The translations under genes were made by a program, and so were the position numbers. From assembly GCA_011959285.1 (NCBI GenBank), contig BLLW01000032.1:1-40262 (forward strand): a stretch of 40,262 bases of DNA. The letters are read 5' to 3'. This DNA is from Lachnospiraceae bacterium (GTDB lineage: Bacteria; Bacillota; Clostridia; Lachnospirales; Lachnospiraceae). This document shows positions 1 through 40,262 of the stretch, piece after piece. The stretch's first letter is position 1. Each line of letters begins with the position of its first letter. The notes beneath the pieces were generated by a model. That model ran no database searches and was not told the origin of the DNA. It worked only from the letters and a program-made list of their open reading frames with translations.

Positions 1-578
1 AAATGTCCGAGGAACTCAGGGTAAGATATCTTTCAATAGCTTTAGAAAAGTCAGAACGGCTTGAAGCTTTGATTGATGAGTTTTTTGAAATCACCCGGTT
101 TAACCTGTCAAATATTACGCTTCAGTATAGCAAAGTAAATTTGACCCGCCTGTTGGAACAGCTTACATACGAGTTCAGGCCAATGTTTTTGGAAAAAAAC
201 TTAAAATGTGAGCTTGAAATGGCACCAGACGTAATGATTTCATGTGATGCTGATAGAATACAGCGCGTTTTTGATAATCTGCTTAGAAACGCTGTAAATT
301 ATAGTTTTGACGACGGGACGATTCATATTGCTGCCACGCAGAATGAGAACAATTTGTGTATTCAGTTTGTGAATTGCGGTAACACGATTCCGCAGGAAAA
401 ACTGGAGCGCATTTTTGAACAGTTTTACCGGCTCGACAGCGCACGAAGTTCTGGGAACGGAGGCGCAGGTCTGGGTCTTGCCATTGCAAAAGAAATTGTG
501 GAGCTCCATAAAGGAACAATCACAGCCAGAAGTGAAAATGATATCATTGAATTTGAAGTGACTATTCCTTTTTCGTAG
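1..578 (+). CDS. vanS: VanS-type sensor histidine kinase, C-terminal part (cut by window edge)
   Basis: This is the C-terminal half of a membrane sensor kinase; the 5' part, including the sensor and the phospho-accepting histidine, lies before the window. The visible part starts just after the H-box region (ELRVRYLSIALEKSERL) and holds the ATP-binding domain: N-box DNLLRNAVNYS, an F-box-like IFEQFYRLD, and the G-box GGAGLGLAIAKEIVELHKG. VanS kinases control the response regulator VanR, which switches on glycopeptide resistance genes. The assignment to VanS rests on the D-Ala:D-Ser ligase and racemase directly downstream and on the VanR-like boxes that overlap its stop codon; the kinase domain alone would be generic. 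The stop codon TAG lies inside the first box. Confidence 0.85.
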   Translation, partial: MSEELRVRYLSIALEKSERLEALIDEFFEITRFNLSNITLQYSKVNLTRLLEQLTYEFRPMFLEKNLKCELEMAPDVMISCDADRIQRVFDNLLRNAVNYSFDDGTIHIAATQNENNLCIQFVNCGNTIPQEKLERIFEQFYRLDSARSSGNGGAGLGLAIAKEIVELHKGTITARSENDIIEFEVTIPFS

Positions 579-620
579 GAAAGTTGTAAGAAATTCCGCA
601 GAAAAACAGATGATTATCTT
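573..620 (+). promoter_or_regulatory. VanR-like binding boxes and vanG promoter
   Basis: Three half-sites lie exactly 11 bp apart. TCGTAGGAAAGTT at 573 fits the VanR consensus known from Tn1546 (TCGTAnGAAAnTT) at every fixed base. TTGTAAGAAATTC at 584 is a close match. TCCGCAGAAAAAC at 595 keeps the GAAA core. A possible -10 (TATCTT, 615-620) follows. This fits an inducible promoter for the ligase and racemase genes. The -10 is weak and is the least certain part. Confidence 0.6.
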
Positions 621-721
621 ATGGGTAAACAAATAAATGACACTCTTGTTATTGGTATGATTTTAGTGCTGAAACAAGCGTGTTTTTGTTTGGCAAATTA
701 CTTTGGAAAGAGGTGTGTAAA

Positions 722-1771
722 GTGCAGAAAAAAAGGATAGTGGTTATTTTTGGCGGTAATTCTACGGAGTATGAGGTGTCATTACAATCGGCATCCGCTG
801 TTTTAGAAAATTTGAATACGGATAAATTTGACATATTCCCGATTGGAATTACCAGAAGCGGCGAATGGTATCATTATACAGGAGAAAAGGAAAAAATCTT
901 GCATAATACATGGTTTAAAGACAGCAAGAATCTGTATCCGGTTGCTGTTTCTCAAAATCCTTTCGTTTGTGGGTTTTTCGAGTTTAGGGCGGATAAATAT
1001 TGTGTGATTGAAGTCGATTTGGTATTTCCTGTTTTGCACGGTAAGAACGGTGAAGATGGGACTTTACAGGGTGTATTTGAATTGGCAGGAATACCCATAG
1101 CAGGATGCAACACGCTGTCGTCAGCGTTGTGTATGGATAAAGACAGGGCACATAAGCTGGTCAGCCTTGCAGGGATAACAGTACCTAAGTCAGTAACTTT
1201 CGGACGTTTCTATAAAGGGATGGCACTACAAGAGGTAGAAAAAAATTTAACATATCCTCTTTTTGTAAAACCTGTCCGTGCAGGGTCGTCTTTCGGTATC
1301 ACAAAGGTAAATAAAAAACAGGAACTGGATGCTGCCGTAGAGCTGGCATTTGAACATGATACAGAAGTAATCATAGAGGAAACAATTGATGGATTTGAAG
1401 TCGGCTGCGCTGTGCTTGGCATAGACGAGCTGATTGTGGGCAGAGTTGATGAAATCGAGCTGTCAAGCGGTTTCTTTGATTATACAGAGAAATATACGTT
1501 GAAATCTTCAAAGATTTATATGCCTGCGAGAATAGATGCAGGGACGGAAAAGCGGATACAGGAAGCGGCGATGATCATATATAAGGCACTGGGGTGTTCC
1601 GGGTTTGCAAGGGTGGATATGTTTTACACTCTATCAGGAGAAATCGTATTTAATGAAGTAAATACAATCCCCGGCTTGACAGCTCACAGCCGTTATCCAA
1701 ATATGATGAAAGGAATCGGTCTTTCTTTTGCCCGGATGCTGGATGAGTTGATAGGTCTATACACAAAATGA
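722..1771 (+). CDS. vanG: D-alanine--D-serine ligase, VanG type
   Basis: This ATP-grasp ligase joins D-Ala to D-Ser in the cytoplasm, giving peptidoglycan precursors that bind vancomycin poorly. The sequence has the ligase N-terminal glycine motif (FGGNSTEYEVSLQSAS), the HGKNGEDGTLQG loop, the ATP-grasp segment LFVKPVRAGSSFGITKV, the specificity region GFFDYTEKYTLKSSKIYMPA and the metal site FNEVNTIPG. Length (349 aa) is normal. The chosen start is GTG at 722, preceded by GGAAAGAGG eight bases upstream; a longer frame from 680 has no good site. The gene overlaps the racemase gene by ATGA. D-Ser rather than D-Lac specificity is inferred from close resemblance to VanG as remembered, and from the linked racemase. 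Confidence 0.9.
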   Translation: MQKKRIVVIFGGNSTEYEVSLQSASAVLENLNTDKFDIFPIGITRSGEWYHYTGEKEKILHNTWFKDSKNLYPVAVSQNPFVCGFFEFRADKYCVIEVDLVFPVLHGKNGEDGTLQGVFELAGIPIAGCNTLSSALCMDKDRAHKLVSLAGITVPKSVTFGRFYKGMALQEVEKNLTYPLFVKPVRAGSSFGITKVNKKQELDAAVELAFEHDTEVIIEETIDGFEVGCAVLGIDELIVGRVDEIELSSGFFDYTEKYTLKSSKIYMPARIDAGTEKRIQEAAMIIYKALGCSGFARVDMFYTLSGEIVFNEVNTIPGLTAHSRYPNMMKGIGLSFARMLDELIGLYTK

Positions 1772-2925
1772 TGAAAATGACTGAATTAAAAAAAGAAAAA
1801 AATTCTGTATATACGGACAGAGCCTATTTAGAAATTAATTTAAACAATTTGAAGCATAATGTAATGGTTTTGAAAAATGCAATGCCGCCCCAATGTGAAT
1901 TGATGGCTGTTGTAAAAGCTGATGCGTACGGTCATGGCGCGTTTGAAATTGCAACATATATGAACCGGATAGGTGTGAAAGCTTTTGCTGTAGCAACCAT
2001 CGACGAAGGCATCGAATTACGCAGAGCTGGTATTAGCGGTGAGATTCTGATTTTAGGGTATACTGCGCCTGCAAGAGCAAAGGAGCTTCATAGATATGAC
2101 CTGACGCAAACATTGATAAATTATGAGTATGCTTTGGGTTTAAATAAGCAAGGATACAGAGTAAAGGCACATATTAAGGTCGATACAGGTATGCACCGAC
2201 TGGGGTTTGACGACGAAGACGCAGAAAGTGCAGCGGCTGTTTTTTCATTGAAACATATCAAGGTATCCGGAATTTATACACACTTATGTGCAGCAGATAG
2301 TCTGGATAAGAAAGACATCTGCTTCACAAATAGGCAGATTCAAAGCTTTTATCAGATGATAAAGCGGCTGGAGGAAAGAGGTATAAACATTCCCAAAGTA
2401 CATATACAAAGCAGTTATGGATTGTTAAATTATCCGGAACTTAGGTGTGATTATGTAAGGGCAGGCATTGCACTATATGGTGTTCTAAGTTCACCTGATG
2501 ATACCACAAAGCTTCAATTAGATTTAAGACCGGTACTTTCGCTGAAAGCAAAGGTGATTTTGCTTAGAGAAATAGAAAAAGGCGACAGTGTAGGTTATGG
2601 CAGGGCATTTGTTGCTGATAGAGATAGCTTAATTGCTATATTGCCTATCGGCTATGCAGATGGATATCCGAGAAGTCTTTCCTGCGGAAAGGGTTATGTG
2701 ATTATCAATGGTCATAAAGCGCCGGTTGTGGGAAAAATCTGTATGGATCAGCTTGCGGTTGATGTTACCGATCTTCCCGATGTCAAGATAGGTGCAATTG
2801 CGACAGTAATCGGTCAAGACGGAAAGGAAGAAATTACTGCACCGGTGGTGGCTGACAACCTAGGAAGTATTGCGAACGAATTACTTTGTAGAATGGGCAG
2901 GCGTTTAAAAATCATAATTGCTTAG
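1768..2925 (+). CDS. Alanine/serine racemase, soluble VanT-like
   Basis: A PLP-dependent fold-III racemase that would make D-Ser (or D-Ala) for the ligase encoded just upstream. The PLP lysine is K50 in AVVKADAYGHG and the opposite-face tyrosine is Y277 in SVGYGRA; the substrate-binding KICMDQ motif is at 323-328. The canonical VanT of vanG, vanC and vanE clusters carries a large N-terminal membrane domain; here only the ~375-residue racemase domain is present, so the protein should be cytosolic. Near the C-terminus, where alanine racemases have a conserved Ser-Tyr (Tyr354 in Geobacillus), the sequence reads CRMGRR, so Arg replaces Tyr. VanT is reported to have Asn there. Start ATG at 1768 overlaps the vanG stop. 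It could also be an ordinary alr that was recruited. Confidence 0.85.
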   Translation: MMKMTELKKEKNSVYTDRAYLEINLNNLKHNVMVLKNAMPPQCELMAVVKADAYGHGAFEIATYMNRIGVKAFAVATIDEGIELRRAGISGEILILGYTAPARAKELHRYDLTQTLINYEYALGLNKQGYRVKAHIKVDTGMHRLGFDDEDAESAAAVFSLKHIKVSGIYTHLCAADSLDKKDICFTNRQIQSFYQMIKRLEERGINIPKVHIQSSYGLLNYPELRCDYVRAGIALYGVLSSPDDTTKLQLDLRPVLSLKAKVILLREIEKGDSVGYGRAFVADRDSLIAILPIGYADGYPRSLSCGKGYVIINGHKAPVVGKICMDQLAVDVTDLPDVKIGAIATVIGQDGKEEITAPVVADNLGSIANELLCRMGRRLKIIIA

Positions 2926-2970
2926 CAAATAAGCTGTAAAATTTTACGTTGAATTTTACAGCTTATTTGC
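2925..2970 (+). terminator. Hairpin terminator of the van operon
   Basis: A perfect 19-bp stem (left arm 2925-2943, right arm 2952-2970) with an 8-nt loop starts on the last base of the racemase stop codon. There is no clean T-run after it. The downstream promoter -35 sits in the loop and right arm. Confidence 0.7.
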
Positions 2971-2977
2971 GTATAAT
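2949..2977 (+). promoter_or_regulatory. Promoter of the toxin-antitoxin operon
   Basis: TTGAAT (2949-2954), a 17-bp spacer and TATAAT (2972-2977) precede the antitoxin start by 44 nt. The -35 lies within the hairpin of the upstream operon. Confidence 0.65.
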
Positions 2978-3021
2978 ATATAAATAAAGGAATTATATCA
3001 AGTAGGAAAGGAAATGGATTT

Positions 3022-3270
3022 ATGCCAAATATATTACCCGTTTCAGATTTAAGAAATTATAATGAAGTACTGAAAAATTGCCAAGTTGGAGAACCCGTAT
3101 TTTTGACCAAAAATGGCAGAGGAAAGTTTGTGGTTATGGATATTGAGGATTTTGAGCGTGAAAAAGCCGAAAAGAAACTGCTTATGAAACTGCAGGAAGC
3201 AGAAGAGGCTGTTAAGGATGAAAGTGCTTGGATGAATTTGGATGAATTAAAGAAATCTGTCGGGGTTTAG
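3022..3270 (+). CDS. Phd/YefM-family antitoxin
   Basis: A small (82 aa) type II antitoxin. The N-terminal half has the Phd/YefM DNA-binding pattern (ILPVSDLRNYNEVLKN, then GEPVFLTKNGRGKFVVMDIEDFE), and the C-terminal half is a charged helix (EKKLLMKLQEAEEAVK) of the sort that wraps around the toxin. It would neutralise the toxin encoded 3 nt downstream and repress its own promoter. The start ATG follows an AAAGGA site. No chromosomal partner besides the adjacent toxin is visible. Confidence 0.88.
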   Translation: MPNILPVSDLRNYNEVLKNCQVGEPVFLTKNGRGKFVVMDIEDFEREKAEKKLLMKLQEAEEAVKDESAWMNLDELKKSVGV

Positions 3271-3273
3271 TCT

Positions 3274-3603
3274 ATGATGAAATTGCGGATTAATCCTATT
3301 GTGGCAGAAGATATGAAGAATATTAAAGAGTATATTGCTGAAGATAATGAAGAAATGGCAGTAAAAACTATTCAGGAGATATATGCTCAAATTGAGAATA
3401 TACAGCAATTCCCGCATATGGGAGCTGACTTGGCTAAGCGAGTCAGCTTCCGAACGGATTATAAATATGTGATTTGCGGAAATTATGTTGTGCTGTATAA
3501 GGTTGGAAAAGAATATGTGGAGATTTACCGGATTGCAAGCCGATATTATCGCTATCCCGCTTTATATTTTCACAAAAGATATCTAAAATCCTTTTTCTTG
3601 TAA
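3274..3603 (+). CDS. RelE/ParE-family toxin with replaced C-terminus
   Basis: The toxin partner of the preceding antitoxin, 109 aa. Family features are visible: the start MKLRINPIVAEDMKNIKEYI, the middle FPHMGADLAKRV, and DYKYVICGNYVVLYKVGKEYVEIYRIASR. RelE-type members cleave ribosome-bound mRNA and ParE-type members inhibit gyrase; which applies cannot be told from the sequence. Family proteins usually end soon after the last strand in a motif like RRDYxxxLF. Here the reading frame continues as YYRYPALYF plus about ten residues, and this tail is antisense to the conserved part of the dehydrogenase gene on the other strand. The last residues are therefore probably not native. Activity is uncertain. 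Confidence 0.8.
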   Translation: MMKLRINPIVAEDMKNIKEYIAEDNEEMAVKTIQEIYAQIENIQQFPHMGADLAKRVSFRTDYKYVICGNYVVLYKVGKEYVEIYRIASRYYRYPALYFHKRYLKSFFL

Positions 3604-4468
3604 ATGTATTCCCGCCCCAGCTGATTCCTGAAATATGCGGAGTCAATAGCACGTTTTCCATATATCTGAGGGGATGATTTTCAGGTAAAGGTTCTGGGTC
3701 TGTAACATCTAAAACTGCACCTGCGAGTAATCCATTTTGCAGCGCATTTGTCAGCTCGTCCGTATTTACGATAAATCCACGTCCAACATTTACGAGCATG
3801 GCGTTTGGCTTCATCTTTCTTATTCTTTCAACATCGAACATGCCTGCTGTCTGAGTCGTACCTGGAAGCGCGATAATAACTACATCGGCAATTTGCAGTT
3901 GCTCATCAACACAGTCTGTTGTATATATTTCATCAAAAGCCGAATGCTGGCTGCCAGGGGTACGGCATATCCCAACTATATAAGACCCAAAACATCTAAG
4001 CTTTTTGGCAGTTTCCTGTCCGATATTTCCGGTTCCTAAAATAAGTACTCTTTTCCCCTCTAATGTATCATCACTTTCAATTTGGTTCCAAGCGCCGCTT
4101 TTCATTTGTGCACGGTATGAGAACAGATTTTTATATAGTGCAAGGATTCCCGAAACAATATATTCAGAAATAACATATCCATAAGCGCCAGAAGCACTGG
4201 TGAGAGCAATATGATTAGGGAAATTCGGAGCAGAAGTGTATTTATTGGCGCCTGCCCAAGTCATTTGGATCCATCTAAGATTTTTCATACAACGAATCGT
4301 ACTGTATTCGGGTTCTCCAAATACAATTTCTATATTTGCGTGCTCTTTGCTTTCGAGAAGTTCGTTCTCGTTGTCAAAAAACAAAACCTTATCCTCTTTT
4401 TCAACTGATGTTAAAATAAGATTTTTCTCACATTCCAGACAATTTTTAATTATAGCAATCGTTCGCAT
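3443..4468 (-). CDS. D-2-hydroxyacid dehydrogenase family protein
   Basis: An NAD(P)-dependent oxidoreductase of the D-isomer 2-hydroxyacid dehydrogenase family; the substrate cannot be predicted. The Rossmann motif VLILGTGNIGQETAKKL, the NVGRGFIVNTDELTNAL segment, the DVTDPEPLPENHPL motif (catalytic Glu region) and the catalytic His in LLTPHISG are all present. The start is taken at 4468, where AGGAGGG precedes the ATG; the frame upstream to 4504 lacks such a site. The conserved protein ends at ENIKR (about 3557). The last ~37 residues are read antisense through the toxin gene and resemble no family C-terminus. The enzyme core is intact, so it may still work. Confidence 0.85.
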   Translation of the reverse strand: MRTIAIIKNCLECEKNLILTSVEKEDKVLFFDNENELLESKEHANIEIVFGEPEYSTIRCMKNLRWIQMTWAGANKYTSAPNFPNHIALTSASGAYGYVISEYIVSGILALYKNLFSYRAQMKSGAWNQIESDDTLEGKRVLILGTGNIGQETAKKLRCFGSYIVGICRTPGSQHSAFDEIYTTDCVDEQLQIADVVIIALPGTTQTAGMFDVERIRKMKPNAMLVNVGRGFIVNTDELTNALQNGLLAGAVLDVTDPEPLPENHPLRYMENVLLTPHISGISWGGNTFTRKRILDIFCENIKRDSDNIGLQSGKSPHILFQPYTAQHNFRKSHIYNPFGS

Positions 4469-4604
4469 CGCTTCCCTCCTGTTTTCACTCGAAATAAAGT
4501 TCAAGTTTGATTGTTTTTGTTTTATTTTACTATATTTGTAATTTGCTGAAAACCTTCAAAAATTATAAAAAGAAATATTATGCCAGCAATAATACAAATC
4601 GGAC

Positions 4605-4655
4605 TTGACAAATATTTCAGTGCGATATATTCTATATATCAAATTGATATATATA
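4605..4655 (+). promoter_or_regulatory. PadR promoter with palindromic operator
   Basis: TTGACA (4605-4610), 17 bp and TATTCT (4628-4633) form the promoter. A perfect palindrome, TATATATCAA-A-TTGATATATA (4633-4653), covers the end of the -10 and the expected start site. Binding there by the PadR protein encoded just downstream would block its own transcription. Confidence 0.65.
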
Positions 4656-4670
4656 GAAGGAGAAGGGATA

Positions 4671-5225
4671 ATGGCAATAGAAAAGAAGATTGATTGTGTA
4701 CTTTTGGGATTGTTGAGTCATGAAGATCTGACAGGTTATGAAATTAAAAAACGCATGGATACTTCACTAAAGTATTTCTGGGGGGCAAGCTACGGCAGTA
4801 TATATCCTGCGCTTGGCAATTTGGTCGACCGGGGGCTGGCGGAGAAAAGAGACGGGGCAGAAAATAAGCGGAATAAATTTGTATACTCTATCACGGAAGC
4901 GGGAAGAGGTTATTTAAAAGAATGGCTTCAGGCTCCGGCAGAGAGAGATGAGCTGCGTTATGAAACACTGCTCAAACTATTCTTTGGCAACGAAGGCGGT
5001 GTGCAGCAGGCGATAGCACATATAGATGCTTTTCAAAAGAAAATAGAAAAGGAACTGCCATATCTCGTTGAAGCAGAAGATACGCTTAAAAAAGTGATAG
5101 ATATTGATGACGCCCACCAATATTATTTCCTTACGGTAGAATTTGGCATAAAGACCTATCGTGCCTACTTGGAATGGTGTGAGGAGGCAAAGGCAATGCT
5201 GGGCAAGGAGGATAAGCAAAAATGA
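4671..5225 (+). CDS. PadR-family transcriptional regulator
   Basis: A 184-aa winged-helix repressor. The N-terminal domain has the PadR pattern (DCVLLGLLSHEDLTGYEIKKRMD, then FWGASYGSIYPALGNLVDRGLAEKR), and the C-terminal helical domain (FFGNEGGVQQAIAHIDAFQKKIEKE) is typical of Vir-like PadR dimers. Such proteins sense small molecules and often control membrane or efflux genes. The ATG at 4671 has AGAAGGAGA upstream. It overlaps the following membrane-protein gene by 4 nt, so the two are co-transcribed and that gene is a likely target. The last residues (AKAMLGKEDKQK) match the end of the DUF3021 protein at 8402 almost exactly, including at DNA level. Confidence 0.9.
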   Translation: MAIEKKIDCVLLGLLSHEDLTGYEIKKRMDTSLKYFWGASYGSIYPALGNLVDRGLAEKRDGAENKRNKFVYSITEAGRGYLKEWLQAPAERDELRYETLLKLFFGNEGGVQQAIAHIDAFQKKIEKELPYLVEAEDTLKKVIDIDDAHQYYFLTVEFGIKTYRAYLEWCEEAKAMLGKEDKQK

Positions 5226-5229
5226 TTGG
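5187..5229 (+). repeat. Copy 1 of a ~40-nt repeated gene end
   Basis: This stretch, encoding AKAMLGKEDK at the end of the PadR gene, is almost the same as 8370-8410 at the end of the DUF3021 gene (three substitutions and a short indel by eye). Both copies are in direct orientation about 3.2 kb apart. Confidence 0.7.
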
Positions 5230-5692
5230 ACATTTGGGATTTTCATATGTTGGACTGCTATTTATGCTCATGCTCTTTATCCCTAATATCATGTGGGCGA
5301 AAAGGCAGCCGCAGGGTTACAGTGCAGAAAACGAAAATAAGATCTTATTGATGCTGGAGAGAGTGGGAGAAGTGCTGGCTACCTGCTGTGCGCTTTTCTT
5401 TTCTGATTTTAACCTGCATGGGATTTCAAAGTGGTCGTTGTGGCTTGCGGCAGCATTTATTCTGATGATTATGTATGAGATATGGTGGGTCCGGTATTTT
5501 AAGAGTGAACGAAAACAGGTTGATTTTTACAGCAGCTTTTTGGGCATTCCGGTGGCAGGCGCCACGCTGCCAGTGCTTGCGTTTTTTCTGCTGGGCATCT
5601 ATGGAAAAGTTATATGGATGCTGATTGCAAGCATTATTTTGGGAATAGGGCATATTGGGATTCATTTGCAGCATTTCATTTATGGATTTTGA
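5222..5692 (+). CDS. Small integral membrane protein, PadR-linked
   Basis: I do not recognise a named family. The 156-aa protein has about five hydrophobic segments: residues 5-23, 50-62, 71-88, 107-125 and 129-150. A conserved-looking PNIMWAKRQPQGY follows the first helix. It starts inside the PadR stop codon, so it is translationally coupled to that regulator and probably part of the response it controls. The C-terminus (GIGHIGIHLQHFIYGF) is histidine-containing. No signal peptide cleavage site is visible. Confidence 0.75.
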   Translation: MIGHLGFSYVGLLFMLMLFIPNIMWAKRQPQGYSAENENKILLMLERVGEVLATCCALFFSDFNLHGISKWSLWLAAAFILMIMYEIWWVRYFKSERKQVDFYSSFLGIPVAGATLPVLAFFLLGIYGKVIWMLIASIILGIGHIGIHLQHFIYGF

Positions 5693-5835
5693 CCTTTGAG
5701 TATTGAATGATAGCCACTTGTTACATATTTGCGTACAGATATGCAATGATTTGATAATCTATAACCAGAGTGATTACGGTTATGAAGAAAATGATTCCGT
5801 TTGCATAATAGAGTAGAACTTTGCGGAGGTATGTA

Positions 5836-6513
5836 ATGAAAAGAGTAATGGCTTATGTTATTTTGAATGTTAAATCATTGTTAAAGGATAAGTTACCTTT
5901 TGCGTGGTCCATTTTTCTGCCGTTGGTTATGTTTTACGTAGAGAAAGATCATATGAGTAAGGAGCAGGATTTAGCTTATTGGTGGATTTATATGATTCTT
6001 TGTGCGTATTTTTATGGTGTAGGGCTTTATGCGATTGAATTAAAAGAAGCAGGATGCTTGCGGACTATTTTTTCCATATATAATTCTTCCACAGTTTTTT
6101 TTATGGGGAATTTAGTTACACAAATTATTTTTAGTATCATTAGCTTAAGCATATTTAATGTGGCAGTTTTTCTTATTAAGGGATTTTCTTTTATACATCT
6201 TATGAGTGGTAGTGTGATATTGATTTTTCTTTGCATTCCTTTTGCCTTCTTGGGATATGCTTTGGTTTTGTTAAAAAAAATTCATGCTAATACAATAAGA
6301 ACATTATTGTCAATTACATTATTTGGAATGTTCATGTTTTTAAGCATAGGAGCAGAATATAATAAATTCAATCCAATGTACTATATAACTGCAATATTAA
6401 CAAATTTTACTATGAAAAATGTAGCAGTGTATATATGTACTTCGGTTATAGCTTTAATCCTTGGCGGAGTTGGGATATTTCAATTTGATCCTAATTCAAA
6501 TGAAAGGAGATGA
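5836..6513 (+). CDS. ABC-2-type transporter permease subunit
   Basis: A 225-aa membrane protein with six predicted helices (roughly residues 14-30, 45-62, 85-110, 120-145, 160-175, 190-212), the usual layout of a small ABC-2 exporter permease. Start ATG 5836 is chosen because GGAGGT sits just before it; a TTG 15 nt upstream is less likely. The next gene encodes an ATPase subunit and begins at its stop codon, so the pair forms one exporter. The substrate is unknown; pairs like this often export peptides or drugs. It is notably AT-rich. Confidence 0.75.
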   Translation: MKRVMAYVILNVKSLLKDKLPFAWSIFLPLVMFYVEKDHMSKEQDLAYWWIYMILCAYFYGVGLYAIELKEAGCLRTIFSIYNSSTVFFMGNLVTQIIFSIISLSIFNVAVFLIKGFSFIHLMSGSVILIFLCIPFAFLGYALVLLKKIHANTIRTLLSITLFGMFMFLSIGAEYNKFNPMYYITAILTNFTMKNVAVYICTSVIALILGGVGIFQFDPNSNERR

Positions 6514-6518
6514 TTTGT

Positions 6519-7142
6519 TTGGAAAATAAAAATATAATTATACATGACTTAATAATTCCACATATAAATAAAAAAATAGATATTGAGCTTGTGAGAGGAT
6601 TAAATTACTTACGTGGAGACAATGGCTGTGGCAAAACATTATTACTGGATTACATTGCAGGGTTAAGAAAGCAAAAGAAGGCTCTGATACAGGGAAATGA
6701 AAGTATCATATACATAAATCAGACTATTTTTTTCTCAGATAGACTTCTTGGAAAAGACTTTTTGATGTTCGTATATCGATTAGACAGCATTAAAAATGAG
6801 AAGATTACTTTTGAAAATTATATAAAATCTTTTTATGGTGACAGTGAAAAGAGTAAGTTTGTGTTCGAATTAATTGGAAAGCAATGGGGAATGCTATCAT
6901 GCGGCGAGAAAAATTTTTTGTATGCGGTGATTTTGTTATCCCTGCAAAGAGAGTGGTATATATTAGATGAACCTTTTGCTTTTATAGATGAAACAAGAAA
7001 AAAATTTCTTTGGGATATGATAGAAGAGAAAGTAAATGTTGGGAAGGGAATCATTTTAACATCGCATGAAGAGCAGGAATGGATTGAGGGAAAGGCACAT
7101 ATTATTGAATTTACGGAAACAGGGATAAAAAATTACAATTAA
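6519..7142 (+). CDS. ABC transporter ATP-binding protein
   Basis: The ATPase of the exporter above, ~207 aa, short but complete: Walker A GDNGCGKT, signature LSCGE (instead of LSGGQ), Walker B WYILDEPFAFID, and the H-loop TSHEE. The start is taken as TTG at 6519 because the site AAGGAG (6504-6509) lies nine bases before it; the ATG at 6510 directly abuts that site. Cys in the signature motif is unusual but tolerated in some small bacteriocin-type ATPases. A hairpin terminator follows about 90 nt after the stop. Confidence 0.85.
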   Translation: MENKNIIIHDLIIPHINKKIDIELVRGLNYLRGDNGCGKTLLLDYIAGLRKQKKALIQGNESIIYINQTIFFSDRLLGKDFLMFVYRLDSIKNEKITFENYIKSFYGDSEKSKFVFELIGKQWGMLSCGEKNFLYAVILLSLQREWYILDEPFAFIDETRKKFLWDMIEEKVNVGKGIILTSHEEQEWIEGKAHIIEFTETGIKNYN

Positions 7143-7230
7143 TTGTATTATTTGCTTTTGTAAAAGAAGCATATCCAAAAACATGTAATGAATGTAAAGG
7201 GTGTTTTTTTAAAAAGCATGAAATAGATTT

Positions 7231-7266
7231 AAGGCATTAGAGTTAAATATTCTAGTGCTTTTTTTT
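7231..7266 (+). terminator. Intrinsic terminator after the ABC pair
   Basis: Stem GCATTAGA (7234-7241) with TCTAGTGC (7251-7258), one G-U pair, followed by eight T. Confidence 0.8.
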
Positions 7267-7369
7267 GTGTCATATATTTTGATTTGACTATTAGTAAATA
7301 AACTTGTGCTGCTTATTAATTTCTGATAATAAATTTACCCTATCCCCAAGATTCCGTAAAGGTTTTTGC

Positions 7370-7398
7370 TTGAAAAAATAGATTAGGGGATTTATACT
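7370..7398 (+). promoter_or_regulatory. Promoter of the LytTR-DUF3021 operon
   Basis: TTGAAA (7370-7375), a 17-bp spacer, TATACT (7393-7398). About 75 nt ahead of the LytTR start. Confidence 0.65.
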
Positions 7399-7472
7399 AA
7401 AAACATTGATTTGGATAAAAGGATTTTTTATGGATGGCTATTTTTCATATCCGTAAAGAGGTAGGCAGAGTA

Positions 7473-7907
7473 ATGCATGTAGAAATTAAGGTTTTGGAAG
7501 AAGTAACAGATACATATGCAGTGATTTATACAAATCGGATTGATGAAGAAGTATTGCAGGTTGTTGATATGATTGGAAATACCAATGGAGTCATAACAGC
7601 AATAGAAGAGGAAAAGACGATTGTACTGCGGATGAAAGATATCTACATGATCCGGGTAGAAAGCAATAAAGCAATCATATACTGCAAGGAAAAGAAATAT
7701 GCAAGCAAGAAGCGGTTGATTGAATTAGAGAAGATTCTAAAGGGGAGTTTTATGAAAATTTCTAAAACGACACTTGTCAATTTGAATTATATTATCAGTG
7801 CGGAAGCGGCTTTTGGAGGCATGATGTGTTTAGTTTTAAAAAACGGGTGTAAAGATTATGTCTCAAGAAAGTATTTACCGGATCTAAAAAAGTATTTGGG
7901 TATTTAA
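7473..7907 (+). CDS. LytTR-domain transcriptional regulator
   Basis: A 144-aa DNA-binding protein with a C-terminal LytTR domain (DIYMIRVESNKAIIYCKEKKYASKKRLIELEKIL, KISKTTLVNLNYI, then LKNGCKDYVSRKYLPDLKKYL), and no receiver domain. The N-terminal ~45 residues fit the short extension of the LytTR/DUF3021 regulators. ATG 7473 has AAGAGG upstream; the frame is open back to 7434 but that start has no site. The DUF3021 membrane protein follows 18 nt later. In known pairs of this type the membrane protein holds the regulator inactive, and the pair controls its own operon and nearby transport genes. Confidence 0.85.
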   Translation: MHVEIKVLEEVTDTYAVIYTNRIDEEVLQVVDMIGNTNGVITAIEEEKTIVLRMKDIYMIRVESNKAIIYCKEKKYASKKRLIELEKILKGSFMKISKTTLVNLNYIISAEAAFGGMMCLVLKNGCKDYVSRKYLPDLKKYLGI

Positions 7908-7925
7908 GAAGGGTAAAGTATCAGT

Positions 7926-8402
7926 ATGAGAAAAATATTTGGACTTCTTGTGAAAGGGATAAGCGGAGCATTATCTTTATTTTCAATATTTATCATGTTA
8001 TATGATGTTTGTGGCGGCAATGAGCTTATATTTGAAAACGGTTTTTATACAAAAATGTTTATCGGGGCAATTATAGTTGGAATAGGATTCTCATTACCGG
8101 GGGTGGTGTATGAAAATGAGAATATGCCTTATGTAATGCGATTTATAATACATATGGGAGTGGGATGTACCATTTTTGTTATTACAGGGTTTGCTGTGGG
8201 ATGGATTCCGAGAGGGAATAATCTTTGGGCAGGTGTTGGAGTAGTACTGGCTGGAATCTTAATAGCTCTTTTCTTATGGTTTTGTTTTTGGTGGTACTAT
8301 AAGCAGGAAGTAAGGAAAATAGATGAAAAAATTAAAAAGGTAAATGAGGAAAAGGATGCAGAGCATGCAGCAAAGGCAATGTTGGGCAAGGAAGATAAGT
8401 AA
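7926..8402 (+). CDS. DUF3021-family membrane protein
   Basis: A 158-aa protein with four helices (about 5-27, 43-60, 72-92, 100-126) and a charged C-terminal tail, matching DUF3021 proteins that pair with LytTR regulators. It lies 18 nt after the LytTR gene. The likely role is an inhibitor or sensor for that regulator at the membrane. The last residues (AKAMLGKEDK) repeat those of the PadR regulator at 5.2 kb, so the tail may have been acquired by recombination; the native DUF3021 end would be near residue 140. Confidence 0.8.
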   Translation: MRKIFGLLVKGISGALSLFSIFIMLYDVCGGNELIFENGFYTKMFIGAIIVGIGFSLPGVVYENENMPYVMRFIIHMGVGCTIFVITGFAVGWIPRGNNLWAGVGVVLAGILIALFLWFCFWWYYKQEVRKIDEKIKKVNEEKDAEHAAKAMLGKEDK

Positions 8403-8410
8403 AATGTTGG
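8370..8410 (+). repeat. Copy 2 of the ~40-nt repeated gene end
   Basis: Second copy of the segment at 5187-5229, here ending the DUF3021 gene. Direct orientation. Confidence 0.7.
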
Positions 8411-8416
8411 TTAGTG

Positions 8417-9814
8417 TCAACAAGGTCTTTTCTTTTCATAGTCCTTTAAGGAATCAAGGGCATGCCGTGACAAGGGAACCAGGGCAATCATATTGAAAAT
8501 CGTCATAAGCCCGATTCCGATATCCCCCAGATCCCACACAATGGTATAAGCCGCCAGCCCGCCGACAAAGAGCATGACGAGGGCAAGGAGCTTGTACAAG
8601 GTCTGCGATAACCAATTATCACCAAAAAGGTATGCAATGTTCGGTCTTGCATAAAACAGAATGCCGATAAAGGTGGAAAAGCTGAAAAGCCAGAGGATGA
8701 CGGCGATAAAGATGACGCCGAACATTCCCAGATGATAATCCATAGCGGTCTGCAAAAGATCCATTCCTGCAAGCCCATTGGTCAGGTCGGCGGGGGTCAG
8801 GAGCATGATCATTGCTGAGCAGCTGCAGATAACAATGGTATCAATAAAAACGCCCAGTGCCTGAAGGAGTCCTTCTTTGGCAGGGTGGCTCACATCAGCG
8901 GCAGCGGCGGCGCAAGGAGCAGAACCGGAACCTGCTTCATTGGAGAACAGACCGCGTTTAGCGCCATTCATGATAACGGCGCCGAAACCTCCGGCAACCG
9001 CCTGACGAAGTCCGAAAGCTTCCGAGAAGATGCGCTGGAAAACAGAAGGGAGCTGACCGATATTCTGAAGGATGATGAAAATCGTAATGAGAAAATATAA
9101 ACCTGCCATAATCGGCACGATGATATTCAGCACACGCACCGTAGCATTTTTGCGCAGGACGATGACTGCCGCAATCAGTACCAGGACGATCGTGGTGTAA
9201 AGAGGGGGAATCTGAAAGGCATTTTCAAAAGCTGAGGAAACAGAGTTGCCGATGACCTGGCTGATGCCGCACCAGCAGATTAGACCGGAGATGGCAAACA
9301 GGATGGCAATGATGCTGCGCTTCCTGCGTCCGTCTTTTTTGACAAAAAGATGATGAATATAGTAGGCGGGGCCGCCTCTGTAGCCTCCGTAAAGGGGGTC
9401 TTTTTCTTTATACATCTGCGCAAGTGTGGCTTCCACAAATGCAGTGGAGGAACCCAAAAGGGCAGTGATCCACATCCAAAAAACAGCACCTGCACCGCCT
9501 AAGGAAATGGCAGCTACGACCCCTACAAGATTGCCCATTCCCACGCGCGTTGCCGTAGAAATGATAAGCGCCTGGACGCCTGAAATGGAGCCTTTATGAG
9601 AAGAAATCTTCTTTTCCATGGAGATTTTCAGCATTTCGGGAAAGAAGCGGAAGGGCAGAAAGCGGGTGCGGATGGTAAAGTAAATGCCGGATGGAATCAG
9701 GATAAGCACCAGCAGCGAAAGACCGAGAGAACTTTCGCCGGGCAGCGGTATGGTAATTAAATTGCCCCATAAAAACTGATAAATCATTTGAATACCCTTT
9801 ATAATAATGTCCAT
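8417..9814 (-). CDS. Alanine/glycine:cation symporter (AGCS family)
   Basis: A 465-aa secondary transporter that takes up alanine or glycine with sodium. AGCS marks are clear: TRVGMGNLVGVVAAISLGGAGAVFWMWITALLGSSTAFVEATLAQMYK, the YRGGPAYYI motif, and KRGLFSNEAGSGSAPCAAAAA. About eleven helices are expected. The start is ATG 9814, preceded by AAAGGAG; the longer frame to 9895 has no site. It converges with the DUF3021 gene with only 14 nt between stops and no hairpin. From this gene rightward the base composition becomes markedly less AT-rich. It diverges from the HD-GYP gene. Confidence 0.93.
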   Translation of the reverse strand: MDIIIKGIQMIYQFLWGNLITIPLPGESSLGLSLLVLILIPSGIYFTIRTRFLPFRFFPEMLKISMEKKISSHKGSISGVQALIISTATRVGMGNLVGVVAAISLGGAGAVFWMWITALLGSSTAFVEATLAQMYKEKDPLYGGYRGGPAYYIHHLFVKKDGRRKRSIIAILFAISGLICWCGISQVIGNSVSSAFENAFQIPPLYTTIVLVLIAAVIVLRKNATVRVLNIIVPIMAGLYFLITIFIILQNIGQLPSVFQRIFSEAFGLRQAVAGGFGAVIMNGAKRGLFSNEAGSGSAPCAAAAADVSHPAKEGLLQALGVFIDTIVICSCSAMIMLLTPADLTNGLAGMDLLQTAMDYHLGMFGVIFIAVILWLFSFSTFIGILFYARPNIAYLFGDNWLSQTLYKLLALVMLFVGGLAAYTIVWDLGDIGIGLMTIFNMIALVPLSRHALDSLKDYEKKRPC

Positions 9815-9847
9815 CACAGAATTCTCCTTTGCATTTCCTTCACAACT

Positions 9848-9876
9848 AGTATATAGTAGAAAGAAACATTTGTAAA
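9848..9876 (-). promoter_or_regulatory. Promoter of the AGCS gene
   Basis: On the minus strand TTTACA (9876-9871), a 17-bp spacer and TATACT (9853-9848), about 35 nt before the start. Confidence 0.7.
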
Positions 9877-9971
9877 ACGATAATGAGAAGTGCATACGAT
9901 TTTAAGGGTTGTTGATTTGTACTTTTGTATGATATGATGTTCTTATTAAAATACAAAGTTTGGAGAACAGT

Positions 9972-11252
9972 ATGGGTTCAGAACTGGTAAGTACGAAAGA
10001 TATCTATAATGTGGTACGCAGAACCTTGGAGGTCATGGATGCCCAGATTCTATGGCATGGGGAAATCACAGGATATCTTTTTTATAATATATTAAAGGCA
10101 GAAGGCATTTACACAGAGAGGGATCTTGCGGAATATACGCTGATTGGTATGCTCCATGATCTGGGAATGATCAAGACAGGTTACGAGGGCGGTATCATTC
10201 AATGCGAGAGAACCAACATCTGGGCGCACTCCATATACGGATATCTTTTTTTGAAGAATTTATCGCCGGTGGATGATAAAGCTGAAATCGTGTTATATCA
10301 CCATCTTCCCTATAAACTGCATTCCCAAATAAAGAGCAGATATATGAAAGTCACGGAATATCTGACGCTTGCAGATAAGATGGCAGTCTTCCTACGCATG
10401 GGAGAGGACAAGGCGGAGCAGAGCATTTATATGCGCCAGGCACAAGGAGAGTTGTCCGCGAAAGCGCTGGAGCTGTTTCAGATTGCGCAGACACGGTTCG
10501 ACGTTTTGAGAAAACTTAAGACCCATGAATATCAAAAGGAGTTGGAAGCGCTGTTTGACCGGATTTCTTTTACGGAAAGACAGAAAAGAAGCTTTTTGGA
10601 TATGTTGATTTATGCGATAGATTTTAGAAGCCAGCCTACCGTTATTCATACTATGTCCACCAGAACTTTTGCCCTTGAGTTGGGAAGGCTCATGCGGGTG
10701 CCGGCAGTAGATCTTCAAATTCTGTACTATGGGTCGCTTTTGCATGATATTGGCAAGATTGCGATTCCCATATCTATTCTGGAAGCACCGAGAAGGCTGA
10801 CCGAGGAAGAAATGCGGGTCATGCAGGGGCATGTAGTCATGACGGATAAGATTCTCAGGGGCGTTATGGACGAGCGGATCGTAAACGTTGCCGCTAAACA
10901 TCACGAGAAGCTGGATGGTTCAGGCTATCCTGAAGGAATCGGGGCCTCTGATTTGTCGATGCTGGAGAGGACTATTGCAGTTGCAGACATTTTGAGTGCT
11001 CTTTATGGAAAGAGAAGCTATAAGGAAGCGTTCCCACCCGAAAAAATCAAAGAGATTTTACTGGAAGATGCAAATCAGGGAAAAATCTGCATCAAGGTGG
11101 TACAGGCAGCGCTTGGTCATTATGATGAAATTATCCGCACTTATGAAAAGCAACGGGACGTGACCATGGAGAGATATATGGAAATCGTTAATCAATATGA
11201 CAATATTTACGAACGGTTCAAGGAGTTTGATCAGGCAGAAATGACCGCATAA
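9972..11252 (+). CDS. Protein with two HD domains, C-terminal HD-GYP
   Basis: A 426-aa predicted phosphohydrolase without membrane segments. The N-terminal HD domain has H29, H62-D63 (MLHDLG), H86, H110-H111 and D135. The C-terminal HD-GYP domain has LLHDIGKIAIP, GH...., HHEKLDGSGYP and ADILSAL. HD-GYP enzymes typically hydrolyse cyclic di-GMP. The start is ATG 9972 with GGAGA before it, rather than TTG 9960. Both HD sites look complete, which is uncommon: in many relatives one is degenerate. It is followed 72 nt later by endonuclease III. No receiver or PAS domain is seen, so the input signal is unknown. Confidence 0.85.
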   Translation: MGSELVSTKDIYNVVRRTLEVMDAQILWHGEITGYLFYNILKAEGIYTERDLAEYTLIGMLHDLGMIKTGYEGGIIQCERTNIWAHSIYGYLFLKNLSPVDDKAEIVLYHHLPYKLHSQIKSRYMKVTEYLTLADKMAVFLRMGEDKAEQSIYMRQAQGELSAKALELFQIAQTRFDVLRKLKTHEYQKELEALFDRISFTERQKRSFLDMLIYAIDFRSQPTVIHTMSTRTFALELGRLMRVPAVDLQILYYGSLLHDIGKIAIPISILEAPRRLTEEEMRVMQGHVVMTDKILRGVMDERIVNVAAKHHEKLDGSGYPEGIGASDLSMLERTIAVADILSALYGKRSYKEAFPPEKIKEILLEDANQGKICIKVVQAALGHYDEIIRTYEKQRDVTMERYMEIVNQYDNIYERFKEFDQAEMTA

Positions 11253-11324
11253 AATCGTTGGAAAAAGATTATCTGTGTGCGAAGCGCACTTTTATTCAAG
11301 AGATAAAGAGGAACGGAAGCTAAG

Positions 11325-11972
11325 ATGACAAAAGAAAAATTGGCAATCGAGATTATCGAACGGTTAAAAAAAGAATATCCGGACGCAGGCTGTACTCTTG
11401 ATTACAATCAGGCGTGGAAGCTTTTGGTGAGTGTCCGTCTGGCGGCGCAGTGCACTGATGCCAGGGTAAATGTGGTGGTGCAGGATTTGTATGCCAGGTT
11501 TCCTGACGTGGAGGCGCTTGCAGAGGCGGATGTGGAGGAAATCGAGCGGATTGTAAAGCCCTGCGGGTTAGGGCACAGTAAGGCAAGGGATATCAGCGCA
11601 TGTATGAAGATTTTGCGTGATGAATATCAGGGAAACGTGCCGGATGACTTTGACACACTACTAAAGCTCCCCGGCGTGGGACGCAAGAGCGCCAATCTGA
11701 TCATGGGAGATGTGTTCGGAAAACCTGCCATCGTGACAGATACCCACTGCATCCGTCTCACCAACCGAATGGGGCTTGTTGACGGCGTGAAAGAGCCTAA
11801 GAAAGTAGAGATGGCTCTGTGGAAGATCATTCCTCCGGAAGAAGGGAGCGATTTCTGTCACCGTCTAGTATTCCATGGGCGGGAAGTGTGCACCGCAAGA
11901 ACGACTCCTTTTTGTGAAAAATGCTGTTTAAATGATATATGTGCCAAATGCGGAGTTGGAAAAAAGGGTTGA
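11325..11972 (+). CDS. nth: Endonuclease III (DNA glycosylase/AP lyase)
   Basis: A base-excision repair enzyme that removes oxidised pyrimidines and cuts at the resulting abasic site. The helix-hairpin-helix LPGVGRKSANLI carries the catalytic Lys, and VTDTHCIRLTNR carries the catalytic Asp. Four Cys ligands of a 4Fe-4S cluster follow at the C-terminus in the order C-x7-C-x2-C-x5-C, one residue longer in the first spacing than in E. coli. The 215-aa length is normal. Its TGA stop overlaps the -35 of the metal regulator promoter. Confidence 0.95.
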   Translation: MTKEKLAIEIIERLKKEYPDAGCTLDYNQAWKLLVSVRLAAQCTDARVNVVVQDLYARFPDVEALAEADVEEIERIVKPCGLGHSKARDISACMKILRDEYQGNVPDDFDTLLKLPGVGRKSANLIMGDVFGKPAIVTDTHCIRLTNRMGLVDGVKEPKKVEMALWKIIPPEEGSDFCHRLVFHGREVCTARTTPFCEKCCLNDICAKCGVGKKG

Positions 11973-12016
11973 CAAGGGTGGTAAAATATTTTATCATACA
12001 TATGAACAATTGTTCA
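11969..12016 (+). promoter_or_regulatory. Promoter and ArsR operator of the metal efflux operon
   Basis: TTGACA (11969-11974), 17 bp, TATCAT (11992-11997). The perfect palindrome TGAACAATTGTTCA (12003-12016) lies at the expected start of transcription. Apo-repressor bound here would block the operon and metal would release it. Confidence 0.8.
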
Positions 12017-12049
12017 AATGAAAGAATATGATAAAGGAGGGCAGTGAAG

Positions 12050-12409
12050 TTGGCGATTCATGATGTTGAGTGCTGTGAGACTTTTCAGACCCATGAGGAG
12101 CTTCTTAAGATTGTGCATGAGCAGATGCCGGATGAGGATGAACTGTATGATCTGGCAGAGCTTTTTAAGGTGTTTGGGGATTCTACGCGAATCAGGATTT
12201 TGTATGTGCTCTTTGAGGCGGAAGTATGTGTGTGCGACTTGGCACAGGCGCTTTCCATGACCCAGTCGGCGGTTTCCCATCAGCTTAAGATTTTAAAGCA
12301 GTCAAAGCTGGTCAAGAGCAGAAGAGAAGGGAAATCTGTATTTTATTCACTGGCAGACGGGCATGTGAGAACCATCATTGCTCAGGGAAGAGAGCATATC
12401 AACGAGTAA
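12050..12409 (+). CDS. ArsR/SmtB-family metal-sensing repressor
   Basis: A 119-aa winged-helix repressor of the CadC/CzrA kind. It has ELFKVFGDSTRIRILYVLFEAEVCVCDLA with the alpha-3 CxC metal site (CVC), an N-terminal ECC that could add ligands as in CadC, the recognition helix MTQSAVSHQLKILKQ, and the C-terminal helix DGHVRTIIAQGREH resembling the alpha-5 zinc site. TTG at 12050 is the best start, nine bases after GGAGG; GTG 12044 is only three bases away. The partner genes and operator imply control by Zn, Cd or Pb. Confidence 0.9.
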   Translation: MAIHDVECCETFQTHEELLKIVHEQMPDEDELYDLAELFKVFGDSTRIRILYVLFEAEVCVCDLAQALSMTQSAVSHQLKILKQSKLVKSRREGKSVFYSLADGHVRTIIAQGREHINE

Positions 12410-12445
12410 GAAGAGAAGTGGTGACGCTTCGGAATGGAGGAAAAC

Positions 12446-12664
12446 ATGAAGAAAAAATTTAAACTGGAAGATTTGGACTGTGCAAACTGTGCTGCAAAGA
12501 TGGAAGAGGCAATCAAGAAGATCGGTGGCGTGAACGATGCCAATGTAAGCTTCCTGGCACAGAAGATGACCATTGATGCACAGGATGATAAGTTCGATGA
12601 AATTATGAAAGAGGTTGTCAGAGTCTGCGCAAAGGTGGAGCCTGACTGCCGGATTCTGCTGTAA
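12446..12664 (+). CDS. Free heavy-metal-associated (HMA) domain protein
   Basis: A 72-aa ferredoxin-like metal-binding domain with the CxxC site in LDCANCAAKMEEAI. In many P-type ATPases this domain is fused at the N-terminus; here it is a separate gene 10 nt before the ATPase, which itself lacks an HMA domain. It probably binds Zn or Cd and delivers it to the pump. The start ATG 12446 is five bases after GGAGG; an ATG at 12434 overlaps that site. A further Cys pair (VCAKVEPDC) near the C-terminus may add ligands. Confidence 0.88.
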   Translation: MKKKFKLEDLDCANCAAKMEEAIKKIGGVNDANVSFLAQKMTIDAQDDKFDEIMKEVVRVCAKVEPDCRILL

Positions 12665-12674
12665 GAGGCGTATC

Positions 12675-14546
12675 ATGACGAAGAAGCAGCAGAAAATGCT
12701 TGTCCGCATTATCCTCACTTTCGTCATCTTTGTGGGATTGTTTATTTGCGAACATGCAGGATTGTTTGAAAGGATAGGAAGCAAATGGATTTTGTTTTTG
12801 ATTTACCTGATTCCCTATCTGGTAATCGGCTACGACATCATATATAAGGCGGCAAGAAATATCAGCCATGGGCAGGTGTTTGATGAAAATTTCCTGATGA
12901 TGATTGCCACTTTTGGGGCTTTTGGAGTGCAGGAATACTCGGAAGCGGTAGCGGTGATGCTTTTTTATCAGGTGGGCGAATTGTTTCAAGGGTATGCGGT
13001 GGGAAAGTCCAGGCAGTCCATTTCGGATATGATGGATATCTGCCCCGAGTATGCCAATATTGAAATAGATGGAAAATTAACGCAGGTGGATCCGGACGAT
13101 GTAGAAATTGGAAGCGTGATCGTGGTGAAGCCGGGAGAGCGGATTCCCCTCGACGGCGTTGTGATAGAAGGAGAATCCTTGGTTGATACTGCGGCGCTTA
13201 CCGGAGAATCGGTGCCCAGAAGGGCATCCGTAGGAGAGGACATCATAAGCGGCTGTGTCAATGGCAGCGGTACTTTAAGGGTCAGGGTATCCAAAGAATT
13301 TGACGACTCTACGGTGTCCAAGATTTTGGAGCTGGTGGAAAACGCCAGCAGCAAGAAGGCAAAGGTTGAAAATTTTATCACTCGGTTTGCAAAATATTAC
13401 ACGCCCATCGTGACGATCTTGGCAGTTCTTCTTGCCTTCCTGCCTCCCCTTATTTTAGGAGGCGGATGGGGAGAATGGATACAGAGAGCATGTATTTTTC
13501 TCGTAATATCTTGCCCTTGTGCACTGGTCATATCCGTGCCTCTTGGATTTTTCGGAGGGATTGGAGCTGCTTCTAAGATTGGTGTTCTTGTGAAAGGCAG
13601 TAACTATCTGGAAGCCGTTGCGGAGATGACGACTATTGTTTTTGACAAGACAGGAACCCTCACCAAGGGAGAGTTCAAAGTACAGGAAGTGTGTCCTGAA
13701 GGCTGCACTAAGGAGGAACTGATGGAACTGGCGGCACTGGGGGAGGCTTATTCCAACCATCCCATAGCAGGCTCCATCAAAGAAGCTTACGGAAAAGAAC
13801 CGGATATGAGCCGGGTAGGGCAGGCAGAGGAAATTGCCGGTCACGGCATCTGTGTCCCCATCGATGGGAAAGAGGTGCTTCTGGGTAACGAGAAACTGAT
13901 GGAAGATAGAAAGATTCAGTATACGCCGGTGGAAAGCGTAGGAACCATCGTTTATGCGGCATGTGACGGCAGATATATGGGTGCTGTGGTGATTGCCGAT
14001 TCCGTCAAAGAAGGGGCGAAGGAAGCCATTCAAAGCATGAAGCAGGTAGGCGTGAAAAAATGCGTCATGCTCACCGGCGACAGGCAGCAGGCAGCCCAGG
14101 CAGTGGCAGGAGAACTTGGAATCGACGAGGTGCATGCACAGCTCCTTCCGGGGGATAAGGTATCTAAAGTAGAGGAATTGTTAAATGCCCGTAAGGGGAA
14201 AGAAAAGCTGGCGTTTGTGGGAGACGGAATCAACGATGCGCCGGTGCTCACCCGGGCAGACATCGGAATCGCCATGGGCAGTATGGGATCGGATGCCGCT
14301 ATAGAAGCCGCCGACGTGGTTCTGATGGACGATGACGTGCGCAAGATCGCGGCGGTGGTAAGAATCTCCAGAAAGACCTTGCAAATCGTTAAGCAGAATA
14401 TCGTTTTTGCCCTTGCGGTGAAAGCGCTTGTGCTCCTTTTGGGGGCATTGGGGCTTGCCAATATGTGGGAAGCTGTGTTTGCAGACGTGGGGGTATCGGT
14501 CATTGCAATCTTAAATGCCATGCGCGCCCTTAAGATACAAAAATAA
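12675..14546 (+). CDS. Zn/Cd/Pb-type P1B ATPase
   Basis: A 623-aa metal-exporting ATPase. Visible elements: four N-terminal helices, the TGES actuator loop, the CPC membrane metal site in SCPCALV (~residue 279), the phosphorylated Asp in DKTGTLT (~324), the HP motif (NHPIAGS), GDGINDAP (~515) and the last helix with DVGVSVIAILNAMR, whose Asp marks zinc/cadmium/lead pumps. The HMA domain is absent and encoded separately just upstream. ATG 12675 is chosen over an upstream frame. A long hairpin follows the stop. A ZntA/CadA role is firm; the preferred metal is not. Confidence 0.93.
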   Translation: MTKKQQKMLVRIILTFVIFVGLFICEHAGLFERIGSKWILFLIYLIPYLVIGYDIIYKAARNISHGQVFDENFLMMIATFGAFGVQEYSEAVAVMLFYQVGELFQGYAVGKSRQSISDMMDICPEYANIEIDGKLTQVDPDDVEIGSVIVVKPGERIPLDGVVIEGESLVDTAALTGESVPRRASVGEDIISGCVNGSGTLRVRVSKEFDDSTVSKILELVENASSKKAKVENFITRFAKYYTPIVTILAVLLAFLPPLILGGGWGEWIQRACIFLVISCPCALVISVPLGFFGGIGAASKIGVLVKGSNYLEAVAEMTTIVFDKTGTLTKGEFKVQEVCPEGCTKEELMELAALGEAYSNHPIAGSIKEAYGKEPDMSRVGQAEEIAGHGICVPIDGKEVLLGNEKLMEDRKIQYTPVESVGTIVYAACDGRYMGAVVIADSVKEGAKEAIQSMKQVGVKKCVMLTGDRQQAAQAVAGELGIDEVHAQLLPGDKVSKVEELLNARKGKEKLAFVGDGINDAPVLTRADIGIAMGSMGSDAAIEAADVVLMDDDVRKIAAVVRISRKTLQIVKQNIVFALAVKALVLLLGALGLANMWEAVFADVGVSVIAILNAMRALKIQK

Positions 14547-14557
14547 TAATTACAGGT

Positions 14558-14609
14558 TGTAAAGCAGTGAAGATGATTTTTCAATTTGAGAATCAATTCG
14601 CTGCTTTTT
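14558..14609 (+). terminator. Intrinsic terminator of the metal operon
   Basis: GCAGTGAA (14564-14571) pairs with TTCGCTGC (14597-14604); an inner imperfect stem fills the loop. Five T follow. Confidence 0.75.
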
Positions 14610-14655
14610 ACATTAAAACTAAAAATTTATTTTATCATGAAAAATAAAATTGGGC

Positions 14656-14703
14656 TTTACTTTTTGAACATTGTTCAGTACAATGCAAATTGAACGACGT
14701 TCA
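14656..14703 (+). promoter_or_regulatory. TetR promoter with two palindromic operators
   Basis: TTTACT (14656-14661), 17 bp, TACAAT (14679-14684). TGAACATTGTTCA (14665-14677) lies between -35 and -10; TGAACGACGTTCA (14691-14703) lies just before the ribosome site. Centres are 26 bp apart. Both are perfect 13-bp palindromes sharing the TGAAC half-site. Confidence 0.75.
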
Positions 14704-14714
14704 GGGAGGCGATT

Positions 14715-15293
14715 ATGGATCATAAAGAAATCATCATTCAGGCGGCGACAGAGTTAATAGAGGAGCGGGGAGAGCAGATTAGTGACATTACAGTCCGAGA
14801 AATCAGTAAAAGGGCACATGTGGGGCTGGGATTGATAAATTATCATTTCGGAAACAAGGATAACCTTATTGCAATATGTGTGGAGCAGGTGATTAACGGT
14901 ATTGTTGAAAACTTTCAGTCCATCCGCGAAAAGACGGGCGGATATACGCCTGTTGAGAAGTTGGAATATCTGGGCAATCTGACATGGACTTTTATGTTTG
15001 AGCATTATGCCATGTCAAAAATTTCAGTCCTTTCTGACATGGCATCGCCAAAGGAAGACGATAATACCCGCAGGACATACCGTGCCTATCTGCCTCTCGT
15101 GGCAGCCTGCCGCCCGGACTGGGACAAAGAGATGCTGCAGCGCAGGACTTTTTGCCTGATTGCAGTCATGCAGCAGGTATTCTTACAGTATCAGGTGATC
15201 CGGCAGCTTTACGGAATCGATTTGACAAATATGGAAGAAAGAAAAGAATATCATGCAAAGCTGCTGCGTGATATTTTGGAGGTGGAGAGATGA
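14715..15293 (+). CDS. TetR-family transcriptional regulator
   Basis: A 192-aa repressor. The N-terminal helix-turn-helix is typical (IIIQAATELIEERGEQISDITVREISKRAHVGLGLINYHFGNKDNLIAICVEQVI). The C-terminal ligand domain is not assignable. Two palindromic operators in its own promoter indicate self-repression. It overlaps the flavoprotein gene by 4 nt (ATGA), so that gene is its likely target; the inducer may be a redox-active compound. Confidence 0.9.
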   Translation: MDHKEIIIQAATELIEERGEQISDITVREISKRAHVGLGLINYHFGNKDNLIAICVEQVINGIVENFQSIREKTGGYTPVEKLEYLGNLTWTFMFEHYAMSKISVLSDMASPKEDDNTRRTYRAYLPLVAACRPDWDKEMLQRRTFCLIAVMQQVFLQYQVIRQLYGIDLTNMEERKEYHAKLLRDILEVER

Positions 15294-15976
15294 AAATAAC
15301 GATTATACACGGGCAGAACCATCAGGGGTCTACCTGCAATATTGCAAGGATGCTGGCGGAGAGATTAAACGGTCAGGTGGAAGAGTTCTTCTTGCCCAGA
15401 GATTTTGGAGAGTTCTGCATGGGGTGTACGTCATGCTTTATGGAATCTGAAACAAAGTGCCCCCATTATGAAAAACTCCTGCCGATTACCAGAGCGCTGG
15501 ATGGCGCTGATGTGATTATATTGGCAAGCCCGGTCTATGTATATCATGCCACAGGCGCGATGAAAGCATTTCTTGATCATTACGGCTTTCGCTGGATGGT
15601 GCACCGCCCGGAAGAGGCGATGTTTAAAAAGCAGGCAGTCTGCATTTCCACCGCCGCAGGAAGGGGAATGAAGAGTACGAATCAGGACATGGCACACAGC
15701 ATGTTCTTCTGGGGCGTTGCCAGAACTTATAAGTACGGCGTGGCTGTGATGGAAACCTCATGGGAAAGAGTCAGCGCGAAAAAGAAACAGGCAATAGAAA
15801 AGAAGCTGGATCTGCTGGCAGGGAAAATCGTGAAAAGGCAGGGAAAAATCAGTCCGTCCATAAAGACAAAACTGTTCTTTTATGTTATGCGTCAGATGAT
15901 GAAGAATGGTTGGAATAAGGCAGATGTGGATTACTGGGAGAAGAAAGGATGGACGAAGAAAAAATGTCCGTGGTAA
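15290..15976 (+). CDS. NAD(P)H-dependent FMN oxidoreductase (flavodoxin-like)
   Basis: A 228-aa flavodoxin-fold protein. The FMN phosphate loop is GQNHQGSTCNIA, a CMGCTSC segment follows at ~44-50, and ILASPVYVYHATGAMKAFLDH is the second flavin-binding loop. Such proteins reduce quinones, iron complexes or other acceptors with NAD(P)H. Cys-x2-Cys after the first loop is common in clostridial members. A basic C-terminal tail (residues 190-228) is longer than in minimal members. The gene is translationally coupled to the TetR gene. Confidence 0.85.
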   Translation: MKITIIHGQNHQGSTCNIARMLAERLNGQVEEFFLPRDFGEFCMGCTSCFMESETKCPHYEKLLPITRALDGADVIILASPVYVYHATGAMKAFLDHYGFRWMVHRPEEAMFKKQAVCISTAAGRGMKSTNQDMAHSMFFWGVARTYKYGVAVMETSWERVSAKKKQAIEKKLDLLAGKIVKRQGKISPSIKTKLFFYVMRQMMKNGWNKADVDYWEKKGWTKKKCPW

Positions 15977-16078
15977 TATGATTACATATGGTGCAGGAAA
16001 ATTTTTGGTATTATTATCCTGTTTAATACTGTGTTTGAATAGGAAGAGAAGAAGGACGGAGATTGGAGGTGGATGCAA

Positions 16079-16377
16079 ATGTGGTTCTTATTTGCATTAT
16101 TGTCCGCATTATTTGCAGCTTTAACATCAATACTGGCGAAAATCGGCATAGAAGGTGTTAATTCAAACCTTGCCACGGCAATACGGACGGTGGTAGTTGT
16201 TGTCATGTTTATAGAGCATTGCAGATGGGAGAAGCCTCTAAGGTGGTTCCGATTGATAAGCTGAGTGTCGTGATCACGCTTATTCTGGCATTTGTTTTTC
16301 TTCATGAACAATTTACAGTAAAGTCACTGATTGGCTGTCTCTTAATTGGCATGGGAACATTGTTCATGGTCTTATGA
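16079..16377 (+). pseudogene. EamA-family transporter, internally deleted and frameshifted
   Basis: The first ~45 residues (MWFLFALLSALFAALTSILAKIGIEGVNSNLATAIRTVVVVVMF) are the start of a one-EamA-domain membrane transporter of ~140 aa. The frame then reads unrelated residues to a stop at 16264. From about 16212 another frame gives the family C-terminus (YRALQMGEASKVVPIDKLSVVITLILAFVF, then LHEQFTVKSLIG and GMGTLFMVL) ending at 16377. About 40 residues (helices 2-3) are missing between the halves. The gene is therefore inactivated by an internal deletion near 16207-16215. Confidence 0.85.
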
Positions 16378-16490
16378 TTCTTTTAGGGAACGCCAATTAA
16401 AATGTTTCCTTAGATTGTTAGATGCGGCAGTCAATATGCGAGAGGGAATGTAACTAGAAAAATATTTCAAGGAGTAAGGAGGGCTTTCAT

Positions 16491-16703
16491 ATGGCTGTGC
16501 AATATAAGAAATTAACAGAAGAGGAGTTAGATACTTTCATAGAAATGAGAATTTGTCAATTACGGGAAGAGGGCGCCAAAGAAGATATGGATTTACGACC
16601 GGCTTTAATGGACTATTACAAAAGGCATATGTCGGAGGGGACGTTTGTTTCATGGCTGGCAGTTGATGGGGATAAGATTGTAGGAAAACTTTTTAAAATA
16701 TGA
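16491..16703 (+). pseudogene. GNAT acetyltransferase, 5' fragment
   Basis: Residues 1-65 match the beginning of a GNAT N-acetyltransferase (KKLTEEELDTFIEMRICQLREEG, DLRPALMDYYKRHM, GTFVSWLAVDGDKIVG), preceded by a good AAGGAGGG site. The acetyl-CoA-binding core, which should follow, is absent: after VGK the frame ends at 16703. It is fused out of frame to a piece of a different acetyltransferase gene. Without motif A the product cannot bind acetyl-CoA. Confidence 0.8.
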
Positions 16704-16791
16704 AAACGGTATTCACGTCGGCTTTACGCAGTGCCAGTTGCGATACGATTACGTGGAAGGAACTAAAATGTCCCCAGTGGGCTACTTAGAG
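16687..16791 (+). pseudogene. AAC(6')-like acetyltransferase, middle fragment
   Basis: In the frame shifted against the preceding piece the DNA reads FLKYENGIHVGFTQCQLR followed by YDYVEGTKMSPVGYLE. This resembles the central segment of aminoglycoside 6'-N-acetyltransferases (pattern VGFxxxxxRxDYVxGxxxSPVxxLEGIFV). The GIFV part and the acetyl-CoA motif are gone; the next 15 nt lead straight into the operator of the following operon. It is only a 35-codon remnant and does not show resistance. Identification is by remembered pattern. Confidence 0.6.
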
Positions 16792-16805
16792 AGGATTCTG
16801 GCTTA

Positions 16806-16838
16806 TGATGCAAAAATGATGCAAGTATGGTTTATAAT
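16806..16838 (+). promoter_or_regulatory. Promoter P1 with two TGATGCA boxes
   Basis: TGATGCAAAAA (16806) and TGATGCAAGTA (16817) stand 11 bp apart, and TATAAT lies at 16833-16838. The last box starts 16 bp before the -10, as at the amidase promoter. There is no separate -35, as in PhoB-type activated promoters. This predicts autoregulation of the two-component operon. Confidence 0.65.
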
Positions 16839-16923
16839 AAGATGCATTCACATACTGCACAGAAAAGAACGGATCATGGGTAAAGGATTAAGATGGAGTG
16901 AGAATGCAGTAAAAAAGTGCCGA

Positions 16924-16953
16924 TTGTGTGAATGAGCTCCCCTGTGCTATAAT
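16924..16953 (+). promoter_or_regulatory. Promoter P2 of the VCBS operon
   Basis: TTGTGT (16924-16929), 18 bp, TATAAT (16948-16953), 45 nt before the start codon. A likely basal promoter. Confidence 0.5.
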
Positions 16954-16998
16954 ATTCAAAGCACAATCCACTACGAAAGAGAAGCCGGTGACGAAGTC

Positions 16999-18126
16999 AT
17001 GAGAAAAGGAATTCTATTTTCATCTGCAATATTATGTACCTGTATGCTGGCGCTGTCTTTGCCTTTTGCTGCCTATGCCCATGGGGCAGGCGGCAATCTC
17101 TATGGCAAAGCGGACGCAGGCGATATAAAGGCGCTCTCGGAAGCTTATCGAAGCTACAGACAGCGGTTCTCACAGATCGAAGACTACGGGGAGATTGAGT
17201 CCGCAGGCTTTGATATCATAGAAGATCAGATATTTCCCATAGAAACAAAGAGTTTTGGACAGGTGTCCTTTGTCCCGGCGATGGAGAAGGACTATCACAG
17301 GCTGGCGTTATTTTTTACCGATGAGGACGGCAGCGTTGTATATAAGACGGACCAGCTGGAGGTCAATAACCGCAATCCCGGGGAAATGGAGCAGCCCCTG
17401 CGGGAATTAAAGGCAGTTTCTTTTCAGGAGCTGAACGGGGACGGAAGGATGGATATCATATTGATTACCACCTGCGTGAACGATGAAGGCGATTATGCGG
17501 GCAAGCCCTACAAGATCGGCGACGTCCTGTTCCAGAGTGAAAAGGGATTTTACAGGGATTACAGAATCTCCGACAAGATCAACCGCTTCAGTATGAACAA
17601 GAGTGTGGAGAGCATTGTTGCCTTTGTCAGGGACGGTTACTCCACGGAATTTCTCTATACGGCAGCCACCAAACAGGAACTTTTGGAGCATGGTTTTGTG
17701 ATTGAAAAGGAGCAGTGCTATTACAGGCAGTTTGAGAAGCTGGGAAGGCTGGAAGTGGTGCCGGGGACTTATACTATGGCAAACTTTGCCACATTCATGA
17801 TTTATCTGGTCAATGAGCAGGGATATATCGTGTGGTGCCTGCAGCCCATGGGAGATTTTGATAATCTGTATGCGCTTAAAGGGATCACCTGCCGGGATAT
17901 CGACGGAGACGGAATGAAAGATATGCTGGTGCTTGCCAAATACAGTTACGAGGGCAGCGGAAACGAGATGATCACAGAGTGCGATTATGCAATTTACTAT
18001 CAGAGAACGGGCGGTTTTATGGAAGATAAGGACATCAAACTTAAGAACCCGTGCAGTGATGAAGATACGGTGTCCGGGCTTGTGGACCGGGCAAGGGCAT
18101 ATTGGGGGTGGAAGACAAAAGAATGA
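16999..18126 (+). CDS. Secreted VCBS/FG-GAP-repeat protein
   Basis: A 375-aa exported protein with a signal peptide (basic MRKG, hydrophobic 5-22, likely cut after AAYA at ~26). Two calcium-binding-like repeats, NGDGRMDIILI (~148-158) and DIDGDGMKDMLVLAKY (~300-315), fit VCBS/FG-GAP blades; other blades are degenerate. It is the first gene of an operon and its stop overlaps the response regulator start (ATGA). Sharing a transcript with a sensor kinase suggests it may feed an extracytoplasmic signal to it; that is inference. No lipobox or cell-wall anchor is present. Confidence 0.75.
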   Translation: MRKGILFSSAILCTCMLALSLPFAAYAHGAGGNLYGKADAGDIKALSEAYRSYRQRFSQIEDYGEIESAGFDIIEDQIFPIETKSFGQVSFVPAMEKDYHRLALFFTDEDGSVVYKTDQLEVNNRNPGEMEQPLRELKAVSFQELNGDGRMDIILITTCVNDEGDYAGKPYKIGDVLFQSEKGFYRDYRISDKINRFSMNKSVESIVAFVRDGYSTEFLYTAATKQELLEHGFVIEKEQCYYRQFEKLGRLEVVPGTYTMANFATFMIYLVNEQGYIVWCLQPMGDFDNLYALKGITCRDIDGDGMKDMLVLAKYSYEGSGNEMITECDYAIYYQRTGGFMEDKDIKLKNPCSDEDTVSGLVDRARAYWGWKTKE

Positions 18127-18782
18127 TTAAGATATTGATTGTAGACGATGAAAAAGCGATTTGCGACTTGATTGATTTGAACTTGTCGGCGGCAGGCTAT
18201 CACTGTACTTCCGTGCAGAATGGGCTGGACGCCATTGATTTGATAGAGGAAGAAGTATTTGATCTGATTTTGCTGGATATCATGCTGCCGGGGGCAGACG
18301 GATATGATGTGATCGAGTACATCCGTCCATTAAAGATTCCTGTCATTTTCATTACTGCAAAGCACGAAGTAAAAGACAGAGTGAAGGGACTGAAGCTGGG
18401 AGCGGATGATTATCTGGTGAAGCCCTTTGATGTGGTGGAGCTGGTGGCGCGGGTGGAAGCGGTTCTTCGCCGTTATAACAAGACGGATAAGCTTCTTACG
18501 GCAGGAAACATCGTGGTAGATGTGGACGCAAGAAGGGTTTTAAAGGATGGGAAGCAGGTGGTCCTTACCAATAAGGAGTTTGGACTGCTGGTGTTGTTCA
18601 TACAGAATAAAAATGTGGCATTGTTTCGGGAAGCATTATATGAGAAGGTGTGGGGCGACGAATATATCGGAGACAGCCGCACCTTAGATCTTCATGTGCA
18701 GCGCCTTAGAAAGAAGCTGGGGTGGGAACAGAATTTAGTGGCAGTGTACAAGGTTGGTTACCGCTTAGAGGTACAGGGATGA
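18123..18782 (+). CDS. OmpR/PhoB-family response regulator
   Basis: A 219-aa regulator. Receiver domain: acidic pair DDE (9-11), phospho-Asp in LILLDIMLPGADGYD, TAK and KPF switch residues. The C-terminal winged helix (VLTNKEFGLLVLFIQNKN, DSRTLDLHVQRLRKKL, VGYRLEV) is the DNA-binding domain. It begins in the stop of the VCBS gene and overlaps the kinase start by ATGA. Proteins of this family bind tandem half-sites spaced 11 bp, as found upstream of this operon and of the amidase. Confidence 0.95.
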   Translation: MIKILIVDDEKAICDLIDLNLSAAGYHCTSVQNGLDAIDLIEEEVFDLILLDIMLPGADGYDVIEYIRPLKIPVIFITAKHEVKDRVKGLKLGADDYLVKPFDVVELVARVEAVLRRYNKTDKLLTAGNIVVDVDARRVLKDGKQVVLTNKEFGLLVLFIQNKNVALFREALYEKVWGDEYIGDSRTLDLHVQRLRKKLGWEQNLVAVYKVGYRLEVQG

Positions 18783-20212
18783 AGTTTTCGTTAAAATTAT
18801 TGCTGTGGACGGTGATCGTCATGGCGGTCGCCCTTGGAATCAGCGGCTTTTATTTTGTCAATTATGTGTTTGAGACCTCCCTTGCCAGGGAGGCGGGGCA
18901 GGCGCTGGATGAGAACAGTATTTTATGTTTTGCATTTGAGACGGCTGCCTTAAATGTGCCGGCAAAATACGATGTGCTGCAGGACAGTACGGTGGAGCAG
19001 ATTGCGGCGAACTTAGAATCCGGCGGACAGAATGCCAGCCGCATGCTGCGCCTGTCTGATGAGGAAAAAAGCCCTTTGTATGCCAGCGACGGTTTTGAGA
19101 CGGATGATGAGCTTTTGGCACAGACCGATGCCGTCACTAAGACCTACCGTACCATCCTCTTGAACGATCATTATTATATTCAGACCGGAAGCACTGTCAA
19201 TGCGCTGGACCGGGTGCTGTATCTGGAAACCTTGCGGGATGTCTCGGAGGTCTTCAATGAAAGAGAGCTGGGATTTAAGGTCTACCAGCGGGTGACGATC
19301 ATCATGCTGTTTTTTGGAACAATTATCATGCATCTGATTTCTTCCTGGCTGACCAAACCAATCCGTCTTTTGACAAAGGCGACGAAGCAGATGGCGGCGG
19401 GAGACTATGCTTACCGCGCAAAGCAGATCAGCGATGATGAGCTGGGACGACTGACCCTTGATTTCAATCAGATGGCGGAGGCGCTGGAGGAGAATATCAA
19501 TAAATTGGAGGATGAGATACAGGCGCGGGAAGACTTCGTGGGCGCTTTTGCACATGAACTGAAAACGCCGCTCACGGCGATCATTGGCTATGCGGATATG
19601 CTGCGTTCCAGAAAGCTGGATGAGGAGAAGAGTTTTATGTCCGCCAACTATATTTATACGGAAGGAAAGCGGTTAGAAGCCATGTCTATACGCCTTCTGG
19701 ATATCATGGTGACCAGACACGGGCAGGTGCAGTTCCAGGAGGCTTCGGCGGAAAGCCTGTTCCTTTATATAAAGGATATGTTTAAGACCAATGAAAGCAT
19801 GCAGTTTGAATTTCACTACGATAAGGCGACGGTGTGGGCGGAAAGCAATATGATCATAACGGTCTTAATTAACCTTCTTGACAATGCCTGTAAGGCATCT
19901 GAGCCGGGAAGCGTTGTAGAAATCGGCGGCAGAAAGGAAGAAGACGGTTACCGATTTACCGTAAGGGATCATGGGATTGGTATCCCAGAGCAGGAACTGC
20001 AGAAGATCACCGAGGCATTTTACATGGTGGATAAATCCAGATCCAGAAGCAGGAATGGAGCAGGGCTTGGGCTTTCCTTGTGCACGGAGATCCTATCCCT
20101 CCATGGCAGCAGTCTTGAGATAGAAAGTACACTGGGAGAGGGAACGAGTATCAGCTTTGTCCTTCCTGATAGGAGAAAGGAGGAGGCAGCCAATGAAAAA
20201 ACCGACCATTAA
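18779..20212 (+). CDS. Membrane sensor histidine kinase
   Basis: A 477-aa kinase. Helix 1 is at ~7-30 and helix 2 at ~175-195, with a ~145-residue extracytoplasmic sensor between them. Then HAMP (TKPIRLLTKATKQMAAGDYAYRAK), H-box AFAHELKTPLTAIIGYADML, N-box NLLDNACKAS, G1 DHGIGIP, F/G2 region FYMVDKSRSRSRNGAGLGLSLCTEI. It phosphorylates the regulator encoded just upstream. The start codon overlaps the regulator stop. The sensor domain was not recognised. Confidence 0.93.
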   Translation: MKFSLKLLLWTVIVMAVALGISGFYFVNYVFETSLAREAGQALDENSILCFAFETAALNVPAKYDVLQDSTVEQIAANLESGGQNASRMLRLSDEEKSPLYASDGFETDDELLAQTDAVTKTYRTILLNDHYYIQTGSTVNALDRVLYLETLRDVSEVFNERELGFKVYQRVTIIMLFFGTIIMHLISSWLTKPIRLLTKATKQMAAGDYAYRAKQISDDELGRLTLDFNQMAEALEENINKLEDEIQAREDFVGAFAHELKTPLTAIIGYADMLRSRKLDEEKSFMSANYIYTEGKRLEAMSIRLLDIMVTRHGQVQFQEASAESLFLYIKDMFKTNESMQFEFHYDKATVWAESNMIITVLINLLDNACKASEPGSVVEIGGRKEEDGYRFTVRDHGIGIPEQELQKITEAFYMVDKSRSRSRNGAGLGLSLCTEILSLHGSSLEIESTLGEGTSISFVLPDRRKEEAANEKTDH

Positions 20213-21023
20213 GTATGCTTTCTACACGTTTGCAGTTCTGGTCATGGTTTTATCCATCTGGGGACCGGAACTGCTTGCCAGATACAGGGACCGGACGGTA
20301 CTCGATAGGATCAACACCCAGACTTCTGAAATAGAAGGAGAGGGTTATCGATATAAACTGGACAGCAGCGAGAAGTTGTATATTCTCTCCCAGGCGTTGA
20401 ATAGCCAGAGCCCTCCGGAGAGCGAACAGAATGCGCTTACCAGGCTGGAGGATGAAACAAAGGAATATCAGGAGCTGGATGGTACCTATGCTTTCGTGGT
20501 CAACCACAGAGGACCTACCGGAAGGGAGATTACGGATGAACAGATTTTCAATACCTGTAACCAGACCATGGAGGCACTTAAGGCGCTGGGAATATTGCCG
20601 GAAACGGTGAAAGAGGTAGGCGGAGGGGATTATGATGCGACGCTGTACTCCGCAATCGATGTGCTAGAGCCCAGAAATAACGTTGCAGTCTGGAAAGTGA
20701 GTCTTTCCACCAATGTAAAAAATGCAGATAAGAGCAATCATCTCATAGACGCTTATCTGGATGCGGATGACGGGAAGGTGTACGAATTTTATGCCAGAAC
20801 AGAATGGGAATGGAAAGATATAGACCCTGACGCGCTGATAGAAAAATGGAGCGCATATATGGGACTTTCTAAGCCCCTTCCTTATGAGACAGAAAATCCC
20901 CTGCTGGAATCCACACCCTATTACAAAAAGTATGTATTTTCGGGGAGCGGAGAGGAAATAAGCATCGTGACGATTGGATTTTATGAGGGAATCAATGAGT
21001 TGTTTTTAAAAATCTCAAAATGA
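20193..21023 (+). CDS. Membrane-anchored extracytoplasmic protein of unknown function
   Basis: A 276-aa protein with one N-terminal helix (about residues 8-25) and an otherwise soluble outer domain. No named domain was recognised. It starts 20 nt inside the kinase gene with AAAGGAGG upstream, so it belongs to the same operon and may be an accessory to the sensor. The C-terminal half has a mixed alpha/beta look (DAYLDADDGKVYEFYARTEWEW). Its TGA stop is also the first of six TGATG boxes. Confidence 0.7.
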   Translation: MKKPTIKYAFYTFAVLVMVLSIWGPELLARYRDRTVLDRINTQTSEIEGEGYRYKLDSSEKLYILSQALNSQSPPESEQNALTRLEDETKEYQELDGTYAFVVNHRGPTGREITDEQIFNTCNQTMEALKALGILPETVKEVGGGDYDATLYSAIDVLEPRNNVAVWKVSLSTNVKNADKSNHLIDAYLDADDGKVYEFYARTEWEWKDIDPDALIEKWSAYMGLSKPLPYETENPLLESTPYYKKYVFSGSGEEISIVTIGFYEGINELFLKISK

Positions 21024-21097
21024 TGCAGATTTGATGCAAAAATGATGGTATTATGATGCAAGAATGATGAAAAAATGATGCACCCTGCGTGTATGCT
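21021..21097 (+). promoter_or_regulatory. Six 11-bp-phased TGATG boxes and amidase promoter
   Basis: TGATG begins at 21021, 21032, 21043, 21054, 21065 and 21076, an exact 11-bp period (four continue as TGATGCA). TATGCT at 21092-21097 is the likely -10, 16 bp after the start of the last box. The layout is that of an OmpR/PhoB-type activator array, and the same sequence stands before the VCBS operon. Confidence 0.7.
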
Positions 21098-21135
21098 GAA
21101 TGTAAGCAGTAAAACACGAAAGGGGCATCATTTTT

Positions 21136-21963
21136 ATGTACGGAAGAAAAAACAGGAATTGGAAAAATAAAAGAAAAAGGAATAGAGAGGCAGGATTTTT
21201 ACAGCCGGTATTGCTTGTGGCACTGACTGTTTTCATATGTACCTATGTGGAAATGGTGGTGTTGGCGGCGCCGGCATCATCGGCTCCTATTTTGGCAGAA
21301 GACAAGACGAAAGAGACACTGCAGATGTCCTGGAAACTGGAGGCGGCAGAAAACATGTTGGCAGTGCAGGATTTGATTTGGGACAAGATAAGGCGTGAGG
21401 AAGGACCGATGATCGTGGTGGATGCAGGGCATGGAGGCGAAGATTCGGGATGTCTGGGGTTTGGAATCTATGAAAAGGACATTAATCTTCAAATTGCCCT
21501 CAGGGTGAAACAGAATCTGGAGGAAAGAGGGTTTCAAGTCTTGATGACCAGGGAGACAGACGAGTTCCTTTCTAAGGAAGAAAGGGCAGAACTGGCAAAC
21601 AGCTATCAGGCGGATGCTTATGTGAGCATTCATCAAAATACCTACGAGGGCAGTGATAAAAGCGTGAGTGGAATCGAGACCTGGTACGACGGGGCAGATG
21701 AAAGCAGAGATAACGCGAGACTCGCAGAGCTGGTCCACCAGCAGACCATCAAGAGCACGGGAGCCAACGAGCGGGTACTGTGGGATATCGCGGATTTGTA
21801 CGTTACCAATAAGACCTTGATGCCGGCGTGCCTGATCGAGACAGGCTTCCTGACCAATCGAAAGGAATGCAGTCAGCTTTCTTCGGCTGCGTATCAGGAA
21901 AAGATTGCAGAGGGAATTGCGGAGGGAATCGAGATGTATTTTTACGCCAAAACAAGTGCGTAA
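21136..21963 (+). CDS. N-acetylmuramoyl-L-alanine amidase (Amidase_3)
   Basis: A 275-aa peptidoglycan hydrolase that cuts between muramic acid and the stem peptide. A very basic N-terminus and one helix (24-45, ending VVLAAPA) export or anchor it. Catalytic zinc residues are visible: H99 in DAGHGGEDSG, a Glu in YEKDIN (~114), H166 in SIHQN, and the catalytic E235 in LIETGF. No cell-wall-binding repeats are present. It stands alone after the two-component operon, behind six regulator boxes, so it is the likely main target. Confidence 0.92.
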   Translation: MYGRKNRNWKNKRKRNREAGFLQPVLLVALTVFICTYVEMVVLAAPASSAPILAEDKTKETLQMSWKLEAAENMLAVQDLIWDKIRREEGPMIVVDAGHGGEDSGCLGFGIYEKDINLQIALRVKQNLEERGFQVLMTRETDEFLSKEERAELANSYQADAYVSIHQNTYEGSDKSVSGIETWYDGADESRDNARLAELVHQQTIKSTGANERVLWDIADLYVTNKTLMPACLIETGFLTNRKECSQLSSAAYQEKIAEGIAEGIEMYFYAKTSA

Positions 21964-22037
21964 TGAATAAAACATCCTTTTTTACCCATAATATGGATAG
22001 TATCAGCAAAATATCTGGTGAAAAAGGAGAATGGACG

Positions 22038-22637
22038 ATGGCAGTGGATTTTAAGAACAGTGAGACCAAGGATAATCTGATGCGTGCATTTGCAGGGGAA
22101 AGTCAGGCAAGGAACCGCTACACATTTGCGGCTGCCCAGGCAAAGAAAGAAAATTTGCACGTAATTAAGGAAGTGTTTACTTACACAGCAAATCAGGAGA
22201 AAGAACACGCGGAAATTTTTTATCATCATTTGAAAGAGTTGGCAGGAGAGACCATTCATGTGGATGGCGGCTATCCGGTGGACCTTACGGATGATGTTGC
22301 AAAGCTCCTTCGCATGGCACAGCACAATGAATATGAGGAGCATGATTCTGTTTATAAAGCTTTTGGAGAAAAGGCAAAGGAAGAAGGTTTTCACAAGATT
22401 GCCAATTCCTTTTTCCTGATTGCGGAAATCGAAAAGGTGCATGGAGACAGATTTGGAAAGTTTGCGGAGCTTTTAGAGAAGGACAGGCTCTTTAGGCAAG
22501 AGCAGAAGACCGGATGGATCTGCTTAAACTGTGGCTATATTTATGAAGGTGAGGAAGCGCCTAAGAAGTGTCCGGTGTGCGATCATGACAGAGGATATTT
22601 TATCAGAGTAGAGCAGTCCCCATTTGAAAATAAGTAA
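22038..22637 (+). CDS. Rubrerythrin
   Basis: A 199-aa di-iron peroxidase of anaerobes that reduces hydrogen peroxide. The four-helix di-iron domain has the Glu/His ligands (AFAGESQARNRY, NQEKEHAEIF, HNEYEEHD, EIEKVHGDRF), followed by a C-terminal rubredoxin domain with two Cys pairs (CLNCGY and CPVCDH). The start follows AAAAAGGAG. No PerR box was found upstream, and it appears to be a single gene. Confidence 0.95.
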   Translation: MAVDFKNSETKDNLMRAFAGESQARNRYTFAAAQAKKENLHVIKEVFTYTANQEKEHAEIFYHHLKELAGETIHVDGGYPVDLTDDVAKLLRMAQHNEYEEHDSVYKAFGEKAKEEGFHKIANSFFLIAEIEKVHGDRFGKFAELLEKDRLFRQEQKTGWICLNCGYIYEGEEAPKKCPVCDHDRGYFIRVEQSPFENK

Positions 22638-22677
22638 AAAAGTTTCTGAATTTATTCTTAATACTGAATCCCGGTAA

Positions 22678-22707
22678 TTGACATCTATGTGCAATGCGGA
22701 ATATAAT
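22678..22707 (+). promoter_or_regulatory. Promoter of the VanZ-like gene
   Basis: TTGACA (22678-22683), 18 bp, TATAAT (22702-22707). Confidence 0.7.
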
Positions 22708-22750
22708 GACTCTATTGCAGGTAATTTGATGTACTGAAAATGGGGAAAGT

Positions 22751-23260
22751 ATGAAGAATAAGAAAAGATGGCCCATAGTTTTAGCCTTGTGGTTGATTTT
22801 TGGAGTGCTGGTAGCCGGTGTTGCGTACCTGTCCTTTCAAAGTGGCGAAGATGCAAAGCAATTGGGAAAAGATATGATTGAGAAACTCGCACAAATGCAA
22901 TACGAGTCGTCAGAGATTTCGGAAAATGATATGAATACATTTACGTATATGATAAGACAAAACGGAAGGGTAATAGCTTTTTTGCTGATTGGAATCATTG
23001 GAACGATTACGATTCATGCTTCATGCGCAAAATGTAACTGGTTTGCTAAAACCTGCATAACTGCGTTTATCCTGGTGGCAATTGCATATTTAACAGAAAA
23101 ATTAAAAATTTATATTCCCACCAGGCATTACAGTTATGAAGAAATGATGATCAGCATGGCAGCAGCGGCAGCCGGATTCATTTTTGTGTCAGTAATCACG
23201 CTGACAGTGAAGCTGGTAAAAGGTTTCTTCCGTCTGATGACGGCGAGCCATGCTTCATAG
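22751..23260 (+). CDS. VanZ-like membrane protein
   Basis: A 169-aa protein with four helices (about 8-28, 73-91, 98-115, 130-155). SFQSGEDAKQLGKDM after helix 1 and EKLKIYIPTRHYSYEEMMISMAAAAAGF near the end fit the VanZ-like family. VanZ gives low teicoplanin resistance in one transposon, but most family members have no known role, and this one is far from the vanG genes. Its stop overlaps that of the convergent pyrI by 6 nt, and no terminator lies between them. Confidence 0.7.
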   Translation: MKNKKRWPIVLALWLIFGVLVAGVAYLSFQSGEDAKQLGKDMIEKLAQMQYESSEISENDMNTFTYMIRQNGRVIAFLLIGIIGTITIHASCAKCNWFAKTCITAFILVAIAYLTEKLKIYIPTRHYSYEEMMISMAAAAAGFIFVSVITLTVKLVKGFFRLMTASHAS

Positions 23261-23686
23261 ATTTTCTGTACACTTTTCTTCACAATATTTGCAGCGGTAG
23301 ATCTCCTTATCTTCGTCGGACAGCACGAAGATATGGGGAAGACCCTGTTCAATGGAAGTGATGCACCTAGGATTCTTGCAATGGATGACATTTTTGATTT
23401 CCTTAGGCAGCAGCAGTTCCTTTTTTGATTCGATTTTTCCGTCCTTGATGACGTTGACGGTTATGTTGTGGTCGATAAATGCCAGAACGTCAAGGTTTAG
23501 CATATCGATATCGCATTCTACCTTTAAAATATCTTTTTTGCCCATTTTGCTGCTCTTGGCATTCTTGATGATGGCAACGGTGCAGTCCAGCTTGTCTAAC
23601 TGAAGATGATGATAAATGGATAGGCTTTTCCCTGCCTTAATATGGTCTAAAACAAATCCTTCCTCAATTTTTCCTACATTAAGCAT
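23255..23686 (-). CDS. pyrI: Aspartate carbamoyltransferase regulatory subunit
   Basis: A 143-aa allosteric subunit that binds nucleotides and forms the ATCase holoenzyme with PyrB. The zinc-binding domain has C103, C108, C132 and C135, which hold the contact to the catalytic chain. The N-terminal nucleotide-binding domain (GFVLDHIKAGKSLSIYHHL) is present. It lies 13 nt after pyrB on the same strand with a GGGAGGG site. A regulatory chain means feedback control by pyrimidine nucleotides is likely. Confidence 0.95.
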   Translation of the reverse strand: MLNVGKIEEGFVLDHIKAGKSLSIYHHLQLDKLDCTVAIIKNAKSSKMGKKDILKVECDIDMLNLDVLAFIDHNITVNVIKDGKIESKKELLLPKEIKNVIHCKNPRCITSIEQGLPHIFVLSDEDKEIYRCKYCEEKCTENL

Positions 23687-23699
23687 GTCGTTCCCTCCC

Positions 23700-24617
23700 T
23701 TAATCTACCTGAATATTCAATAATGTTAATATGAGAGCCATTCTCACGTAGACGCCGTATTGCACCTGCTTAAAGTAAGCGGCTCTTGGGTCTTCGTCCA
23801 CTTCCACAGAAATCTCATTTACTCTGGGAAGGGGGTGGAGCACCAGCATATCGGATTTTGCCAGTTCCATCTTTGCTTTGTCAAGGATATAAAAATCTTT
23901 TAATCTTACATAGTCTTCTTCGTTGAAGAAACGTTCCTTTTGGACTCTGGTCATGTACAGCAGATCAAGTTCTGGCATAATCTCCTCTAAGCGGATCACT
24001 TCTTCATAAGGGATGTTTTTTTCCTTGAGCATGTCGGTGACATAATCCGGAACCATAAGTTCCTTAGGGGAGATAAAAATAAACTTGATTCCCTCATAGC
24101 GGACAAGGGCATTGATCAGGGAGTGGACGGTGCGCCCAAATTTGAGATCGCCGCAAAGACCGATGGTAAAGTGGTCAAGACGCCCTTTCATGGAACGGAT
24201 GGTCAACAGGTCGGTGAGTGTCTGGGTAGGGTGCTGATGTCCGCCATCGCCTGCATTGATGACCGGGATGGAAGATTTGCTGGCAGCGACCATAGGTGCG
24301 CCCTCTTTGGGATGGCGCATGGCGCATATATCGGCAAAGCAGGAGATGACGCGGATGGTGTCAGATACGCTTTCGCCTTTAGCGGCAGAGGAAGAATCTG
24401 CGTCGGAAAAACCAAGGACGCTTCCGCCTAAGCTTAGCATGGCAGATTCAAAACTGAGTCTTGTGCGGGTGCTGGGCTCATAAAAACAGGTGGCAAGTTT
24501 CTTCCCGGTGCAGGCATGGGCATACTTATCCATGTTTGTTTCGATGTCGTTTGCCAGATCGAACAGCTGGTTCAATTCCCCCACAGAAAAATCCAGGGGA
24601 TTCATAAGATGTCTCAT
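23700..24617 (-). CDS. pyrB: Aspartate carbamoyltransferase catalytic subunit
   Basis: A 305-aa enzyme for the first committed step of pyrimidine synthesis: carbamoyl phosphate + aspartate to carbamoyl-aspartate. Carbamoyl-phosphate loop [23 protein letters not shown], and the HPLPRVNE motif are all intact. Start ATG 24617 follows AAGGAG. A perfect hairpin with a T-run ends only ~20 nt before the start, so the gene has no room for its own promoter behind the terminator. Confidence 0.96.
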
Positions 24618-24634
24618 AGTTTGCTTCTCCTTCC

Positions 24635-24667
24635 ATAAAAAATCGAAGAGAAAATTCTCTTCGATTT
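24635..24667 (-). terminator. Terminator or attenuator in front of pyrB
   Basis: A perfect 13-bp inverted repeat (24640-24652 with 24655-24667) and, in the minus direction, six T (24640-24635). It ends just before the pyrB ribosome site. It either ends the nitroreductase transcript or attenuates pyrBI. Confidence 0.8.
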
Positions 24668-24687
24668 AAGTTTCATAAGGGGACGTC

Positions 24688-25248
24688 TCACGAGGTGCGG
24701 CATCCATCGTTTTGAAATGATAATAATTCTTCTACTGGTTTCCGTCTTGGAGCAGCCGGCTCTTCGTCGGGATATCCTACAGGGATAAGCGCTGCCAATT
24801 CCCGCTCTTCGGGAACGTTTAATAAAGAAGCAGCCTTTGCTTCGTCAAAGATTCCCATGATAACGGTGCCAAGCCCCTTTTCGTAAGCAGCCAGACAGAA
24901 TGTCTGTGCGGCAATTCCGGCGTCGAACATCTGCCAGGATGCGCCGCGAGGGGTAGAATAGGAGCCGTCACGTTCAAAGCCGCTTCTTCCTTTAATGTAG
25001 GTTACGGCGACTAAGAGAGGAGCCTGTGCAATGATCTCACCGTTCTTGGGATATGCCGGTGTACATTCAGCAGCAATCTTGTTCTTCAAATCTCCCTCAA
25101 CTGCAATATAGCGGGTGATTTGTGTATGCTTCCAGCTGGGGGCGTAGGAAGCAGTTTCAATGATTTCAGAAAGTAAAGCGTGATCCACAGGCTGATCCTT
25201 GAATTTACGGATACTTCTGCGTTCTTTGATACAGTCTTTTGCAGTCAT
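24688..25248 (-). CDS. Nitroreductase-family protein
   Basis: A 186-aa FMN-dependent oxidoreductase. The family N-terminus IKERRSIRKFKDQPVDHALLSEIIETASYAPSW, the AAQTFCLAAYEKGLGTVIMGIFDE helix and IPVGYPDEEP are clear. Typical members reduce nitro compounds or quinones; the natural substrate is unknown. ATG 25248 has AGGAG seven bases before it; a GTG two codons earlier is weaker. pyrB follows in the same direction after a terminator. Confidence 0.9.
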   Translation of the reverse strand: MTAKDCIKERRSIRKFKDQPVDHALLSEIIETASYAPSWKHTQITRYIAVEGDLKNKIAAECTPAYPKNGEIIAQAPLLVAVTYIKGRSGFERDGSYSTPRGASWQMFDAGIAAQTFCLAAYEKGLGTVIMGIFDEAKAASLLNVPEERELAALIPVGYPDEEPAAPRRKPVEELLSFQNDGCRTS

Positions 25249-25574
25249 AAGCACACTCCTATCTATTTAGATTTTAATTTTATTGATAACATCATAGCAC
25301 ACGGCAGGTCTTCTTTCAATCAAATAATGAAGGATAATTGGTAATTGGTAATGTGACAGTTCAGCCTGCAAGCGCAGGACAGCAGATTGGAGAATGGACG
25401 GCTGGGCACAGAGGGCGGAACAACTTATCTTTTCCAGTCTCTGCGAAAAATCGGCAACGGACAATCCGTGATAGTTCAACTTGCAATATGGGTGGGGATT
25501 TAGTATACTACGAAGTAGAAAACAGCAGTGTGAAACCGGAACGCAAGAGAAGATCTTGAAAGGAGCGATGAAGG
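25249..25574 (+). other. Intergenic stretch with a short repeat and promoter
   Basis: Two copies of TAATTGG stand in tandem (25335-25348), followed by TAATG, and a small hairpin CCTGC-AAGC-GCAGG lies at 25365-25378. This could be an extragenic repeat element. A promoter for the PH-domain gene is at 25481-25509. Open frames across it look non-coding. Confidence 0.4.
25481..25509 (+). promoter_or_regulatory. Promoter of the PH-domain gene
   Basis: TTGCAA (25481-25486), 17 bp, TATACT (25504-25509). Confidence 0.65.
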
Positions 25575-25958
25575 ATGGCGACAGAATTTGTAGAAAGAAA
25601 GAGATGGTTGTTTTTTGGACTTCCGTTTACATTTACGAAATATATCATCAAAGAAAATATACTTACCATAGACAGCGGACTATTGAAAAAAGTGGAAAAT
25701 GACTGTTATATGTACAAGGTGCAGGATGTGGAACTGGTGACTTCTCTTGCAGAGAGAATTTTTGGAACCGGAACGGTGATTTGTTACACAGGAGATACCA
25801 CTCACCCGAAGTTGCTTTTATCTCATATTAAAAATGCAAAGGTGATTAAAGACTTCATTCTTGAGGCTTCAGAGCAGGCAAGGATGAGACGCCGTACACT
25901 CAATACGCTGGATATCGGCGCCGGTGCCGGTGATTTTGAGGTGGATGATATGGAATAA
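25575..25958 (+). CDS. Bacterial PH-domain protein (YdbS-like)
   Basis: A 127-aa soluble protein with one bacterial Pleckstrin-homology-like domain: KRWLFFGLPFTFTKYIIKENILTIDSGLLKKVENDCYMYKVQDVELVTSLAERIFGTGTVICYTGD fits the bPH2 (DUF304) pattern. Unlike YdbS it has no membrane helices. The last ~25 residues are charged and then glycine/acid-rich. Function of this family is not settled. It is a single gene with its own promoter and a hairpin after the stop. Confidence 0.75.
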   Translation: MATEFVERKRWLFFGLPFTFTKYIIKENILTIDSGLLKKVENDCYMYKVQDVELVTSLAERIFGTGTVICYTGDTTHPKLLLSHIKNAKVIKDFILEASEQARMRRRTLNTLDIGAGAGDFEVDDME

Positions 25959-25962
25959 GTAC

Positions 25963-25992
25963 AAGGCGGTATGAGCAGAATCATACCGCTTC
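25963..25992. terminator. Shared hairpin between convergent genes
   Basis: GCGGTATGA (25966-25974) pairs perfectly with TCATACCGC (25981-25989). The T-run is poor on both sides. The right arm includes the stop codon of the CmpB-type gene. Confidence 0.55.
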
Positions 25993-26400
25993 CTTGTTGT
26001 GGTTTTCTTCATTTGACAGGAGTTTTTCAAGCAAAAGTCCTAAGAAAAACCAATTGGGAAAGTAGTCTAGGCGGATGACCTTTTGAATATGCCATCGGGA
26101 GCCTTCGTAATTCCAAGGACATAGCTTCCGATGATTCAGAAAGCGTCCTGTAAGGTATTCACAGGTAAAAATGCACAGGGAGTAAACGCTGCCTCTTATA
26201 TAGAGAGGCAGATTTTTAAGCCGCTTAAAGACAGGACCAAGCAGGCAGGCGCTGCCGTAGATAGGGAACATCCAAAGGGAGGTCTGTCCCATCAGGCGCA
26301 AGTCTCTTTTTTGGAAGGAACTAAGGGCGGTAAAGGTGATTTCAAGGCACCATCCTATGAGCCCGCATTTCAAAAAATTTTTAAAAAATGTTTTCATCAT
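25981..26400 (-). CDS. CmpB-type putative ABC transporter permease (PF06541-like)
   Basis: A 139-aa membrane protein. GWCLEITFTALSSF at the start and CPWNYEGSRWHIQKVIRLDYFPNWFFLGLLLE at the end match the family annotated as putative ABC-transporter type IV. Three or four helices are predicted. Real transport activity has not been shown for this family, and no ATPase is nearby. The ATG has no strong ribosome site. It diverges from the folate operon. Confidence 0.7.
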   Translation of the reverse strand: MMKTFFKNFLKCGLIGWCLEITFTALSSFQKRDLRLMGQTSLWMFPIYGSACLLGPVFKRLKNLPLYIRGSVYSLCIFTCEYLTGRFLNHRKLCPWNYEGSRWHIQKVIRLDYFPNWFFLGLLLEKLLSNEENHNKEAV

Positions 26401-26453
26401 AATATCAGTATGAGAAAAAAGGAATGGAATTATACAGGAAAGAAGTAGTTGAT

Positions 26454-27812
26454 ATGGAAAATCAAAAAGATATGACTTATCAGGAGGTCATGGATTATAT
26501 AGAGGAATTAAAAGTATATGGGAGCGTGCCGGGACTTGATAACATCAAGAATTTGTGCAGTAAGCTCGGCAATCCCCAGCAGGCGCTTTCTTTTGTCCAT
26601 ATTGCAGGGACCAACGGAAAGGGCTCTGTGCTTGCTTTTCTCTCTCAGGTGCTGAAGGAAGCCGGATACCGTACGGGCAGATACATTTCGCCTACGCTGT
26701 TTGATTACAGGGAGCGGATTCAGGTCAATAACCGACCAATCAGCAAAAAGGAACTCTGTGCCCAGATGACGAGGCTGAAAGAGATTTGCCAGGAGCTGAT
26801 AGAGGAGGAAAAGCCTCACCCTACGGCATTTGAAATCGAGACGGCGATGGCGTTTCAATATTTCAAAGAGCAGAAATGCCAGATTGTCGTTCTTGAGACG
26901 GGACTTGGAGGACTTTTGGACGCCACTAATATTGTCACGAATACGCTGGCAGCGGTATTTACATCGATCAGTATGGATCACATGGGCGTTTTGGGAGGAA
27001 CACTGCAGGAGATTGCGGAGAATAAGGCGGGAATCATGAAACCCGGTGCAACGGCAGTGGCGCTTAAGAAAGACATGGAGGTAAATACGGTTTTACAAAA
27101 AAAAGCTTATCTTCTAGGGATTCCTTTTATCACAGCAGACCCTGACCACGCGTCGGGAATAAAGAGGAGCTTGACCAAACAGATCTTTTCCTATAAAGAA
27201 TACAAAAATCTCACCATTTCCCTTGTGGGCGCCTATCAGATTGAAAATGCGCTTCTTGCGGCACAGACCATAAGCGTGCTGAAGGAAAAGGGATTCCAGA
27301 TACCGGATCAGGCGGTCTATAAAGGATTTGAACACACCCTCTGGCAGGGGCGGTTTCAGGTTCTGGCAAAAAGACCCTACTTCATTGCCGACGGCGCGCA
27401 TAACCGGGACGGTGCGAAGCGGCTTGCGGAAACCATTCGTTTGTATTTTACAAACAGGAAGATTATCTATATAATAGGAATGTTGAGGGATAAAGAGCAG
27501 GACGAGATTTTAAAGGAAACCGCCTTCCTGGCGTCTCAGATTCTGACGGTGCCGACCAAAGGAGAGCGGGGGCTTTCCGCCTATGATCTGGCGTGTAAGG
27601 CGAAGGAATATCACGAGCATGTGACGGCGTCGGACAGTGTGGAGGAGGCTGTGGAGATGGCGTATCTGCTGGCAGATAAGGATACGGTCATCATCGCCTT
27701 TGGCTCTTTATCTTATCTGGGCGTACTGATTCAAATGGTGGAAAAAATAAATACCGAAAAGAGCAGAAATGATATCGGGAGAGATTCGCATGGTAAACAA
27801 AGAGAAAGTTGA
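26454..27812 (+). CDS. folC: Folylpolyglutamate synthase / dihydrofolate synthase
   Basis: A 452-aa Mur-ligase-like enzyme that adds glutamate to dihydropteroate and folates. ATP loop [24 protein letters not shown], the metal-binding [12 protein letters not shown], and DGAHNRDGA are intact. ATG 26454 is preceded by AGGAAAGAAG. It opens the folate operon and overlaps folE by 23 nt. Whether it is bifunctional cannot be told, but no second folC is in the window. Confidence 0.93.
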
Positions 27813-28344
27813 GGAGGCAATCAGGCTCCTTTTAGAAGGCATTGGAGAGGATTTACACAGAGAAGGACTGAAAGACACACCGGCAAGGGTGGCAAGGATG
27901 TACGAGGAGATTCTAAGCGGCATGGAGGATTCCCCCAAGGAGCATCTGTCTAAAACCTTTACCGCAGAAAATAATGAGATGGTCATAGAAAAGGACATCC
28001 TTTTCTATTCTACCTGTGAGCATCATTTGATGCCCTTTTACGGAAAGGCACATATTGCCTATGTACCTGACGGTAAGGTAGTGGGAATCAGTAAGCTTGC
28101 CCGCACTGTGGAGACTTATGCAAAAAGGCTGCAGATCCAGGAAAAGATGACGGCACAGATCGCGGATGCAATTATGGAAAATCTAAGACCAAAGGGCGTG
28201 ATCGTGCTGATAGAGGCAGAGCATATGTGCATGACCATGCGGGGGGTCAAAAAGCCGGGAAGCCAGACTGTGACCATGGTTTCCAAAGGAATCTTTGAAA
28301 AGGATGCGAGACTGAAAAAGACGTTTCTTGATTTGGTGAGGTAA
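27790..28344 (+). CDS. folE: GTP cyclohydrolase I
   Basis: A 184-aa enzyme that converts GTP to dihydroneopterin triphosphate, the first folate step. Zinc ligands are in [10 protein letters not shown] and in [29 protein letters not shown] and [10 protein letters not shown] are typical. The start chosen is ATG 27790 with GGGAGA eight bases before it, inside the end of folC. Confidence 0.95.
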
Positions 28345-28356
28345 GGCGGAAGATAG

Positions 28357-28839
28357 ATGGAGCGTGTAAACAGGATTTTAACAAGCAGTTTGTATCAGGA
28401 ATACCTTAGAAAAAATAATCTGGCAGAGGCTTCACGGCGCTTCTGCCATCATAATATGGGGCACTTTTTGGATGTGGCGCGTATCGCCAGCATATTAAAT
28501 GAGAAGGAGGACTACGGGCAGGAGCAGGAAATCATTTATGCGGCGGCGCTTTTGCACGACATTGGAAGGTGGCGTCAGTATGAGGATGGGACACCCCATG
28601 AGAAGGCAAGCGCTGATTTAGCGCCGGCAGTCCTTGAGGAAAGCGGTTTTAATGATGTGGACAGAGACAGGATTCTTACAGCAATCATAAACCACAGAGA
28701 TGCTGCAGTGAAAGGAGAAAAGTCTTTATCGGGACTTTTGTACAGGGCAGACAAATCCAGCCGCCCCTGCTTTGCCTGTGAAATGGAAAAGGATTGTGAC
28801 TGGAAAAAGGAAAAAAAGAATTTAAAGCTATTGATTTGA
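28357..28839 (+). CDS. HD-domain phosphohydrolase in the folate operon
   Basis: A 160-aa HD-superfamily protein. Metal-binding residues appear in order: H36 (GHFLDVARIA), H67-D68 (LLHDIGRW), H81 (PHEKAS), H113 (INHRD) and D132 (RADKSSRPC). Three Cys near the end (138, 141, 147) are a lineage feature. It lies 12 nt after folE and 42 nt before folP. No Nudix hydrolase for dihydroneopterin triphosphate (FolQ) is in the operon, so this enzyme is a candidate for that step. This role is inference from position and fold. Confidence 0.85.
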   Translation: MERVNRILTSSLYQEYLRKNNLAEASRRFCHHNMGHFLDVARIASILNEKEDYGQEQEIIYAAALLHDIGRWRQYEDGTPHEKASADLAPAVLEESGFNDVDRDRILTAIINHRDAAVKGEKSLSGLLYRADKSSRPCFACEMEKDCDWKKEKKNLKLLI

Positions 28840-28881
28840 ACATGCAGGGAGCTTACGGCGGAAAGAGAAGGGGTAAATAAA

Positions 28882-29718
28882 GTGAACATTGGCGGACGTG
28901 AATTTGACTTAAAAAATCATACTTATATTATGGGAATCTTAAATGTAACGCCAGATTCCTTTTCCGACGGTGGGAAATACAGCCGTCTTGACGAAGCCCT
29001 GTTTCATGTGGAGGAGATGCTTGGAGAGGGGATGGATCTGCTTGATATAGGCGGAGAATCTACCAGACCGGGGCATACGTTTGTACCGGCGCAGGAGGAG
29101 ACAGAGCGAGTCGTGCCGATAATCGAAGCGGTAAAGCGGCGGTTTGATGTGCCTGTTTCGCTGGATACCTATAAGGCAGAGGTTGCCAGTGAAGGGCTTA
29201 AAGCAGGGGTGGATATGATCAATGATATCTGGGGGTTGAAATACGATCCGGACATGGCATGCACCATTGCAAAGGCAGGCGTTCCCTGTGTGCTGATGCA
29301 TAATCGGAAAGAAACGGATTACCATCAATTTGTGGAAGATGTGGTTGCAGATTTGCGTGAGACGGTCCGAATTGCCAAGAGCAGCGGAATTAAGGATGAG
29401 CAGATTGTCCTAGACCCGGGAATCGGCTTTGGCAAAACCTACGGGCAGAATCTTGAGATGCTTTATTCTCTTGAACGGCTGCTGGAACTTGAATACCCTG
29501 TATTGCTTGGCGCCAGCCGTAAATCCGTGGTTGGGCTTACCCTTGACCTTCCAGCAGATCAGCGGATGGAAGGGACGCTGGTCACCACCGTCTTTGGCGT
29601 GATGAAAGGGTGTTCTTTTGTGCGGGTGCATGATATTAAGGAACATGTGCGCGCGGTGAAAATGACAGAGGCGATTCTTTTATCAGGCGGCGCACTGCCG
29701 AGAGGAAGATTTTGTTAA
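28882..29718 (+). CDS. folP: Dihydropteroate synthase
   Basis: A 278-aa TIM barrel that joins the pterin diphosphate to p-aminobenzoate; sulfonamides target it. MGILNVTPDSFSDGG, LLDIGGESTRPGH, DPGIGFGKT and LLGASRKS are all present. The start is GTG 28882, with AAGGGG a little upstream. It is the fourth gene of the operon. Confidence 0.96.
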   Translation: MNIGGREFDLKNHTYIMGILNVTPDSFSDGGKYSRLDEALFHVEEMLGEGMDLLDIGGESTRPGHTFVPAQEETERVVPIIEAVKRRFDVPVSLDTYKAEVASEGLKAGVDMINDIWGLKYDPDMACTIAKAGVPCVLMHNRKETDYHQFVEDVVADLRETVRIAKSSGIKDEQIVLDPGIGFGKTYGQNLEMLYSLERLLELEYPVLLGASRKSVVGLTLDLPADQRMEGTLVTTVFGVMKGCSFVRVHDIKEHVRAVKMTEAILLSGGALPRGRFC

Positions 29719-29730
29719 CAGGAGGGACTT

Positions 29731-30582
29731 ATGGATCAAATTAGGATAGAAAATCTGGAGGTTTATGCCCACCACGGTGTTTTCCCCCAGGAGACACAAA
29801 AGGGGCAGATTTTTGTGATCAATGCCGTCTTACATACGGAATTAAAAAAAGCAGGCATGGGGGATGATCTGGCGTTGTCCACCAACTACGGGGAGGTCTG
29901 CCTTTTTATCGATGATTACTTGAGAGAACATACATTTCTTCTGATAGAAGCGGCAGCAGAGCATCTGGCGAAGGAACTGCTGTTACGATTTCCTTTGATC
30001 GAATGTCTGGCACTTGAAATCAAAAAGCCTCATGCGCCCATCAACCTGCCTTTTTCCAGCGTGTCCGTGCACATAGAGAGAGGATGGAAGCGCGCTTATT
30101 TGGGAATCGGTTCCAATTTAGGGGATAAGCAGGGCTATATCCAAAAAGGGATAGAGGGTCTTAAGGAAAACCCTATGATTCGCGGGGTGAAGTGCTCAAA
30201 GATACTTACAACGTCTCCCTATGGCGGCGTGGAGCAGGACGATTTCCTAAATGCTGTCATTGAGCTAAAGACATTGTTGACACCCTATGAACTTTTAGAC
30301 TTTTTACATAAGCTGGAGGCAGAAGCGGGAAGAGAGCGGAAGATCCACTGGGGACCTAGGACGCTGGATCTGGATATTTTATTTTATCAGGATTTCCTGT
30401 CAAATGATCCGACGCTTACCGTGCCCCATCCGGATATGCAAAACCGGAAGTTTGTATTAGAACCGCTCGATGAGCTCTGTCCGTGGCAATACAATCCGGT
30501 TACAGGGAAAAATGTTAGACAGATGTATTTGGAGCTGAACCGCAGTGGAAAAATAGGTGAAGTGCAGGAGGAAGTGCAGTGA
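29731..30582 (+). CDS. folBK: Fused dihydroneopterin aldolase and HPPK
   Basis: A 283-aa bifunctional enzyme. Residues 1-115 are FolB (IENLEVYAHHGVFPQETQKGQ, STNYGEVC, IEAAAEHLA, EIKKPHAPI), which cleaves dihydroneopterin. Residues ~118-283 are FolK (RAYLGIGSNLGDK, TSPYGGVEQDDFLNAVIEL, GPRTLDLDILFYQD, VPHPDMQNRKFVLEPL), which pyrophosphorylates the product. There is no stop or frameshift at the junction. The product feeds FolP encoded just upstream. It ends overlapping the DUF6472 gene by 4 nt. Confidence 0.95.
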   Translation: MDQIRIENLEVYAHHGVFPQETQKGQIFVINAVLHTELKKAGMGDDLALSTNYGEVCLFIDDYLREHTFLLIEAAAEHLAKELLLRFPLIECLALEIKKPHAPINLPFSSVSVHIERGWKRAYLGIGSNLGDKQGYIQKGIEGLKENPMIRGVKCSKILTTSPYGGVEQDDFLNAVIELKTLLTPYELLDFLHKLEAEAGRERKIHWGPRTLDLDILFYQDFLSNDPTLTVPHPDMQNRKFVLEPLDELCPWQYNPVTGKNVRQMYLELNRSGKIGEVQEEVQ

Positions 30583-30776
30583 GCAAGAAAGCAAAACGTT
30601 TTGCAGGCAGCTGTGAACAATGCAATAATTTTGTTTATGATGAGGATTACGAGTGCTATACCTGTGAGGTGAATTTGGATGAAGATGAGATGGCTAAATT
30701 TTTGGCGGATTCCTATAAAGATTGTCCTTATTACCAGCCGGCAGATGAGTATCTGATTGTGAAAAAGCAGATGTAA
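30579..30776 (+). CDS. DUF6472-family small cysteine protein
   Basis: A 65-aa protein. It has CEQCNNFVYDEDYECYTCEVNLDEDEMAKFL and CPYY, giving five Cys, so metal binding is plausible. The function of the family is unknown. GTG 30579 overlaps the folBK stop (GTGA), so it is the last gene of the folate operon by translation coupling. A strong hairpin follows. Confidence 0.8.
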   Translation: MSKKAKRFAGSCEQCNNFVYDEDYECYTCEVNLDEDEMAKFLADSYKDCPYYQPADEYLIVKKQM

Positions 30777-30789
30777 TTTCTTTCTCCAT

Positions 30790-30822
30790 AAAAATAGCCT
30801 TATCAACTAAACGATAAGGCTA
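30790..30822 (-). terminator. Hairpin terminator between convergent genes
   Basis: TAGCCTTATC (30795-30804) pairs perfectly with GATAAGGCTA (30813-30822). On the minus strand five T follow, so it ends the DUF5050 transcript and may also stop the folate operon. Confidence 0.8.
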
Positions 30823-30852
30823 AAATTATCATGTTCGGTTAAACTTTTACAA

Positions 30853-31890
30853 TTACGGGGTGGATGCATCACTGGCTTCGAGGGCAGCCGAAAATGGGGT
30901 GACATTAATCGCACCGTTTACAGGCGTATGGTAAACAGGAATATTTTGTCCGAATGCGTTGAAGTATGCATAGTTGGAGGTTAAGTGAATCTGTTCATAA
31001 TTGCCCTCTGCAACGATTTCAGGATTGCTTCCGTCTAATTCCATACGTTTTAGCGCAGGTTCTGTGGTGGAGTTTTTCTGGTAATAGATATAGTGGTCGC
31101 CTACATTAAAGGTATCAACGCGGTCATTTGTCAATATTTCTACTGTGTGATCGGAAAGGGAATAACGGCACAGGCAGTAGTCGGAAGAGATGTCCATGTA
31201 ATAAATATAGCCTGCATGATAAACAGGAAAGCATAGATTCCCTTCAAAAATGGTAGAGATAACGTCTGTTCTGGTGTCAAGGGCATAGAGATAATGATCT
31301 TTGCCGGTACCGCTAAAGTAGATTGTGCCGTTGTCACATGCCGCAGGAGAGATGATATCCTTGGACACAAGGGTATTTTCGGACTTATCCGTTCTAACTT
31401 TGTACAGCTGGGTGAAATCGGTGTTATTATAACGCTGATAATAAATATAGTCGCCGGCAAGCTGCATGGTGACGGCGGCGTTGCGGTCAAGACATTCTGC
31501 GTGGGAGCCGTCTGTTCTGGCTCGATAGACGCCGTAAGTACGCACCACATACCCCATACCGGTACCGCCTCCCTGCTGGCTGTCCATATAATAATAAATA
31601 AAATCGCCTCCCGTATTGATTGCGCTGGTCTGCGCTTCGTTCAGCTTCTGTAAATCTGTCTCATCTGCATTCATGGAATAAAGGCATCCATTGTCATAAG
31701 CATTGGCAAAGAAGACCTTTCCATTGCTTTCGGCAAAAAGACCGCCGTTATTCAAATTCCCAGCGGTATTCCCTGTAACAGAAATGTCATTAGAAGGTAT
31801 CTTCTCAGAAAGGGAAGAAAGAACAGTGAAACCTACTAACACGAATAAAATAATAGCTGCAAAAAGCAGCACTTTCCAATTTTTTTTCAT
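30853..31890 (-). CDS. DUF5050-type membrane-anchored beta-propeller protein
   Basis: A 345-aa protein with an N-terminal signal anchor (about residues 7-27). The outer part consists of repeated units with the pattern GxxIYY/F (GDFIYYYM, GDYIYYQRY, NGTIYFSG, AGYIYYMD, GDHYIYYQK), fitting a DUF5050 propeller as in TolB-like folds. Binding or sensing at the cell surface is plausible, but no ligand is known. It diverges from pheA. Confidence 0.8.
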   Translation of the reverse strand: MKKNWKVLLFAAIILFVLVGFTVLSSLSEKIPSNDISVTGNTAGNLNNGGLFAESNGKVFFANAYDNGCLYSMNADETDLQKLNEAQTSAINTGGDFIYYYMDSQQGGGTGMGYVVRTYGVYRARTDGSHAECLDRNAAVTMQLAGDYIYYQRYNNTDFTQLYKVRTDKSENTLVSKDIISPAACDNGTIYFSGTGKDHYLYALDTRTDVISTIFEGNLCFPVYHAGYIYYMDISSDYCLCRYSLSDHTVEILTNDRVDTFNVGDHYIYYQKNSTTEPALKRMELDGSNPEIVAEGNYEQIHLTSNYAYFNAFGQNIPVYHTPVNGAINVTPFSAALEASDASTP

Positions 31891-31999
31891 AAGAGCAATT
31901 CCTTTCCATCAAAAAAATATAAACCTATTTTATTATAATAAGGCGCAAATCTTTCCGCAACAGATATTTTTGGACTGCACACAAAATATTCCCCAGGTC

Positions 32000-32028
32000 T
32001 TGAATCCGGTTTTTATTTATAATAAAAT
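32000..32028 (+). promoter_or_regulatory. Promoter of pheA
   Basis: TTGAAT (32000-32005), 17 bp, TAAAAT (32023-32028). No T-box or leader peptide was seen. Confidence 0.5.
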
Positions 32029-32068
32029 AGTAGCAATACAATATATCTAAGAGTGGAAGGACATACCG

Positions 32069-33199
32069 ATGAAAATGGATTTAACAGACCTGCGGGGGCA
32101 GCTGGATGAGATCGACGCTCAGATTGTGGCGTTGTATGAGAAGCGCATGGACATATGCGGTCAGGTAGCGGAGTATAAAATAGAAAACGGCAAAAAAGTA
32201 TTTGATAAGGCGCGGGAAGAAGAAAAGCTCCGCAAGGTAAAATCCCTCACCCACAATGAATTTAACAGTCACGGAATCGAAGAATTGTTTGAGCAGATCA
32301 TGTCGATTAGCCGTAAGCTGCAGTACCGTCTTTTGACGGAACATGGCAGTACGGGAAGACTTCCTTTTATCGGGGTGGACCATCTGGATGTGGGGAAGGC
32401 AAGAGTGGTGTTTCAGGGAGCAGAGGGGGCTTATTCCCAAGCAGCGATGATGCAGTACTTTGGGGATAAGGTGAACAGCTTTCATGTGGATACCTTTAGA
32501 GATGCGATGATTGCCATCGATGAAGGAAGCGCTGATTTTGCCGTGCTTCCCATAGAAAATTCTACGGCGGGAATCGTCAGTGAAATCTATGATCTTTTAG
32601 TGGAATTTGAGAATTATATTGTGGGAGAACAGATCATAAAGATCGAGCACTGCCTTATGGCGGTGCCTGGAACGAACATAGAAGATATCAAAACGGTCTA
32701 TTCTCATCCCCAGTCGCTGATGCAGTCGGCGCGGTTCTTAAAAGACTATAGCTGGCAGCAGATCAGCATGCAGAACAATGCTTTTGCCGCCCGCAAAGTG
32801 GCACAGGATGGGGACAGAGATCAGGCGGCGATTGCAAGCGCTTATGCGGCACAGCTTTATGGGCTTGATGTGCTGGTCCGGGGCGTAAATCAGTCCAGCA
32901 CCAATTCCACCCGTTTTATCATTGTGACCAATCAAAAGATTTTCCTTGAAAAGGCAGGGAAGGTGAGCATCTGTTTCGAGGTGCCCCACGAGAGCGGTTC
33001 TTTGTATCACATGCTTTCGCATTTCATTTATAACAACCTGAATATGAACAGGATTGAGAGCAGACCCATCGAGGGGAGAAACTGGGAATACCGCTTTTTC
33101 ATTGATTTTGACGGAAATCTGGCTGACAGCTCTGTGAAGAATGCGCTGCGGGGACTGCGGGAAGAGGCAAGAAACATGAAGATTTTGGGGAATTACTGA
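32069..33199 (+). CDS. pheA: Bifunctional chorismate mutase / prephenate dehydratase
   Basis: A 376-aa enzyme making phenylpyruvate for phenylalanine. Residues 1-90 are an AroQ chorismate mutase (LRGQLDEIDAQIVALYEKRMDICGQVAEYK). Residues ~110-290 are the dehydratase (VVFQGAEGAYSQAAMMQYFG, LPIENSTAGIVSEIYDLL, SSTNSTRFIIV). Residues ~298-376 are an ACT domain with the ESRP phenylalanine-binding motif, so feedback inhibition is expected. The DUF815 gene follows 29 nt later and may be co-transcribed. Confidence 0.95.
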   Translation: MKMDLTDLRGQLDEIDAQIVALYEKRMDICGQVAEYKIENGKKVFDKAREEEKLRKVKSLTHNEFNSHGIEELFEQIMSISRKLQYRLLTEHGSTGRLPFIGVDHLDVGKARVVFQGAEGAYSQAAMMQYFGDKVNSFHVDTFRDAMIAIDEGSADFAVLPIENSTAGIVSEIYDLLVEFENYIVGEQIIKIEHCLMAVPGTNIEDIKTVYSHPQSLMQSARFLKDYSWQQISMQNNAFAARKVAQDGDRDQAAIASAYAAQLYGLDVLVRGVNQSSTNSTRFIIVTNQKIFLEKAGKVSICFEVPHESGSLYHMLSHFIYNNLNMNRIESRPIEGRNWEYRFFIDFDGNLADSSVKNALRGLREEARNMKILGNY

Positions 33200-33228
33200 T
33201 AAACGGAAGAGGTTGGGATGGAGAAGCG

Positions 33229-34539
33229 ATGAGGGAACAGGAATTAATCGTATATAAAGATTTTCAAAAAGATGAGGGCAGGATTCTCTGTGACATGGTC
33301 TGGCTCATGGAGCACTTTAAGGATACTTACTATAACAGGGAAGATATGGCGGGGCTTTTGTATGAGTGTATTCACCGGCTCCTTGAGATGGCGGGAAATC
33401 ATGGATTCTATGGCAATCTGTGGCACTGCTATCTGTCCAATCTTCTGGTGAATAATGAGAACAGCTATAGCAGGGCATGTGAGATTCGGGGAAACGTGGA
33501 GGGAACCATCAACCGGGCAGTGCTTCATGATATTGTTATCTTTAAAGAGTTTTTTGATTATGATTTTACGGAAATGGCAGGAACCCTTGGTGTGGAAGGC
33601 GTTGACCTGATTACGGATTATGTGTGCAGTGACAGTGAGAGCAAAGTATATAACAGCCGAATCAGGGAAAGAATCTGTTCCCTGGCGGTTAAGTTCACTA
33701 AGGATCATACGCCGGATGAGATGAAGGATACGCTTACCGAGTTTTATAAGGACTATGGCGTAGGGAAATTCGGACTGCACAAGGCGTTTCGGGTGGCACA
33801 TGAGGGGGACGGTGTGCACATCGTTCCGATTCAGAACATTGCCCATGTATATCTGGACGACTTGGTGGGATATGAGATTCCCAAGCAGAAGCTGATAGAA
33901 AACACGGAAGCCTTCGTGGAGGGGAGAAAGGCAAACAATTGTCTCCTTTTTGGTGATGCGGGGACAGGCAAGTCTTCCAGTATCAAAGGGATTGCCAATG
34001 CGTATTATGACAAGGGACTCCGCATCATAGAAGTGTATAAGCATCAATTTCAGGATTTGAATGAGGTAATCACCCAGATTAAGAACAGGAATTACAAGTT
34101 CATTATTTACATGGATGATTTAAGTTTTGAGGATTTTGAAATTGAATATAAATATTTAAAGGCAGTGATAGAAGGCGGGCTGGAAAAAAAGCCTAAAAAT
34201 GTGCTGATTTATGCAACCTCCAACAGACGCCACCTGGTTCGTGAAAAGTTTTCGGATAAAGAAGATAGAAGAGACGACTTACACGCGGGGGACACCGTCC
34301 AGGAGAAACTCTCTTTGGTTTCCCGGTTTGGCGTTACCATCTTTTTTGCGGCGCCGGATAAAAAAGAGTTCCAGAATATCGTAAAGGTATTGGCAGAGCG
34401 TTATCATGTGACCATGCCGGAAGAAGAGCTCTTGCTGGAGGCAAATAAATGGGAGCTTGCCCACGGCGGACTTTCGGGAAGGTGTGCGCAGCAATTTATC
34501 GATTATTTACTTGGAAAGAGGGGAAATTTATGTCAGTAA
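33229..34539 (+). CDS. DUF815-family AAA ATPase
   Basis: A 436-aa ATPase of unknown role. A ~200-residue N-terminal helical region precedes the ATPase domain. Walker A is GDAGTGKSS (from ~242), Walker B IIYMDDLSFEDFE (~293), sensor 1 ATSNRRHLVREKFSD, and the SRFGVTIFF segment is typical of DUF815. The gene overlaps ppx by 10 nt, so it is tied to the polyphosphate genes, although no link between DUF815 and polyphosphate is established. It may remodel or load a partner. Confidence 0.85.
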   Translation: MREQELIVYKDFQKDEGRILCDMVWLMEHFKDTYYNREDMAGLLYECIHRLLEMAGNHGFYGNLWHCYLSNLLVNNENSYSRACEIRGNVEGTINRAVLHDIVIFKEFFDYDFTEMAGTLGVEGVDLITDYVCSDSESKVYNSRIRERICSLAVKFTKDHTPDEMKDTLTEFYKDYGVGKFGLHKAFRVAHEGDGVHIVPIQNIAHVYLDDLVGYEIPKQKLIENTEAFVEGRKANNCLLFGDAGTGKSSSIKGIANAYYDKGLRIIEVYKHQFQDLNEVITQIKNRNYKFIIYMDDLSFEDFEIEYKYLKAVIEGGLEKKPKNVLIYATSNRRHLVREKFSDKEDRRDDLHAGDTVQEKLSLVSRFGVTIFFAAPDKKEFQNIVKVLAERYHVTMPEEELLLEANKWELAHGGLSGRCAQQFIDYLLGKRGNLCQ

Positions 34540-36071
34540 AAACATTTGCGGCGATTGATGTGGGCTCTTATGAATTATCGATGAAAATCTTCGAGGTGTC
34601 GAAGGCAAGGGGGATGCGTGAAATCGACCATATCAGGCACAGCATCGATATGGGAACGGAAACCTATGGCATGGGCAAACTTTCCCATGACAGAGTGGAA
34701 GAGCTTTGCCGTGTGCTCAAGGAATATTCTGAGATTATGAAAGCGTATCAGGTAGCGGACTACAAAGCCTATGGAACCAGTGCCATAAGGGAATCCAAAA
34801 ACAGGGCGATCCTGTTAGACCAGATCGAACAGCGGACCGGCATACGGATCGATGTGCTGAGTAATTCGGAACAGCGTTTTCTGGATTACAAATCCATTGC
34901 CTTTCAGGGGGAAGGATTTCAGAAGATCATCGAAAACGGAACGGCGATTTTGGATATTGGAGGAGGAAGCATTCAGATTTCCCTGTTTGACAACGATACG
35001 CTGGTGTCCACGCAGAATATGAAGCTGGGGGTTTTAAGACTGCAGGAACGTCTGCATCATTTAGATGCCAGCATCAGCCATTATGAAATGCTGATTGGAG
35101 AGCTGGTAGAATCCCAGATTACAGTTTACAAAAAGCTTTATCTGAAGGATCGGGAGATTAAGAATATTATTGTTGTGGATGACTATATTTCCGCTATTGT
35201 AAAGCGGAGGGAGAATGGCAGCGCCATAAGAGGATTTGCAGATAAAAAGACGCTGGATCAATTTACCCAGAACTGCTGGAGCAAGAGCCTTTCAGAGCTG
35301 GCGCGGTTATTTGACATGCCGGAAGAGAATATGCCGCTTCTATTGATTTCCATGGTGCTTTTACGGAATATCATGAACAGTATGGGGGCGGAGCAGATTT
35401 GGGCGCCGGGCGTGACTTTGTGTGACGGTATCGCATATGAGTATGCGGAAAAGAATAAAATCATAGCATCGGCACATGATTTTGAGAAAGATATCATTGC
35501 CTGCGCCCAGAACATCAGTAAACGATACAGGGGCAGCAAGAAGCGGAGCGAGACATTGGAAGGAATTGCTCTTACCATTTTTGACAGTACAAAGAAGATT
35601 CATGGTCTTTGCAAAAGAGAACGGCTCCTTTTGCAGATTTCCACCATCCTTCATGACTGTGGGAAATACATCAGTTTAGTCAATTTAGGAGAATGCTCCT
35701 ACAGCATCATTATGGCAACGGAGATTATCGGTCTGTCCCATTTAGAGAGGGAAATCGTTGCCAATGTGGTGAAATATAATCATCTGGAGTTTGATTATTA
35801 CGAGATCAGGGGAAGCTTTAGCTCCCTTGACAATGATGCATACTTAAAGATTGCCAAGCTGACGGCAATCTTACGTCTCGCCAATGGGCTTGACAGAAGT
35901 CATAAGCAGAAATTCGGTAATATTAAAATTTCTTTAAAGGAAGACGAGCTGGCAATTACGGTGGACACAACTGAAGATATCACGCTGGAGAAGGGACTTT
36001 TCGGTGCTAGGGCGGATTTCTTTAGAGAAGTGTATAACATAAGACCCGTAATCAAAAGAAAACGTATGTAG
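34530..36071 (+). CDS. ppx: Ppx/GppA-family exopolyphosphatase
   Basis: A 513-aa enzyme that removes terminal phosphate from polyphosphate or pppGpp. An ASKHA-type N-terminus (AAIDVGSYELSMKIF) and the second phosphate loop LDIGGGSIQISLF are followed by a C-terminal HD-like domain (LHDCGKYISL, VKYNHLEFDYYE, ANGLDRSHKQ). The first loop has Tyr-Glu-Leu where relatives usually have Asn-Ser/Thr. ATG 34530 has GAGGGGAAA upstream. The next gene makes polyphosphate, so the two opposing enzymes share an operon. Confidence 0.9.
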   Translation: MSVKTFAAIDVGSYELSMKIFEVSKARGMREIDHIRHSIDMGTETYGMGKLSHDRVEELCRVLKEYSEIMKAYQVADYKAYGTSAIRESKNRAILLDQIEQRTGIRIDVLSNSEQRFLDYKSIAFQGEGFQKIIENGTAILDIGGGSIQISLFDNDTLVSTQNMKLGVLRLQERLHHLDASISHYEMLIGELVESQITVYKKLYLKDREIKNIIVVDDYISAIVKRRENGSAIRGFADKKTLDQFTQNCWSKSLSELARLFDMPEENMPLLLISMVLLRNIMNSMGAEQIWAPGVTLCDGIAYEYAEKNKIIASAHDFEKDIIACAQNISKRYRGSKKRSETLEGIALTIFDSTKKIHGLCKRERLLLQISTILHDCGKYISLVNLGECSYSIIMATEIIGLSHLEREIVANVVKYNHLEFDYYEIRGSFSSLDNDAYLKIAKLTAILRLANGLDRSHKQKFGNIKISLKEDELAITVDTTEDITLEKGLFGARADFFREVYNIRPVIKRKRM

Positions 36072-36107
36072 GAAATATTTAGAAACAAAACGAGGAGGAT
36101 TCGCATA

Positions 36108-38237
36108 ATGAGTAAATCCAGATATGATGACCCAGAGTTTTATTGCAACAGGGAACTGAGCTGGATCTTGTTTGATAAAAGAGTGTTGAGTGAGGCAAGA
36201 GATAAAAGTAATCCTTTGTTTGAGCGGCTGAAATTTTTAAGTATTACAGCCTCCAATTTGGATGAATTTTTTATGGTCAGGGTGGCATCCCTAAAAGATA
36301 TGGTCAATGCTGATTATACAAAGCCGGATATTGCCGGAATGACTCCAACGGAGCAGCTTGAAATGCTCAATCAGGAGACCCATGAACTTGTATCTCAGCA
36401 GTATTACACATATAATAGGGCAATCATCCCCCAGCTGTCAGTCAATGGGTTAAAGGTTATAGGGCGTCATGAAGACCTGTCAAATGAAGAAGCAGCATTT
36501 GTGGATCACTATTATGAAGAAAATGTGTATCCTGTATTGACACCTATGGCGGTGGATTCTTCACGTCCATTTCCATTGATTCGGAATAAAACGCTTAATA
36601 TAGGCGCGCTTGTAAAAAAGAAGGAAGGCGATGGCAGTCTGGAATTTGCCACTGTGCAGGTGCCTAGTGTGCTTTCAAGGATTGTGCAGATTCCCTCTGC
36701 TATTGATCAGGAGACGACGGTGATTTTGCTTGAAGAAATCATAGAAAGAAATATACACAAACTCTTTCTCAACTATGATATTGTCTGCTCCTATCCTTTC
36801 CGCATTATGCGGAATGCGGATCTTTCCATAGAGGAGGATGAGGCGGAAGACCTGCTTCAGGAAATTGAAAGGCAGCTGAAAAAAAGACAGTGGGGGCAGG
36901 TAATCCGTCTTGAGGTGGAGGAAGGAATAGACGACCGGCTTCTTGATATCATAGAAAAAGAACTGCATGTAGCGAATGAGGATATCTATAGGATAGATGG
37001 ACCGCTGGATCTAACTTTTTTAATGAAAATGTATGGGCTTCCCGGTTTCGATCATTTGAAGGAAAAAACATATGCAGGTCCCCAGCCAGTGGTGGATTTT
37101 CCAGCAGAATACGATATTTTTGAGGTTATCAGGCAAAAGGACAGGATGTTATTCCATCCCTATGAGTCTTTTGCACCTGTGGTTGAATTTATTCGGCAGG
37201 CAGCGAAAGATACAGATGTGCTTGCCATCAAGCAGACGCTCTATCGGGTCAGCGGCAATTCTCCCATTATTGCAGCCCTTGCTCAGGCAGCAGAAAACGG
37301 AAAGCAGGTTTCTGTGCTGGTAGAATTGAAGGCAAGGTTTGACGAGGAAAATAATATTGTGTGGGCAAAGATGTTGGAAAAGGCAGGATGCCACGTAATT
37401 TATGGACTGGTGGGATTAAAGACGCACAGCAAGATTACCCTGGTGGTGAGAAGGGAAGAGGACGGAATCAGGCGGTATGTGCATCTCGGAACAGGAAATT
37501 ATAATGACGCAACGGCAAAACTTTATACGGATATAGGACTCTTTACCTGCTCGCCGTCTATTGGAGAGGATGCAACAGCAGTATTTAATATGCTTTCCGG
37601 TTATTCAGAGCCTCTTGGATGGAATAAGTTATCCTTAGCGCCGCTTTGGCTGAAAGACAGGTTTTTATTTCTGATTGGAAGGGAAAAAGAAAATGCCCTT
37701 GCGGGAAAAGGCAGTCACATCATTGCCAAGATGAATAGTCTGTGTGATAAGGATGTAATAGAGGCCCTTTATGAAGCAGCAGCGGCAGGGGTGAAGATCG
37801 AGTTGATCGTGAGGGGAATCTGCTGTCTGAAGACGGGACTTTCGGGAATTGGAGATAGAATCAGCGTCCGTTCTATCGTGGGGAATTTTTTAGAGCACAG
37901 CCGTATCTTTTACTTTGAAAATGACGGTAAACCGGAATATTATTGTGCAAGCGCCGACTGGATGCCTAGAAATTTGGAGCGGCGAGTGGAAATTATGTTC
38001 CCGGTAGACCAGCCCCAGCTGCAGAAAAGACTGATGACCATATTGAATATGCAGCTTCGGGATACGGTAAAGGCGCATATATTGATGGCGGACGGTACTT
38101 ACGAAAAAGTTGATAAGAGAGGAAAGGGATCGTTTAATTCACAGCTGGAATTTTGCCATATGGCAGTGGAAGCGGTAAGGATGCAGAAGCATCAGGTGAA
38201 CAACAGAGTATTTATCCCGGAGATGCACCATGAATAA
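36108..38237 (+). CDS. ppk1: Polyphosphate kinase 1
   Basis: A 709-aa enzyme that polymerises the terminal phosphate of ATP into polyphosphate and can run in reverse. The N-terminal domain (FYCNRELSWILFDKRVLSEA), the head domain and the two PLD-like C domains are complete. H440 in LKTHSKITL is the expected phospho-histidine (H435 in E. coli) and H597 in LEHSRIFYF the second (H592). VHLGTGNYNDATAKLYTD is typical. It follows ppx by 36 nt and overlaps maf by 8 nt. Confidence 0.96.
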   Translation: MSKSRYDDPEFYCNRELSWILFDKRVLSEARDKSNPLFERLKFLSITASNLDEFFMVRVASLKDMVNADYTKPDIAGMTPTEQLEMLNQETHELVSQQYYTYNRAIIPQLSVNGLKVIGRHEDLSNEEAAFVDHYYEENVYPVLTPMAVDSSRPFPLIRNKTLNIGALVKKKEGDGSLEFATVQVPSVLSRIVQIPSAIDQETTVILLEEIIERNIHKLFLNYDIVCSYPFRIMRNADLSIEEDEAEDLLQEIERQLKKRQWGQVIRLEVEEGIDDRLLDIIEKELHVANEDIYRIDGPLDLTFLMKMYGLPGFDHLKEKTYAGPQPVVDFPAEYDIFEVIRQKDRMLFHPYESFAPVVEFIRQAAKDTDVLAIKQTLYRVSGNSPIIAALAQAAENGKQVSVLVELKARFDEENNIVWAKMLEKAGCHVIYGLVGLKTHSKITLVVRREEDGIRRYVHLGTGNYNDATAKLYTDIGLFTCSPSIGEDATAVFNMLSGYSEPLGWNKLSLAPLWLKDRFLFLIGREKENALAGKGSHIIAKMNSLCDKDVIEALYEAAAAGVKIELIVRGICCLKTGLSGIGDRISVRSIVGNFLEHSRIFYFENDGKPEYYCASADWMPRNLERRVEIMFPVDQPQLQKRLMTILNMQLRDTVKAHILMADGTYEKVDKRGKGSFNSQLEFCHMAVEAVRMQKHQVNNRVFIPEMHHE

Positions 38238-38811
38238 AATCATACTTGCTTCCGCCTCACCGAGGCGGCGGGAGCTGCTTGAACAGATTGGAATGACATT
38301 TGAAGTCATTCCAAGCAATATAGAAGAAAGGACAAAAAGCCATATTCCCTGTGAGATGGTCATGGAACTTTCTTGCATGAAAGCTATGGATATTTTTGAA
38401 AAACTGCCCTCAGAAAAGCGTGAGTCTGCAATTGTGGTGGGGGCAGATACTGTGGTAGCCTTAGATGAACGCATTATGGGAAAACCCTCTGATGAAAAAG
38501 AGGCACAGGAAATGCTGTCTCTTTTGCAGGGAAAGACGCATCAGGTCTATACAGGGGTAACGATGGTCTGGCAGAAAAATGGACAGCCGCCGTTAAAACG
38601 CACATTTTACGAAAAGACGGATGTAAGCATGTATCCTATGAGCCGAGAGGAGATTCGACGTTATGTTGAGACAGGTGAGCCCATGGATAAAGCCGGTGCA
38701 TATGCTATACAGGGGAAATGTGCCGCATTCATAAGGGAAATCTGTGGAGACTTTTATAATGTGGTCGGACTTCCTGTAGGAAGGCTTTGTCAGGAAATAA
38801 AAAATAAATGA
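38230..38811 (+). CDS. maf: Maf-family nucleotide pyrophosphatase
   Basis: A 193-aa house-cleaning enzyme that hydrolyses non-canonical or excess NTPs such as dTTP/UTP. SASPRRRELLEQ, GADTVVALD, GKTHQVYTGV, and DKAGAYAIQGKCAAFI are intact. It overlaps the end of ppk1, so it is the fourth gene of the polyphosphate operon. Confidence 0.94.
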   Translation: MNKIILASASPRRRELLEQIGMTFEVIPSNIEERTKSHIPCEMVMELSCMKAMDIFEKLPSEKRESAIVVGADTVVALDERIMGKPSDEKEAQEMLSLLQGKTHQVYTGVTMVWQKNGQPPLKRTFYEKTDVSMYPMSREEIRRYVETGEPMDKAGAYAIQGKCAAFIREICGDFYNVVGLPVGRLCQEIKNK

Positions 38812-38826
38812 TAAGGATTATAAGTC

Positions 38827-39624
38827 ATGATTAGACTGATTGTATCAGATATAGACGGAACGCTGATTCAGGATTCTACGCCGGATTTGTATCCGGAAAT
38901 GGTGGAAACGATTAAAAAATTAAAGGATAAGGGCATCTTGTTTTGCGCCGCCAGTGGGAGGCAGTATGCAAGCATTAAAAATGTTTTCCGTGATGTATCA
39001 GAAGACATTGCATATATTGCGGAAAACGGAGCACATATCCGTTACAAGCATGAAAATATTTCTGTAACGCCCATGAGGAAGGAGCATATAGAGGGGATTA
39101 TGAAAATGCTGCGTCCCTATTATGGGGAGTGCGAGGTGTATGTTTCTACGCCGATGGGAGGTTTGATTGAAAGTAAGAATAAGGATTTTATCGATTTAAT
39201 TACTAACGGATATCATAACTCCTTTAGATGGGTTGAAGACGTGCTTGTGGAGAAAGAAGAAATTATTAAAATCGCCGTTTACCGTAAAGAGAGCGTCCGC
39301 CATTTAGGGGAAAGCATTTTTATACCGTCATGGGAAAAGCAGGTTAAAGCGTGTATGGCGGGGGACGAATGGGTAGATTTTATGGATTTGTCGGTGGATA
39401 AGGGCAATGGGCTCAAATTACTGGCAAAATATCTTGGAATCAAGAAAGAAGAGATTATGGCTTTTGGCGATAATGATAATGACATAGGTATGATGTTGAC
39501 GGCAGGAGAAAGTTATGCTGTAGATACGGCAACGCAGGCTGTAAAGGAAGCAGCAGGGAAGATTTGTCCCGGATGGAGAGAAAAGGGTGTTTATCAAATG
39601 ATAAATGCAAAAATTTTTTCATAG
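38827..39624 (+). CDS. Cof-type HAD phosphatase
   Basis: A 265-aa phosphatase of the HAD superfamily, type IIB cap. Motif I SDIDGTL (nucleophile D8, acid D10), motif II AASGRQY, motif III Lys in DKGNGLKLL, motif IV FGDNDNDIGM. Typical substrates are sugar phosphates or flavin-type phosphates; none can be chosen here. It lies 15 nt after maf. Confidence 0.92.
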   Translation: MIRLIVSDIDGTLIQDSTPDLYPEMVETIKKLKDKGILFCAASGRQYASIKNVFRDVSEDIAYIAENGAHIRYKHENISVTPMRKEHIEGIMKMLRPYYGECEVYVSTPMGGLIESKNKDFIDLITNGYHNSFRWVEDVLVEKEEIIKIAVYRKESVRHLGESIFIPSWEKQVKACMAGDEWVDFMDLSVDKGNGLKLLAKYLGIKKEEIMAFGDNDNDIGMMLTAGESYAVDTATQAVKEAAGKICPGWREKGVYQMINAKIFS

Positions 39625-39627
39625 GTA

Positions 39628-39657
39628 TTGACTTAATGTGAGTCGATACAGCATAAT
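39628..39657 (+). promoter_or_regulatory. Possible promoter of the acidic protein gene
   Basis: TTGACT (39628-39633), 18 bp, CATAAT (39652-39657). GACT and AGTC flank a 7-bp gap (39630-39644). Confidence 0.45.
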
Positions 39658-39695
39658 AATATTACCAATTAGATTTTGTCAAAGGAGAATGGGGT

Positions 39696-39962
39696 ATGCA
39701 TGAATTTGATGATGCGGTATTGCAGTGCTTTTTAGACAATCAGGGGCAATTGTTCCCGGAGGAAGATGTGGCTTCCAATCTGGAGGAAGCAGAGTCATTT
39801 TTGGAAGAATGCCTTGCTGTGGTAGTGAATTCGGTTGAGGAGGTTTGGGAATTTTTTGAAGAGGAAGGCGTTGATGTAGACGGTGCCAGAGGTGAAGAAA
39901 TTCTTGAAGCCGATGAAGTTTTTGACATTGGAGACGGAAGATATCTGATTGTCGAGGGATAG
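39696..39962 (+). CDS. Very acidic small protein of unknown function
   Basis: An 88-aa protein with 28 Asp/Glu, two Arg and no Lys. It is mostly predicted helix in the first 55 residues, then a short beta-like end (DIGDGRYLIVEG). No signal peptide or helix long enough for a membrane. AAAGGAGAATGGGGT before the ATG is a strong ribosome site, and the coding pattern is convincing. No named family was recognised. Two Cys (C11, C39) are present. Confidence 0.7.
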   Translation: MHEFDDAVLQCFLDNQGQLFPEEDVASNLEEAESFLEECLAVVVNSVEEVWEFFEEEGVDVDGARGEEILEADEVFDIGDGRYLIVEG

Positions 39963-40001
39963 CGCTGAAGGGTTAATTGAATCATGAAGGAAATTACTTA
40001 C

Positions 40002-40048
40002 GAAAAGCCTTCAAAACAGTAATTATGTTACTGTTTTGAAGGCTTTTC
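40002..40048. terminator. Perfect 21-bp hairpin
   Basis: Arms 40002-40022 and 40028-40048 are perfectly complementary with a 5-nt loop. The right arm ends in CTTTTC and the left arm begins with GAAAAG, so it can stop transcription from both sides. The last 214 nt of the window after it hold no gene I can support. Confidence 0.8.
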
Positions 40049-40262
40049 TATTTCTATAAGCTGGCGCGCAATCATAGTAGCATTTTTCATAGAATTTCCA
40101 GATTTACGAAAAGAAACAAAAAAGTAAAAAATACGTAACTTATGTAGCAAAAATCACTATATGAACTATATTACAACTTTGGAAAAGAGTCAAGTGTGTA
40201 TTTAAAATTACAGCTTTGAAAGGTAAATTCTTTTATAGCCTGCCCGGGCACCTCAAATTTTT

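Follow-up and report, generated by a model that had tools for sequence, protein, structure and literature searches.

The 40,262-nucleotide stretch of DNA that was analysed here (the window) carries an operon that encodes, in this order, an FG-GAP-like exported protein, a response regulator, a sensor histidine kinase and a membrane-anchored extracellular protein (ORF4), and this operon is followed by an array of short direct repeats and by an Amidase_3 gene (Table 1). The regulator gene lies about 2.2 kb upstream of the array. Its product combines the receiver and the winged-helix (Trans_reg_C) domain that are typical of proteins acting on OmpR/PhoB-family operators, in agreement with the original prediction of such a regulator in the adjacent operon, and may well be the cognate binder of the array. 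It matches the PhoB, MtrA and YycF models best, far under the cut-off of each of them, and the closest solved structures by sequence are those of RegX3 and MtrA. The start codons of the regulator and kinase genes are our choice (ATG at 18123 and 18782, starts of the ORF caller at 18102 and 18722). A domain search found no PAS domain in the window kinase. For ORF4 of the window, no Pfam family was detected at an E value of 0.001, and PepSY was found in the ORF4 proteins of 16 out of 20 relatives, with a best E value of 0.0011. When ORF4 was tried as a YycI-like protein, Pfam gave only weak PepSY similarity and Foldseek against the PDB nothing at an E value of 0.001 (best 0.12); the pLDDT was 55.5 for the first and 72.5 for the second structure model. 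ORF4 may possibly serve as an accessory of the kinase. The amidase reaches 146.5 bits with the CwlD model, below the cut-off of 221.55.

Table 1. Features at the locus and the evidence on which each of them is based.
Feature	Position	Strand	Basis
Two-half-site version TGATGCAAAAATGATGC, upstream of the operon	16806..16822	+	sequence
-10 element TATAAT, 10 nt past the pair at 16806	16833..16838	+	sequence
Likely own promoter of the operon, TTGTGT-18-TATAAT, without half-sites	16924..16953	+	sequence; stretch aligns to relatives G013, G019 and G035
First gene of the operon, exported protein	16999..18126	+	weak FG-GAP match (21.7 bits, curated cut-off 26.9)
OmpR/PhoB-class response regulator	18123..18782	+	Pfam Response_reg (1e-29), Trans_reg_C (2.2e-20)
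Sensor histidine kinase (HAMP, HisKA, HATPase_c)	18782..20212	+	domain search
ORF4, membrane-anchored extracellular protein	20193..21023	+	weak PepSY similarity
Six-half-site array TGATG(N), to which three dimers of the response regulator are proposed to bind	21021..21081	+	sequence; Tandem Repeats Finder; kept in relatives
TGA stop codon of ORF4, common to the first half-site	21021..21023	+	sequence; ORF list
-10 element TATGCT, exactly 10 nt past the last TGATGC	21092..21097	+	sequence; offset kept in relatives
Target gene, N-acetylmuramoyl-L-alanine amidase (Amidase_3)	21136..21963	+	Pfam PF01520 (9.7e-53)

The array consists of six TGATG half-sites that start at 21021, 21032, 21043, 21054, 21065 and 21076, i. 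e. in an exact 11-bp register, and the sixth letters are, in order, C, C, G, C, A and C. Over the entire window, Tandem Repeats Finder detected a single array, at 21017-21082, with a period of 11 and 6.0 copies. This confirms the claim of the original prediction that six half-sites are arranged in phase without drift, and the preceding gene does, as had been stated, lend its stop codon to the first of them. The exact arrangement TGATG-N6-TGATG occurs six times in the window, five times within the array and once at 16806; if one mismatch is allowed, there are twelve matches, compared with a mean of 5.05 in shuffled sequences. Tandem direct repeats with one unit per 11 bp are characteristic of OmpR/PhoB-family operators, and the predicted PhoB/OmpR-type geometry is thus supported. 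The original prediction was silent on the -10 element even though the end coordinate that it gave, 21097, is the end of this element, and it did not mention the site at 16806-16838 either.

A fixed position relative to the -10 element is another property of OmpR/PhoB-family operators. We searched the best 80 of 235 loci that encode ORF4, and the window, for chains of half-sites without requiring a -10 element, and counted the 72 arrays located within 3 kb of ORF4. At 68 of these 72 loci, TAnnnT follows exactly 10 nt past the last TGATGN, whereas any other offset between 5 and 30 was seen at 13 loci at most. With a gap of exactly 10 nt between the last half-site and the -10 element, the array occupies the place of the usual -35 region. 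As to the period, in chains of at least two perfect TGATG units at 81 loci, it was 11 at 71 loci, 14 at four loci and 8, 9, 10, 12 or 13 at none.

Conservation in relatives had been set beforehand as a test that could refute the original prediction, and the array passed it. The scan with an ORF4 alignment yielded the 235 loci, of which the best 80, all of the Lachnospiraceae type, were kept; many of them come from the same genomes as the loci of the genus set described below, so that the two sets are not independent. An amidase gene was found by tblastn at 70 of the best 80 of 235 loci, and the array precedes it at all 70. In L241 and L255, the amidase gene is about 4 kb away from ORF4, and a six-site array is present before the amidase gene rather than behind ORF4. 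As the array sits with the displaced gene, we conclude that it belongs to the amidase. Ten of the 80 loci had no amidase match. Three of these have the array behind ORF4, among them L238 and L245, in which the contigs end within 1.4 kb, and L275, in which a polysaccharide deacetylase gene follows; in L259, the array is found 4.7 kb further on at the end of the locus. No array was seen at the other six amidase-less loci (L242 and L246, with contig ends nearby, L250, L277, L288 and L290). Among the 29 genus loci with the regulator, the array precedes the amidase gene in 28, with six half-sites in 22 cases (two of them, L238 and L245, interrupted by one weak member) and four in six cases, and the 29th locus is cut by the contig end. 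Here too, one genome (G012) has the array with a displaced amidase gene. At two loci of other genera, the cores are degenerate and the frame is kept: there are six half-sites in G058 and four in G049, both with the -10 element in register as judged by eye. In L305 / L275 (Clostridiales bacterium 1_7_47_FAA), where the deacetylase gene rather than an amidase gene lies behind the array, one wall enzyme seems to have been replaced by another under the same promoter.

The number of half-sites varies between the relatives, but only in steps of two. The 72 amidase arrays have four (17 arrays), six (48 arrays) or eight half-sites (7 arrays), and thus an even number without exception, as expected for an OmpR/PhoB-family operator with the dimer as its unit. 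In a tree of the regulator, the kinase and ORF4, the number has changed at least 14 times, always by whole pairs, and at least 10 of the 14 changes fall on well-supported branches (the tree was built by a quick method from 82 rows, i. e. the 80 loci, L157 and L158, of which 76 have a state; the window is represented by its near twin L218). If gains of single half-sites were as easy, the probability that all 14 outcomes are even would be about 6e-5, a rough figure because not all branches of the tree are sure. Since the number is always 4, 6 or 8 in spite of 14 changes, the unit that is kept is the 22-bp pair, and this is presumably one dimer. The eight-site arrays, six out of seven of which are from one clade, exhibit a 22-bp period: counted from the promoter, the odd-numbered half-sites are perfect in 28 out of 28 cases, numbers 2, 4 and 6 in 4 out of 21. 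For 14 of the 72 arrays, the count depends on the tolerance that we chose, since one half-site in each of them agrees at just two or three of the five letters; the other 58 arrays, in which every member matches at four or five letters, all have even numbers. Half-sites before the stop codon of ORF4 were disallowed, because the last codons (AGATT...) otherwise yield counts of five and seven. This rule is not the source of the even numbers: the array starts on the stop codon at 54 of the 72 loci (best 80 of 235 and the window), and the 17 arrays that start beyond it are even as well. L251 was set to six, since a count of seven included its TAA stop codon, and L288, whose chain has two members and is 2.2 kb away, was left out. 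At other promoters of four relatives, for which 41 of the 44 strict sites were read, we counted two half-sites in 22 cases, four in 14, six in one, three in two and five in two cases. Thus, 37 of 41 arrays are even there, and as four are odd, pairing at these promoters is a strong tendency rather than a law.

The genome scan for phased sites that had been proposed as a check reveals a regulon. In the genome to which the window belongs, the pair pattern has 45 exact matches as compared to five for the reversed pattern. The eight members of the genus that lack the regulator still contain 101 matches (6 to 21 each) versus six reversed ones, and the reversed control therefore understates the background; scaled to genome length, about 18 of the 45 matches are expected as background. 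The specific signal is the phased chain together with its -10 element, not the pair pattern alone. If one mismatch is allowed, the specificity is lost: this looser pattern gives 76 matches in the regulator-less genomes compared to 18 for the reversed control. Of the 37 genomes of the genus, 29 encode the regulator (80-100% identity) and eight do not. The strict pattern was found at 144 sites in the former and at one site in the latter, i. e. in 28 out of 29 genomes with and one out of eight without the regulator (Fisher p 6e-6, a value that overstates the evidence because the loci and species are related by descent). The remaining genome with the regulator, G036, has no strict site, and its amidase array fits the looser pattern. 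The eight genomes without the regulator are also devoid of a close amidase (best matches of 33-42% identity). Two of them have convincing sites: a pair precedes a lipoprotein gene in G011 (L090), and a four-site array detected in the looser scan precedes the gene of an exported protein in G007 (L171). In the DNA-binding half, no regulator found in G007 or G011 exceeds 46% identity, and in the absence of a close DNA-binding domain the sites of these two genomes are either relics or targets of another regulator; they are the principal observation that our account leaves unexplained. Outside the genus, there are 12 sites in six genomes, one of which has none, and the strict pattern was matched in three of 61 non-genus genomes. 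In G051, which belongs to another genus, the gene of a related regulator (60% identity) is itself closely preceded by a TGATGC pair, but the -10 element there does not fit the longest chain. The kinase match of two sister genomes (L136 and L137; G034, G009) contains an in-frame stop codon despite large sets of sites.

Which genes lie behind these sites? In the window's own genome, eleven exact matches combine the pair with a -10 element at the right distance. One of them (C12:34584) ends with TGATGA and was taken as a chance match. The other ten end with TGATGC and precede the operon, the amidase gene, the gene of ribosomal protein L21, the genes of an LRR protein and its neighbour, an MBOAT/GDSL pair in which the GDSL esterase gene comes after the MBOAT gene, the gene of an LtaS-like sulfatase, that of an FG-GAP lipoprotein and two genes for proteins without a Pfam match. 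Behind the strict sites of G019, G013, G009 and G027, a hydrophobic stretch is present within the first 70 residues of 37 out of 41 first ORFs, compared to 12 out of 37 long ORFs from the window; such a test is crude and does not amount to a prediction of signal peptides. The targets thus are mostly secreted or membrane proteins. Among the targets in relatives, Pfam identifies LRR, LysM, FG-GAP, MBOAT, weak PdaC and DUF1846, and many have no match; GDSL and VIT/VWA are among the targets in further genera. The picture is that of an envelope-remodelling regulon, which looks small in other genera. The site upstream of L21 (L031, C2:105410-105442), a TGATGC pair with its -10 element, is odd for such a regulon. 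The LtaS-like sulfatase gene (L036, C74) immediately follows the genes of a different regulator/kinase pair, which are accompanied by ABC transporter genes.

The pair at 16806 upstream of the operon might suggest autoregulation, an idea that we have dropped. With its -10 element, the pair is at the same place in G004 and 1.9 kb further upstream in G013, and it is absent from the other relatives' loci examined, three of which have less than 400 nt upstream. Upstream of the regulator operon, the sites lack conservation and hence give no support to autoregulation. In G013, a LysM-LRR gene (L326) is located between the pair and the operon: positions 16805-16907 of the window align to 625-732 and positions 16912-17088 to 2436-2611 of this locus. 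According to this alignment, the pair is probably the promoter of the LysM-LRR gene that has remained after the loss of the gene (or the gene was gained in G013). The region 16805-16912 of the window is likely the scar of the missing gene with its own TGATGC promoter, and the leftover promoter may now read into the regulator operon.

We consider it highly probable that the array serves the amidase promoter both as its operator and as the site of activation and that it is bound by the neighbouring regulator as dimers that recruit RNA polymerase. The sequence itself, the phasing, the conservation, the pairing, the spacing to the -10 element, the co-occurrence with the regulator and the type of targets are what the analysis has shown. 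From these, we infer the adjacent regulator as the binder, activation rather than repression, and the involvement of phosphorylation and of a signal. The partner kinase would phosphorylate the regulator encoded 2.2 kb upstream of the array, and the phosphorylated regulator would bind as head-to-tail dimers, with one monomer per TGATG and one dimer per 22-bp pair. Three dimers would then line up next to each other on the same face of the helix, with the promoter-nearest one in the -35 place, 10 nt before the -10 element, and RNA polymerase would be recruited via sigma as by PhoB. Additional pairs would raise affinity and cooperativity and in this way set the threshold or the strength of amidase expression, lineages could tune the amidase by gain or loss of whole pairs (4, 6 or 8 half-sites), and the same regulator would drive envelope genes via shorter arrays of mostly two or four half-sites. 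It is tempting to go further and to regard the array length as a dial counted in dimers: the system would be an undescribed envelope two-component regulon, in the window species including ribosomal L21, in which one regulator reads stacked 22-bp pairs, the number of half-sites (2 to 8) encodes the promoter threshold and lineages retune the amidase by whole pairs. We hold this wider reading only tentatively and judge it possible but somewhat short of probable.

The fixed layout of the promoter also bears on the idea that the arrays are repressor sites, i. e. that the promoter is shut off when the -35 region is covered by the regulator. Repression is the main mode of action of ArcA, which also has the 11-bp repeats (PMC3798270), and one regulator can both repress and activate. 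However, if the sites served repression only, a -35 region would not be needed, and no -35 hexamer is seen by eye in the window; moreover, the fixed 10-nt gap to the -10 element (68 of 72 arrays) is what a contact with sigma demands. We therefore regard pure repression as unlikely. That another regulator of the OmpR family binds the arrays, with the adjacent operon being merely a neighbour, is quite unlikely as well. Many such proteins are encoded in the genome (69 matches to the YycF model, including partial ones and other response regulators), and a site is present in G007 and G011 although these genomes lack the adjacent regulator, but the sites track this regulator in the genus (28 of 29 versus one of eight members). 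The co-occurrence comparison covered the adjacent regulator and the one encoded beside the LtaS-like target; the latter was found in only 15 of 37 genomes and not in the site-rich G019 and G009, and its presence in 15 of 37 genomes means that it cannot be the general binder.

A relation to the WalRK of Firmicutes is suggested by gene order and targets: in the walA-walR-walK-truA2 operon of C. difficile, an exported protein, the regulator and a PAS-less kinase are encoded together and autolysin and envelope genes are controlled (PMC9210968). Yet that the system is the WalRK of these bacteria with a changed binding site is very unlikely. The regulator reaches 182 bits compared to a YycF/WalR cut-off of 340 and ranks only eleventh in its own genome, where the best protein has 264 bits; the site is TGATGC-N5 and not TGTWAH-N5-TGTWAH as given in PMC9210968. 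Because of model score, rank and motif, we conclude that the system is not WalRK. In addition, eight members of the genus do without the system, which would be unexpected if it were essential, and the PepSY-like fourth gene and the adjacent amidase gene also set it apart from WalRK. Finally, the spacers are A/T-rich and phased by one helical turn, as would be the case for phased A-tracts or an UP element; the TGATG letters would then be incidental to a bend of the DNA. This reading is extremely improbable, since the cores exceed the spacers in conservation (1.81 versus 1.17 bits per column, with 0.30 in the leader past the -10 element; 47 arrays called six, for which the finder required the -10 element), the spacers alternate between AAAAA, AACTT and TATTA, and the sites depend on the presence of the regulator.

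With activation by the neighbouring regulator as the preferred reading, the array can be compared to known systems. PhoP of B. subtilis binds several direct repeats arrayed before promoters; it resembles the system described here in these multi-repeat arrays, whereas core and targets differ, a comparison made via family models only. The pho boxes of E. coli are, as the half-sites studied here, head-to-tail 11-bp direct repeats, and the pho box replaces the -35 region about 10 bp from the -10 element. According to PMC4415409, PhoB binds the 11-bp direct repeats head-to-tail, two per dimer, and contacts sigma, and the core of the pho box is CTGTCAT as opposed to TGATGC. Moreover, our regulator scores 195.3 bits, under the PhoB equivalog cut-off of 296.2, and the targets are envelope genes, with no pst or pho gene among the ten targets in the own genome. 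ArcA of E. coli also uses direct repeats with 11 bp from centre to centre, two to five per site, with cooperative footprints; more than two repeats per site are a common finding for ArcA and have been noted for OmpR and PhoB as well (PMC3798270). The emphasis that the original prediction had put on the number of six thus has to be toned down: there are six half-sites in the window, but relatives have four, six or eight, and multi-repeat sites are known. In ArcA sites, three repeats are frequent (27 equally spaced) and place and spacing vary (PMC3798270), unlike in the amidase arrays with their 4, 6 or 8 half-sites and fixed place relative to the -10 element. This kind of array is already known (PhoB/ArcA-like); in the open-licence papers searched, we found neither the TGATGC regulon nor its regulator nor a strict series of 4, 6 and 8 at one promoter. 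If our interpretation is true, it would provide a readable code for envelope control in gut Lachnospiraceae: the motif is so precise that promoters can be recognised by eye, and there would be a candidate for the regulator as well as an initial set of targets, i. e. the amidase, a teichoic-acid-type synthase, O-acetylation genes and many lipoproteins. As arrays of 4, 6 and 8 half-sites occur naturally at the same orthologous promoter, they would allow one to test how stacked dimers set the output, a question that stands for PhoB, OmpR and ArcA, too.

The leader of the amidase gene contains GCATCA, i. e. an inverted TGATGC, at 21128-21133 after the Shine-Dalgarno stretch, as in AGGAGCATCATTTTTATG. 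The leaders of other regulon genes have this word in only two of 41 cases. Within 90 nt past the -10 element, it is present at 46 of the 72 loci (best 80 of 235 and the window) as compared to none for a reversed control word, and it might represent either an additional half-site in inverted orientation or an RNA element.
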